From a bacterium (GTDB lineage: Bacteria > Bacillota_I > Bacilli_A > Izemoplasmatales > Izemoplasmataceae): a stretch of DNA of 45,297 nt. The notes below the pieces were generated by a model. The model was not told where the DNA came from and searched no databases. It was given only the letters and a program-made list of their open reading frames with translations. Positions 1 to 45,297 of the stretch are shown piece after piece (the stretch's first letter is position 1; every line of letters begins with the position of its first letter). Both the position numbers and the translations under genes were made by a program. The stretch lies in NCBI GenBank assembly GCA_018400615.1, contig JAGYML010000004.1, positions 1 through 45,297 of the forward strand, written 5' to 3'.

Positions 1-1658
1 GACTCAGCGTAGCCTTCGGCACGCTTGAGTCCATCCGCATGGACGATGACATACCGCTTGATTGAATCCTTGTTGGCTTCAATCACATTGCGTATGCGTT
101 TGTCACTGCTTTTAATGGAAAGACCCTTGGCATAGATCATGCCTTCTCCGTCTTCATCGATTGAGATGACAGGCTTGAGATTGGCAAGTTTACCAATGAT
201 ACCAGTGACCTTGCCTACTCGTCCCGATCTTACCATATATTTAAGTGTTTGTACAGATACGAGGATCTGTGATAAGCCCCTTGAGCGTTCGATTTTTTCC
301 TTGATTTCACCAAGGGGTCTTCCGGCTTCAATCATTTCTGCGGCTTCCATGACAAGCAGCCCCTGAGCCCCGGAATTTTGACGGGAATCGATGACTTCGA
401 TTTCGGTGTCACTGTCCAGGGATTTCGCCGCTTTTTTGAGCACATCATGCGTCCCGCTCATTTTGGAAGAAACGGTAATCGCAAGAATTTTCTCGTAATG
501 TGAGGCAAGGAAAGAGAAGATGTTTTCTATCTGTTTCAAATTCGGCTGTGCACTGGTCGGGTAGGTTTTGACCTCATCCATGATTTTGTAGAATTTTTCC
601 GCAGTAATGGTCAAACGATCGTAGTAGTTGGAGCCTTCGATAAGAAGGTTCAAAGGAATGACTTGAATCTGGTGATTGTCTATGAACGCCTGAGGCAGAT
701 CCGCGATGGAATCCGTCACGAGTGCTATCGGGTATTGTCTGTTGTGAATGATTTCGTGTTGTTTGACCATATCGTCGACTTTCTGGTCTTCGATGTGTCC
801 GAATGAGCGCAGTGTGAAGAAAACGTCCTGTGGCGTGTCTGTATGGATGTGCAGACGCAGTTTGTTATCGTTGCCTGCGACAACCAGGGAGTCTCCGAAT
901 GCTTCTGTGGCTTCTCGGATGGTCTTTGGATTCAGATTTTTGCCACTAATCAAAGCTTCTGTACAATAGCGGAAAGTTTCTTCATGGACATCTGCATGGG
1001 TGACTTCGAGTTTTTTTACTTTTTCGTTCGTCACTTCTATGGTTTCACCTGTGTTCAAAAAGCGTACAAAGCCTTCGATAAAATGGACGAAACCTTTCGC
1101 CCCGGCGTCTACAACCTTGTGATCTCTGAGTACTTTCAAGGTTTCTGTGGTTTTTTGAAGCTTGTTTTTAAGTGTTACGACCGCTTCGTGAAGGATTTCA
1201 AGAAAATCCAACTTAGAATGCACAAGGCCTTTGATGGCTTCACCCCAATCACGCATGAGCGTAATCATGGTGCCTTCAACAGGTTTGCTGATGGCTTCAT
1301 AAGCATAAGGCACCGCATCGTTGATGGCTTGTGCGTAGTGATTGATGTCTATGGAATTCTTTGTTTTAAGTGCACGGACGAGGCCGTTGAGGTATTGAGC
1401 AAATATGATGCCCGAATTGCCTCTGGCACCGATAAGGGCTGCATCCGCGATACTTTCGAGTGTTTTGGTTGCGTCTTCATCCAGCGTACTTTTGTTGATA
1501 ATCGTATGCATCATGCTGGCAAGATTGCTGCCGGTATCTCCATCAATGACTGGGAAGACATTGATGGCATTGAGTGCGTTTTTTTGTGAAATGACTTCTC
1601 TTGCACCCGCCATGAAAGAGTAATACAGTCGTTTATGGTCCAGTGTCATGGTAGACAT
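1..1658 (-). CDS. FakA-like kinase fused to a DegV/FakB-like domain (C-terminus outside window)
   Basis: About 552 residues are visible and the frame is open to the window edge. Residues 1-200 are a DhaL/DAK2 ATP-binding domain with the metal/nucleotide motif DGDTGSN (about 39-45) and a GARGNSG loop. Residues 205-305 match the FakA middle domain (FRYCTEALI, then GDSLVVAG and HIHTDTP). From about residue 309 a DegV domain begins (ALVTDSIADLP, later PTSAQPN), the family of fatty-acid-binding FakB proteins. In known systems FakA phosphorylates fatty acids held by a separate FakB; here both parts are one chain. Start ATG at 1658 has AAGGAGG at 1667-1673, 8 nt away. It follows the DUF2177 gene by 20 nt, probably one operon. 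About 40 residues of the DegV domain should lie outside the window. The kinase and lipid roles are inferred from family. Confidence 0.9.
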   Translation of the reverse strand, partial: MSTMTLDHKRLYYSFMAGAREVISQKNALNAINVFPVIDGDTGSNLASMMHTIINKSTLDEDATKTLESIADAALIGARGNSGIIFAQYLNGLVRALKTKNSIDINHYAQAINDAVPYAYEAISKPVEGTMITLMRDWGEAIKGLVHSKLDFLEILHEAVVTLKNKLQKTTETLKVLRDHKVVDAGAKGFVHFIEGFVRFLNTGETIEVTNEKVKKLEVTHADVHEETFRYCTEALISGKNLNPKTIREATEAFGDSLVVAGNDNKLRLHIHTDTPQDVFFTLRSFGHIEDQKVDDMVKQHEIIHNRQYPIALVTDSIADLPQAFIDNHQIQVIPLNLLIEGSNYYDRLTITAEKFYKIMDEVKTYPTSAQPNLKQIENIFSFLASHYEKILAITVSSKMSGTHDVLKKAAKSLDSDTEIEVIDSRQNSGAQGLLVMEAAEMIEAGRPLGEIKEKIERSRGLSQILVSVQTLKYMVRSGRVGKVTGIIGKLANLKPVISIDEDGEGMIYAKGLSIKSSDKRIRNVIEANKDSIKRYVIVHADGLKRAEGYAE

Positions 1659-1678
1659 GGCGTTAGCCTCCTTTTAAA

Positions 1679-2080
1679 TTAGCTAAGTATATAAAGTATG
1701 CCGTAAGTGATAACCGATGTTGAAGCGCCGAGGATGGTTCCCCAGATTAAATCAACAATGGTTAAAGCCATCGGCCAATCCTTGAGTGTGGATAGATTTG
1801 TGAGATCATAGGTAGAGTAGGCAATGAATCCGAATAATCCACCCATGAGCAATGCCTGAACCCAAGTGCCATCATTCCAAGCAGGGACCAAGACGAATGT
1901 CACGATTCCCACGATGAATATGAAATAGAAAACAATGGCGGCTATCCAATTCACATTGGCCTTGAGCAAGTGTCCAATCTGGTCATTGTAAAACCGTTTT
2001 GCAATGACCCCCAGCCATAACATATCCACCAGAAAGAACACGACAATCGCAATTCCGTAAAGTTTTAAAAACAACAACAT
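1679..2080 (-). CDS. DUF2177 family small membrane protein
   Basis: This is a 133-residue, strongly hydrophobic protein with about four membrane segments. It carries the family pattern near the N-terminus (VDMLWLGVIAKRFY) and the loop with YDLTNLSTLKDWP. That matches DUF2177, a conserved bacterial membrane family of unknown function. The start at 2080 is chosen because AAGGTGAT lies just upstream; a longer reading from 2116 has no ribosome site and adds 12 atypical residues. It lies 20 nt upstream of the FakA-DegV gene on the same strand and is probably co-transcribed. A link to membrane lipid handling is only suggested by this neighbour. Confidence 0.85.
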   Translation of the reverse strand: MLLFLKLYGIAIVVFFLVDMLWLGVIAKRFYNDQIGHLLKANVNWIAAIVFYFIFIVGIVTFVLVPAWNDGTWVQALLMGGLFGFIAYSTYDLTNLSTLKDWPMALTIVDLIWGTILGASTSVITYGILYILS

Positions 2081-2111
2081 ATCTATCACCTTATTATTAT
2101 GTCTTATTACA

Positions 2112-2139
2112 TTCATAGAATAACATGAAATGATTACAA
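2112..2139 (-). promoter_or_regulatory. Candidate promoter for DUF2177-fakA operon
   Basis: Read on the minus strand, TTGTAA (2139-2134) and TATGAA (2117-2112) are separated by 16 nt, about 30 nt upstream of the start codon. A second TATAAT lies at 2173-2168 on the same strand without a well-spaced -35. Prediction by eye only. Confidence 0.35.
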
Positions 2140-2190
2140 TTTAACATCAAACGCTTTAATTGTAACGATTATAAAGTCAAAGCGAAACAG

Positions 2191-2219
2191 TTGGTCAAAT
2201 CCTTGCACTGCGTTATACT
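2191..2219 (+). promoter_or_regulatory. Sigma-A type promoter of the first ohr gene
   Basis: TTGGTC (2191-2196) and TATACT (2214-2219) are separated by 17 nt, placing the transcript start near 2226, about 35 nt upstream of the ATG at 2260. The -10 box overlaps the palindrome at 2218-2238. Confidence 0.6.
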
Positions 2220-2238
2220 AGTTTTGAAAACAAACTAG
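2218..2238. promoter_or_regulatory. Perfect 7-bp inverted repeat, candidate operator of ohr
   Basis: Arms CTAGTTT and AAACTAG are separated by 7 nt. The palindrome covers the end of the -10 box and the expected transcription start, a typical place for a repressor site. Ohr genes are commonly repressed by the MarR-family sensor OhrR; no such gene is in the window, so the binding protein is unknown. Confidence 0.5.
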
Positions 2239-2259
2239 AAATTGAAAGGTGAATCAGTT

Positions 2260-2670
2260 ATGAAAATACTTACTAGGAAAGCGACCACCAAAGGTGGACG
2301 CAACGGAACCATCAATGCAGAGGATGGCGCGCTCAGCCTTGAAATGGGCAAACCAAAGGAAATGGGCGGAACTGCCACAGACAAAACCAATCCTGAAGAG
2401 ATTTTTGCCGCAGGCTACAGTGCGTGCTTTGCAAGTTCACTCGAATTTTTACTTGAGAATGACAAAGTGGATTACGATACAATTGAAGTCACCGTGGCTT
2501 GCAACCTTGTAAAAGATCCGGATGGCGGATTCAAATTCGACATTGACTTGGATGTAACCCTTGAAGGACTGGATGAAAAAGCCAAGGAACACTACATTCA
2601 AGGGGCTTACAATTTCTGTCCATATTCCAAAGCCATGAAAGGCAACGTCGACATCCGCATCAATCAATAA
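2260..2670 (+). CDS. ohr: Organic hydroperoxide resistance protein, Ohr/OsmC family
   Basis: This 136-residue protein is thiol peroxidase-like. The two family cysteines are visible in GYSACFASSL (mid-protein) and FCPYSKA (near the C-terminus), and the N-terminus shows the usual KATTKGGRNGT pattern. Ohr proteins reduce organic and fatty acid hydroperoxides in the cytoplasm using this cysteine pair. The start at 2260 follows AAAGGTGA by a normal spacing; an upstream TTG at 2242 is less likely. It has its own promoter with an operator-like palindrome and is followed by a strong terminator, so it is probably a single-gene unit. Next to it lies a second, divergent paralog. Confidence 0.9.
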   Translation: MKILTRKATTKGGRNGTINAEDGALSLEMGKPKEMGGTATDKTNPEEIFAAGYSACFASSLEFLLENDKVDYDTIEVTVACNLVKDPDGGFKFDIDLDVTLEGLDEKAKEHYIQGAYNFCPYSKAMKGNVDIRINQ

Positions 2671-2679
2671 ATCACTCAG

Positions 2680-2706
2680 GAGACCCTGCCCAAGGGTCTC
2701 TTTTTA
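2680..2706 (+). terminator. Rho-independent terminator after ohr
   Basis: GAGACCCT (2680-2687) pairs with AGGGTCTC (2693-2700) around a 5-nt loop, followed directly by a run of T. Confidence 0.9.
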
Positions 2707-2801
2707 ATTGTTCATACGAACTTTTGACAAAGCAAACTGTCATGGATTCCACTGCAAGGGTGGTAAACTGGAATGGATTAAAAATGAAAGCAGGGATTCA
2801 C

Positions 2802-3218
2802 ATGAAAGCCATATTGATAAGAAGTGCCACCGCAAGCAAAGGCCCAGAAGGGTATGTCCAAAGTCATACCGCCGATATTCATCTGGCCCTGGGCACACCT
2901 GAAGAATTCTCACATATCAAAACCGGTGAAACCAACTCCTTTGAATTGGTCGCAGTCGCCTATTCAGCCTGCATGTCAGGCGCATTGAACCAAGCCTTGG
3001 AACTCACTGATACACCCTATGACGATTTCAGTGTATCCGTCGTCAACCATCTGCATAAGGATGACGACGGAGGCGTACGCTTTGAATTTGAACTCACCGT
3101 CACCCTTGAAGGGGTAGCAAACACGCACAAGCAAGCCATTGTAGACAAGGCGTATGCACTGTGTCCTTTTTCCAAAGCCATAAAAGGGAATGTGAGCACG
3201 TCAGTCAAAATCCTCTGA
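2802..3218 (+). CDS. Second Ohr/OsmC family peroxidase-like protein
   Basis: This 138-residue protein is a paralog of the preceding Ohr. It has the same layout, with conserved cysteines in YSACMSGAL and LCPFSKA, and a KEDDDGG/LTVTLEGV-like core close to the first gene's DPDGG/LDVTLEGL. It lacks the GG-R-GT N-terminal pattern of classical Ohr (ATASKGPEGY instead), so substrate preference may differ. The start at 2802 is chosen from family length. The ribosome site (AGCAGGGA) is weak, and Met at 2784 or an upstream start at 2724 cannot be excluded. A TTGACA lies at 2724-2729 but I see no good -10 for it. Confidence 0.85.
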   Translation: MKAILIRSATASKGPEGYVQSHTADIHLALGTPEEFSHIKTGETNSFELVAVAYSACMSGALNQALELTDTPYDDFSVSVVNHLHKDDDGGVRFEFELTVTLEGVANTHKQAIVDKAYALCPFSKAIKGNVSTSVKIL

Positions 3219-3261
3219 CCATTAATAAGAGTCGCTGAAGATACAGGTCAATACATTTAAA

Positions 3262-3287
3262 AAAAACCTCTGATATCAGAGGTTTTT
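3262..3287. terminator. Bidirectional terminator between the second ohr and rnhC
   Basis: CCTCTGA and TCAGAGG form a perfect palindrome with A-rich and T-rich flanks, giving a hairpin plus T-run on either strand. The rnhC stop codon (3278-3276) lies in the centre of the hairpin. Confidence 0.9.
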
Positions 3288-4181
3288 GGCTTTTTCAGTT
3301 GTTTTGAAGTGGGTCTTTGCGATGTTGTTGAGCATGCCTTCACCGAACGTATCGATGATGGTACGCGCCTGGATGTCGACTTTTCTTCCTGCACCCTTAA
3401 GCAACGTCACATCGATTTTCTTGCTGAGGCGGTCGAGCTTGAGCAAGAATGCATACCGTGCAATGATGCTTGCGATGGCTACACTTGCGTAGGCTTCTTC
3501 GGCCCGTATCTTGAAGATGTCTGGGATGACGGCATCTTTGACGGATTGAAGGTAACGTACGTATGTTTTCTTTTCACTGAACTGATCAATGACGACATCA
3601 GGTTTCTTGCCAAGCTTCTCGATTACATTCTTTTGAGCTTCACAGTGCAAGTAAGCCTTGAGAGAGTTGGCGTTGTAGCCTTTTTTGATGAGGGCATTGT
3701 ATTTCTTGTTTGGAAGCGTAAGCAGAGAATGGGGGACAATCTTCATGACTTTGGGCGCAATGTCTCTGATGAGTCCGTCTGCGAGGGTTTTGGAATCCTG
3801 AATCTTCAGTTTTCTCAATTTTTCAATATGGGATTCATCTACGTAAGCCGCGGCGACAGTAAGTGGTCCGAAATAATCTCCGACCCCTGATTCGTCACTG
3901 CCGATTGAAGGGTGGTAAAAATCTATTGAATCATCGTTTGATTCATCTTTTTTATCAGGTTCAGGCGGTTTTAGCCCAAGCATATCATGCCAATAGAAAA
4001 AGACCTCTTCAGCCCGTTTTCCCTGGAACATCACCTTGTGTGAAGTATAGATTGTGATAGTGAGACCCTGGTCTTTGATTCTCGCAATCACACTGCCTTC
4101 ACGGTACGTGGTAATGTAGGCTTTGTAGAAATCGAGTATGATGTCTATTTGTCGAATATTCAATGTTAATACAAAGTTCAT
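3276..4181 (-). CDS. rnhC: Ribonuclease HIII
   Basis: This 301-residue enzyme degrades the RNA strand of RNA-DNA hybrids. The N-terminal 80 residues resemble the TBP-like hybrid-binding domain of RNase HIII. The catalytic type 2 RNase H domain starts at about residue 94 with GSDESGVGDYFGPL, containing the Asp-Glu pair D96/E97. Further family motifs are DSKTL, VIDQF and the ASIIAR region. Start ATG at 4181 has AAAGGG about 10 nt upstream; a GTG at 4190 would be only 1 nt from that site. It is divergent from mutS2 with a short shared upstream region, an association also seen in Bacillus, where both lie in one region. Confidence 0.93.
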   Translation of the reverse strand: MNFVLTLNIRQIDIILDFYKAYITTYREGSVIARIKDQGLTITIYTSHKVMFQGKRAEEVFFYWHDMLGLKPPEPDKKDESNDDSIDFYHPSIGSDESGVGDYFGPLTVAAAYVDESHIEKLRKLKIQDSKTLADGLIRDIAPKVMKIVPHSLLTLPNKKYNALIKKGYNANSLKAYLHCEAQKNVIEKLGKKPDVVIDQFSEKKTYVRYLQSVKDAVIPDIFKIRAEEAYASVAIASIIARYAFLLKLDRLSKKIDVTLLKGAGRKVDIQARTIIDTFGEGMLNNIAKTHFKTTEKAKNL

Positions 4182-4249
4182 GTTTTTCACACCCTTTAGT
4201 GTATTTTACCACGAAATTTGTTAAAATGATACCGGAAAGAAGTGATGAC

Positions 4250-6565
4250 ATGGATTTCGACATGCAAATTCTCGAGTTTGACAAGATACGTCTGCTCGTC
4301 TCAAACAAGGCAAAAACCCAAGGTGGAAAAGACTACGCTTCAAGTCTCCGCCCTTTTTCTGATAAAGCGTCCATTGAGAAACATCTCAGAGAAACCGATG
4401 AAGCAAGCATATACTTGAGGCACAACCACGAACCCTCCTTTGGGGGCATCCACCCCATCAAAGCATCCGTGAAGCGTGCGGCCATCGGCGGGACGCTTGA
4501 TGATACGGCATTTTTGGACATACTCAATCATATAGAAACCGCCGTCAAAATTAAAAGAACCATGTTGACATTTGAAGAAACCATTGAAGCCTCTTTTGGC
4601 ATTACCGCATATGCCCGACAAATAGAAGCCTTGACCACACTCAAGAAAACCATACAAAGCGTGTATGACACAGATGGCTCCATGAAAGACAGTGCCTCGA
4701 AAAAACTCAGATCCATCCGCCAGACACTGAGCACCACGAAAAAACGCATCAAGCAATCCCTTGACGATCTGGTCAGGCAAAAGAAGAGTCATCTGAGCGA
4801 ACAGCTCATTACCTTGCGCTATGACCGCTACGTCCTTCCTGTAAAGGCTTCTGAGAAGAACGCCGTAAAAGGAACTGCCCTTGACTATTCATCAAGCGGT
4901 GAAACCATCTACATAGAACCTGAGAGCATCCGCGAACAAAGTGCCAAAAAAACACAACTTGAAGCTGATGAGACCAAGGAAATGGAAGCCATAAGAATCT
5001 GGCTTTCAGGCTCTGTCAGTCAGTATGATAAAAGCCTGATTGCCAACGACTACAACGTTACCTGGCTTGATTTTGTCTTCGCAAAAGCCTTGTACGCCTA
5101 TGAAAGCGAAAGTTACCTCCCAAAAATCGGCGAGACCATCCATCTTATCAAGGCACGCCATCCGCTCATTGATAAAAACGAAGTCGTCGCCAATACCATC
5201 ACCTTCGATGAAGGCGACAAGATGATGATCATCACCGGGTCCAATACCGGCGGAAAGACCGTCACACTAAAAACGGTCGGGTTGCTTCAAATCATGGCTC
5301 AAAGTGGCCTTTTGATACCGGCCCTTGAAGGCAGTACCATCAAACCTTTCAAATCCATACGCGCTGATATAGGGGATGAACAATCCATTGAACAGTCGCT
5401 TTCCACGTTTTCTTCACACATGAGACGGGTCTCAGACATCCTCGCACACTTTGATGATAATCAACTCATCTTACTAGATGAAGTGGGCAGCGGAACCGAT
5501 CCAAGAGAGGGCTCCGCCCTTGCGATGAGCCTCTTGAGCGCCCTTCTCAAAAAGGACAGCCTTACCATCGCAACCACCCACTACCCTGAGCTCAAGGGCT
5601 TTGCCTACACCAAGGATAAAGTCATGAACGCAAGTGTTGAATTTGATGAAACCACGCTGGAGCCGACTTACAGACTCCTGCTTAGAACCCCGGGTGAATC
5701 GCATGCTTTCCTGATTTCAAGAAGACTCGGACTCCCGGAGTCCATCATCAAGCATGCCGAAAGCGATGTTCACACCTCCAAAACAGAAGTGTCAGACCTT
5801 ATCGACAAACTCAAAAAGGAAAGCAAGAAAATCGACAATGAACTCAGACGCTATGAAGCACTGAACGACACCTTGTCTCAGGAAAAAGCCTCCATCATCA
5901 CCCTCAAAGAATCGCTTCAAAAGGAAAAAGAGAAGCTTCGTGAAGACATTCGCCGTGAAAATGCCAAGGAAATGAAAACCATGAAGGACAAGGCAAGAAC
6001 CCTCATCGATGAACTTGAAATGATGAAAGAAACGTCTTTCAAACCCCATGAACTCGCCGAGAAGAAACATGACGTCAAAAGCCTTAACACTAAAAACCAG
6101 GAAAAGGCGAAGACCCCTGAACGTCCCCTTCAAAAAGGCGATACTGTGCGCGTCCTCAAGTACAACCGGCCAGGAGAACTCGTGGAAAAACAGAAAAACG
6201 GGTGGCTTGTCAACATGGGGACGCTCAAAAGCGTCTTTTCCGAAGATGACTTGGAACTCATCAAGGCAAAAGAGCCCAAGAAGGAAAAGCCCGCTCCGAG
6301 CGGCTCAACCATCAGAAAAACCGTAAAGAAGTCCTTGGATCTGCGTGGCATGCGCGTGGAAGAAGCACGCGATGCCCTTGAAAAATACCTGGATGACGTC
6401 GCCATTTCCAACCAACCCTACGCCACCATCATCCATGGGTTCGGTACGATGGCGCTGCGTAAAATGGTCAAGCAGTATGTCGCCAAACACCCCCTTGTCA
6501 AAAAACACCGTGACGGTGAAGCAGGCGAAGGTGGCCAGGGTGCAACAGTCGTATACTTCGAATGA
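4250..6565 (+). CDS. mutS2: MutS2 ATPase with C-terminal Smr domain
   Basis: This is a 771-residue protein. The order is an N-terminal lever region, a MutS-type ATPase with Walker A GSNTGGKT (about residue 330) and Walker B LILLDEVGSGTDP (about 405), a long charged coiled coil (about 510-620), a KOW-like stretch, and a C-terminal Smr nuclease domain (LDLRGM at about 696, then IIHGFGTMALR). MutS2 proteins suppress recombination, and in Bacillus the family also rescues collided ribosomes. The start at 4250 gives the usual family start (MDFDMQILEFDKI); earlier Met codons at 4163 and 4226 lack a ribosome site. It is followed by trxA with a separate promoter. Confidence 0.95.
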   Translation: MDFDMQILEFDKIRLLVSNKAKTQGGKDYASSLRPFSDKASIEKHLRETDEASIYLRHNHEPSFGGIHPIKASVKRAAIGGTLDDTAFLDILNHIETAVKIKRTMLTFEETIEASFGITAYARQIEALTTLKKTIQSVYDTDGSMKDSASKKLRSIRQTLSTTKKRIKQSLDDLVRQKKSHLSEQLITLRYDRYVLPVKASEKNAVKGTALDYSSSGETIYIEPESIREQSAKKTQLEADETKEMEAIRIWLSGSVSQYDKSLIANDYNVTWLDFVFAKALYAYESESYLPKIGETIHLIKARHPLIDKNEVVANTITFDEGDKMMIITGSNTGGKTVTLKTVGLLQIMAQSGLLIPALEGSTIKPFKSIRADIGDEQSIEQSLSTFSSHMRRVSDILAHFDDNQLILLDEVGSGTDPREGSALAMSLLSALLKKDSLTIATTHYPELKGFAYTKDKVMNASVEFDETTLEPTYRLLLRTPGESHAFLISRRLGLPESIIKHAESDVHTSKTEVSDLIDKLKKESKKIDNELRRYEALNDTLSQEKASIITLKESLQKEKEKLREDIRRENAKEMKTMKDKARTLIDELEMMKETSFKPHELAEKKHDVKSLNTKNQEKAKTPERPLQKGDTVRVLKYNRPGELVEKQKNGWLVNMGTLKSVFSEDDLELIKAKEPKKEKPAPSGSTIRKTVKKSLDLRGMRVEEARDALEKYLDDVAISNQPYATIIHGFGTMALRKMVKQYVAKHPLVKKHRDGEAGEGGQGATVVYFE

Positions 6566-6598
6566 CGAACAGATTATTGTGTTGAATAAGCAATTTGA

Positions 6599-6627
6599 TT
6601 GTAATCATGCGCATAAGTTTGTATAAT
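6599..6627 (+). promoter_or_regulatory. Sigma-A type promoter of trxA
   Basis: TTGTAA (6599-6604) and a consensus TATAAT (6622-6627) are 17 nt apart. AAAGGAGGAG and the ATG at 6662 follow. Confidence 0.75.
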
Positions 6628-6661
6628 GGACTTGAATTCAATAAAGGAGGAGATTTATAAA

Positions 6662-6970
6662 ATGGCAATTGTATATGCAGATAGTTCAAATTTGGATGAA
6701 AATGTAAAAGAAGGACTTGTCCTACTCGATTTCTACGCTGACTGGTGTGGCCCTTGTAAAATGCTAGGCCCTGTTGTAGAACAAGTTGATAGCGAAAACG
6801 ACGACATCAAAGTTGTAAAAGTCAATGTCGATGAAAATATCGGTTTGGCCCAACAATACGGTGTGCAAGGCATTCCTTCACTGTTTGTGCTTAAAGACGG
6901 AAAAGTTGCAGCGCAAAAAGCAGGCTTCATGCCCAAAGACGCGCTTGTCGACTGGGTTCGCGGCGCATAA
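6662..6970 (+). CDS. trxA: Thioredoxin
   Basis: This 102-residue cytoplasmic disulfide reductase has the active site W28-C29-G30-P31-C32, the cis-proline motif GIPSL and the C-terminal Gly motif (KAGFMP). It keeps cytoplasmic proteins reduced and feeds enzymes such as ribonucleotide reductase and peroxidases. The start at 6662 is set by the AAAGGAGG site. It has its own promoter and terminator, so it is transcribed alone. Confidence 0.96.
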   Translation: MAIVYADSSNLDENVKEGLVLLDFYADWCGPCKMLGPVVEQVDSENDDIKVVKVNVDENIGLAQQYGVQGIPSLFVLKDGKVAAQKAGFMPKDALVDWVRGA

Positions 6971-6975
6971 CCATT

Positions 6976-7002
6976 AAAAAGCCTTGAAAAAGGCTTTTTT
7001 TA
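6976..7002 (+). terminator. Rho-independent terminator after trxA
   Basis: AAAAGCCTT and AAGGCTTTT form a stem around a short loop, followed by a T-run. Confidence 0.88.
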
Positions 7003-7075
7003 TGCAAAAAACTTTATGGATACAGGCATAACCAAATCCATAATCATATTAGAAGCACAGACTTATGTTGCAATG

Positions 7076-7112
7076 ATCTGAAACGCACCACGCTTGTGGC
7101 GATGAATCAGAT
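7076..7112. other. Imperfect hairpin in the trxA-truB gap
   Basis: ATCTGA (7076-7081) pairs with TCAGAT (7107-7112), and inside it CGC/GCG and CAC/GTG stack around a GCTT loop. The roughly 230-nt gap between the trxA terminator and truB shows no other coding potential that I can support. The hairpin has no T-run and its function is unknown. Confidence 0.35.
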
Positions 7113-7186
7113 TTTACGATGATTGGACACCATAGGAATTCTCAAGAAGTTGACAACGTTTTGATGGCTTTTTTAAGGGTTTCTTA

Positions 7187-7215
7187 TTGGGTTTCTTACG
7201 GCTTTAATGTATAAT
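7187..7215 (+). promoter_or_regulatory. Sigma-A type promoter of truB-ribF
   Basis: TTGGGT (7187-7192) and TATAAT (7210-7215) are 17 nt apart. The expected start of transcription (about 7222) is only about 10 nt from the truB start codon, so the leader is extremely short. Confidence 0.65.
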
Positions 7216-7231
7216 AAATGCGGTGATACTT

Positions 7232-8116
7232 ATGAATGGCATCCTTTTACTAGACAAACCGAAAGGCTTATCGAGTCACGACTGCGTCAATATCGCGAGG
7301 CGTGCTTTTAATACGCGCAAAGTCGGACACTCAGGCACACTAGACCCCGAAGCCTCAGGTGTACTCGTGCTTGCCATCAACCAGGCCACCCGAATCCTCG
7401 AATTTCTCAATCAGGATGACAAACGCTACGAATTCGAAGTGTGTTTCAACAAGACGACCAATACCCTCGACCATACAGGTGAAGTCACGGAAGAAAATCC
7501 AGGCCACACCATAGAGATTGATGATCTTGAGCGCGCACTCAGTGAGTTCAGTGGCACCTATGAACAAGCCCCACCCGCTTTTGCGGCCGTTAAAGTGAAT
7601 GGCAAAAAGCTTTATGAATACGCACGCGAGGGCAAACCCATCCCAGAGGTACCAAAAAGACCCATCACCGTGCATGACATCAGACGTTTGACCGCACCCA
7701 TAAAGAAGGACGGGCTTGTGTATGTGAGTTTCTCCGTTCACGCCTCCAAAGGGTTTTACGTACGTAAATTCGCAGAAGATCTCGCAGCTAAACTAAATAC
7801 TATAGCCCACACCACCATGATACACCGCACGAAAGCGGGCAAGTTCACACTTGAAAACAGTGTGTCACTGCAAGCCTTGAAAGAGGGTAAAGCATCGTTG
7901 CTTACCATGAACGAGGCACTTGAGCATATCCCTCACTACCACGTGAGCGGTGAAACGTTTCAAGACGTTTCCCATGGGAAGACACTGACCATTCAAAGTG
8001 AATCCCAAATCCTACGCGTGGTGGATGATGAAGGGGCCCTCATCGCCATATACATCAAAAAGGACGCGTCGCTTTACAAACCGAAAAAAGTCTTTATTTC
8101 AGGAGGCCTATCGTGA
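7232..8116 (+). CDS. truB: tRNA pseudouridine-55 synthase
   Basis: This 294-residue enzyme makes pseudouridine at position 55 in the T loop of tRNAs. The N-terminus NGILLLDKPKGLSSHD and the catalytic motif GHSGTLDPEASG with Asp38 are typical; further motifs are YEYAREG and GFYVRKFAEDL, with a PUA-like C-terminal region. The start at ATG 7232 follows the family pattern; GTG at 7223 is an alternative that would make the message practically leaderless. The stop TGA overlaps the ribF GTG start (GTGA), so the two genes are translationally coupled. Confidence 0.94.
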   Translation: MNGILLLDKPKGLSSHDCVNIARRAFNTRKVGHSGTLDPEASGVLVLAINQATRILEFLNQDDKRYEFEVCFNKTTNTLDHTGEVTEENPGHTIEIDDLERALSEFSGTYEQAPPAFAAVKVNGKKLYEYAREGKPIPEVPKRPITVHDIRRLTAPIKKDGLVYVSFSVHASKGFYVRKFAEDLAAKLNTIAHTTMIHRTKAGKFTLENSVSLQALKEGKASLLTMNEALEHIPHYHVSGETFQDVSHGKTLTIQSESQILRVVDDEGALIAIYIKKDASLYKPKKVFISGGLS

Positions 8117-9033
8117 AAGTCATTCCACTCGACATGCATACACCCAATGAAGAAGTAGCCGCCGCAATCGGCTTTTTCGACGGCGTCCACAAAGCCCACC
8201 AGACACTCATCCACACCATGAAACACCAGGCCCGCAAAAGAGGCCTTCTCTCAGCGGTCATTACCTTTGATCGCCATCCCAGAAGCGTGCTTCAAAACAT
8301 GGATTACAAATACATCACGCCGCTTTCCCGGAAAATAAGAAAAATAGAAGCCTATGATATTGACATTCTCTATCTCATTCGCTTTGACAAGGATAAGGCT
8401 GCGATGGACCCACAAAGCTTTATCGATACCTATTTGAAAAATGTGCGTGTGCTCGTATGCGGCTTTGATTTCACTTTCGGCTACAAGGCAAGTGGCACCA
8501 AGGACCTGCTTCAACGCCAAACCCGCTTTGAAACCATCGTCCTTGACAAGCAAACCTATCACGGAGACAAGATAGGCTCAACGGCCATAAGAACCGCCAT
8601 TTATGAGGGGTGGGTTGACAAAATCCCCACCATACTCGGGGAATACTACACCATCGAGGGGACGGTCATTCACGGCTCTAAAAAAGGGCGTACAATAGGC
8701 TACCCTACAGCCAACATCGACACCCATGAGTACCTCATACCCAAGAAGGGCGTCTACGCGACAAGAACCCACGTGAACGGCCACTGGCGAGACTCCGTAA
8801 GCAGCATCGGCTACAACCCCACTTTGAACCTCAAAGACACCTTGAGTGTTGAGAGTTACATCTTTGACTTCGAAGAGGAAGTCTATGGAACCAACATCAC
8901 GACGCTTTTCATCGAAAGAATCAGAGGTGAAGTGGCATTTGATTCCAAGGATGCACTGATCAGACAAATCGATCAGGACGTGCTCGATGCCAAGCGCATC
9001 CTGGAGCACTACCATCATAAAAGAATGCCGTGA
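8113..9033 (+). CDS. ribF: Bifunctional riboflavin kinase/FAD synthetase
   Basis: This 306-residue enzyme makes FMN from riboflavin and then FAD. The N-terminal FAD synthetase (nucleotidyltransferase) part has GFFDGVHKAHQ (20-30) and FDRHPR. The C-terminal riboflavin kinase part has KKGRTIGYPTANI (about residue 190) and VESYIFDFEEEVYG. The start is GTG at 8113, preceded by AGGAGG inside the end of truB. The truB-ribF-rpsO order is the same as in Bacillus. No FMN riboswitch is visible. Confidence 0.94.
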   Translation: MKVIPLDMHTPNEEVAAAIGFFDGVHKAHQTLIHTMKHQARKRGLLSAVITFDRHPRSVLQNMDYKYITPLSRKIRKIEAYDIDILYLIRFDKDKAAMDPQSFIDTYLKNVRVLVCGFDFTFGYKASGTKDLLQRQTRFETIVLDKQTYHGDKIGSTAIRTAIYEGWVDKIPTILGEYYTIEGTVIHGSKKGRTIGYPTANIDTHEYLIPKKGVYATRTHVNGHWRDSVSSIGYNPTLNLKDTLSVESYIFDFEEEVYGTNITTLFIERIRGEVAFDSKDALIRQIDQDVLDAKRILEHYHHKRMP

Positions 9034-9047
9034 ATTGGATAAATTAC

Positions 9048-9075
9048 TTGCAAAACCATTACAATGTGCTATAAT
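9048..9075 (+). promoter_or_regulatory. Promoter of rpsO
   Basis: TTGCAA (9048-9053) and TATAAT (9070-9075) are 16 nt apart, giving an expected start near 9083, just before the structured leader. Confidence 0.7.
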
Positions 9076-9085
9076 ATCATCTGCG

Positions 9086-9131
9086 CCTATCTCACGGTTC
9101 ATCGTTCCTCAGCGTTGTACTGAGACATAGG
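9086..9131 (+). promoter_or_regulatory. Three-way-junction leader of rpsO, candidate S15 autoregulatory site
   Basis: The outer helix is CCTAT (9086-9090) with ATAGG (9127-9131). It encloses a small hairpin ACG/CGT (9094-9096 with 9103-9105) and a longer hairpin CTCAG/CTGAG (9108-9112 with 9120-9124). S15 is known to regulate itself by binding structured leaders, in Geobacillus at a three-way junction that mimics its 16S rRNA site. Binding here is inferred from the fold and position. Confidence 0.5.
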
Positions 9132-9159
9132 GGTCAATATAAAAATAGGAGGAATCACA

Positions 9160-9429
9160 ATGGCACTTACAAAAGAAGCGAAACAAAAAATCGTCGAAGA
9201 GTTCCGTCTTAAGGAAAATGACACCGGCTCACCAGAAGTACAGGTTGCCGTACTCACAAAAGAGATTTTGGAACTTAACGATCATCTGAAACTTCACAAA
9301 CAAGACCACCACTCACGTCGTGGACTCATGATGAAGGTCGGACGTCGTCGTCATCTCATGAATTATCTGAGAGACAAAGACATCCAACGTTACCGTAACC
9401 TTCTCAAAAAACTCGGACTCAAACGCTAA
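9160..9429 (+). CDS. rpsO: 30S ribosomal protein S15
   Basis: This 89-residue protein binds the central domain of 16S rRNA early in assembly of the 30S subunit. Family motifs are [27 protein letters not shown] and RRRHLMNYL, and the length is exactly typical. The start at 9160 follows AGGAGGAATCACA. It has its own promoter, a folded leader and a terminator, so it is probably transcribed as a single gene, perhaps also by read-through from ribF. Confidence 0.97.
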
Positions 9430-9436
9430 AACCGAA

Positions 9437-9462
9437 ATAAGCGCTCAGGCGCTTATTTTTTT
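9437..9462 (+). terminator. Rho-independent terminator after rpsO
   Basis: ATAAGCGC and GCGCTTAT pair around TCAG and are followed by a run of T. Confidence 0.9.
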
Positions 9463-9488
9463 ATTTGCTGGTTTTCAGGTTTGGCCCT

Positions 9489-9516
9489 TTTACAAAACCG
9501 CGCTTTCCCTTATAAT
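9489..9516 (+). promoter_or_regulatory. Promoter of the AI-2E permease operon
   Basis: TTTACA (9489-9494) and TATAAT (9511-9516) are 16 nt apart, 30 nt upstream of the ATG at 9546. Confidence 0.7.
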
Positions 9517-9545
9517 ATAATTAGGTGTTTTAAGGAGGCATTCCC

Positions 9546-10709
9546 ATGGATAAACATCCCAAATTAACCGAGTGGCTACTCAAACTCGGAATACTCACAC
9601 TTACACTCGCAAGCATCTGGCTTATAAAGCTCGTGTTTGGTAATTTCATTTCACGGTTCATGGAAGCTTTTGTGGCAATATTGTTGCCTTTTTCCATTGC
9701 ACTTTTCATAAGTTATCTCGTGGCTCCGCTATTCAGGTTGCTTGAAAAGAAACTGCATTTCAAGTACCGCATAGTGAATACCGTCATCCTGTTTGTCGGT
9801 TTAGGCGTGCTTCTTTTCTTTTTTGCTCGCTACATCGGTATTTTGATTTTTGACCAAGGGGCGAGCTTCATAGAAAATGACTGGCCCGTTTTACAAGAGG
9901 CCATCCAGAATTTTTTTGAAGAACGGGCTATCCTGATGCCGCTTTATGAACGGGTTCAATCCGTACTCAATGCTGAAACCGTCAGCAACATCGATGTGAA
10001 CGTCATAAGCATATTTGAAAGTGTGACCACCATTCTCATCACCATCGTGTTGGTTCCGGTGTTTCTGTTCTTCATTTTGAATGATCGTCAGAGAATCTAT
10101 GAAAGTCTCATGGCCGTAGTCCCCAAGAAGTATCGCTACCATGCCATCGAGCTTACCAAACGTGCCAATTACGTAACAGAACAGTATTTCAATGGTCGTT
10201 TTGCGACCATGATCATCATGACCATCATTTCTTCAATCATTTTCTTCATCATGGGCTTTCAGGGACGGTCTGTCTTCTTTGGCTTCATGATTGGCTTTTT
10301 TGATATCGTACCCTACGTCGGCCCCTTTATTGGGTCGCTCGTACCGATTTTATACAGCCTCACCGACTCCACCCTTGTCTTTGGCGACCTCGCTCCAATC
10401 GTGACACTCATCGTGGTGGTCGTTTTACAAGTACTTGAAAACAATCTACTACAGCCCATCATCATGTCCAATGAAACGAAAATTCATCCGCTTCTCGTAC
10501 TGAGTGCCTTCATATTCTTTGGGTATCTGCTTGGCGTGGTTGGAATCATTCTCGCCATTCCGATTACGGGCATGCTCCGTTCGACCGCCCAATACATCCG
10601 GGAACAAAAAGAACCGGTCACTGACCTCGGTGATGAAGAAAAAGCCCATCTCAGAGAAGCCCCTAACTACAAAACCACCAAAAAGAAAGACAAAAGAGAG
10701 GAAGATTAG
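9546..10709 (+). CDS. AI-2E family transporter (multi-pass permease)
   Basis: This 387-residue membrane protein has about eight hydrophobic segments and the family signature regions FFDIVPYVGPFIGSLVP and LENNLLQPIIMS in the second half. The C-terminus is a charged cytoplasmic tail (about the last 40 residues). The family includes TqsA/YdiK (autoinducer-2 related export) and Na+/H+ antiporters, so the substrate cannot be named. The start at 9546 follows TAAGGAGG. The stop TAG directly abuts the ATG of the amidohydrolase, so the two are co-translated. This unit separates rpsO from pnp, which are neighbours in Bacillus. Confidence 0.88.
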   Translation: MDKHPKLTEWLLKLGILTLTLASIWLIKLVFGNFISRFMEAFVAILLPFSIALFISYLVAPLFRLLEKKLHFKYRIVNTVILFVGLGVLLFFFARYIGILIFDQGASFIENDWPVLQEAIQNFFEERAILMPLYERVQSVLNAETVSNIDVNVISIFESVTTILITIVLVPVFLFFILNDRQRIYESLMAVVPKKYRYHAIELTKRANYVTEQYFNGRFATMIIMTIISSIIFFIMGFQGRSVFFGFMIGFFDIVPYVGPFIGSLVPILYSLTDSTLVFGDLAPIVTLIVVVVLQVLENNLLQPIIMSNETKIHPLLVLSAFIFFGYLLGVVGIILAIPITGMLRSTAQYIREQKEPVTDLGDEEKAHLREAPNYKTTKKKDKREED

Positions 10710-11879
10710 ATGCACATCATCAAGAATGCTACCCTTTACACCATGGACAAAATCAACGGAGACAATGGGTATGTCGCCTTTGAAGACGGCAAGATTTTAG
10801 AAGTGGGGCGTACCTTTGACCCACAGAAATTCAAAGGGGCCACCATTTATGATGCCCAAGGCAAAATTGTCACTCCGGGCCTTGTGGATCCACACTGCCA
10901 CATCGGCATTATGGAAGAAGGCATTCAGTTCGAGGGAAGTGACGGCAACGAAATGACCAACCCAATCACCCCTGAACTAAGAGGCCTTGACAGTGTCTAT
11001 CCCAAGGATACGGCTTTCAAATACACCAGAGAAAGCGGCATCACTACCGTGGTCACCGGTCCTGGAAGCGCCAATGCGATTGGCGGAACCTTCACGGCTC
11101 TCAAGACCGTCGGCGATACCGTCGATGCCATGATGTTCAAAGAGGAATGCAGCATGAAAATGGCCCTTGGAGAAAATCCGAAAAGGGTGTATTCAGGCAA
11201 ACAGAAAACCCCGGCCACACGCATGGCCACCGCTGCGCTCATTCGTGAATGGCTCATGAAAGCCCGTGAATACCACGAGGCCATGAAGCGCTATGAAGCA
11301 GGCGAAGAAGACGCAAAGAAACCGAATTTCGATATGAAACTGCACAGTCTTTCACGTGTTTTTGACGGGCTTCAAGTCAAAATCCATGCGCATAGAAGCG
11401 ACGATATCATGACCGCCATCCGCATCGCCAAGGAATTCGATCTTGACATGACCATTGAACATGCCACGGAAGCCTACCTTATTCCAAAAGCCATCAAGGA
11501 AAGTGGCGTCCCCCTCATTTTGGGACCGACACTCGGCCACGCTTCAAAATACGAACTCGTCAACAAGTCCTTTGAAAGTGGCGCCATCCTTGAAAAAGCC
11601 GAGGTCCCTTTCGCCATTATGACAGACCACCCAGTCATCACCACCGAAAGCACCCTCATCCAGGCGGCCTTGTATGTGAAACACGGCCTTTCCAGACAAA
11701 AAGCCCTTGAAGCCATCACCATCAATGCGGCCCGTATCAATGGGCTTGATACACGCGTTGGGTCTCTTGCACCAGGCAAAGACGCAGACATTGTCATCTG
11801 GGACAATGATCTCTTTGATATCATGACCCGTCCTGAGAAAGTCTTCATCGAAGGCACAATCGTGCACGAAAAAGCCTAG
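10710..11879 (+). CDS. Metal-dependent amidohydrolase of unknown substrate
   Basis: This 389-residue amidohydrolase superfamily enzyme resembles the imidazolonepropionase/prolidase-like group. Visible metal ligands are PHCHIG after an N-terminal beta-sandwich (GKIVTPGLVDPHCH), a later KIHAHR, IEHATE, and TDHPV near the C-terminus. The ending LAPGKDADIVIWDNDLFD is the usual second half of the small domain. The reaction is presumably hydrolysis of an amide or cyclic amide in the cytoplasm. It starts immediately at the stop of the AI-2E permease and is followed by the UPF0316 gene 10 nt later. The neighbours do not identify the substrate. Confidence 0.85.
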   Translation: MHIIKNATLYTMDKINGDNGYVAFEDGKILEVGRTFDPQKFKGATIYDAQGKIVTPGLVDPHCHIGIMEEGIQFEGSDGNEMTNPITPELRGLDSVYPKDTAFKYTRESGITTVVTGPGSANAIGGTFTALKTVGDTVDAMMFKEECSMKMALGENPKRVYSGKQKTPATRMATAALIREWLMKAREYHEAMKRYEAGEEDAKKPNFDMKLHSLSRVFDGLQVKIHAHRSDDIMTAIRIAKEFDLDMTIEHATEAYLIPKAIKESGVPLILGPTLGHASKYELVNKSFESGAILEKAEVPFAIMTDHPVITTESTLIQAALYVKHGLSRQKALEAITINAARINGLDTRVGSLAPGKDADIVIWDNDLFDIMTRPEKVFIEGTIVHEKA

Positions 11880-11889
11880 GAGGCGCGCA

Positions 11890-12432
11890 ATGTCCGATTA
11901 TTTAGCTGAATTTCCTTCTGTGTTACTCTATTTGATCATCTTTATTGTCAAAATCATTGAAGTGGCGATGGCTACCGTACGCATCGTCATGATTACCAAA
12001 GGTGAGAAAATCAAAGGGAGCATCATAGGGTTTTTCGAAGTGCTCATCTGGGTCGTGTTGACGGCCACCGTCCTTGTGGATGTGACTGAGGATCCTTTGA
12101 AAGTCGTCGTCTATGCTTTGGCATTCGCATTTGGAAACTACTTTGGCAGCATCTTTGAAAGCAGGCTTGGACTGGGTACGGTTAAAATAGAAGCCGTCGT
12201 CCCCAAATCCAAGGGCAAAGCCATATCCGTCGCCCTTAGAAATATGGGCTTTGGCGTCACTGCGACGGATGCCTATGGACGCGATGAGCGCAGGGAGATT
12301 CTCTATATGCACGTACCAAGAAGAAAGATGGAAAAAACCGTGAGAGTCATCAAGTCATTCGAAGGCAAAATGATGATCACCATCAATGAAACAAAACCCG
12401 TATACGGGGGCCATGGCATCCTCAGAAAATAA
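11890..12432 (+). CDS. UPF0316 membrane protein (DUF5698/DUF2179)
   Basis: This is a 180-residue protein. Residues 10-90 hold three hydrophobic segments (DUF5698-like, with KIIEVAMATVRIVMITKGEK). Residues 95-170 form a soluble DUF2179-like domain also found in YitT-type proteins. The family (Bacillus YebE type, UPF0316) has no established function; DUF2179 is thought to bind a small ligand. The ribosome site TAGGAGG overlaps the stop of the amidohydrolase. It is the last gene of the unit, and its stop codon is inside the terminator stem. Confidence 0.85.
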   Translation: MSDYLAEFPSVLLYLIIFIVKIIEVAMATVRIVMITKGEKIKGSIIGFFEVLIWVVLTATVLVDVTEDPLKVVVYALAFAFGNYFGSIFESRLGLGTVKIEAVVPKSKGKAISVALRNMGFGVTATDAYGRDERREILYMHVPRRKMEKTVRVIKSFEGKMMITINETKPVYGGHGILRK

Positions 12433-12457
12433 TGCAATAGCCTATTGCATTATTTTC
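12427..12457 (+). terminator. Terminator after the UPF0316 gene
   Basis: AATAATGCAATA pairs with TATTGCATTATT around GCC, followed by a T-rich stretch. The stop codon TAA (12430-12432) is part of the stem. Confidence 0.75.
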
Positions 12458-12547
12458 TATAATAGGGACCTAACTCTATACTAAACAGTGAATATATGAT
12501 ATTATGAACAAAGATAATAATAGTAAAAGAAAAGAGGAAACAAAACA

Positions 12548-14689
12548 ATGTTAGAAGCCAGAAAATTTGAGATGGACTTCAATGGCAGAAAGCTCGTCGT
12601 GGAAATCGGCGAACTGGCCAAACAGGCAACAGCTGCAGCACTTATCCGCTACAACGATACCGGTGTTTTGAGTGTCATGCAGGCATCACGCGAAGCGACT
12701 ACGCTTCCATTCTTTCCATTACTCGTGAACTACACGGAAAAACTTTACGCCGCAGGAAAAATCCCCGGTGGATTCCTTAAAAGAGAAGGCCGTCCAAGCG
12801 ATCTTGAAACCCTCACCGCGCGCTTGATTGACCGTCCTATTCGTCCGCTCTTTCCAGACGGATACAGAAAAGAAGTACAAATCATCAACACCGTCATGAG
12901 CGGCAACACCGACTACTCCCCCCCAATGACTGCAATGTTTGGGAGCTCACTGACACTCATGCTTTCAGACCTCCCCTTCACCGGCCCAATTGCCGGAGTG
13001 CAAGTAGGCCGTATTGAAGGCGAATTCGTGTTGAATCCAACAGAAGAGGAATTGTCCTATTCCGATATCGACTTGATCGTAGCGGGAACCAAAGACGCCA
13101 TCAACATGGTCGAAGCCGGCGCGAAACAAGTGGACGAAGAAACCATGCTTGACGCCATCATGTTCGCGCATGAATGGATTAAGAAACTTTGTGAATTCCA
13201 AGAAGACATCACCAAGGAACTCGGTGAAGAAAAAGAAACATACGTCCCTGAACCCACCGATGAAGTTCCCCTTCAAGATGCCAACAAGAACTATAAGGAG
13301 CGCGCCATTGAAGCGGTAAGAACTTACGACCGAGAAAAACGCGGCGACCTTATTCGTGAACTCAAGGACGAAGTGGAAGAATCGGTTGAAAACACCTACA
13401 CGGACGCCACTGAAGAAGAAAGAAAAACCATTGCGAAAACCATCAAGAATCTTATTGATGATTTTGTCAAGGATGAAGTACGCAGAAGCATCGTCGAAGA
13501 CAAGATTCGCCCTGATGGACGCGATCTTAGTGAAATCCGCCCGCTTTCAAGCAGAGTCGATATCTTCGAACAAACCCACGGAAGTGCGCTTTTCACCCGT
13601 GGACAGACACAAGCTCTGAGTACCACAACACTGGGTGCGCTTGGAGAACATCAAATCATTGATGGCCTGGGCGATACTGACAACAAACGCTTCATGCTTC
13701 ACTACAACTTCCCGCCTTACAGCGTCGGTGAAGTTGGACGTTACGGCCCTCCAAAACGCCGCGAAATCGGCCACGGAGCGCTTGGTGAACGTGCCCTATG
13801 GCAAGTGCTTCCAAACGAAGAAGACTTCCCCTACACCATCCGCGTCGTCTCAGAAATCCTAGAGAGCAACGGCTCTACCTCACAGGCAAGTATCTGTGCA
13901 GGGTGCATGAGTCTCATGGCTGCCGGGGTTCCAATTGATGCACCGGTTGCAGGCATCGCGATGGGCCTTATCAAAGAAGGCGACAACTACCGCGTGCTTA
14001 CAGACATCCAGGGTCTTGAGGATCATCTCGGAGACATGGACTTCAAAGTAGCCGGAACCAAAAAAGGCATTACCGCCCTGCAAATGGATATCAAAATCGA
14101 AGGACTATCCAAGAACATGCTTCAAGAGGCTCTTGAGCAAGCCAGAGTCGGACGTCTTGAGATTCTTGACAACATGTTGAGCGCCATTCCTGAAGCCCGC
14201 CCTGAAGTAGCTGAAAACGCCCCGAAAGTCAAAATCATGGTCATCGATCCTGACAAGATTCGTGACGTCATCGGTCCAGGCGGCAAGATGATTTCCAAAA
14301 TCGTTGAAAACAACGACGATGTCAAAATCGACATCGAACAAGATGGACGCGTTACCATCATGCACTCACGCGTTGAGCCCATCAACAATGCGCTCAAAGA
14401 GATTGAAGACATCGTACGCGTGGCGAAAGTCGGCGAAATTTATGACGGTAAAGTCAAACGTGTTGAAGCGTATGGATGCTTTGTGGAACTATGGGCCGGT
14501 ACTGAAGGCCTTTGCCACATTTCCAAACTCGCCCACGGACGCGTCGCAAAAACCACTGATGTTGTAAACGTAGGCGATACACTCAAGGTCAAAGTCATCG
14601 GCATAGACGACAGAGGTCGCATTGATCTTTCACACAAAGCCGTGCTTCCAAAACCTGAAGAGAAAAAAACAGATAAAGACAAGAAATAA
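12548..14689 (+). CDS. pnp: Polyribonucleotide nucleotidyltransferase (PNPase)
   Basis: This 713-residue phosphorolytic 3'-5' exoribonuclease is central to mRNA decay. Domains run as the first RNase PH domain (1-215), a helical linker (about 215-310, rich in Glu/Lys), and the second RNase PH domain with RPDGR and [18 protein letters not shown] domain with IGPGGKMI (about 575) and an S1 domain with [28 protein letters not shown] (split here as [12 protein letters not shown] and EGLCHISKL) follow. The start at 12548 follows AAGAGGAAA. A clear promoter is not visible in the 100-nt upstream gap. Confidence 0.96.
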
Positions 14690-14694
14690 GTACT

Positions 14695-14722
14695 TTGTAT
14701 AACCCTTTAATTGGTGTATAAT
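14695..14722 (+). promoter_or_regulatory. Promoter of rnpB
   Basis: TTGTAT (14695-14700) and TATAAT (14717-14722) are 16 nt apart. The expected start (about 14730) coincides with the 5' strand of the P1 helix. Confidence 0.7.
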
Positions 14723-14729
14723 GAATGAA

Positions 14730-15075
14730 GACTTCGCGTCTTGACAATCGAGCCTTCTTTGAAGGTTAGGAAAGTCCATGCTGACACAGACTGAGATGTC
14801 TGTAGTGTTCATGATCGCGGAAACCATAACGCGGTGCGCCTTCGGGCGACGGCCGGGAACAGAGCCTTTAAGGTTCTAAGTACCTGTAAAAGTGCCACAG
14901 AGACGAGTTTCACACGCAAGTGTGGAAGTGGAACGGGTAAACCCCATGAGTCAGCAACCCAAACTTGGTAGGGGCACTTTGCTTGAGGAAATGAACTTAG
15001 GGCAGAGGCGCTTATGCGCAGATAGATGATTGTCACCCGTAAGGGGACAGAACATGGCTTATAAGACGCGAGGTT
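14730..15075 (+). ncRNA. rnpB: RNase P RNA, bacterial type B
   Basis: This is the catalytic RNA that cuts 5' leaders from tRNA precursors. The universal 5' core (AGGAAAGTCCATGC at about 14768) and 3' core (ACAGAACATGGCTTATAA at about 15048) form the P4 region. The ends pair perfectly as P1: 11 bp between 14732-14742 and 15063-15073. A GGGTAAACCCC element near 14936 fits the L15 site that binds the tRNA CCA end. Ends are set from the P1 pairing and the promoter. Assignment to type B follows from the low-GC Bacillota-like setting and overall size, and is less certain than the identity. Confidence 0.95.
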
Positions 15076-15080
15076 TTATA

Positions 15081-15106
15081 AAAAGACGCCTAGCGGCGTC
15101 TTTTTT
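15081..15106 (+). terminator. Terminator of rnpB
   Basis: AAAAGACGCC pairs with GGCGTCTTTT around TAGC, ending in a T-run. Confidence 0.92.
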
Positions 15107-15119
15107 ACTTACAAGGTGT

Positions 15120-15148
15120 TTGATAATATACACGTTTTAAGGTAAAAT
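15120..15148 (+). promoter_or_regulatory. Promoter of the lepA-hemW-xerD-deoB operon
   Basis: TTGATA (15120-15125) and TAAAAT (15143-15148) are 17 nt apart, 29 nt before the lepA start. Confidence 0.65.
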
Positions 15149-15177
15149 ACAGTGAACGACCAGGAAGGAGCAATCAC

Positions 15178-17007
15178 ATGGCTAAACCCTCAATCGAGGC
15201 CGTAAAGGCCCATCAGAAAACCATTCGTAACTTCTCGATCATTGCGCACATCGATCATGGGAAAAGTACGCTTGCCGATAGAATTCTTGAAAAAACAAAA
15301 TCCATCACGACCCGTGAGATGAAAGCTCAACTTCTCGATTCCATGGATCTGGAAAGAGAACGTGGCATCACCATCAAACTCAATGCGGTGGAAATCAAAT
15401 ACACACATACAAATGATGAAATCTACACCCTGCATCTCATCGATACACCTGGGCATGTCGATTTCGCCTATGAAGTATCACGAAGTCTCGCCGCGTGTGA
15501 GACGGCGCTTTTGGTCATCGATGCCGCTCAAGGCATTGAAGCACAGACCATGGCCAATGTTTATCTGGCTCTTGACAATGACCTCGAAATCATTCCGGTC
15601 ATCAACAAGATTGACCTTCCAAGTGCCAATGTCGAGGCGGTCAAAAAGGATATTGAGGATATTCTTGGCATTCCTGGTGAAGACGCCATCCTCGCAAGCG
15701 CCAAGGAAGGCAAGGGCATCGATGAAATCCTTGATCGCCTTGTCAGCCATGCCCCAGCCCCTAAAGGAGAACCTGAAGCGCCTCTTCAAGCGCTTATCTT
15801 TGATTCACTCTATGACCCTTACCGCGGCGTGATTCCCTCAATCCGTGTCGTAGAAGGCATGATTGAAAAAGGGGACACCATACGCATGATGGCCAATGAA
15901 AAAGAGTATACCGTACTTGAAGTTGGGGTCAACACCCCCAAACAACAACCAAGGGATTACTTAGGGCCTGGGGACGTTGGCTACGTCGTAGCCTCAATCA
16001 AGTCCGTTGAAAACGTGCGTGTAGGGGACACCATTACCCATATTGAAAACCCAGCGAGTGCCCCATTGCCTGGGTATAGAGAGCTCACCCCAATGGTTTT
16101 TTGCGGCTTGTTTCCAACGGATGCAAACCGCTACAACGATTTGCGTGAAGCCCTTGAACGTTTGAAACTCAATGACGCATCACTCAAATACGAGCCTGAA
16201 AACTCACAAGCTCTGGGCTTTGGATTCAGAACCGGATTCCTCGGCATGCTGCATATGGAAATCGTCCAGGAAAGACTCGAACGCGAGTTCAACCTCGAAC
16301 TGATTGCGACCGCGCCCTCAGTTATCTACAGCGTCCTCATGCAAGACGGGTCGACCAAAATCATTGACAACCCTTCCGATATGCCTGAGCCACAATTCAT
16401 AGAAAAAATCGAAGAACCATTCGTCGCAGCCACCATCATGTGTCCCAAGGAATACGTAGGCAACATCATGGAACTCTGCCAAAGCAAACGCGGTGAATTC
16501 AATACAATGGAATACATCGATGATAACCGTGTGCAGATTCTTTATGATCTGCCTTTGCTTGAAATCGTCTATGATTTCTTTGACAAACTCAAGTCATCCT
16601 CGAAAGGCTATGCGTCTTTCGATTACGAATTCAGGAAAAGACGGGCGTCTAACCTAGTCAAAATGGACATCCTCATCAACGGTGAGAAAGTGGATGCCCT
16701 CAGTGTGATTGTGCACCGTGAATTCGCATTCAGACGCGGCAAGGCGATAGTGGACAAACTCAAGGAAATCATACCAAGGCATATGTTCGAAGTGCCCGTT
16801 CAAGCTTCCATCAATAATAAAATCATCGCAAGAAGCACCATCAAGGCGATGCGTAAAAACGTGCTTTCCAAGTGCTATGGAGGCGACATCTCACGTAAGA
16901 AAAAACTTCTTGAGAAACAAAAAGAAGGTAAGAAACGCATGAAAAACGTCGGAAACGTGGAAGTCCCACAGGAAGCCTTCCTGTCTGTACTGTCTTTGGA
17001 TGAATAA
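15178..17007 (+). CDS. lepA: Elongation factor 4 (LepA GTPase)
   Basis: This 609-residue ribosome-associated GTPase is of near-universal family length. The P-loop AHIDHGKST is at 23-31, switch [10 protein letters not shown] at about 89, and NKIDLP at about 142. Domains II, III and V and the LepA-specific C-terminus ([21 protein letters not shown] region, ending in LSVLSLDE) are all present. It acts on the translating ribosome or during initiation under stress. The start at 15178 follows GGAAGGAG. The stop overlaps the hemW start region, so hemW is translationally coupled. Confidence 0.96.
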
Positions 17008-18112
17008 TATGGACGCTCTTTATATCCACATTCCTTTTTGTGCGCAGATTTGTGCGTATTGTGATTTCGCAAAAGAAGTGACGAAAGTCGACAAGCGAAA
17101 AACCTACATGCAAAATCTCTTTAGTGAACTCAAACACCACACGCAAGCACTTACTCAAGTGCGTTCAATATTCATCGGGGGTGGCACCCCGAGTCTCCTC
17201 GATGAAGCGGATTTACGCGGGCTTTTCAAGACCCTTGAGTCCATGGGTCTTGACACGGTCAAAGACATTACCATCGAGGCCAATCCAAGTGATGTTACCA
17301 AGGATCTGGCCCACCTCCTCTATGAACTTGGGGTAAGTCGCGTCAGTCTCGGCGCTCAGAGTTTCAATGAAGCCAACCTGAAGTTTCTCAAAAGAACCCA
17401 TACTCCCGAAGCGATAAAGCAAGCGGTCATCAATTTGAAAGATGCAGGAATTGAGAATATCAACCTTGATATGCTGTTTGCGATTCCCAATCAGACATTG
17501 GAAGATTTGAACCGTGATATTGACCTTGCGCTGAAACAAGGCGTCACGCACATCTCTTATTACAGTGTGATTGTTGAAGACAACACGGCACTCAGCCGCT
17601 GGTTGGAACAGGGCTTGGTCGCACCTGTGAGTGAGTTTTTGGAAGCGAGTATGTATGAAACAGTGATCAAGCGTCTCAAAGATTCAGGTTTCAAACATTA
17701 TGAAATAAGTAATTTTGCCAAAGCGGGTTTTGAATCCATCCACAACACGATGGTATGGGAAAGCCATGATTATCTCGGAGTAGGGACCGGGGCCCATTCC
17801 AAATGGCGCAATGAACGATTTTACAATGTAAGAAGCATCAAAAAATACAATGAACGAATCGAAAATGCACACTCACCCATAGCGGATCACTATCCCTATG
17901 AACCCATGCGGGATTTTTTGCTTATGGGGCTCAGGCTCATGAGAGGCATTGATATGAAGGCCTTTGAAAAGCGTTTTGACGTCGAGGTGTTTGACGCGTT
18001 CCCACCCTTGAGAGACTGCGTTGAAAGTGGCTTGCTGAAGCAGGAAGACGGCCGTCTTAAATTCACCCATAAAGGCCTTTTTCTAGGCAATGAAGTCTTC
18101 ATGAAACTTTAA
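17000..18112 (+). CDS. hemW: HemW-like radical SAM protein (heme chaperone family)
   Basis: This 370-residue protein has a radical SAM cluster motif C14-x3-C18-x2-C21 in [13 protein letters not shown], followed by the family motifs GGGTPSLL and IEANP. The C-terminal HemW-type domain has [19 protein letters not shown] and GTGAHS. HemW proteins were long annotated as coproporphyrinogen oxidase but bind and deliver heme; no heme genes are in this window. The first ATG (17000) overlaps lepA by 8 nt; ATG 17009 just after the lepA stop is an alternative. The order lepA-hemW is conserved in Bacillota. Confidence 0.92.
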
Positions 18113-18124
18113 GGATGTGTTAAA

Positions 18125-19027
18125 GTGTTGAAACAGTTGCTCAAGGAATATGAATACGAACTCAAAAGTTCATCAAGACTATCAAAACACTCGCTTGACG
18201 CGTACCTCCGTGATGTCAAGAGTTATGTAGAGTACCTTGTGGCGCGTGATATAAAAAATCCGGCCCATATTACCAAGCAAACGCTCAACCGCTACATCAT
18301 GACACTCAGAAAAAAGAAACGAGCCGCCTCGACGGTGTCGAGGAAATTGTCGGCAATCAAAGGGTTTCATCAATTTTTGCTGGATGAAAAACTTGTGGAT
18401 GACAATGTGACGCTCATGGTGCACAGACCCAAAAAAGCAAAGAAGCTTCCGTCCATCCTCACCATCGATGAAATGGACCGGCTCATTGAAGCCTCAAGAG
18501 GGGACACGCCCCTTGAGTTGCGCAACACCGCAATGCTTGAAATGCTTTATGGCAGTGGCATAAGAATCAGTGAGCTGACTGGCTTGCATACGGATGATCT
18601 GCATATCAACGAAGGTTTTGTGAACGTCACTGGCAAGGGCCACAAGGAACGCATTGTTCCAATGGGGTCTTCGGCTCAAAAAGCCCTTAAACACTACCTT
18701 GAATCCGGCAGATTGAAACTCTCAAAGACTCCCACGCCTTATGTGTTTTTGAATAACCGAGGGCTGGCTATCAGTCGTGTGGGCTTTTTCAAGATATTGA
18801 AGCGTCTTGCCTCAAAGGCGGGCATTGACAAGACCGTGAGTCCCCATACGCTACGCCACAGCTTTGCAAGTCATATGTTGGAAGCCGGGGTGGATCTGCG
18901 TTTTGTGCAGGAGATGCTCGGACACACCGACGTCTCGACTACGGAAATCTATACCCACATCAACAAACAGCAACTTATTGCGGTGTATGACAAATACCAT
19001 CCGCATGCATACAAAAGGAGAGAATGA
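18125..19027 (+). CDS. xerD: Tyrosine recombinase, XerD-like
   Basis: This is a 300-residue site-specific recombinase. It has an N-terminal SAM-like DNA-binding domain (1-100) and a catalytic domain with Arg in SGIRISEL, Lys in GKGHKE, His-x-x-Arg in [12 protein letters not shown], His in LGHTDVS and the Tyr nucleophile in EIYTH. It resolves chromosome dimers at dif together with a partner or alone. The start GTG at 18125 follows AAGGAT. It lies directly before deoB as xerD (ripX) and drm do in Bacillus, which supports the housekeeping role over a mobile-element integrase. Confidence 0.92.
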
Positions 19028-19031
19028 CCCC

Positions 19032-20207
19032 ATGTTTAAAAGAATATTCACCATCGTCATCGACAGTGTCGGCATTGGCGAATTGCCAGATGCCAAGGCT
19101 TTCGGAGATGAAGGCTCCAATACAATCAAGAACATCGCCCTTGCAGAAGGGGGCATCACCCTGCCGGCCATGGAAAGTCTTGGCTACGGCAATCTCAGTG
19201 ATATATCCGGAGTGGCGAACGTTAAGAATCCCATCGGAAGCTATACGAAAATGAAAGAGATTTCCAACGGAAAAGACACCATGACAGGCCACTGGGAAAT
19301 CATGGGGCTCAAAATTGAAACCCCGTTTAGAACGTTTACCGATACAGGCTTTCCTGATGAACTCATCAAGCAACTTGAAGAAAAAACCGGGCGTAAAATC
19401 ATCGGCAATAAAGCCATGAGTGGCACGAAAATCATCGAAGAACTCGGTGAACACCATGTCGCGACGGGCGATTTGATTGTCTATACATCGGCAGACAGCG
19501 TACTTCAGATTGCGGCGCATGAAGGCATCGTAAGTCTCGAGGAGCTTTATGAAATCTGTGAAACCGCCCGTGAGCTGACCCGTCATGACCCGTATAAACT
19601 TGGAAGAATCATTGCGAGACCGTTTATTGGAGACAAGGAGAACGGTTTCAAGCGGACTGCGAACCGTCATGACTATGCGCTCAAGCCCTACAGTAAAACC
19701 ACCCTCAACCATTTGAAGGATGCGCACTATACGGTCGCTGCCTTTGGGAAGATTGAAGACATCTATGATGGTGAAGGCATCACTGAAAGTCTAAGACAAA
19801 AGAGTAACGACGAAGGCATGCGCCATTTCACTGAGTACGCCAAAAAACCGTTTGAGGGTCTCGCCTATTTGAATCTTGTCGATTTCGATGCCTTGTACGG
19901 GCACCGTCGTGATTCAAAAGGCTACAAGGACGCACTGGAAACATTTGACGCCCAACTTCAGATACTGATGAAGGAAATCGGTGAGGATGATCTGCTCATG
20001 ATTACGGCGGACCATGGCAACGATCCGACATTTAAAGGCACTGATCACACCCGTGAATACGTGCCCCTGCTCATCTACTCGCCTTCCATTACACCTAAAG
20101 CCTTGCCAATAAGAGAAACCTTTGCGGATATCGGGGCCACCATTTCAGACAACTTCAAAGTCGCTCTACCCGATTACGGCACCAGTTTTCTTGACGCCCT
20201 CAAATAA
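19032..20207 (+). CDS. deoB: Phosphopentomutase
   Basis: This 391-residue alkaline-phosphatase-fold enzyme interconverts ribose (or deoxyribose) 1- and 5-phosphates in nucleoside salvage. Motifs are the metal ligand D11 in [13 protein letters not shown], the Thr nucleophile region [10 protein letters not shown] (about 85), and TADHGNDP with [12 protein letters not shown] near the C-terminus. The start at 19032 fits the family and lies 11 nt after AAAGGAG. An in-frame extension upstream overlaps xerD and is not expected. It is the last gene of the operon and is followed by a terminator. Confidence 0.95.
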
Positions 20208-20230
20208 GATCGCTCAGTGCGGTCTTTTTT
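20206..20230 (+). terminator. Terminator after deoB
   Basis: AAGATCGC pairs with GCGGTCTT (one G-T pair) around TCAGT, followed by a T-run. Confidence 0.88.
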
Positions 20231-20238
20231 TTTGCATG

Positions 20239-20262
20239 AAAAAAGAGGCATTGGCATGCCTC
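20239..20262 (-). terminator. Terminator of the coiled-coil operon
   Basis: Read on the minus strand, GAGGCAT pairs with ATGCCTC around GCCA and is followed by six T. It lies just after the 963-aa gene's stop. Confidence 0.88.
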
Positions 20263-20265
20263 TCA

Positions 20266-23157
20266 TTAAAGTAGATTGCTGTAACGTGCTTCAATGTCCT
20301 TGAGTGTATCCTTGAGCTTGGTTTGTTTTTGCTTTTCAAGCTGTTTGAAGGTCTTGTTTTGTGAAACGGATACTTTCTTCAAGAACCGTTCATACGCTTT
20401 CAAGGTGGGATTCAGGGTGTCATCCATGGTTTTTCGGATGGTTTTGAGATGTGCTTTATTCTCTTTCATGTGGGTATCGAAACTTCTTTCCAAAGCGTCG
20501 TAATCACTTGATTTACGGTTCTTTTTAAGGGTGTCGAGGGTGCTGAGAGCCTCCGTGATGGTGTGATTGATTGAAGCATCACGGTCCTTTTCATCAAGAG
20601 AAGCCTTCAGTGATTCCGCCTTGTTGAAGGTGGCGTCTATTTTGTCGTCTATGGCTTTGAGGGCCGCTTCGGTTTGGCTTCTTTCCTGGGTTAAAACCTC
20701 TTTGATTTCTGATCTTTTTTCTTTAAGGCTATCTTTTTTCTTGTCGATTGATTTCTGGGTGGCTTCATCGAATTCAATGGATTCGAGCGTGTCTTTGAGT
20801 TTTTTGATTTTTTCCTTAGGTTGATTGACTTTTTGCTGGTAAAGCGTATTGGCTTCTTCAATTGCTTCATTGAATCGCTTTTCAGCTGTTTGAGAGGCTT
20901 CGTCTTCGATGGTGTTGCCAAGCAGTTTCTCATTGCCAGATGAATCCTTGAATGCGCCCAGTTTCTGATCGGTCTGTTCAAGCATATCCTTGAAGGTCTT
21001 GATGGTTTTCTCTTTTAACTGGCGGGCGTCCTCTTTGGCTTTCTCTGCCCGGTTTTTGGCGCCTTCAATCTGAGAAAGATAGCGTTTGACCGTATCATCA
21101 TTGGCTTCCTCTTGTTCAATGGTTTCAATTTTTTCGTTGTAGGAAGAGCGGATGGCGGTTTCTTGTTCCTTGAGTTTTCTTTTGTCTCTTGGGTCGGTGA
21201 ACAAGGCTTGTCTGTATGCGAGGTCGCTTAGTTTGCGGTCACGTTCGTTTTTGAGTTCATGGATGTCGCTTCGGTAAGTCTGTCTTCTTTGATTGAGTTT
21301 TTCCTTGGCGTATTCAACTTCGCGTTTGAGGGCGGTATCAATGTTTTCAAGGCGAACCTGATATTCGTTTTCAGCGTACTTGATTTGTTGTCTGGCGAAG
21401 TGCATCTGACTTTCAAGCGTGGTGGAAATCATGGATTCGTTGACACTCGCACCTACGTTCAGTCTTTCCGCCTGGGCTTTTGTCAAAAGCATTTCATTGT
21501 CGTAAAGCGAGCGGATTTTCAGAAGCTGAAGTTCGTATTCCTTGTCGGCAAGTTCGATGAGTCCTTGTTGGTATATGAGTTCGTTCTTGGCGTTTTCCTG
21601 TTGGTAGGTTTTATCGATATCAGCCAAGCGTGTAGCCTTGGTGAGGGCGTAATTGACTTTTTTCTCCTCATTGTGAAACTGCATGTTGAGGGTGTGTTTT
21701 CGGATGACGCTCTGGATGTGCTTTTTGGCTTTGGTTTGTTTCAAGGCGATGGTTTTGTAAGTTGTGGCCAAATCGATTTGTGAGCGCGTAAAGGTATGTT
21801 TGAGCGTACTCAGGGATTTGGAGGCTTCACTGAGATCTTCCATGAAGGTTATTTTTGTATCAAACATGAGTTTTTCAAGTTTGGACGCAAATGTCAAAGC
21901 ATCCTTAAGAAGGGTTTCATAGGCCTGCGTGGTTTTCAAAAGGGTCGCTTCCAATGTCTGATTGAGGGCGAGGTCCTTTTTAAGGGCATCGTAATCGTCT
22001 TGAACCTTGAAAAGCTCTTGTGAATCGTTGAATTGAAGATCAATCTGATTTTTTTCAAGGTCAAGTGCGCTTTGTTTTCTGGCGAAGTCCTTCTCAAGTT
22101 CGAGTTTTTCCTTGTAGAGTTTTGTGCGCTCTTTACGGATTTTCTTCTCTACTTTGTCTTGAAGCTTGCTTTCGGATAAACCTTTTTCCTGCGTAGACTT
22201 TTTCTGATAGGCTTTGAGAAGGTCTTTGAGTTCATCGGTTTCTCCGGCTTTCTCTGCCCGGATGATGTCAAGTTTGAGATCCTTGAGTTCTTTTTCAAGG
22301 GATTCCTTGTCTTTGTGCTGTTCTTCAAGAATGGTCTTGTATTTTTCGCGCATTTCCTGTTCGGCGTTGGCTCTCAGGGTTTCTATCCTTTCATCGACTG
22401 ACGTCATAGCTGTTTTAAGGTCAGTTTTCAAATCGGCTTGTTTTTGTTGGAAGGCCTGGCTTTTTTCGTGGTAGGTCTTTTCCACCCGGCTATTAAGGGA
22501 TGTGGTGTCTGAGCCGTCTGAAAGGATATGGCCGCGTGTTTTCAATTGGGTGAGAAGGGCATCCCTTTCTTCATTCAGTTTCTCAATGAACGTATTGGCC
22601 GCGGTTTTAAAGGCCGTTTGACTTTCATTGATGAGGGTAAGGCTTTCTTCACCTTTGAAAGTGGTATGTCCGATTTCAAAGATGGATTCTATGAACGTAC
22701 TGGTAGCTTCTTCAAACGTTTCCATGTAAGAAGAGGGGGCGGTGGTTAAGTGCGCGCGCTCTTCGATATGGGTGAACAATTTTTCCTTGAGCGAATGGAC
22801 GCTCAGTTCATAATCCTTCTTGATTTCACTGTTTAAAAAATGCAGGCGCATGGTTCTGAGTGCGTGATGAATACGGTCCTTGGACTTCAACAAATGGTCG
22901 AACTGAGCCAGGGTGGTCTGTTCGTCCTTTTGATTGATCTCATGACGCAGACGTTTGATTTCCTGATTGAGAATCGTGAGTTTTTCATTGGAGTCGTCCA
23001 GACGTTTCTTATGAGAGGCCTTGACTTTGTCGTTGGCTTCGACGACCTCCCTGATAAGATTCTGAAGGAGTTCGCTTTCTTTTTGCAAATCCTGATCGAT
23101 GAGGGTACTCAGACTCTGATTGGATGGGGATTCAACTTCGTATTTTTTATTGGCCAT
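20266..23157 (-). CDS. Giant coiled-coil protein, 963 aa, unknown function
   Basis: I do not recognise this family. The protein is highly charged (Lys, Glu, Asp, Gln) and predicted almost entirely helical with heptad-like spacing over nearly the full length. I see no Cys or Trp, no signal peptide, no membrane segment and no ATPase motif, so it is not an SMC or Rad50 protein. A less regular part near residues 90-200 (YMETFEEATSTFIESIFEIGHTT region) may be a folded domain or hinge. A segment near 605-625 (NIDTALKREVEYAKEKL) resembles the upstream gene's product (FIDQALQRETQKAQARI), suggesting a shared origin. Start ATG at 23157 has AAAGGAG 10 nt upstream and lies 23 nt after the previous gene: one operon. 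A cytoplasmic filament or scaffold role is speculation. Confidence 0.85.
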   Translation of the reverse strand: MANKKYEVESPSNQSLSTLIDQDLQKESELLQNLIREVVEANDKVKASHKKRLDDSNEKLTILNQEIKRLRHEINQKDEQTTLAQFDHLLKSKDRIHHALRTMRLHFLNSEIKKDYELSVHSLKEKLFTHIEERAHLTTAPSSYMETFEEATSTFIESIFEIGHTTFKGEESLTLINESQTAFKTAANTFIEKLNEERDALLTQLKTRGHILSDGSDTTSLNSRVEKTYHEKSQAFQQKQADLKTDLKTAMTSVDERIETLRANAEQEMREKYKTILEEQHKDKESLEKELKDLKLDIIRAEKAGETDELKDLLKAYQKKSTQEKGLSESKLQDKVEKKIRKERTKLYKEKLELEKDFARKQSALDLEKNQIDLQFNDSQELFKVQDDYDALKKDLALNQTLEATLLKTTQAYETLLKDALTFASKLEKLMFDTKITFMEDLSEASKSLSTLKHTFTRSQIDLATTYKTIALKQTKAKKHIQSVIRKHTLNMQFHNEEKKVNYALTKATRLADIDKTYQQENAKNELIYQQGLIELADKEYELQLLKIRSLYDNEMLLTKAQAERLNVGASVNESMISTTLESQMHFARQQIKYAENEYQVRLENIDTALKREVEYAKEKLNQRRQTYRSDIHELKNERDRKLSDLAYRQALFTDPRDKRKLKEQETAIRSSYNEKIETIEQEEANDDTVKRYLSQIEGAKNRAEKAKEDARQLKEKTIKTFKDMLEQTDQKLGAFKDSSGNEKLLGNTIEDEASQTAEKRFNEAIEEANTLYQQKVNQPKEKIKKLKDTLESIEFDEATQKSIDKKKDSLKEKRSEIKEVLTQERSQTEAALKAIDDKIDATFNKAESLKASLDEKDRDASINHTITEALSTLDTLKKNRKSSDYDALERSFDTHMKENKAHLKTIRKTMDDTLNPTLKAYERFLKKVSVSQNKTFKQLEKQKQTKLKDTLKDIEARYSNLL

Positions 23158-23180
23158 GGTCGTCGAACTCCTTTCATGAG

Positions 23181-26100
23181 TTATAGATTCTGAACGTCAT
23201 TTTTGATGGATTCGATGTACGAACTTACCAGTGTGTCTTGTTGGTTGAAGAGGTCCGTGGTATCAAGGGGTTCCGAATCCGTTTCAAATAGAGTTTCAAG
23301 TAGTGTTTGGGTGTCGCGTTGGAGGGTTTTGTTCAGTGAATCAAGTGTGGTTTGAAGCTCAGTGAGTTTTTCTTCAATCGTCGCTTCAAGCGTGGTTTTG
23401 CGAGCTTTTTTGATTCGTATCTGGTCCGCTATTTCCCTGTTGACCTTTTCAATCCGCTGATCCAGTTCGTTGGAACTTGAGAGCATTTTGGTTTCATACC
23501 CTTCAAGGGTGGCTTTCAGTTTTTCTTCAAGCGAAGCTTTTTCTTTTTCATACGCTTCCCTGGATTGCGTTAATTGTTTTTCAATGTCCGCTTTGAGGGA
23601 TTCATGCGCCGTTTCAAGATTGGCACTGTCCTTTTCAAGGGTCTTTTCGATATCCGCTTTCTTGGTTTCCTCGTTTTCAACGTGGAAGGCATGAATGTTT
23701 TTGGCGTCTTCAAGACGGCTATTGACGGACTTGATTTTTTCGTCACTCTGGGTGTCGATGGTTTCAAGGTGCGTATTCAATTCTTCATCAAGATGATTAA
23801 GTCTGTTTTGGTAGGTTTCTTTGAGGGCTGCGTATTTTTCCTCAGTGTCGTTTTCCAGCGCTCGATAAGCTTCCAAATCGTTCTCATAGGCTTCTTCAAG
23901 AGGTTTCAAAGAGGCTTCATAGTCCTGATCAATCGCAGTGAGTGCTTCATTCAGTTTCTCTTTGAGGGCAGTGACTTCACTGTCTTTATCCTGTTTGAGT
24001 GCGTCGAGTTTCTTATTGAGAGGGGCCTTGGCATTTTCGTAACGAATATTTTCTTCGGCTTTGGCCTTTTTGGCAGAAGACCTGGCTTTTTCTATAAGGT
24101 CTTCATCGTCTTGTTTCAAGGCGGCGAAACTTTCGTTCATGGACCTTAGCACAGCGTCATGCAGAGCTTTCAAGGCTTTTTGTGTAGATTCGTTGAGCGG
24201 TAGAAGTTGCGCCTTCAAACCAGATAGAGAAAGTGTCTTCTGACTGCGAATCTTCTTGAGAAGGGTGTCAACGGAGTCTTCGTAGGTCTTAGCGGTTCGA
24301 TCTTTTTTGGCTTTGAGGGCACTGAAGGATTTTTCAAGGGTGTTTTTAAGTTTGTTGAGTTGGCTTTTTTTATGACGCTTGCTGACGCCCTGACGTTTGA
24401 GCCCTTCTTCGAATTGATCAAGTACGACATTTTGGGTTTCTTTCAAGGTGTCGATGAAGGTATCCAGTGTTTGTATGAGACTGTTCTTTTTAGGGGTGCT
24501 CAGGATAATGAGTAGTGACTTGAGAGAGGCGTCTTCATTTTCAAGTGCATCATGATGGGTTGAAAGCCATTCAAGGTGTTGGGTATAATTGGAGTTTACT
24601 ATCTGTTTTCTCGTATTCAGGAGGGCTTGTGTCTGATCGATGCGGGCCTGGGCTTTTTGTGTTTCTCGCTGCAAAGCCTGATCGATGAACGTGAGTTTTT
24701 CTTCGTGTTGATTTTTGGCATCCTCGAAGGCGTCTTGAAGTGAAGTTTCTTTCTCCCTGTAGGCCATGGAAGCGTCTTCGATGGCTATGTCATACTGTTT
24801 TTCAAGAGCGGTTTTTTCTTCACGAATGGTTTTTTTCTGGCGTTCCAGTGCTTGCTTGTTACGGTCGAGTTTCAGGCTCAAGGTTTTAAGCCGCCTGGTT
24901 TTTTCGGCATTGACGCCAATAAGTGCAAGATCACGTTCCTTTTGCAAATCAAGCGATCTCAAAGCCATTTTTTGATTTTCAATGGCTTTTTCGAGTGTTT
25001 TTGCGTGCTCGACGTGGGCTTTTTCTATTTTGGCTTTAGCGGCTTCCAAATCATGTTCAAGTGCAGCCTTTTCCATTTCCTTTTCGACTTGGACTGTGGA
25101 TTTTTCAGCATTTTGATCAAGATCCAGGAACGCTTTTTTCTGTTCAAGACTTTTGAGTTCGAGGGTGTGTTTGAGAAGGGCATCCTTCGTTGAGTAGCGT
25201 TCATCCAGATTCATGAGCTCCACTTCGTGTTTCTTTTCCGCCTGTTTCATGTCGATGTTCAAACTGGCATCTTGTTGTTCGACAGAAATCTTTTCACGGT
25301 TTTCTCTGATTTTCTTGTGGGCCTCCTCAGTATCGAGGAAGAAGCGAATGTCGTCCGCTTCCTGATAAAGTGGAAGCAGGGCGACTGTGGTGTCCTTGAT
25401 GGCTTCAATCTTGTCAGTTGCGTACTTGGAAAACAAGGAAAGCGTATCGTTCAGTGCGGTTTTGGCTTCATTGAGGAAAGGAGACAATTCACCTTTGGCG
25501 AATTCCTTGGTCAGGGTGTCTCTGAGATCACTGCTGCCGGATTGGAATACATCGAATTTGGCTTTGAGATTGGCGTGTAGATAGTGCACGGTCTCATCAA
25601 AATTCTTGAAAATATTTTCAAGAAAACGGAGGGTGTCAGAAGACAGTGATTTCAGGGTTTCTGTGGTCTTCTTGACAGCGTCTTCAAAGGATTTGATGTG
25701 TTCAATGAGTGCATCCTTGCGCAATTGCTGGAGTTCCATCTGTTTTTGGATGGTTTTGAATTCTTCAGGACTTTCCTCTTCACTTGTCCTGGCGAGCAGA
25801 TCTTTGAGGCGAGCCTGTTCGAATTTCATATCCATGTTGACACTCGAGACGAACGTGTTCTTGTAGGACTCGAATTGTTTCCAAAGGTCACTTGCAGAGG
25901 CGTCAATATTCAAAAAGGGACTGTGGATGGCACTTTTGTATTCGTAAAGTTCTTTGGAGAAAGCCCTTATTTGTTCGTTGACTTCCTTGCGGTAGGTATT
26001 GAGCGTATGTTGCAAGGCATTGTCTGATTTTTTTATGGAGGCTTCAAGGGTGCTCTGTGTCTCACTTAAATCCGCATGAAGCTTGTTGAAGCGGGTTTCA

Positions 26101-26669
26101 AGGGTGGCATTCAAGTCATCGATGGTAGCCTTGTGGGTCTTGTAGTCCGCATCCAGTTTCTCCAGGGCATCCTTGAGAGAATTCTGGGTTTGGCGGGTGT
26201 TGTCATTGTGGTTCTGTTTGGAGAGTTCGAGTCTCTTTTCATAGTTTTCAATGCGTTTTTTATGGGTTCTTTCGATGTCTTTCGCGGTTTTTTGTTTTTC
26301 CTTTTCCATGGCCTGAAGGTCGGCTTTGATGGATTTTTTCTTGTCGCTGTTTTTATATTTGATTTTTTTGAGAGCTTCTTTGTGTTGGGCTTTCGTGTCA
26401 CCAATGGATTGATCGATGGCTTCTTTTTCCATTATAAAAGACGCTTCGTTGCTGTTAAGCAATGCCTCGAAGCGTTCATTGTGCGCACGCATTTTTTTGT
26501 CATGCGCGTTTTGGGCCTTGTTCATGGCTTTTTCAGTATCAGCAAGCAAAGACTCGTATTCTTTTCTCAGTTTGTCCAGTTTCTTCTGGATGGGGGTAGC
26601 TTGCTTACGATACGTTTTTTCAATGGAATACCCACTTTTTTCTTTGTGCGCATCATCATAGTTTTTCAT
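23181..26669 (-). CDS. Giant coiled-coil protein, 1162 aa, unknown function
   Basis: I do not recognise this family. It is the first gene of a two-gene operon. It is Lys/Glu-rich and almost wholly helical, with no Cys, no membrane segment, no signal peptide and no nucleotide-binding motif visible. A less repetitive region at about 240-460 has more hydrophobic and aromatic residues (including SPFLNIDASASDLWKQFESY) and could be a globular domain between two long coiled coils. The C-terminus has a short distinct tail (DLFNQQDTLVSSYIESI). Start ATG at 26669 is about 13 nt from AGGAGG, an unusually long spacing; a small AGAGG/CCTCT hairpin in between may shorten it. It diverges from ruvB. Possible roles are cytoskeleton, cell-shape or polar scaffold, all inferred. 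Confidence 0.85.
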   Translation of the reverse strand: MKNYDDAHKEKSGYSIEKTYRKQATPIQKKLDKLRKEYESLLADTEKAMNKAQNAHDKKMRAHNERFEALLNSNEASFIMEKEAIDQSIGDTKAQHKEALKKIKYKNSDKKKSIKADLQAMEKEKQKTAKDIERTHKKRIENYEKRLELSKQNHNDNTRQTQNSLKDALEKLDADYKTHKATIDDLNATLETRFNKLHADLSETQSTLEASIKKSDNALQHTLNTYRKEVNEQIRAFSKELYEYKSAIHSPFLNIDASASDLWKQFESYKNTFVSSVNMDMKFEQARLKDLLARTSEEESPEEFKTIQKQMELQQLRKDALIEHIKSFEDAVKKTTETLKSLSSDTLRFLENIFKNFDETVHYLHANLKAKFDVFQSGSSDLRDTLTKEFAKGELSPFLNEAKTALNDTLSLFSKYATDKIEAIKDTTVALLPLYQEADDIRFFLDTEEAHKKIRENREKISVEQQDASLNIDMKQAEKKHEVELMNLDERYSTKDALLKHTLELKSLEQKKAFLDLDQNAEKSTVQVEKEMEKAALEHDLEAAKAKIEKAHVEHAKTLEKAIENQKMALRSLDLQKERDLALIGVNAEKTRRLKTLSLKLDRNKQALERQKKTIREEKTALEKQYDIAIEDASMAYREKETSLQDAFEDAKNQHEEKLTFIDQALQRETQKAQARIDQTQALLNTRKQIVNSNYTQHLEWLSTHHDALENEDASLKSLLIILSTPKKNSLIQTLDTFIDTLKETQNVVLDQFEEGLKRQGVSKRHKKSQLNKLKNTLEKSFSALKAKKDRTAKTYEDSVDTLLKKIRSQKTLSLSGLKAQLLPLNESTQKALKALHDAVLRSMNESFAALKQDDEDLIEKARSSAKKAKAEENIRYENAKAPLNKKLDALKQDKDSEVTALKEKLNEALTAIDQDYEASLKPLEEAYENDLEAYRALENDTEEKYAALKETYQNRLNHLDEELNTHLETIDTQSDEKIKSVNSRLEDAKNIHAFHVENEETKKADIEKTLEKDSANLETAHESLKADIEKQLTQSREAYEKEKASLEEKLKATLEGYETKMLSSSNELDQRIEKVNREIADQIRIKKARKTTLEATIEEKLTELQTTLDSLNKTLQRDTQTLLETLFETDSEPLDTTDLFNQQDTLVSSYIESIKNDVQNL

Positions 26670-26720
26670 AAGCTCAGAGGGCCTCCTCTTGGGAAACTGT
26701 AGCCTTTTATACTATGTATT

Positions 26721-26749
26721 ATTTTACCATAGCTTCCTGTTTAAAACAA
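26721..26749 (-). promoter_or_regulatory. Candidate promoter of the coiled-coil operon
   Basis: On the minus strand TTGTTT (26749-26744) and TAAAAT (26726-26721) are 17 nt apart, giving a leader of about 45 nt. Confidence 0.5.
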
Positions 26750-26776
26750 CGTTCATTATTCTTGACCGTTATTCTT

Positions 26777-26804
26777 TTGTAAAACAGGGAATTTTGTGTA
26801 TAAT
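26777..26804 (+). promoter_or_regulatory. Promoter of ruvB-queA
   Basis: TTGTAA (26777-26782) and TATAAT (26799-26804) are 16 nt apart. The expected start at about 26811 excludes the upstream ATG at 26810 as the ruvB start. Confidence 0.65.
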
Positions 26805-26827
26805 TTGTAATGAAAGCAGGTGGATGT

Positions 26828-27832
26828 ATGGATGAAAGAATTGTATCAAACGAATCACAAAAAGAGGATATCGAACAAATAGAACTGCGTCCTCAGTATC
26901 TGAGGGACTATATTGGACAAGAACACGTCAAGGAAATGATGTCCATCTTCATACAGGCTGCCAAAAAGCGGAACGAGAGTCTTGACCATGTGCTTTTATA
27001 TGGTCCACCCGGTCTTGGGAAGACCACCCTTGCCCATATTGTGGCCAATGAAGTGGATGCGTCCATAAAAACCGCCAGTGGCCCCGCCATTGAAAGAAGT
27101 GGGGATTTAGCCGTACTCCTTACAAGTCTTGAACCCGGTGACATTCTTTTTATTGATGAAATCCACAGACTCCCAAGAGTGGTTGAAGAAGTGCTTTATC
27201 CCGCCATGGAAGATTTTGCGCTTGATCTCATTGTCGGGAAGGATGAAACCAGCAAATCGATTCGCGTGGATTTGCCACCTTTCACCCTGATAGGCGCCAC
27301 CACACGCTTTGGAGATCTCACAGCGCCCCTAAGAGACAGGTTCGGCGTGGTACACAAACTGGAGTATTACGACCAGGGTGCTCTTGAAAAAATATGTAAA
27401 AGAACGGCAAGTATCTATGACAGCGAAGTGGAAATCGAAGGCGTCGCGGAGATAGCCAGACGTTCCAGGGGCACGCCTCGCATCGTCAACCGTCTTTTCA
27501 GACGCATTCGTGATTTTGCAGATGTCCTGAATGACGGAATCATTGACCTAAGCATCACGAAGACCGCCCTTGAAAAACTACAAATCGACCCGCTTGGGCT
27601 CGATCAAAAAGACCACGATTATCTAAGAGGCCTCATTGAAAACTTCGGAGGGGGTCCAGTAGGAATTGAATCCCTCGCCGCCTCAATCAGTGAGGAAGTG
27701 ACCACGATAGAAGATGTTTATGAACCGTTTTTGCTTAAAATAGGGTTTGTCAAACGAACCCCGCGTGGCCGCGTAGCGACAGAAAAAGCCTATAAGCATC
27801 TGGGCCATGGATACCAGAAAGGATTATTTTAA
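26828..27832 (+). CDS. ruvB: Holliday junction branch migration helicase RuvB
   Basis: This is a 334-residue AAA+ motor. Walker [10 protein letters not shown] is at 59-67 and Walker B with the DEIHRL sensor region at about 109; [18 protein letters not shown] and the C-terminal winged helix ([15 protein letters not shown]) follow. RuvB hexamers drive branch migration with RuvA. Start ATG 26828 follows AGGTGG by 4 nt; a Met 18 nt upstream coincides with the expected transcript start. ruvA, usually directly upstream, is not present here. The stop TAA overlaps the queA ATG by one base. Confidence 0.96.
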
Positions 27833-28869
27833 TGAAAACCAAGGATTTCACCTACGACCTGCCAAAAGAACTGATTGCGCAGACCCCACTTGCAAATAGA
27901 ACCGATTCAAGACTGCTCGCCCTCGATAAGGAAACCGGCGAGATTGACCATACTCAGTTCAATCAACTCCACACCTACTTGAAAAAAGGGGACGTACTGG
28001 TTTTGAATGATACCTCGGTCATCCCTGCGCGCCTTATCGGACGCAAGGATACCGGCGCCGTCATCGAAGTCCTTTTGTTGCACCAAAAGGAAGAGGATGT
28101 ATGGGAATGTCTGGCCAAGAAAGCCAAAAAAATCAAGGTGGGCACCACCATCACATTCGGTGAGGGCCAACTCACCATGGAATGTGTCGAGGTGAAAGAA
28201 GAGGGCATCCGTCTTTTCAAACTCAATTATTCGGGTATTCTTTATGAAGTCCTCGATGAACTCGGCTCCATGCCCCTGCCCCCCTACATCCATGAAAAAC
28301 TTGAAGACGGTGAACGCTATCAAACCGTCTACAACAAGAAAAAAGGCAGTGCGGCTGCGCCGACTGCCGGCCTTCACTTCACAAAACCCTACCTTCAAAA
28401 ACTCGAAGCCATGGGCGTCACACTTACTTACGTCACTTTGCATGTAGGCCTTGGCACGTTCAGACCCGTCAGCGTCAGTGACGTCGAAAGCCACATTATG
28501 CACGAAGAGTACTACAGCGTCTCACAAGCTACCGCTGATATACTGAATACGGCCAAAGAAGAAGGCAGACGCATCATCGCCGTAGGCACAACGTCCTTAA
28601 GAACCCTGGAAACCGTTGCGAAAAAGGACGGCTACATACCAGAGGAAAGCGGCTGGAGCCGCTTGTTCATCTACCCGCCTTATACTTTCAAGGCTGTGGA
28701 TGCACTGCTTACGAATTTCCACTTGCCTGAATCCACCCTGTTGATGCTCGTAAGTGCCTTCGCGTCCAAAAGCATCATCATGAATGCCTACCGTGAAGCC
28801 GCCGAAAAGCGTTACCGTTTCTTTTCCTTCGGGGATGCCATGTTTATCACAGACACGTTAAACCGCTAA
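27832..28869 (+). CDS. queA: S-adenosylmethionine:tRNA ribosyltransferase-isomerase
   Basis: This 345-residue enzyme transfers the ribosyl part of S-adenosylmethionine to 7-aminomethyl-7-deazaguanine in tRNA, making epoxyqueuosine at the wobble base. Motifs are the N-terminal [52 protein letters not shown] and [17 protein letters not shown]. It is of full family length. It overlaps ruvB by one base, and the ruvB-queA order is widely conserved in Bacillota. No tgt gene follows; the next genes are on the opposite strand. Confidence 0.96.
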
Positions 28870-28870
28870 A

Positions 28871-28901
28871 AAAAAGTCCGGAATGCGCTGCATTCCGGGC
28901 T
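28871..28901 (-). terminator. Terminator of the sigma/anti-sigma operon
   Basis: A 12-bp stem (28875-28886 with 28890-28901) ends, on the minus strand, in a run of T (plus-strand A-run at about 28867-28875). It sits between convergent queA and the anti-sigma gene; on the plus strand the T-run is weak. Confidence 0.8.
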
Positions 28902-28905
28902 TCGT

Positions 28906-29814
28906 TTATTCTCCTGAGCTGTTTGAATTTGTGTGAGGGTTCCCCTCGCTGCCAGGGCCTCTATCAGAGTTTGGGCCTGTGTCTTCACTAGGTCCCATAT
29001 CTTCGCCAGGTCCCATGCCTCCATTGTCTGGAGGGCCGGGCATGGGGCCTTCAAACTGATCCTGATCAATGGATTCTTCTTCAAGAATGGTTTTCAGTTC
29101 AGGGATTTTTCTGTTTTTAAGTTCATCAAGCGTATAGGCGTTAGTTTCATTCAAGATGAGGTTGACAAGCCGCATTTGCATAAAGCCCATGCCGTGTTCT
29201 TTGGCGTCTTCGATTTCACCTTCACCTGGTGGGCCTGCGACGCTGCGCATCATGGAAGCGTTCGATACGCCGTTTCTTGACGCGACTTCGGGAACTTTTT
29301 GTTCAACGTGGACTCTTAGAGTTTCGTTTTTTTCAGTGTCTTCACCCGATACGGTGAACAGGACGTCATTGTTTTCACTGCTCATGTAGCCAAGCTCAAT
29401 GGAGCGGGAGATGAGTCTGTCTATCGCGGTATCCAAATCATCGCCAATGAGATCATCCTGGTTTTCAAGCAAGGTTTCGGCATCGGAGTTGTAGGCATTC
29501 AATTCTACGACCGTGTCTTCACTGTCAAGGTCGATTGAAAAAGAAGGGTTGATTTCCATTTGAATGCTGGTCGTGACCTGGGGTGCATCACCTGGAGACG
29601 CGGGGGTGAACAAGATGATGGCGAATATGAAAACGGCGGTCATGGTCGCAAGCAAGGGAGCCAGACGCTTCAAACGATATGAACTGGTTTTTCTTGTTCT
29701 CGCATCGTCCATGAAGCGTGAGTATTCTGGTGTTTCCTTGATGGACGAAAGGACATCAGGTACATCCTTGTCGGCTTTTTGTCGTATGAGCTTTTCGATT
29801 TTATTGGTTTTCAT
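28906..29814 (-). CDS. RsgI-like anti-sigma factor with Pro/Gly-rich tail
   Basis: This is a 302-residue single-pass membrane protein. Residues 1-45 are cytoplasmic and presumably bind the sigma factor. A membrane segment follows at about 51-70 (LAPLLATMTAVFIFAIILF). The extracellular part begins with TTSIQMEINPSFSIDLD and contains VVELNAYNSDAETLL and AIDRLISRSIELGYM, the pattern of the RsgI middle domain. The last 45 residues are rich in Gly, Pro, Asp and Ser (DMGPSEDTGP and similar repeats), a likely flexible surface tail. The start at 29814 is set by GGGAGGTGA 8 nt upstream and overlaps the sigma gene by 14 nt. RsgI proteins sense extracellular polymers in clostridia; what is sensed here is unknown. 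Confidence 0.82.
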   Translation of the reverse strand: MKTNKIEKLIRQKADKDVPDVLSSIKETPEYSRFMDDARTRKTSSYRLKRLAPLLATMTAVFIFAIILFTPASPGDAPQVTTSIQMEINPSFSIDLDSEDTVVELNAYNSDAETLLENQDDLIGDDLDTAIDRLISRSIELGYMSSENNDVLFTVSGEDTEKNETLRVHVEQKVPEVASRNGVSNASMMRSVAGPPGEGEIEDAKEHGMGFMQMRLVNLILNETNAYTLDELKNRKIPELKTILEEESIDQDQFEGPMPGPPDNGGMGPGEDMGPSEDTGPNSDRGPGSEGNPHTNSNSSGE

Positions 29815-30337
29815 AATGGTCACCTCCCAGTTTCTTTAATTTCTTCAAGGCATTTCTATAAGCCCAAAGCACCGTTCCCAGTGGTTTATCCAAAGACTGT
29901 GCAATGACTTTGTGGGTTTCACCATAAACGATATGGCGTATGACGATTTCTTTTTCGTCTTCACGCAGATGTTTCAGCAGTTCCTGAACCTCGTAGCGGT
30001 TTTCCTGTGAGCTCGATGTACTGCCCAAAAGCATTTCATCTTCGCTTGTATCCACAGACACTTCTCTTTTGCGTCTGTTGAATTCGTTTAAAGCCGTATT
30101 CCTCGCAATGGTCTTGAGCCAGGCGAGAAACTGGCCTTTTTGCTTGTATTTGTCCAGTTGGTTGATCATTTTTATATACGTATCCTGCATCAGGTCTTCG
30201 GCAAGACTTTCATCCTTTACTATAGTGAGAATGGTATAGTAAACGGGGGTTTTGGTATTTTCGTATAAGCGGTCAAAAGCGGATTCGTCACCTTTTTTAA
30301 ACGCCTTAAGGTCTTTTTCCAGGTCTTTGTTATTCAC
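29801..30337 (-). CDS. ECF-type RNA polymerase sigma factor
   Basis: This is a 178-residue group IV sigma factor. Region 2 spans about 18-85 (FDRLYENTKTPVYY, DLMQDTYIKM, FLAWLKTIARN) and region 4 about 115-170 (LREDEKEIVIRHIVYGETHKVIAQSL, given here in part as LREDEKEIVI). It lacks regions 1 and 3 as ECF factors do. The start GTG at 30337 follows GAGGTG with 7-nt spacing. The downstream gene encodes its probable membrane anti-sigma factor and overlaps it by 14 nt, which suggests coupled, balanced synthesis. The target promoters are unknown. Confidence 0.9.
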   Translation of the reverse strand: MNNKDLEKDLKAFKKGDESAFDRLYENTKTPVYYTILTIVKDESLAEDLMQDTYIKMINQLDKYKQKGQFLAWLKTIARNTALNEFNRRKREVSVDTSEDEMLLGSTSSSQENRYEVQELLKHLREDEKEIVIRHIVYGETHKVIAQSLDKPLGTVLWAYRNALKKLKKLGGDHYENQ

Positions 30338-30357
30338 GAAAGGGCACCTCGATTGTC

Positions 30358-30384
30358 CGTTTCATCTATTAAACAGACGAAACG
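30358..30384. promoter_or_regulatory. 27-bp palindrome upstream of the ECF sigma gene
   Basis: Arms CGTTTCATCT (30358-30367) and AGACGAAACG (30375-30384) match at nine of ten positions around a 7-nt centre. It would lie in the 5' leader of the sigma gene (promoter at 30431-30439) and could be an operator or an RNA hairpin. There is no T-run, so it is not a terminator. Confidence 0.5.
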
Positions 30385-30430
30385 TTGATTTTATTGGATT
30401 TAGTAGGAATTTTTTTAAAATTGCAGGCTC

Positions 30431-30439
30431 ATTATATCA
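30431..30439 (-). promoter_or_regulatory. Extended -10 promoter of the sigma gene
   Basis: TGATATAAT on the minus strand has both a consensus TATAAT and the extended TGN element; no good -35 is visible. Confidence 0.5.
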
Positions 30440-30454
30440 TAAGGTGTGTTACAG

Positions 30455-30463
30455 TGGTATGAT
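30455..30463 (+). promoter_or_regulatory. Extended -10 promoter of the RNA methyltransferase gene
   Basis: TGGTATGAT combines TGN with TATGAT; transcription would begin near 30470, just before the AAAGGA ribosome site. No clear -35. Confidence 0.4.
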
Positions 30464-30485
30464 GAGAATGAAAGGAATGAATGCC

Positions 30486-31616
30486 ATGTTGAATTTAGTC
30501 GCCACTGCCGCCTTTGGTATAGAAGCGGTTGTTAAAAGAGAATTGGAACAAGCAGCGATAGAGGTCGTCAGTACGGAAAACGGCCGTATCCATTTCGAAG
30601 GGTCCGTTGAAACCATGATCTGGGCCAACTTGAATCTTAGAAGTGCAGACAGAGTTTATGTACAAATAGGGAAGAAGGACGAAGTCACTTCGTTTGATGA
30701 ACTCTTTGACTGGATTCTCACCCTGCCCCTTGAAACCTATTTGGATGTGCGTGGGCGTTTCATTGTGGACGCGAAAGCTGTTAAGAGTACACTCCACAGT
30801 CCCAGGGATATTCAAAAGATTTCCAAGAAAGCCCTGATTGAACGACTCACCAATTATACCGGTGAGTCCGTATTCAAAGAAGACGGTCCGAGGCACAGAC
30901 TGCAAGTCGCCATGTTCAAAGATACTGCTGAAATCCTCCTTGATACCTCAGGCGATGGCCTTCACAAGCGAGGGTACCGTACAGGCCAAGGGGAGGCTCC
31001 ACTCAAAGAAACCCTTGCGGCGGCGTTGATTCAGCTTAGTTTCTATGGTGAAAACCGCGTCCTCTACGACCCATTTTGCGGCTCAGGTACCATTCCAATA
31101 GAAGCGGCGATGATTTGTAGAAACATCGCGCCTGGACTCAATCGTCACTTTGATTTCGAACATTTCATCTTCAGTGACGCATTGACACTTAAAAAAGTTC
31201 GTAAAGACGCGTACAAGCAAATCAAAACCGACAATGACTGCAAGATCATTGCGAGTGACGCCGATTTCAAGATGATCAGCATCGCAAAGGAAAACGCGGA
31301 AAATGCCGGAGTCGACGATGCCATCCATTTTGAAACCGCACGGTTTGAATACCGCACTTTCGATATTCCCTACGGCATGGTCATCACCAATCCGCCTTAT
31401 GGTGAAAGAATAAGGGATGAAGACATCAAGGGCCTTTATGAAATCATAGGAAAGATCATGAAATCACAAAAAACCATGTCTTTTTACATTTTGTCAGGCC
31501 TCATGGGCGCGGAAAATGCCATGAAGGCGAGAGCCAAGAAAACCCGTGTGCTTTTCAATGGGGATATGAAGGTCAGATACTATATGTATCCCGGTCCGAA
31601 ACCCCCTTGGAAATAA
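30486..31616 (+). CDS. THUMP-domain class I rRNA methyltransferase (RlmL/YpsC family)
   Basis: This is a 376-residue SAM-dependent RNA methyltransferase. The N-terminal part (about 1-155) is a ferredoxin-like plus THUMP RNA-binding region beginning ATAAFGIEAVVKREL. The C-terminal Rossmann domain has DPFCGSGTIPIEAAM (SAM binding), ASDADFKMISIAKENA and the catalytic NPPYGERI, typical of guanine-N2 methyltransferases. By family it modifies 23S rRNA, as in Bacillus YpsC and E. coli RlmL. The start at 30486 follows AAAGGA by 9 nt; several upstream Met codons lie before or at the ribosome site. It is divergent from the sigma factor. Confidence 0.9.
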   Translation: MLNLVATAAFGIEAVVKRELEQAAIEVVSTENGRIHFEGSVETMIWANLNLRSADRVYVQIGKKDEVTSFDELFDWILTLPLETYLDVRGRFIVDAKAVKSTLHSPRDIQKISKKALIERLTNYTGESVFKEDGPRHRLQVAMFKDTAEILLDTSGDGLHKRGYRTGQGEAPLKETLAAALIQLSFYGENRVLYDPFCGSGTIPIEAAMICRNIAPGLNRHFDFEHFIFSDALTLKKVRKDAYKQIKTDNDCKIIASDADFKMISIAKENAENAGVDDAIHFETARFEYRTFDIPYGMVITNPPYGERIRDEDIKGLYEIIGKIMKSQKTMSFYILSGLMGAENAMKARAKKTRVLFNGDMKVRYYMYPGPKPPWK

Positions 31617-31639
31617 AAATAAAAAAATAAAGCAAAGTT

Positions 31640-31668
31640 ATGACAAGGTGTCATTAATGTGCTATAAT
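31640..31668 (+). promoter_or_regulatory. Promoter of the MATE exporter gene
   Basis: ATGACA (31640-31645) and TATAAT (31663-31668) are 17 nt apart, 18 nt before the start codon. Confidence 0.7.
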
Positions 31669-31685
31669 GGCTTCGGTGATTTAAT

Positions 31686-33170
31686 ATGATGAAAAATACA
31701 AGTGCATTAACAAAAGACGAACGCAAAAGCCATTTGATTTTAAAAGACCCCAATATCTACAAGGGTCTGATTCTTTTGGCGTTGCCACTCATGATCAACA
31801 ACTTTTTAAGAACCTTTCACGATATGGTGGACATGTACTTTGTCTCAAAGATACCCGACCTCGCAAGTGAATCGGTATCCGCGATACAAATGACTTTTCC
31901 CGTAGTTTTCACGTTCATATCCCTTGGCATCGGGCTTTCCATTGCAGGAACGACCCTCATTGGTCAGCACCTCGGGGCTCAAAACAAGAAAATGGCAAGA
32001 CACTACGCATCCAAACTCTTCTTGATTGCGCTCGTAGGCGGCATCCTGTTTGCGGCAATTGCCTACCTTTTCGCGCCGGCCGTCATTGGCTGGATGGGCG
32101 CTGAGGGCTACGTCTTGGAAGAAGCCGTATCCTACATGCGTATCCGAAGTCTCGAACTGCCGCTTTTATTCATCTTCTTTGCCTACATGGGAACTAGGCA
32201 AGCAAGTGGGGACACCCTTTCTCCAGTCCTTATCAGTGGGTCTGGGATTGTGCTCAACACAATCCTTTCTCCTATCATGATTACGACCTTCGGCTTTGGA
32301 GTAGCAGGCGCTGCATGGGCGACATTGCTTGGGAACACCATCGTTATGCCCATTGCGCTTTACCGTCTTTTCTTTGCAAAAACGGGTGTCACAGTGGACC
32401 CAAAAGAGATTTTTACATCCAAACTCGACAAACACCTTCCATTTGAAGACAAATTCAAAACCCTTATTCGTATCATCAAAACCGTGGCCCCCGCATCATT
32501 TGGTCAGGCCATTACGGCCATCGGCTTTGGGGTCATGAACGGAGTCATATTCTCTTATGGTGTGGAAACCGTCGCCGCATTCGGTGTGGGAACCCGTCTG
32601 ATTTCCATGGTGCTTCATCCTGTCATGGCCATGGGCGCGATTCTTTCTGCATACATCGGACAAAACATCGGGGCCAAGAATCCAGAGCGGGCCAAGGAAA
32701 CCATGGTCAAGACGTTCAAACTCTCAATCGGCATCATGACGGCCGGTTCGCTGTTGTTGCTGCCTTTACGCGGGCCCCTCGCCTCAATCTTTTTAGCAGA
32801 AGACCCCGTAGCGCTCTCGCTTACAAAGGACTTCATGTACTACATCCTCCTTGGGCTTCCACTGATGGCCGTTTACCAGACCTTCATCGGGACTTTCAAT
32901 GGAACCGCGAACACGCAATACACCTTCATCCTTGCGGTTACACGCCTCTGGGGTATCAGACTGCCGCTCATCGTCCTTTTCGGACAGCTTTTTCCACAAA
33001 GAGGCTCTCAGGTTATCTGGGAGGTCATGCTCATCAGCAATCTCTTGATTGCAGTGGTGGGGTATATTCTATACAAACGCGTGGACTTCAAACCGAAAGT
33101 CGATGTTGATCGGAAAACGCGCAAAGCTCAAAGGCGCATGAAACAAGACCCTACCTTGAAAAATGCCTAG
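31686..33170 (+). CDS. MATE family efflux transporter
   Basis: This 494-residue membrane protein has about twelve hydrophobic segments in two similar halves. It starts with a family-typical motif (LILLALPLMINNFLRTFHDMVDMYFV, here noted as PLMINNFLRTFHDMVDMYFV) and has GTTLIGQHLGAQN and, in the second half, SAYIGQNIGAKNPERAK. The family exports cationic drugs, toxins or metabolites using Na+ or H+ gradients; the substrate is not predictable. A charged tail of about 25 residues ends the protein. The start ATG at 31686 follows GGTGAT. It has its own promoter and a shared bidirectional terminator. Confidence 0.92.
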   Translation: MMKNTSALTKDERKSHLILKDPNIYKGLILLALPLMINNFLRTFHDMVDMYFVSKIPDLASESVSAIQMTFPVVFTFISLGIGLSIAGTTLIGQHLGAQNKKMARHYASKLFLIALVGGILFAAIAYLFAPAVIGWMGAEGYVLEEAVSYMRIRSLELPLLFIFFAYMGTRQASGDTLSPVLISGSGIVLNTILSPIMITTFGFGVAGAAWATLLGNTIVMPIALYRLFFAKTGVTVDPKEIFTSKLDKHLPFEDKFKTLIRIIKTVAPASFGQAITAIGFGVMNGVIFSYGVETVAAFGVGTRLISMVLHPVMAMGAILSAYIGQNIGAKNPERAKETMVKTFKLSIGIMTAGSLLLLPLRGPLASIFLAEDPVALSLTKDFMYYILLGLPLMAVYQTFIGTFNGTANTQYTFILAVTRLWGIRLPLIVLFGQLFPQRGSQVIWEVMLISNLLIAVVGYILYKRVDFKPKVDVDRKTRKAQRRMKQDPTLKNA

Positions 33171-33181
33171 AAACCCCATAA

Positions 33182-33220
33182 AAAAAACAGGCCATCTCTA
33201 CGCGAGATGGCCTGTTTTTT
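33182..33220. terminator. Bidirectional terminator between the MATE gene and tetR
   Basis: AACAGGCCATCTC and GAGATGGCCTGTT form a long stem around TACGC with A-run and T-run flanks, so it serves both convergent genes. Confidence 0.93.
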
Positions 33221-33236
33221 ATGGTCTGGTTGATAC

Positions 33237-33848
33237 TTAGCGTTTGAACAACCCTTTTTCTATGATTTCCATAATGACATCGGTGGCGCCGTCCACATCG
33301 ATTTTATGATCCCCAAGATCAAGTACGATTTTGAGCCCTACGAAGTTGGTGATGCCCATGAGTACAAAACTCACCACTTCCGTATCAAGGGGTCTGATTT
33401 CGCCTTCGCTCACTGCGTGGTTGAGCCCCGTGACGTAACGATTGGAAAACGATTCATAATAATCGCGAAAGAGTTCACGGTCAATATAAAGCGATTCCCA
33501 GATGATGTTGTACATTTCCGGGTTTTTCTTTGCGTACTCAAGGAACGTGCGAATCCCTTCGCGTTCCTTTTCATAACGCGTATCCTTTTTACTCACATTC
33601 GCCGCGATTTCACGACGGATGTTGTGTGAAAACGTGGTGAGAATATGCTTGTAAAGGGTTAGTTTACTCGGGAAATAAAGGTAGAAAGTCCCCGCGGCAA
33701 TCCCGGCTTCACTGGTGATGTTGCCAACTGTTGTACCATGGTAGCCATTTTTGTAAAACAACTTGATGGCCGCATTTTCGATATCGCTAAACGTAAGTTT
33801 GGCGTTTCTTGTGGTGGGTTCTTTGATGTTCAAATCGTGATCTCTCAT
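33237..33848 (-). CDS. TetR family transcriptional regulator
   Basis: This is a 203-residue repressor. The N-terminal helix-turn-helix (about 20-65) has AAIKLFYKNGYHGTTVGNI and GIAAGTFYLYFPSK, the classical TetR pattern. The remaining residues form the helical ligand domain, where ligand acyl-CoAs or fatty acids bind in FadR/PaaR-like members, though the ligand here is unknown. The start at 33848 follows GGAGG. It diverges from the thiolase operon across a region with four 19-bp operator-like repeats, so it is the likely controller of that operon and of itself. Confidence 0.92.
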   Translation of the reverse strand: MRDHDLNIKEPTTRNAKLTFSDIENAAIKLFYKNGYHGTTVGNITSEAGIAAGTFYLYFPSKLTLYKHILTTFSHNIRREIAANVSKKDTRYEKEREGIRTFLEYAKKNPEMYNIIWESLYIDRELFRDYYESFSNRYVTGLNHAVSEGEIRPLDTEVVSFVLMGITNFVGLKIVLDLGDHKIDVDGATDVIMEIIEKGLFKR

Positions 33849-33922
33849 TTCAATTCCTCCATACGCAAAAAAAGATGTGCATCACATTGACTTTGTAAGC
33901 GTTTTATGCTAGCACGAACATA

Positions 33923-33998
33923 TATTCAGTTTATGAACGGGTATTCAGTTCTTGAAAAGTCATTCATAAAATGAGTGTGTATTCATTGCTTACAAAAC
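33923..33998. repeat. Four tandem 19-bp operator-like repeats
   Basis: The sequence ATTCA recurs at 33924, 33943, 33962 and 33981, an exact 19-bp period. Units 1 and 2 each contain TTCA-N5-TGAA, unit 3 has TTCA-N5-TGAG, and unit 4 keeps the left half (TTCA-N5-TACA). They lie between tetR and the thiolase operon. Array position and inner symmetry fit binding of several TetR dimers; the binder is inferred. Confidence 0.75.
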
Positions 33999-34055
33999 AA
34001 GTATATTAAATAAATGAAGATTAAGCAAGTATACACTAAATTTAGGAGGTTATTT

Positions 34056-35273
34056 ATGCAAAAAGTTTATCTGGTATCTGCAAAAAGAACAGCTTTGGGT
34101 TCTTTTTTAGGATCTTTAAGCGGAATGCATCCCGCACAGTATGGCTCCAAAGTCGTCAAGACAATGCTGGAAGAAACCAAAGTCGATCCTTCAAAGATCG
34201 ATGAAGTACAAGTTGGCAACATTCTCCCGGCTGGTCTTGGCATGAACATTGCAAGACAGATTTCACTCGGTGCTGATATTCCAAACACCGTGCCGGCTTA
34301 TACTGTGAATATGGTATGCGGCAGTGGCATGAAAACGATCATCAATGCGTTTGTGGCCATTCAACACGGCATTCACAATTTAATCATTGCCGGTGGCGCG
34401 GAATCCATGTCTACAGCGCCCTACTTGATACCTGGCAAAACCCGTAAAGGCATCAAAATGGGGGGCTATCAAGTCAAAGACCATATGCTCGATGATTCAC
34501 TCACCGATGTCTTCAGTGACATTCACATGGGGGTTACGGCTGAAAACATCGTAGCCAAATACAATCTTACGCGCGAACAACAAGATACTTTCGCAATGAC
34601 GTCGCAAGAGCGGGCCCGCAAAGCACGTGACGGGGGACGCTTCAAAGATGAAATCGTGCCAATCGAGGTTAAAACCCGCAAGGAAACCTACACGTTTGAC
34701 TACGATGAACACATCAACGACACCACCTCATTTGAAAAGCTTTCCAAATTGAGACCGGCCTTTAAAAAGGATGGTTCCGTCACAGCCGGCAGCAGTTCAG
34801 GCATCAGTGATGGTGCGAGTTTCGTGATGCTTGCAAGCGAAAAGATGGTCAAGGAATACAATCTTGAACCCCTCGCGGAAGTGGTCGGTGTGGGTCAAGG
34901 CGGCGTGGATCCGAACTATATGGGACTGGGCCCCGTACCCGCCATCAAGCAAGCCCTTGAACATACGAAACTTGATTTCAAGGATATGGAACTCATGGAA
35001 CTCAACGAAGCGTTTGCGGCTCAAAGCCTGGGCGTATTCGAAGACTTGAAGAAATCTTATGGAGAAACAGAAGAAAGTCTGATGGAAAGAACCAATGTCA
35101 ATGGGGGCGCCATCGCACTTGGCCATCCCGTTGGCGCCAGTGGGAACAGAATCACTGTCACATTGGTTCATGAAATGAAAAAACGAGGCGTCCGTTACGG
35201 CCTTGCGTCACTGTGCATCGGTGGCGGCATGGGCACTGCGGTCGTACTAAAGAATATGGAGGAAAGTAAATAA
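34056..35273 (+). CDS. Acetyl-CoA C-acetyltransferase (thiolase)
   Basis: This 405-residue type II thiolase condenses two acetyl-CoA to acetoacetyl-CoA, or cleaves acetoacetyl-CoA. The nucleophilic Cys88 is in VNMVCGSGMK, the His in GHPVGASGNRI (about 357) and the second Cys in LCIGGGMGTAV (about 386). NEAFAAQSLGV is also family-typical. The start at 34056 follows TTAGGAGGT; a longer reading from 34014 lacks a ribosome site. It is the first gene of an operon behind the tetR-linked repeats, and its TAA stop overlaps the next gene's ATG by one base. Confidence 0.94.
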   Translation: MQKVYLVSAKRTALGSFLGSLSGMHPAQYGSKVVKTMLEETKVDPSKIDEVQVGNILPAGLGMNIARQISLGADIPNTVPAYTVNMVCGSGMKTIINAFVAIQHGIHNLIIAGGAESMSTAPYLIPGKTRKGIKMGGYQVKDHMLDDSLTDVFSDIHMGVTAENIVAKYNLTREQQDTFAMTSQERARKARDGGRFKDEIVPIEVKTRKETYTFDYDEHINDTTSFEKLSKLRPAFKKDGSVTAGSSSGISDGASFVMLASEKMVKEYNLEPLAEVVGVGQGGVDPNYMGLGPVPAIKQALEHTKLDFKDMELMELNEAFAAQSLGVFEDLKKSYGETEESLMERTNVNGGAIALGHPVGASGNRITVTLVHEMKKRGVRYGLASLCIGGGMGTAVVLKNMEESK

Positions 35274-35992
35274 TGCGTTTAGAAAACAAAGTAGCGGTAG
35301 TAACCGGAGGCGCACAAGGCCTCGGTCAGGAAATGGCCATTCGTTTTGCCAAAGAAGGCGCGAAAGTCATAGCGGTCGACATGCAGGATCTTTCATACGA
35401 ACAGGAAAACGTTGAAGGAAAAATCCTCAATGTCACCGATACTGAAGCTGTCCAGAAGTTCTATGACGAAGTCATCGAACAGTACGGTCAAATCGACATC
35501 CTCGTCAACAATGCGGGCATCACTGCGGATTCAATGACACGCAAGATGACCGATGAACAATGGAACAAGGTCCTCAACGTCAACTTGAAAGGTGTATTCA
35601 ACCTTACCCGTCACATCGGACCTCAGATGGAACAAATCGGCGGCGGTTCAATCATCAACATCTCAAGTGTCGTGGGTGTATTTGGCAATATCGGACAGGC
35701 CAACTACTCGGCTTCAAAAGCCGGTATCATCGGTCTCACCAAAACCTGGGCCAAGGAATTTGCCCGTAAAGGCGTGCCTGTACGGGTCAACGCCATCGCA
35801 CCAGGGTATGTATTGACCGACATCCTGAAAACCGTGCCCCAAGACCTACTCGACAAATTTGCCTCAATGACCATGCTGAAGCGACTTGGTCAACCTGAGG
35901 AAATTGGAAACGCAGCACTCTTCCTAGCCAGTGAAGAAGCAAGCTACATTACCGGACAAGTCATCAACGTAAATGGTGGCATGAGACTTTAA
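35273..35992 (+). CDS. SDR oxidoreductase, FabG/acetoacetyl-CoA reductase-like
   Basis: This is a 239-residue short-chain dehydrogenase. The cofactor-binding motif TGGAQGLGQEMA is at 10-21, NNAGIT at about 81, and the catalytic Ser (ISSVVG), Tyr and Lys (YSASKAG, about 145-149) are present. It probably interconverts 3-oxoacyl and 3-hydroxyacyl thioesters, as FabG does with ACP and PhaB with CoA. Placement next to a thiolase and far from fatty acid synthesis genes favours acetoacetyl-CoA/3-hydroxybutyryl-CoA. It overlaps thiolase by one base. Confidence 0.9.
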   Translation: MRLENKVAVVTGGAQGLGQEMAIRFAKEGAKVIAVDMQDLSYEQENVEGKILNVTDTEAVQKFYDEVIEQYGQIDILVNNAGITADSMTRKMTDEQWNKVLNVNLKGVFNLTRHIGPQMEQIGGGSIINISSVVGVFGNIGQANYSASKAGIIGLTKTWAKEFARKGVPVRVNAIAPGYVLTDILKTVPQDLLDKFASMTMLKRLGQPEEIGNAALFLASEEASYITGQVINVNGGMRL

Positions 35993-36006
35993 ACAGGAGT
36001 GATACC

Positions 36007-37041
36007 ATGGCAAAAGAAACCCATGTAGGCGTTGTAGGTACGGGAATCTACCTACCGAAACATTCACGCAGCGCCAAAGAGATTGCAGAGGCGACCAATG
36101 GAAATTGGACCGAAGACGCAATCATAGAAAAACAGGGCCTTAAAAGCGTACGCGTCGCAGGTGAGGATGAAGGCACCCAGGAAATGGGCGCCTACGCCGC
36201 ACAGGACGCACTCAAACGCACAGGCACTGACCCGCTTGACATCGACGTCATCCTTGATATCGGTGAAGAGTGGAAAGAATACCCACTCACCACATCCGCT
36301 TTATACGTACAAGGCGTCATCGGGGCCAAGAATGCCTGGGGCATCGATATACAGAATCGTTGTGCCACATCCCTTGGGGCTCTCAAAATCGCCAAGGACA
36401 TGATGATCGCGGACGATGATGTCAACACCATCCTTATTGTAGGAGGGTATAGAAACGGCGACTTCGTTGATTACAGTGATCCTCACATGTCAATGATGTA
36501 CAACTTATCTGCTGGTGGCGGGGCGATGATTCTCAAAAAGAATTATGGCAAGAACGCCGTACTCGGCACCCACATCATCGCCGATGGCACTCTGGCCCGT
36601 ACGGCCGGTGTGGAAATCGGTGGCACCAAAAACCCCATTACCCATGACAACCTGAGTGAAGCGTATAAATCCCTCAGACTCATGCAACCTCAGGTGATGA
36701 AAGACCGTCTCAAGGAAGTCAGTGTGCCAAACTGGTATGCATGCATTGACCGCTCGCTTGAAAAATCAGGCAAAACCCGCAAAGACATCGACTACCTTGC
36801 CATCCTGCATATCAAGCGCTCAGCGCACAATGGCATGATCAAGGATCTGGGTCTCACAGAAGACAACACACTCTATCTTGAAGACTATGGCCACCTCGGC
36901 CAGATTGATCAGATACTGTCCCTGCATCTTGGACTTGAAGAAGGCAAGGTGAAAGACGGATCTACAGTTTCCTTGATTGCGGCAGGCATCGGCTACGTGT
37001 GGGGTGCAAGCGTCATTCAATGGGGTGAATACCATGGATAA
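36007..37041 (+). CDS. KAS III-like (FabH superfamily) enzyme with altered triad
   Basis: This 344-residue thiolase-fold enzyme is of the 3-oxoacyl-ACP synthase III/HMG-CoA synthase type. The nucleophile Cys119 is in IQNRCATSLGA and His268 in AILHIKRSAH. The expected triad Asn of FabH (in YGN) is replaced by His296 in EDYGHLGQID, so the site would be Cys-His-His. It may condense or transfer acyl groups from CoA rather than start fatty acid synthesis. The ribosome site AACAGGAG precedes it, and its end overlaps livH-like by 8 nt, tying it to the importer. The substrate is unknown. Confidence 0.82.
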   Translation: MAKETHVGVVGTGIYLPKHSRSAKEIAEATNGNWTEDAIIEKQGLKSVRVAGEDEGTQEMGAYAAQDALKRTGTDPLDIDVILDIGEEWKEYPLTTSALYVQGVIGAKNAWGIDIQNRCATSLGALKIAKDMMIADDDVNTILIVGGYRNGDFVDYSDPHMSMMYNLSAGGGAMILKKNYGKNAVLGTHIIADGTLARTAGVEIGGTKNPITHDNLSEAYKSLRLMQPQVMKDRLKEVSVPNWYACIDRSLEKSGKTRKDIDYLAILHIKRSAHNGMIKDLGLTEDNTLYLEDYGHLGQIDQILSLHLGLEEGKVKDGSTVSLIAAGIGYVWGASVIQWGEYHG

Positions 37042-37909
37042 TTTTCTGAGTATTCTCTTCAATTCACTTCAAACAGGAAGTGTCTACGCCCTAGCGGCAC
37101 TCGCCATCGTCCTTATCTTCAGAACCAGCAAGACCACGAACTTCGCCCAAGGCTCTATTGGAACACTCAATGCCTATGTTGGGGCGTTGGTTCTCTCAAG
37201 CTGGGGATGGAGTATCTGGGCTGTCGCGCCTGTTTCCATCCTTACGGCGTTCCTGACTGGTGTGCTGATTGATACCTTCATCATAAGACCTGCAGCCAAA
37301 GTCAACAGAATCGCCAAGCAGATCATCACCCTCGGCCTCATCATGATCATCACCGGAATCACCCCATTTCTTTTCGGGGTCGATCCATATCAACTGCCAA
37401 GGTTCATTCCTAGTGGCAGCGTGGATGTTCTGGGTGCAAGTCTGAGATTCAATACCGTATTCACAGTACTCATTTCACTCGTACTCATGGGCGCTATCTT
37501 CTGGTTTATTCAGAAAACCAAATGGGGCCTTGCGATAAGGGTCACGGCATCCAACGAAGTGACCTCCAAACTGATGGGTGTGCCGACCAAGACCGTCACC
37601 ATGATGTCCTGGGCAACCGCCGCAATGCTAGGGACGCTCGCTGCGCTTATCATTGCACCTTCAGGCAGTGTCAATCCGAACATGATGTTCAATGTGCAGG
37701 TCAGTGCATTCTTTGCAGGGGTCTTCGGAGGGTTCCAAACCTTCTATGGTCCTGTACTTGCAGCCTTTATTATAGCCTTTGCCAGAAACACGACAGCTTT
37801 TTATGTCACAGACATATGGGGCGACGTACTCGTATACATGGTAATCCTTGTATTCCTGTTCTTCAAACCTTATGGAATTTTCGGCAAAGCGCCGGTCAAG
37901 AAAGTGTAG
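37034..37909 (+). CDS. livH: LIV-type ABC transporter permease (LivH family)
   Basis: This 291-residue membrane protein has about eight hydrophobic segments. It starts with the LivH-like QTGSVYALAALAIVLIFRTS followed by NFAQGSIGTL, and a cytoplasmic coupling motif ASNEVTSKLMGVP fits the family EAA-like loop. It pairs with the LivM-like permease to form the channel of a HAAT-type importer. Such importers take branched-chain amino acids but also amides, urea and aromatic or short acids, so the gene symbol denotes family only. The start at 37034 overlaps the KAS III-like gene by 8 nt. Confidence 0.9.
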   Translation: MDNFLSILFNSLQTGSVYALAALAIVLIFRTSKTTNFAQGSIGTLNAYVGALVLSSWGWSIWAVAPVSILTAFLTGVLIDTFIIRPAAKVNRIAKQIITLGLIMIITGITPFLFGVDPYQLPRFIPSGSVDVLGASLRFNTVFTVLISLVLMGAIFWFIQKTKWGLAIRVTASNEVTSKLMGVPTKTVTMMSWATAAMLGTLAALIIAPSGSVNPNMMFNVQVSAFFAGVFGGFQTFYGPVLAAFIIAFARNTTAFYVTDIWGDVLVYMVILVFLFFKPYGIFGKAPVKKV

Positions 37910-37918
37910 GTGTGACAA

Positions 37919-38986
37919 ATGACAGATAAACCTAAAGAAAACAAACTGCTTGAATACTGGAACGCTTTTGCGACTCTGGTAAAACGTCACCCCCACGTAC
38001 AATACCTTATCTTCGGTCTTGTCCTTGTCCTTTTTGGTTATTTATCCAGTGTGGGCGTCTTGCCATCCTATTACAACAGCGTGTTCGCATATATCATCAT
38101 ATTCACCATAGTGGCATTGGGCCTCAATCTGCTTCTTGGGTTCAGTGGCCTCATTTCTCTCGCCTCCTCATCCTTCATTGGAGTTGGGGCGCTTGGCACA
38201 GGTGTATTTCTAAATCTGGGATTGCCATTTGAAATCGCGGCTTTGCTTGCAATTGTATCTGCAGCCATCATCGGGTCTTTGATTGGACTCTTGTCGTCAA
38301 AGATTTCAGGTATCTATCTCGCCATCTCGACATTGTTTATCGCAGAGATTCTCAGGCAAATATTCACATCCCTTGAGATGTTCGGAGGCGAGCGTCTTGA
38401 CATAGGCACCGTGGAGTTGCTTGGATTCCTGGAACTCTCTAGAAACAGCCGTGCTCAGAGATTCTATCTATTCGCCATTATGGCGATTGTCATGGCAGTC
38501 ATGATGATGGTAACTTACAACATCATAAAAAGCAGAAGCGGGCGAGCCTTCATGGGCATCAGCCGTAGTGAAAACTCCGCCGCCGCCATGGGCATCAGTC
38601 CACTTAAATACCGGGTAATGGCGTTCACCATTGCGACCATCTTTGCAGCTGTTGCGGGTGTGCTTTACGCACTTTACTATCAAAACGCGCCCACAAGGCA
38701 GTGGGGATTGCTTCAAAGTCTCACCATCATCGCCATCGTGGTTGTAGGCGGCTTCAAATCCATCTATGGCATGTTCTTGGGCGCCTTTATCATCCACGGA
38801 CTTTCAGAATTGTTCTTAAAAGAGCTTCTGGGCGATGTTTCCTACATCTTCTCAGGGATCCTGCTTATAGTCGTCATCCTTTTCTACCCCAAAGGTGTTG
38901 CACACATATGGGTAGACATCAGGAAACTTTACTACAAATTCAAATACCGAAACAAAGAAAAGGATGTGATCAAAGATGAAACATGA
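37919..38986 (+). CDS. livM: LIV-type ABC transporter permease (LivM family)
   Basis: This 355-residue membrane protein has about ten hydrophobic segments. Family motifs are the GLNLLLGFSGLISLASSSFIGVGA region (partly GLNLLLGFSGLISL) and the coupling loop SRSGRAFMGISRSENSAAAMGI. It is the second half of the importer channel. The start at 37919 follows AGGTGTGAC at the end of livH. Its end overlaps the ATPase gene by 11 nt, as is typical for tightly coupled ABC operons. Confidence 0.92.
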   Translation: MTDKPKENKLLEYWNAFATLVKRHPHVQYLIFGLVLVLFGYLSSVGVLPSYYNSVFAYIIIFTIVALGLNLLLGFSGLISLASSSFIGVGALGTGVFLNLGLPFEIAALLAIVSAAIIGSLIGLLSSKISGIYLAISTLFIAEILRQIFTSLEMFGGERLDIGTVELLGFLELSRNSRAQRFYLFAIMAIVMAVMMMVTYNIIKSRSGRAFMGISRSENSAAAMGISPLKYRVMAFTIATIFAAVAGVLYALYYQNAPTRQWGLLQSLTIIAIVVVGGFKSIYGMFLGAFIIHGLSELFLKELLGDVSYIFSGILLIVVILFYPKGVAHIWVDIRKLYYKFKYRNKEKDVIKDET

Positions 38987-39764
38987 CGATTACGTCTTGA
39001 AACTTGACAATGTAACCATGCGTTTTGGGGGTCTTACAGCTGTAAACGGTCTTAGCTTCAGCATCAAGCCCAAGGAAATCGTGGGATTGATTGGTCCCAA
39101 CGGCGCAGGAAAAACAACCATATTCAATTGTGTCACGCAATTTTATGACACATATGAAGGCGCCATCAGTTTCAAAAATGATGAGGGCTCTGTAAATCTG
39201 AAAGACCACAAGGTGACTGAAGTCATTGACCTCGGGATTGCGAGAACCTTTCAAAACATTGAACTCGTACCAGATCTCAGTGTCCTTGACAACATCATGA
39301 TAGGCGCGCACAACACATTTAAAACAGGCGTTGTGCAACACATATTCCGTACACCGAAAGCGAAAGCGGAGGAGAAGGCCATTAGAGAAAAGGCCGTCGA
39401 AGCGCTCAAATTCATGCATATCGATCATCTCAAGGATCAGTTTGCAGGCGGTCAGCCTTATGGGGTACAAAAGAAAATAGAAATTGCCCGCACACTCATG
39501 AGCAATCCGAAGCTGATTATCTTAGATGAGCCGGCAGCCGGCCTCAATGACAATGAAACCGATGAGCTTGAAGCCCTTATTCACCGTATCAGGGATGAAT
39601 ATGGTGCCTCTATCTTGCTTATCGAACATGACATGGGATTCGTGATGGAAATCTGCGACAGGGTCTGCGCCATCAACTTCGGCCAGTTCCTTGCGATGGA
39701 TACCCCTAAAAAAATTCAAAATCACCCCGATGTCCAAGAAGCCTATCTTGGGAAGGAGGAGTGA
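38976..39764 (+). CDS. livG: LIV-type ABC transporter ATP-binding protein (LivG family)
   Basis: This is a 262-residue ABC ATPase. Walker A GPNGAGKTT is at about 45 and Walker B LIILDEPAAGLN at about 183, with the switch His in LLIEHDMGFV. The signature is the degenerate LivG form (FAGGQPYGVQKKIEIARTL) rather than LSGGQ, which is normal for this subfamily. It forms the motor pair with the following LivF-like protein. The stop lies beside the ribosome site of livF. Confidence 0.93.
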   Translation: MKHDDYVLKLDNVTMRFGGLTAVNGLSFSIKPKEIVGLIGPNGAGKTTIFNCVTQFYDTYEGAISFKNDEGSVNLKDHKVTEVIDLGIARTFQNIELVPDLSVLDNIMIGAHNTFKTGVVQHIFRTPKAKAEEKAIREKAVEALKFMHIDHLKDQFAGGQPYGVQKKIEIARTLMSNPKLIILDEPAAGLNDNETDELEALIHRIRDEYGASILLIEHDMGFVMEICDRVCAINFGQFLAMDTPKKIQNHPDVQEAYLGKEE

Positions 39765-39766
39765 GC

Positions 39767-40501
39767 ATGGCAAAAACATTGCTTGATATCAAAGACCTTA
39801 CAGTCAGCTACGGTCCGATCACCGCGGTAAAGAATGTGAATCTTTCTGTAAAGGAAGGCAGCATTGTCGCCATACTTGGCGCAAATGGTGCGGGGAAGAC
39901 CACTGTACTCAAAAAGGTGAGTGGCATCGTCGGAGCCGACAACGGATCCATCACGTTCGGTGACACCCTTATTACCGATACCGCGCCTGAGAAAATCACC
40001 AAAATGGGCATCATACAGTCGCCTGAAGGCCGTCAGATATTCAGTGATCTCACTGTATATGAGAACCTCATCATCGGCGCATTCACAGTCAAATCAGGTG
40101 AAAAGAAACGCGACGCCATCATCAAGGAGAACCTTGAACTGGTGTATGAGACATTCCCGGTTTTGAAAGAAAGAAAAAACCAGGTATCCGCCTCACTCTC
40201 AGGTGGCGAACAGCAAATGCTCGCAATCGGACGCGCACTCATGAATACACCGAAACTGCTCATCCTAGACGAGCCGTCACTCGGACTCGCACCCATGATA
40301 GTGAAAAACATTTTTGACATCATCAAGAAACTCAATAAAGCAGGCACCACTGTACTCATTGTGGAACAAAATGCATTGCAGACACTCAAGATTGCCGATT
40401 ACGCCTACGTGCTTCAGGTTGGTAAGATCATCAAAGAAGGCGACGCCCACAAGATGATGAACGACCCAGAACTCATTGAAGCGTATCTCGGTAAAAAATA
40501 A
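39767..40501 (+). CDS. livF: LIV-type ABC transporter ATP-binding protein (LivF family)
   Basis: This is a 244-residue ABC ATPase. Walker A GANGAGKTT is near residue 40, Q-loop SPEGRQIFSDLTV, signature SLSGGEQQMLAIGRAL, Walker B LLILDEPSLGLAP and switch His-like position VEQNALQTL. Start ATG 39767 lies 7 nt after AAGGAGG; a GTG at 39761 would be too close. It is followed by a stem-loop and then the binding lipoprotein gene. Confidence 0.93.
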   Translation: MAKTLLDIKDLTVSYGPITAVKNVNLSVKEGSIVAILGANGAGKTTVLKKVSGIVGADNGSITFGDTLITDTAPEKITKMGIIQSPEGRQIFSDLTVYENLIIGAFTVKSGEKKRDAIIKENLELVYETFPVLKERKNQVSASLSGGEQQMLAIGRALMNTPKLLILDEPSLGLAPMIVKNIFDIIKKLNKAGTTVLIVEQNALQTLKIADYAYVLQVGKIIKEGDAHKMMNDPELIEAYLGKK

Positions 40502-40503
40502 GC

Positions 40504-40530
40504 GATTAGACTGTAAAAAAACAGTTAATC
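40504..40530 (+). other. Stem-loop between livF and the binding-protein gene
   Basis: GATTA(G)ACTGT pairs with ACAGTTAATC around an A-only loop. It lacks a T-run, so it is more likely an mRNA stability or processing element that lets the binding protein be made in excess. Confidence 0.45.
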
Positions 40531-40559
40531 ATAAAAAAAAGAAACCATAGGAGGGTATC

Positions 40560-41795
40560 ATGAAAAAGATTTTATTATTCTTAGTAATGGTGAGTGGGAT
40601 TTTTACACTCGCCGCATGTGGAGGCCTTGAAGAGGAAGACGTACAAGGTGTCACAGACGACTCTATCTTAGTAGGGAACACAGCCGCAACAAGCGGTGGA
40701 TTCGCATCCGTTGGAGAACCGTTCAACGCAGCGATTCAATCCTACTTCGATATGGTGAACGAAGATGGCGGTATCGCCGGACGTGAAATCAACTTCGAAC
40801 ACTATGATGACGAATTTGATGGATCACAAGGTCAGACATTCACAGAACGCCTCGTCGAAGATGATGAAGTATTCGCACTCGTAGGCCACTTCGGAACCCC
40901 TACAGTCGGAGCAACCCTTGATTATCTTAAAGACAAAGGCATTCCCCAAGTGTACTACGCAACCGGTATCAGTGCCCTGTTCAATCAGGACGCTGAAGGT
41001 GGAGAACGTGCAAGCTTCCCAGTTCAGCCGATTTATGACGCTGAAGGTGAAGTCATGGTCGCACGGGCCTACGCAGAAGACAACGCTTCAAAAATCGGGG
41101 TCATCTACACCAACGCCGATGATGGGAACGGAATGCTCAATGGGATTGAACTACGCGCAGAAGATCTTGGCATAGAACTCGTGACGCAACAAGTCGCACC
41201 CGATGCAAGTGACATGTCAAGTGCCGCTACAGCGATTCAATCTGAAGACGTTGATTCCGTTATCGTCGCAGCCAACCAAGTCCCTGCACAAACCGCTATT
41301 AAAGCACTTTATGATGCAGGCAACACCGCAAATATCTACACCAGTTATGTAAACGCAGCTGCATCATTCATCGAAAACCTTGCGACTGAAATTGATTCTG
41401 GTCAATTCAAAGTATACGCAAGTGCATGGGTAGACATCTTTGATTCTGAAGGAAACTTCAACGAAGGCTACACCACATTCACTGAAAACGTCGATAGCGA
41501 CTATGCAGCCAACTCATATGCCATGGCTGGCTGGATTGCGGCTCACTTCTTCGTAGAAGGTTTGAGACGCGTTGGAGAAGACGAACTCACTTGGGATTCT
41601 TACATTGACGCAATGGAAGAAGACCCTGTTGAAAACCCAATGGGTGGAATCGTTGATTATTCTGACGGTTTACGTGTTGGGACTCAGGCAATGGCGCTTC
41701 TAGAAGCCACCACCGCAGACATTGATTCAGACAATCCAACTTACGAATGGGCAAACTACCGTTCAGTGGAAGACATCGAAAGTATCCTAGAATAA
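40560..41795 (+). CDS. ABC transporter substrate-binding lipoprotein (LivK-like)
   Basis: This 411-residue protein starts with a lipoprotein signal: MKK, a hydrophobic stretch, then the lipobox LAAC with Cys20 as the lipid-bearing residue. The mature part is a type I periplasmic-binding fold typical of HAAT importers (ILVGNTAATSGGFASVG, INFEHYDDEFDGSQG, FALVGHFGTPTVGATLDYL and others). It captures the substrate at the outer face of the membrane and delivers it to LivHM. The mature protein is acidic (many Asp and Glu), which may reflect a saline habitat. The start at 40560 follows TAGGAGGG. The ligand cannot be read from sequence. Confidence 0.92.
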   Translation: MKKILLFLVMVSGIFTLAACGGLEEEDVQGVTDDSILVGNTAATSGGFASVGEPFNAAIQSYFDMVNEDGGIAGREINFEHYDDEFDGSQGQTFTERLVEDDEVFALVGHFGTPTVGATLDYLKDKGIPQVYYATGISALFNQDAEGGERASFPVQPIYDAEGEVMVARAYAEDNASKIGVIYTNADDGNGMLNGIELRAEDLGIELVTQQVAPDASDMSSAATAIQSEDVDSVIVAANQVPAQTAIKALYDAGNTANIYTSYVNAAASFIENLATEIDSGQFKVYASAWVDIFDSEGNFNEGYTTFTENVDSDYAANSYAMAGWIAAHFFVEGLRRVGEDELTWDSYIDAMEEDPVENPMGGIVDYSDGLRVGTQAMALLEATTADIDSDNPTYEWANYRSVEDIESILE

Positions 41796-41810
41796 TAGCA
41801 TTTGGGTTTA

Positions 41811-41828
41811 GGGCGATGCAAATCGCCC
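41811..41828 (+). other. GC-rich hairpin between the lipoprotein and CoA-transferase genes
   Basis: GGGCGAT pairs with ATCGCCC around GCAA, followed by a T/C-rich stretch without a full T-run. It may act as a weak terminator or attenuator that lowers expression of the downstream genes. Confidence 0.5.
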
Positions 41829-41855
41829 TTCACTCTTTTGAAAGGAAGATATCTT

Positions 41856-43154
41856 ATGGCAAAAATCATTACAATGGATGAAGCACTGAAGAAAATCAAA
41901 AACCATGACCACATCATCTCAGGCATGGCCGCCGCAGAAGGGCGAGAATTCTTTAGCCGTCTTCATGAAATTGCGGACCGTGTCAATGAAGTCCACATCG
42001 ACAACTGCCTGCCCCTCAAAGGCTATGACTTCATGACTAACGATCAATACGTCAACACTTTCAATGTGAACAGCTGGTTCTTTTCAGGAGACTTGAGAAA
42101 AGCCTTCAAAAACGGCAATATTGCCTACATCCCCAACCACCTGCATTTCGCAGGCGTCAAAAGAGCCCAGCATATCGCACCGGACGTTTATGTCGGAAAC
42201 GCCACACCACCCGACAAACACGGCTTCGTGTCCCTATCGACTTGCAACGTGTATGAAAAACTCATGATTGAAAAAGCGAAGACCGTTATCTTGGAAATCA
42301 ACCCGAACCTTCCACGCACCCACGGTGATGTCGAGGTGCATGAATCGGATGTCGACTATTTTGTAAAAGTCGACTACGAAACCCCCGTCCTCCCCGATAT
42401 GGAACCCAATGAAAAAGATGAGAAGATCGGTCAGGCCATTGCGGACATGATTCATGATGGCGATACGATTCAACTTGGAATCGGTGGGATTCCAAATGCC
42501 GTAGCGAACGCCCTTCACGACAAGAAAGACCTCGGTGTTCATACGGAAATGCTTACCACAGGCTTCATGAAACTATTCAGAAGTGGGGCTATCACCAATA
42601 AGAAAAAGACCCTTCACAAAGGGAAAATGGTGTGTGCCTTTGCGCTTGGAACCAAGGAACTCTATGAGTTCATCGATGACAACCCTGCGGTCATGATGCT
42701 CGATGGCAACTATGTCAACGACCCGTACGTCATTGGTCTCAATGACAACCAGGTTTCAATAAACACCACCATTGAAGTGGATTTGACTGGCCAGTGTGCC
42801 AGTGAATCCATCGGAACCAAACACTTCAGCGGAACCGGTGGACAAACCGATACCGCAACAGGGGCGCAACGGGCTAAAAACGGTCGTAGTTTCATTACGC
42901 TTTATTCTACGGCGAACGTGAAAAACCCTGAAACCGGCAAACGCGAGGAAATTTCAAAAATCGTACCGACCCTTCGCCCGGGGGCAGGCGTGACACTCTC
43001 ACGCAATGATGTGGATTACGTCGTGACCGAGTACGGGGTTGCCGCGCTCAGAGGCACCACCGTCAAGGAACGTGTTGAACGGCTCATCGCCATCGCCCAT
43101 CCAAAATTCCGTGACGAACTCCTTGAAAAAGCCAAGGAAATCGGGTATATCTAA
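41856..43154 (+). CDS. Acetyl-CoA hydrolase/transferase family CoA-transferase
   Basis: This 432-residue protein of the class I CoA-transferase group includes 4-hydroxybutyrate and butyryl-CoA:acetate CoA-transferases. Motifs are GIGGIPNAVANAL, VHTEMLTTGFMKLFRSGAITN (with a Glu at about 230, the probable catalytic residue by comparison with that group), the late GGQTDTATGAQRAKNG and VTEYGVAALRG. It would activate an imported acid by taking CoA from acetyl-CoA or another thioester. The start at 41856 follows AAAGGAAGAT; an upstream extension from 41802 is unlikely. Its TAA stop overlaps the next ATG by one base. Confidence 0.9.
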   Translation: MAKIITMDEALKKIKNHDHIISGMAAAEGREFFSRLHEIADRVNEVHIDNCLPLKGYDFMTNDQYVNTFNVNSWFFSGDLRKAFKNGNIAYIPNHLHFAGVKRAQHIAPDVYVGNATPPDKHGFVSLSTCNVYEKLMIEKAKTVILEINPNLPRTHGDVEVHESDVDYFVKVDYETPVLPDMEPNEKDEKIGQAIADMIHDGDTIQLGIGGIPNAVANALHDKKDLGVHTEMLTTGFMKLFRSGAITNKKKTLHKGKMVCAFALGTKELYEFIDDNPAVMMLDGNYVNDPYVIGLNDNQVSINTTIEVDLTGQCASESIGTKHFSGTGGQTDTATGAQRAKNGRSFITLYSTANVKNPETGKREEISKIVPTLRPGAGVTLSRNDVDYVVTEYGVAALRGTTVKERVERLIAIAHPKFRDELLEKAKEIGYI

Positions 43155-43975
43155 TGGCCTATTTTACATTCCAGGGAAAAAGCGTATATTATAAGGTTGA
43201 GGGCAACCCTGAAAACGCCCCTCTCATGATTCTCAACGGCATCATGATGAGTCATAAAAGCTGGGAACTTTTCGTGCCCAATCTGATTGAACATTTTCAA
43301 GTCATCAGACTCGACATGCTTGATCAGGGTGAAAGCGACAAACTGGAAGCGGGCTACACTCAGGAACTTCAGGCGGATATGCTCAGTGCACTCATAAAGC
43401 ACATCGGATTTGAAAAAGTCCATCTCGCAGGCATATCCTATGGGGGCAACGTCGCCCTTCAATTCGCACTCAAATACCCTGAACAAACCCATAAAATCGT
43501 GCTTTTCAATGCGGTTGCAAGAACCTCAGAATGGCTTAGAGACATCGGACGCGGCTGGAACAAGGTCGCCCTTACACGCAACGGGGAAGCGTATTACCAC
43601 GTCACCATCCCACTTATCTATTCCCCGAATTTCTATTCACGCAAAATCGACTGGATGGAAAAAAGAAAGAAAACCCTTATTCCCGTGTTTAGCACACCGG
43701 AGTTTTTAGATGCCATGATCAGGCTTACCAATAGCGCTGAGAGCCATGACGTCTTTGATAAACTCCCACAAATAAAGACCCCGACGCTCGTCGTCGCGGC
43801 CGATCAGGACATGCTCACCCCGCCCCATGAACAAGAAGCCATCGTAGACGCCATGCCCAACGCACGGTTGATCACCCTACGAGAAACCGGGCATGCAAGC
43901 ATGTATGAAAGACCTGAACTTTTCGTAACCACCCTTGTGGGGTATCTGTCTCACGAGGACCACTATACGATCTAG
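43154..43975 (+). CDS. Alpha/beta hydrolase, first of two
   Basis: This is a 273-residue alpha/beta-hydrolase. The nucleophile elbow is GISYGG with Ser95, the acid is in VVAADQDMLTPP (about 218) and the His in RETGHASMYE (about 246). The N-terminal ILNGIMMSHKSWE replaces the common HG oxyanion motif with NG. The family covers esterases, lactonases and C-C hydrolases, so the reaction is not determined. It overlaps the CoA-transferase gene by one base and precedes a related hydrolase, so a supply of free acid for the CoA-transferase is plausible. Confidence 0.88.
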   Translation: MAYFTFQGKSVYYKVEGNPENAPLMILNGIMMSHKSWELFVPNLIEHFQVIRLDMLDQGESDKLEAGYTQELQADMLSALIKHIGFEKVHLAGISYGGNVALQFALKYPEQTHKIVLFNAVARTSEWLRDIGRGWNKVALTRNGEAYYHVTIPLIYSPNFYSRKIDWMEKRKKTLIPVFSTPEFLDAMIRLTNSAESHDVFDKLPQIKTPTLVVAADQDMLTPPHEQEAIVDAMPNARLITLRETGHASMYERPELFVTTLVGYLSHEDHYTI

Positions 43976-43987
43976 GAGGTTTTTAAA

Positions 43988-44872
43988 ATGGACAAGTTGA
44001 CACTCAAGCTTCACAACGGAGAAACGCTCGCGTATCAGGAATACCACGAAGACAAGGATGAAACCCTTGTGCTGATTCACGGCAACATGAGCAGTGGGGT
44101 GCATTTCGAGCCCATCATTGAAAAACTCGAAGACTACCATCTCATCGTTCCCGACTTAAGAGGCTTTGGCGATTCAAGTTACCACACGCGAGTCAATTCA
44201 CTTGAAGACTTCGCCGATGACCTGAAAGCCTTTCTCGAGGCACTGGATATGAATACAGTGCATCTTGCAGGCTGGTCCACAGGTGGAGGCGTCGCGCTTA
44301 AATTCGCCGCCAAGTACCCGCACAACACAGGCAAGCTAATTTTGATTGAATCCGCGTCTCATCGCGGCTACCCCATTCCGAAAAAAGATGCGAATGGGCA
44401 ACCGCTTCAAGGTGAATTCTACGCTGATAAGGACGCCATGGCGAAAGACCCCGTGCAAGTCGCACCGGTGGTAAAAGCCTTGGAAGACGGAAACAGCGCC
44501 CTTATGAAGATGGTCTGGGAACAAACCATCTACAACGTGAAAAAACCAGAAGACGACGCCTTCAATCGTTACATCTCAGAAACCATGAAACAAAGAAACC
44601 TTGTCGATGTTGATTGGGCCCTCATGAACTTCAATATGTCAAACACCCCTAATGGGGTCAGTGAAGGCGATGGCACCATCGATGACATCAAGTGTGAAGT
44701 ACTCGCGGTGCACGGAGACAAGGACCTCGTCATTCCCAAACCGATGTTTGATGAATTGACAGACGCCCTGCCTTACGTACTCGTGGAGGCTTTCGAAAAT
44801 GCTAGTCACTCCCCCATCACCGATATGCCCGGTGAATTGGCCAAAACCATTAAGACTTTCTTGAACGCATAG
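43988..44872 (+). CDS. Alpha/beta hydrolase, second of two
   Basis: This is a 294-residue alpha/beta-hydrolase. HGNMSS (31-36) is the oxyanion region, the nucleophile is Ser97 in AGWSTGGGV, the acid lies in VHGDKDLVIP, and the His in NASHSPITD (about 277). It resembles the first hydrolase in layout but is clearly different, with a longer cap between the strand-6 and strand-7 regions. It starts after TAGGAGGT, 12 nt beyond the previous gene, and ends the operon just before a strong terminator. An esterase acting on imported oligoesters or lactones is one possibility. Confidence 0.9.
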   Translation: MDKLTLKLHNGETLAYQEYHEDKDETLVLIHGNMSSGVHFEPIIEKLEDYHLIVPDLRGFGDSSYHTRVNSLEDFADDLKAFLEALDMNTVHLAGWSTGGGVALKFAAKYPHNTGKLILIESASHRGYPIPKKDANGQPLQGEFYADKDAMAKDPVQVAPVVKALEDGNSALMKMVWEQTIYNVKKPEDDAFNRYISETMKQRNLVDVDWALMNFNMSNTPNGVSEGDGTIDDIKCEVLAVHGDKDLVIPKPMFDELTDALPYVLVEAFENASHSPITDMPGELAKTIKTFLNA

Positions 44873-44882
44873 TCCTCCTATC

Positions 44883-44918
44883 ATCCACACCGCCCAGGCG
44901 GTGTGGATATTTTTTTTT
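44883..44918 (+). terminator. Terminator of the thiolase-importer operon
   Basis: ATCCACACCGCC (44883-44894) pairs with GGCGGTGTGGAT (44897-44908), followed by a long T-run. Confidence 0.95.
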
Positions 44919-44943
44919 ATCCCATAAAAGAAAAAACCCCCTT

Positions 44944-44964
44944 TCACACCAATCATGTGTGTGA
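44944..44964 (+). promoter_or_regulatory. Hairpin touching the ribosome site of the last gene
   Basis: TCACAC (44944-44949) pairs with GTGTGA (44959-44964), the latter touching the ribosome site GAGGTGA (44963-44969). It could limit translation initiation. Confidence 0.3.
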
Positions 44965-44976
44965 GGTGAAAAAAAT

Positions 44977-45297
44977 ATGAAGAAAATACTGGCATCATGC
45001 GCGGTTTTATTGTTGGGACTCGGATTTACCAATATCCTGGCCTTGAATGAACCCGCGAACAAGAACCTGCTCGACCCTGAAGCATTTGTAGCAAACAACA
45101 CAGAGAACACACTTGTTACAACCACGTCCATCCCGGTCACGCCAGGGGAAACCTACACGTTCAGCATGCCGGTCCAAAGTGACGGCGTAAGCGTAAGTAT
45201 TCATTCTGAGGAACATTTCGATATTTACGTGGATGATGATGCGTCACCGACTGTAGGAAACTGCACCAAGGATATGTATGTTCGTTCATGCACTTTC
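44977..45297 (+). CDS. Secreted protein of unknown function (N-terminal part only)
   Basis: The first 107 residues are in the window and the frame is open at the edge. The N-terminus is a Sec signal peptide (MKKILASC, then AVLLLGLGFTNILA) with likely cleavage after ILA. The Cys at position 8 is too early and lacks a lipobox. The mature part (SIPVTPGETYTFSMPVQSDGV) resembles the beta-rich starts of extracellular or surface proteins. The start at 44977 lies 7 nt after GAGGTGA. I do not recognise a family. No clear promoter is visible between the preceding terminator and this gene. Confidence 0.75.
   Translation, partial: MKKILASCAVLLLGLGFTNILALNEPANKNLLDPEAFVANNTENTLVTTTSIPVTPGETYTFSMPVQSDGVSVSIHSEEHFDIYVDDDASPTVGNCTKDMYVRSCTF

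Follow-up and report, generated by a model that had tools for sequence, protein, structure and literature searches.

Genes A and B of an Izemoplasmatales MAG form an adjacent pair that is inherited vertically, and together, at one fixed locus. Their products show a strong length constraint, a hydrophobic period of 3.63 residues, a conserved hinge in B, and no catalytic, membrane or known-family features. Our preferred reading, to which we give slightly less than an even chance, is that A and B are large cytosolic, non-enzymatic rods that pack into an intracellular scaffold. More broadly, we infer a structural role, whether as a membrane skeleton or in the organization of division or of the nucleoid; long helices are in themselves no proof of a scaffold. 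An earlier note on the window (the whole analysed stretch of 45,297 nucleotides) had described the two products as giant coiled-coil proteins of a candidate scaffold or cytoskeletal system. Its observation is confirmed and its interpretation partly supported.

The A–B locus and its inheritance

The features of the locus, in window coordinates, are as follows.

19032..20207, plus strand: deoB-like phosphopentomutase with a presumed start, the usual B-side neighbour, convergent (Pfam Metalloenzyme; kept in relatives)
20266..23157, minus strand: gene B, second of the pair, ORF for a giant, predicted helical protein of 963 aa
21268..21594, minus strand: B residues 522–630, conserved hinge/tip block (conservation and helix break in the model)
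23158..23180, minus strand: A–B spacer of 23 nt, holding the ribosome-binding site of B (AAGGAG; sequence read directly)
23181..26669, minus strand: gene A, first of the pair, ORF for a giant, predicted straight-helix protein of 1162 aa
25245..25382, minus strand: A residues 430–475, best-conserved block of A (conservation and model helix boundaries)
26670..26809, no strand assigned: A/ruvB intergenic region between divergent genes, with AGGAGG preceding A (sequence read directly)
26810..28869, plus strand: ruvB and queA, the fixed A-side neighbours (Pfam RuvB, Queuosine_synth; kept in relatives)

The two adjacent giant genes reported earlier are thus both present as ORFs, and their housekeeping setting is as described, with lepA-hemW-xerC-deoB on one flank and ruvB-queA on the other. 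The shared strand and close spacing suggest that A and B are co-transcribed. The ribosome-binding site ahead of B, read directly from the sequence, is strong (GAAAGGAG).

In relatives, full-length homologues reach E values as low as 1e-107 (A) and 1e-180 (B), and the two proteins are therefore beyond chance. The earlier note had held that absence of the pair from close relatives would count against its proposal; instead, in 54 of the 54 Izemoplasmatales loci with both genes, A and B lie next to each other on one strand in a constant order, flanked by ruvB-queA and typically separated by 9–45 nt. This conservation rules out a recent or orphan gene. A diverged homologous pair occupies the same ruvB-queA site in family f2. 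The A family has 48 members of 1163 ± 32 aa and the B family 57 members of 964 ± 18 aa. The standard deviation in length is 2–3%, yet mean identity goes down to 17% and 23% (72% for RuvB). Two clean deletions, in G011 and G074, removed A and B together, and the pair is therefore dispensable in some lineages; one truncation was also seen among relatives. The scan of named genomes used an alignment of 8 sequences. A and B may be paralogues, as a score of 115.9 against a reversed-sequence control of 59.3 is suggestive only.

Periodicity and predicted architecture

The proteins contain ~1.7% P+G. The remark that they are cysteine-free holds for A and B here (zero Cys) but not as a family trait, since members carry 0–6 Cys in A and 0–3 in B. 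Membrane segments, signal peptides and ATPase motifs had also been described as missing, and we find the same: the maximum 19-residue Kyte–Doolittle mean is 0.72 for A and 0.44 for B, neither protein has a signal peptide, and neither has a Walker A motif. A motif scan extended to the families (57 B, 48 A and 8 f2 members) likewise yielded neither a Walker A motif nor an ABC signature nor a membrane segment.

The proteins are not coiled coils in the classical sense. A heptad coiled coil, as in crescentin- or HMW2-type rods, was defined by a hydrophobic period near 3.5. All 48 A members instead peak at 3.58–3.70 (mean 3.63, the value of an undistorted helix), as do 8/8 f2 proteins and 39 of the 57 B members, with 1/57 of the latter at 3.45–3.55.

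AlphaFold2 predicts A and B to be nearly all-helical, with mean pLDDT values of 78 and 77. The longest predicted helices span residues 2–294, 470–710 and 815–1061 of A and 380–561 of B. The pTM values are low (0.34–0.36), so helix packing is not fixed by these models. In the B model, a loop at residues 562–576 separates the 182-residue helix from the next. Conservation of B is highest at residues 541–600, where relative entropy is ~2.1–2.5 bits versus a mean of 1.23; the central helix break is thus conserved, without a recognisable hinge domain. The conserved block of A (residues 430–475) sits in the model between short helices and the helix that begins at residue 470, and the top conserved 15-residue window is centred on residue 445.

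In the scaffold that we favour, each protein would be built from long straight amphipathic helices, and A and B would most likely pack together in homo- and/or hetero-bundles. The conserved B hinge (522–630) and A junction (430–475) may serve as docking points, with the remaining helices acting as spacers in which length would count more than sequence. We infer that the two proteins are expressed, interact physically and assemble.

The Acholeplasmatales counterpart and the cell biology of carriers

Acholeplasmatales families f12, f16 and f22 carry a single giant helical protein beside ruvAB, here called X. It is mostly ~1070–1250 aa long, and 37/37 members peak at a hydrophobic period of 3.58–3.70. 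The site and orientation of X, divergent from ruvAB-queA, match those of A, and X is a lone gene with no B adjoining. The proposed homology of X and A rests on position, not sequence: X scored 142.8 against A with a reversed control at 124.3, a smaller comparison gave 110 versus 71, and the identity of the two in sequence is not proven. As far as our literature search showed, X is undescribed; the positional counterpart probably extends to A. laidlawii. It is conceivable, if rather doubtful, that A, B and X represent one ancient undescribed class, resident at the ruvAB locus since before the Izemoplasmatales/Acholeplasmatales split, in which A–B arose by duplication in Izemoplasmatales and which provides a cytoskeleton-like framework independent of MreB and the cell wall.

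The host order is wall-less. A strict tie to wall loss is not supported, as X also occurs in an Acholeplasmatales genus that retains FtsW/RodA; this makes simple replacement of the wall unlikely and weakens wall replacement in the strict sense. Nor is the suggested analogy with motile or oddly shaped relatives supported: Xianfuyuplasma coldseepsis zrk13 and Hujiaoplasma nucleasis zrk29, the carriers in culture, are non-motile cocci (PMC8397711, PMC10470597). A function as MreB accessory was rejected, strong MreB matches being limited to some genera (G005, G007, G009, G010, G016, G022 and G040). The largely complete genomes G006, G013, G015 and G024, in which the pair is present, gave only weak MreB matches of ~1e-20, mostly in ~610-aa frames, which are probably DnaK.

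Comparison with known systems and alternative roles

The earlier statement that no family could be recognised is borne out, as searches of Pfam, NCBIfam, PHROG, phage and PDB data gave none that accounts for A and B; the literature searched holds nothing on either protein. The sole Pfam/NCBIfam match, to Apolipoprotein, is sub-threshold (E=0.0018; 18.5 bits against a Pfam cut-off of 90 bits), and this and the other PDB profile matches were rejected as low-complexity helix only. The FilP/Scy class of Streptomyces DivIVA-like cytoskeletal proteins resembles A, B and X in forming long rods with non-heptad (hendecad-type) stretches. These proteins carry an N-terminal RGYDxxEVD-type motif before the rod (PMC9858780), whereas the pattern GY[DN]xx[QE]V[DN] occurs in no A, B or X member, and a DivIVA/FilP/Scy identity was rejected.

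A rival reading is that the straight helices, with their period of 3.63, rest flat against the membrane's inner face, in the manner of apolipoprotein-type helices on lipid, and stabilize a wall-less membrane. The period, found across the family, is near the 11/3 of apolipoprotein A/E helices, weak matches appear in both Pfam and PDB profile searches, and the host order lacks a wall. We consider this unlikely, as the mean hydrophobic moment of A/B helices is just ~0.3 with few windows that score as lipid-binding, the matches fall well under the curated cut-off, as is usual for low-complexity helix, no domain is shared, and X is present in the FtsW/RodA-positive genus. The ruvB neighbourhood points elsewhere, to an ATPase-less pair of SMC-arm-like rods acting with RuvAB or the nucleoid. 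Such an organizer would account for the constant divergent site by ruvB in Izemoplasmatales and ruvAB in Acholeplasmatales and for the hinge-like block conserved in B, and the top Foldseek matches are indeed arms of SMC/MukB/Rad50 proteins, which share very long, centrally broken helices with A and B. These matches reach TM-scores of at most 0.14 and are generic to long helices, the heptad supercoil is absent, and gene neighbourhood on its own may be historical; we regard this role as quite improbable. An SMC-like ATPase proper was rejected: the Walker-type head is missing, the motifs that mark the SMC/Rad50 heads, Walker A (G....GK[ST]) in the N-terminal one and the ABC signature (LSGG) in the C-terminal one, occur in none of 57 B, 48 A, 8 f2 and 37 X proteins, and there is no Pfam match.

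HMW2 of Mycoplasma pneumoniae offers a precedent for a length ruler or organelle scaffold. This protein has 1818 aa and a predicted 11 coiled-coil domains, belongs to the attachment organelle of motile cells and sets organelle length at ~0.15 nm per residue (PMC8191905). Like HMW2, A and B are very large, helical proteins of a wall-less mollicute with no catalytic domain, and their lengths are kept while their sequences are not. They differ in having no heptad periodicity or sequence similarity to HMW2, and their carriers are non-motile cocci for which no attachment organelle is described, so a ruler of this type appears very unlikely. The size and helicity of the pair also recall phage tape-measure proteins, which the earlier note had named, with SMC-like proteins, as identities that would tell against a new system; profile and structure searches matched neither. 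Tape-measure or mobile-element origin is extremely improbable and was rejected: there is no relative among 50,697 phage records, none of B in IMG/VR viral contigs, and no informative or tape-measure PHROG, the flanking genes checked include no phage genes, and inheritance is vertical at one locus.

The pair is a warning that the label 'giant coiled coil' may conceal another architecture, here long straight helices under strong length constraint and weak sequence constraint. How wall-less bacteria other than Mycoplasma and Spiroplasma maintain their shape, divide and withstand osmotic stress is an open question. A–B is an order-wide, syntenic two-gene candidate for these functions, present in two cultured species and with a positional counterpart in Acholeplasma.

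The gene pair and its conservation in Izemoplasmatales

The window, part of a MAG (1.37 Mb, 72% complete), contains two giant genes separated by 23 nt:

23181-26669, minus strand: gene A, first of the pair (1162 aa)
20266-23157, minus strand: gene B, second of the pair, preceded by a ribosome-binding site (963 aa)

Neither product has a cysteine or a membrane segment, as the earlier note had read from the sequence, and neither contains a Walker A motif or matches a curated family. The gene deoB converges on B, and ruvB-queA diverges from A. A protein with an RsgI-like anti-sigma factor domain (Pfam RsgI_M, E 5e-23) is encoded nearby at 28906-29823 on the minus strand.

A single-protein search of 40 relatives returned full-length matches, with best E-values of 1e-180 for B and 1e-107 for A. 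Within the order, the B profile matches 71 of 90 genomes; among 395 genomes sampled from the class, its sole match outside the order is weak and partial (E 6e-7, last 160 positions). The named relatives of B, which include Candidatus Izimaplasma HR2 and Izemoplasma acidinucleici, are all MAGs labelled Izemoplasma/Izimaplasma, Mollicutes, Mycoplasmatota or Tenericutes, with one labelled 'Bacillales'. The earlier note named absence of the pair from close relatives as a refutation, but they keep it: in all 54 loci carrying both genes, A directly precedes B on the same strand, usually at a distance of 9-45 nt, and ruvB-queA normally lies alongside. Most of the apparent absences checked are assembly gaps, with ruvB missing or a contig end. 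Genomes G011 (locus L086) and G074 (L090) have lost the pair by clean deletion, leaving ruvB immediately after deoB or a MATE gene. Genome G002 (L089 14680-16788) has a truncated, 702-aa A-like gene matching A profile positions 164-231 and 512-1026 but lacks B; here the system has been lost in part.

This otherwise constant locus varies mainly in one respect: in several genera (L037-L039, L041, L043, L090, L106, L107) a MATE-type transporter gene separates deoB from B. In the loci read from families f1 and f3 (upstream of window position 26810; L027-L046, L086-L131), ruvA does not adjoin ruvB, and A occupies the place expected for ruvA; among Izemoplasmatales loci read, the two adjoin only in L094 of family f2. 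In G058 (L118 5864-9317), A is split into overlapping frames of 686 and 504 aa by a frameshift or assembly error. A 1004-aa open frame antisense to B in G038 (L044 1354-4368, plus strand) is an artefact of composition that can lead naive gene callers to miss B.

Family f2 of this order escaped the A and B profiles, yet its loci hold, in the corresponding neighbourhood, two genes for large helical proteins (1108-1129 and 931-971 aa). Full-length profile-profile scores of 84.3 against A (reversed control 25.0) and 130.9 against B (25.9), together with empty crossed comparisons, indicate that these are true homologues of A and B, gene by gene.

Predicted structure and helical periodicity

Mean pairwise identity is 17% for A and 23% for B, versus 72% for RuvB, 62% for QueA and 64% for DeoB. 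Family lengths are tight (A, 1163±32 aa; B, 964±18 aa). Evolutionary distances of A, B and RuvB rank-correlate mutually at 0.88-0.89, which is consistent with vertical inheritance. AlphaFold2 predicts near-continuous helix in both proteins (mean pLDDT 78 for A, 77 for B); because pTM is low (0.34, 0.36), the models are no guide to how the helices pack. The A model has three helices of ~240-290 residues, or 36-44 nm computed at 0.15 nm per residue, with shorter helices between. In the B model, a 182-residue helix is followed by a loop (562-576), and the most conserved part of the protein, 522-630, which takes in this loop, may be a hinge or docking tip.

The hydrophobic period, measured in 112-residue windows, is 3.58-3.70 in every member of A (family mean 3.63), compared with 3.50 for a synthetic heptad control. 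No A member lies near 3.5; the proteins, which the earlier note had called coiled-coil, are not coiled coils of the classical kind. B shows a comparable signal, though a fainter and less uniform one. A helix without distortion has this period of 3.63 (PMC9858780), and its stripe of hydrophobic residues runs straight along the rod. This straight periodicity may account for the faint profile matches of the pair to apolipoproteins.

Protein X at the ruvAB locus of a second order

Families f12, f16 and f22, of one other order, encode a single giant helical protein, X, mostly of ~1070-1250 aa, whose gene points away from ruvAB-queA in almost all loci read:

L134 4373-8038: X
L138 4471-8082: X
L147 9387-13004: X
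L137 9104-12499: X
L148-L189, L202-L219: X, further loci

We take this order to be Acholeplasmatales because complete chromosomes in f12 (1,496,992 bp) and f16 (1,877,792 bp) are, by size, probably those of Acholeplasma laidlawii PG-8A and A. brassicae, respectively. X forms one family across the three (scores 215-431 versus 50-70 reversed), with a periodicity of 3.62 in 37/37 members. It looks degraded at L175 (G247:C1 521821-527658), in a 1,554,229-bp genome that is probably Acholeplasma palmae, where the matches are broken by stops and the longest ORF is 1002 aa.

The score of X against A (142.8) is not clearly above its reversed control (124.3), so the case for their putative orthology is one of shared position, orientation and size. 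Across 1.42 Mb of loci, every one of the 125 giant helical ORFs lies at an A, B or X position; this makes positional coincidence unlikely, though the loci were all selected around the A/B/X site or around ruvB.

Function and relation to the cell wall

These findings support a system of two non-enzymatic proteins, both long helical rods, that is ancient and undescribed. On gene content and predicted structure, the most economical function for A and B would be that of a structural scaffold, a reading we favour tentatively. It ranks ahead of a membrane-lining role, which we consider unlikely; neither the hydrophobic moment, which is low, nor the HeliQuest-type scores favour strong binding to lipid. 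It also ranks ahead of a RuvAB- or nucleoid-linked role, which we hold to be a little more doubtful still. The earlier note's analogy to motility and terminal-organelle proteins fares poorly. Two cultured carriers with complete genomes, Xianfuyuplasma coldseepsis zrk13 (1,958,905 bp, L034) and Hujiaoplasma nucleasis zrk29 (1,808,583 bp, L092), are non-motile wall-less cocci of 300-800 nm (PMC8397711, PMC10470597), which disfavours a gliding or terminal-organelle role.

The pair occurs both with and without MreB. Three tandem mreB genes are found in G007 (C1 670146-673194), G022 (C1 439746-442783), G009 (C13 81489-84535) and G040 (C171 1526-4604); such arrays occur in some Izemoplasmatales genera, while the others apparently have no mreB, although all are wall-less.

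FtsW/RodA is absent from all Izemoplasmatales (29/29), f12 (12/12) and f16 (4/4) genomes tested. It is present in all sampled members of families f5, f8, f10, f13, f14, f19 and f21, and the loci read from these have no giant helical gene at ruvB. Genus g159 of f22 has FtsW/RodA (2/2 tested) as well as X; if X and A are of the same lineage, the protein would on this account predate or ignore wall loss.
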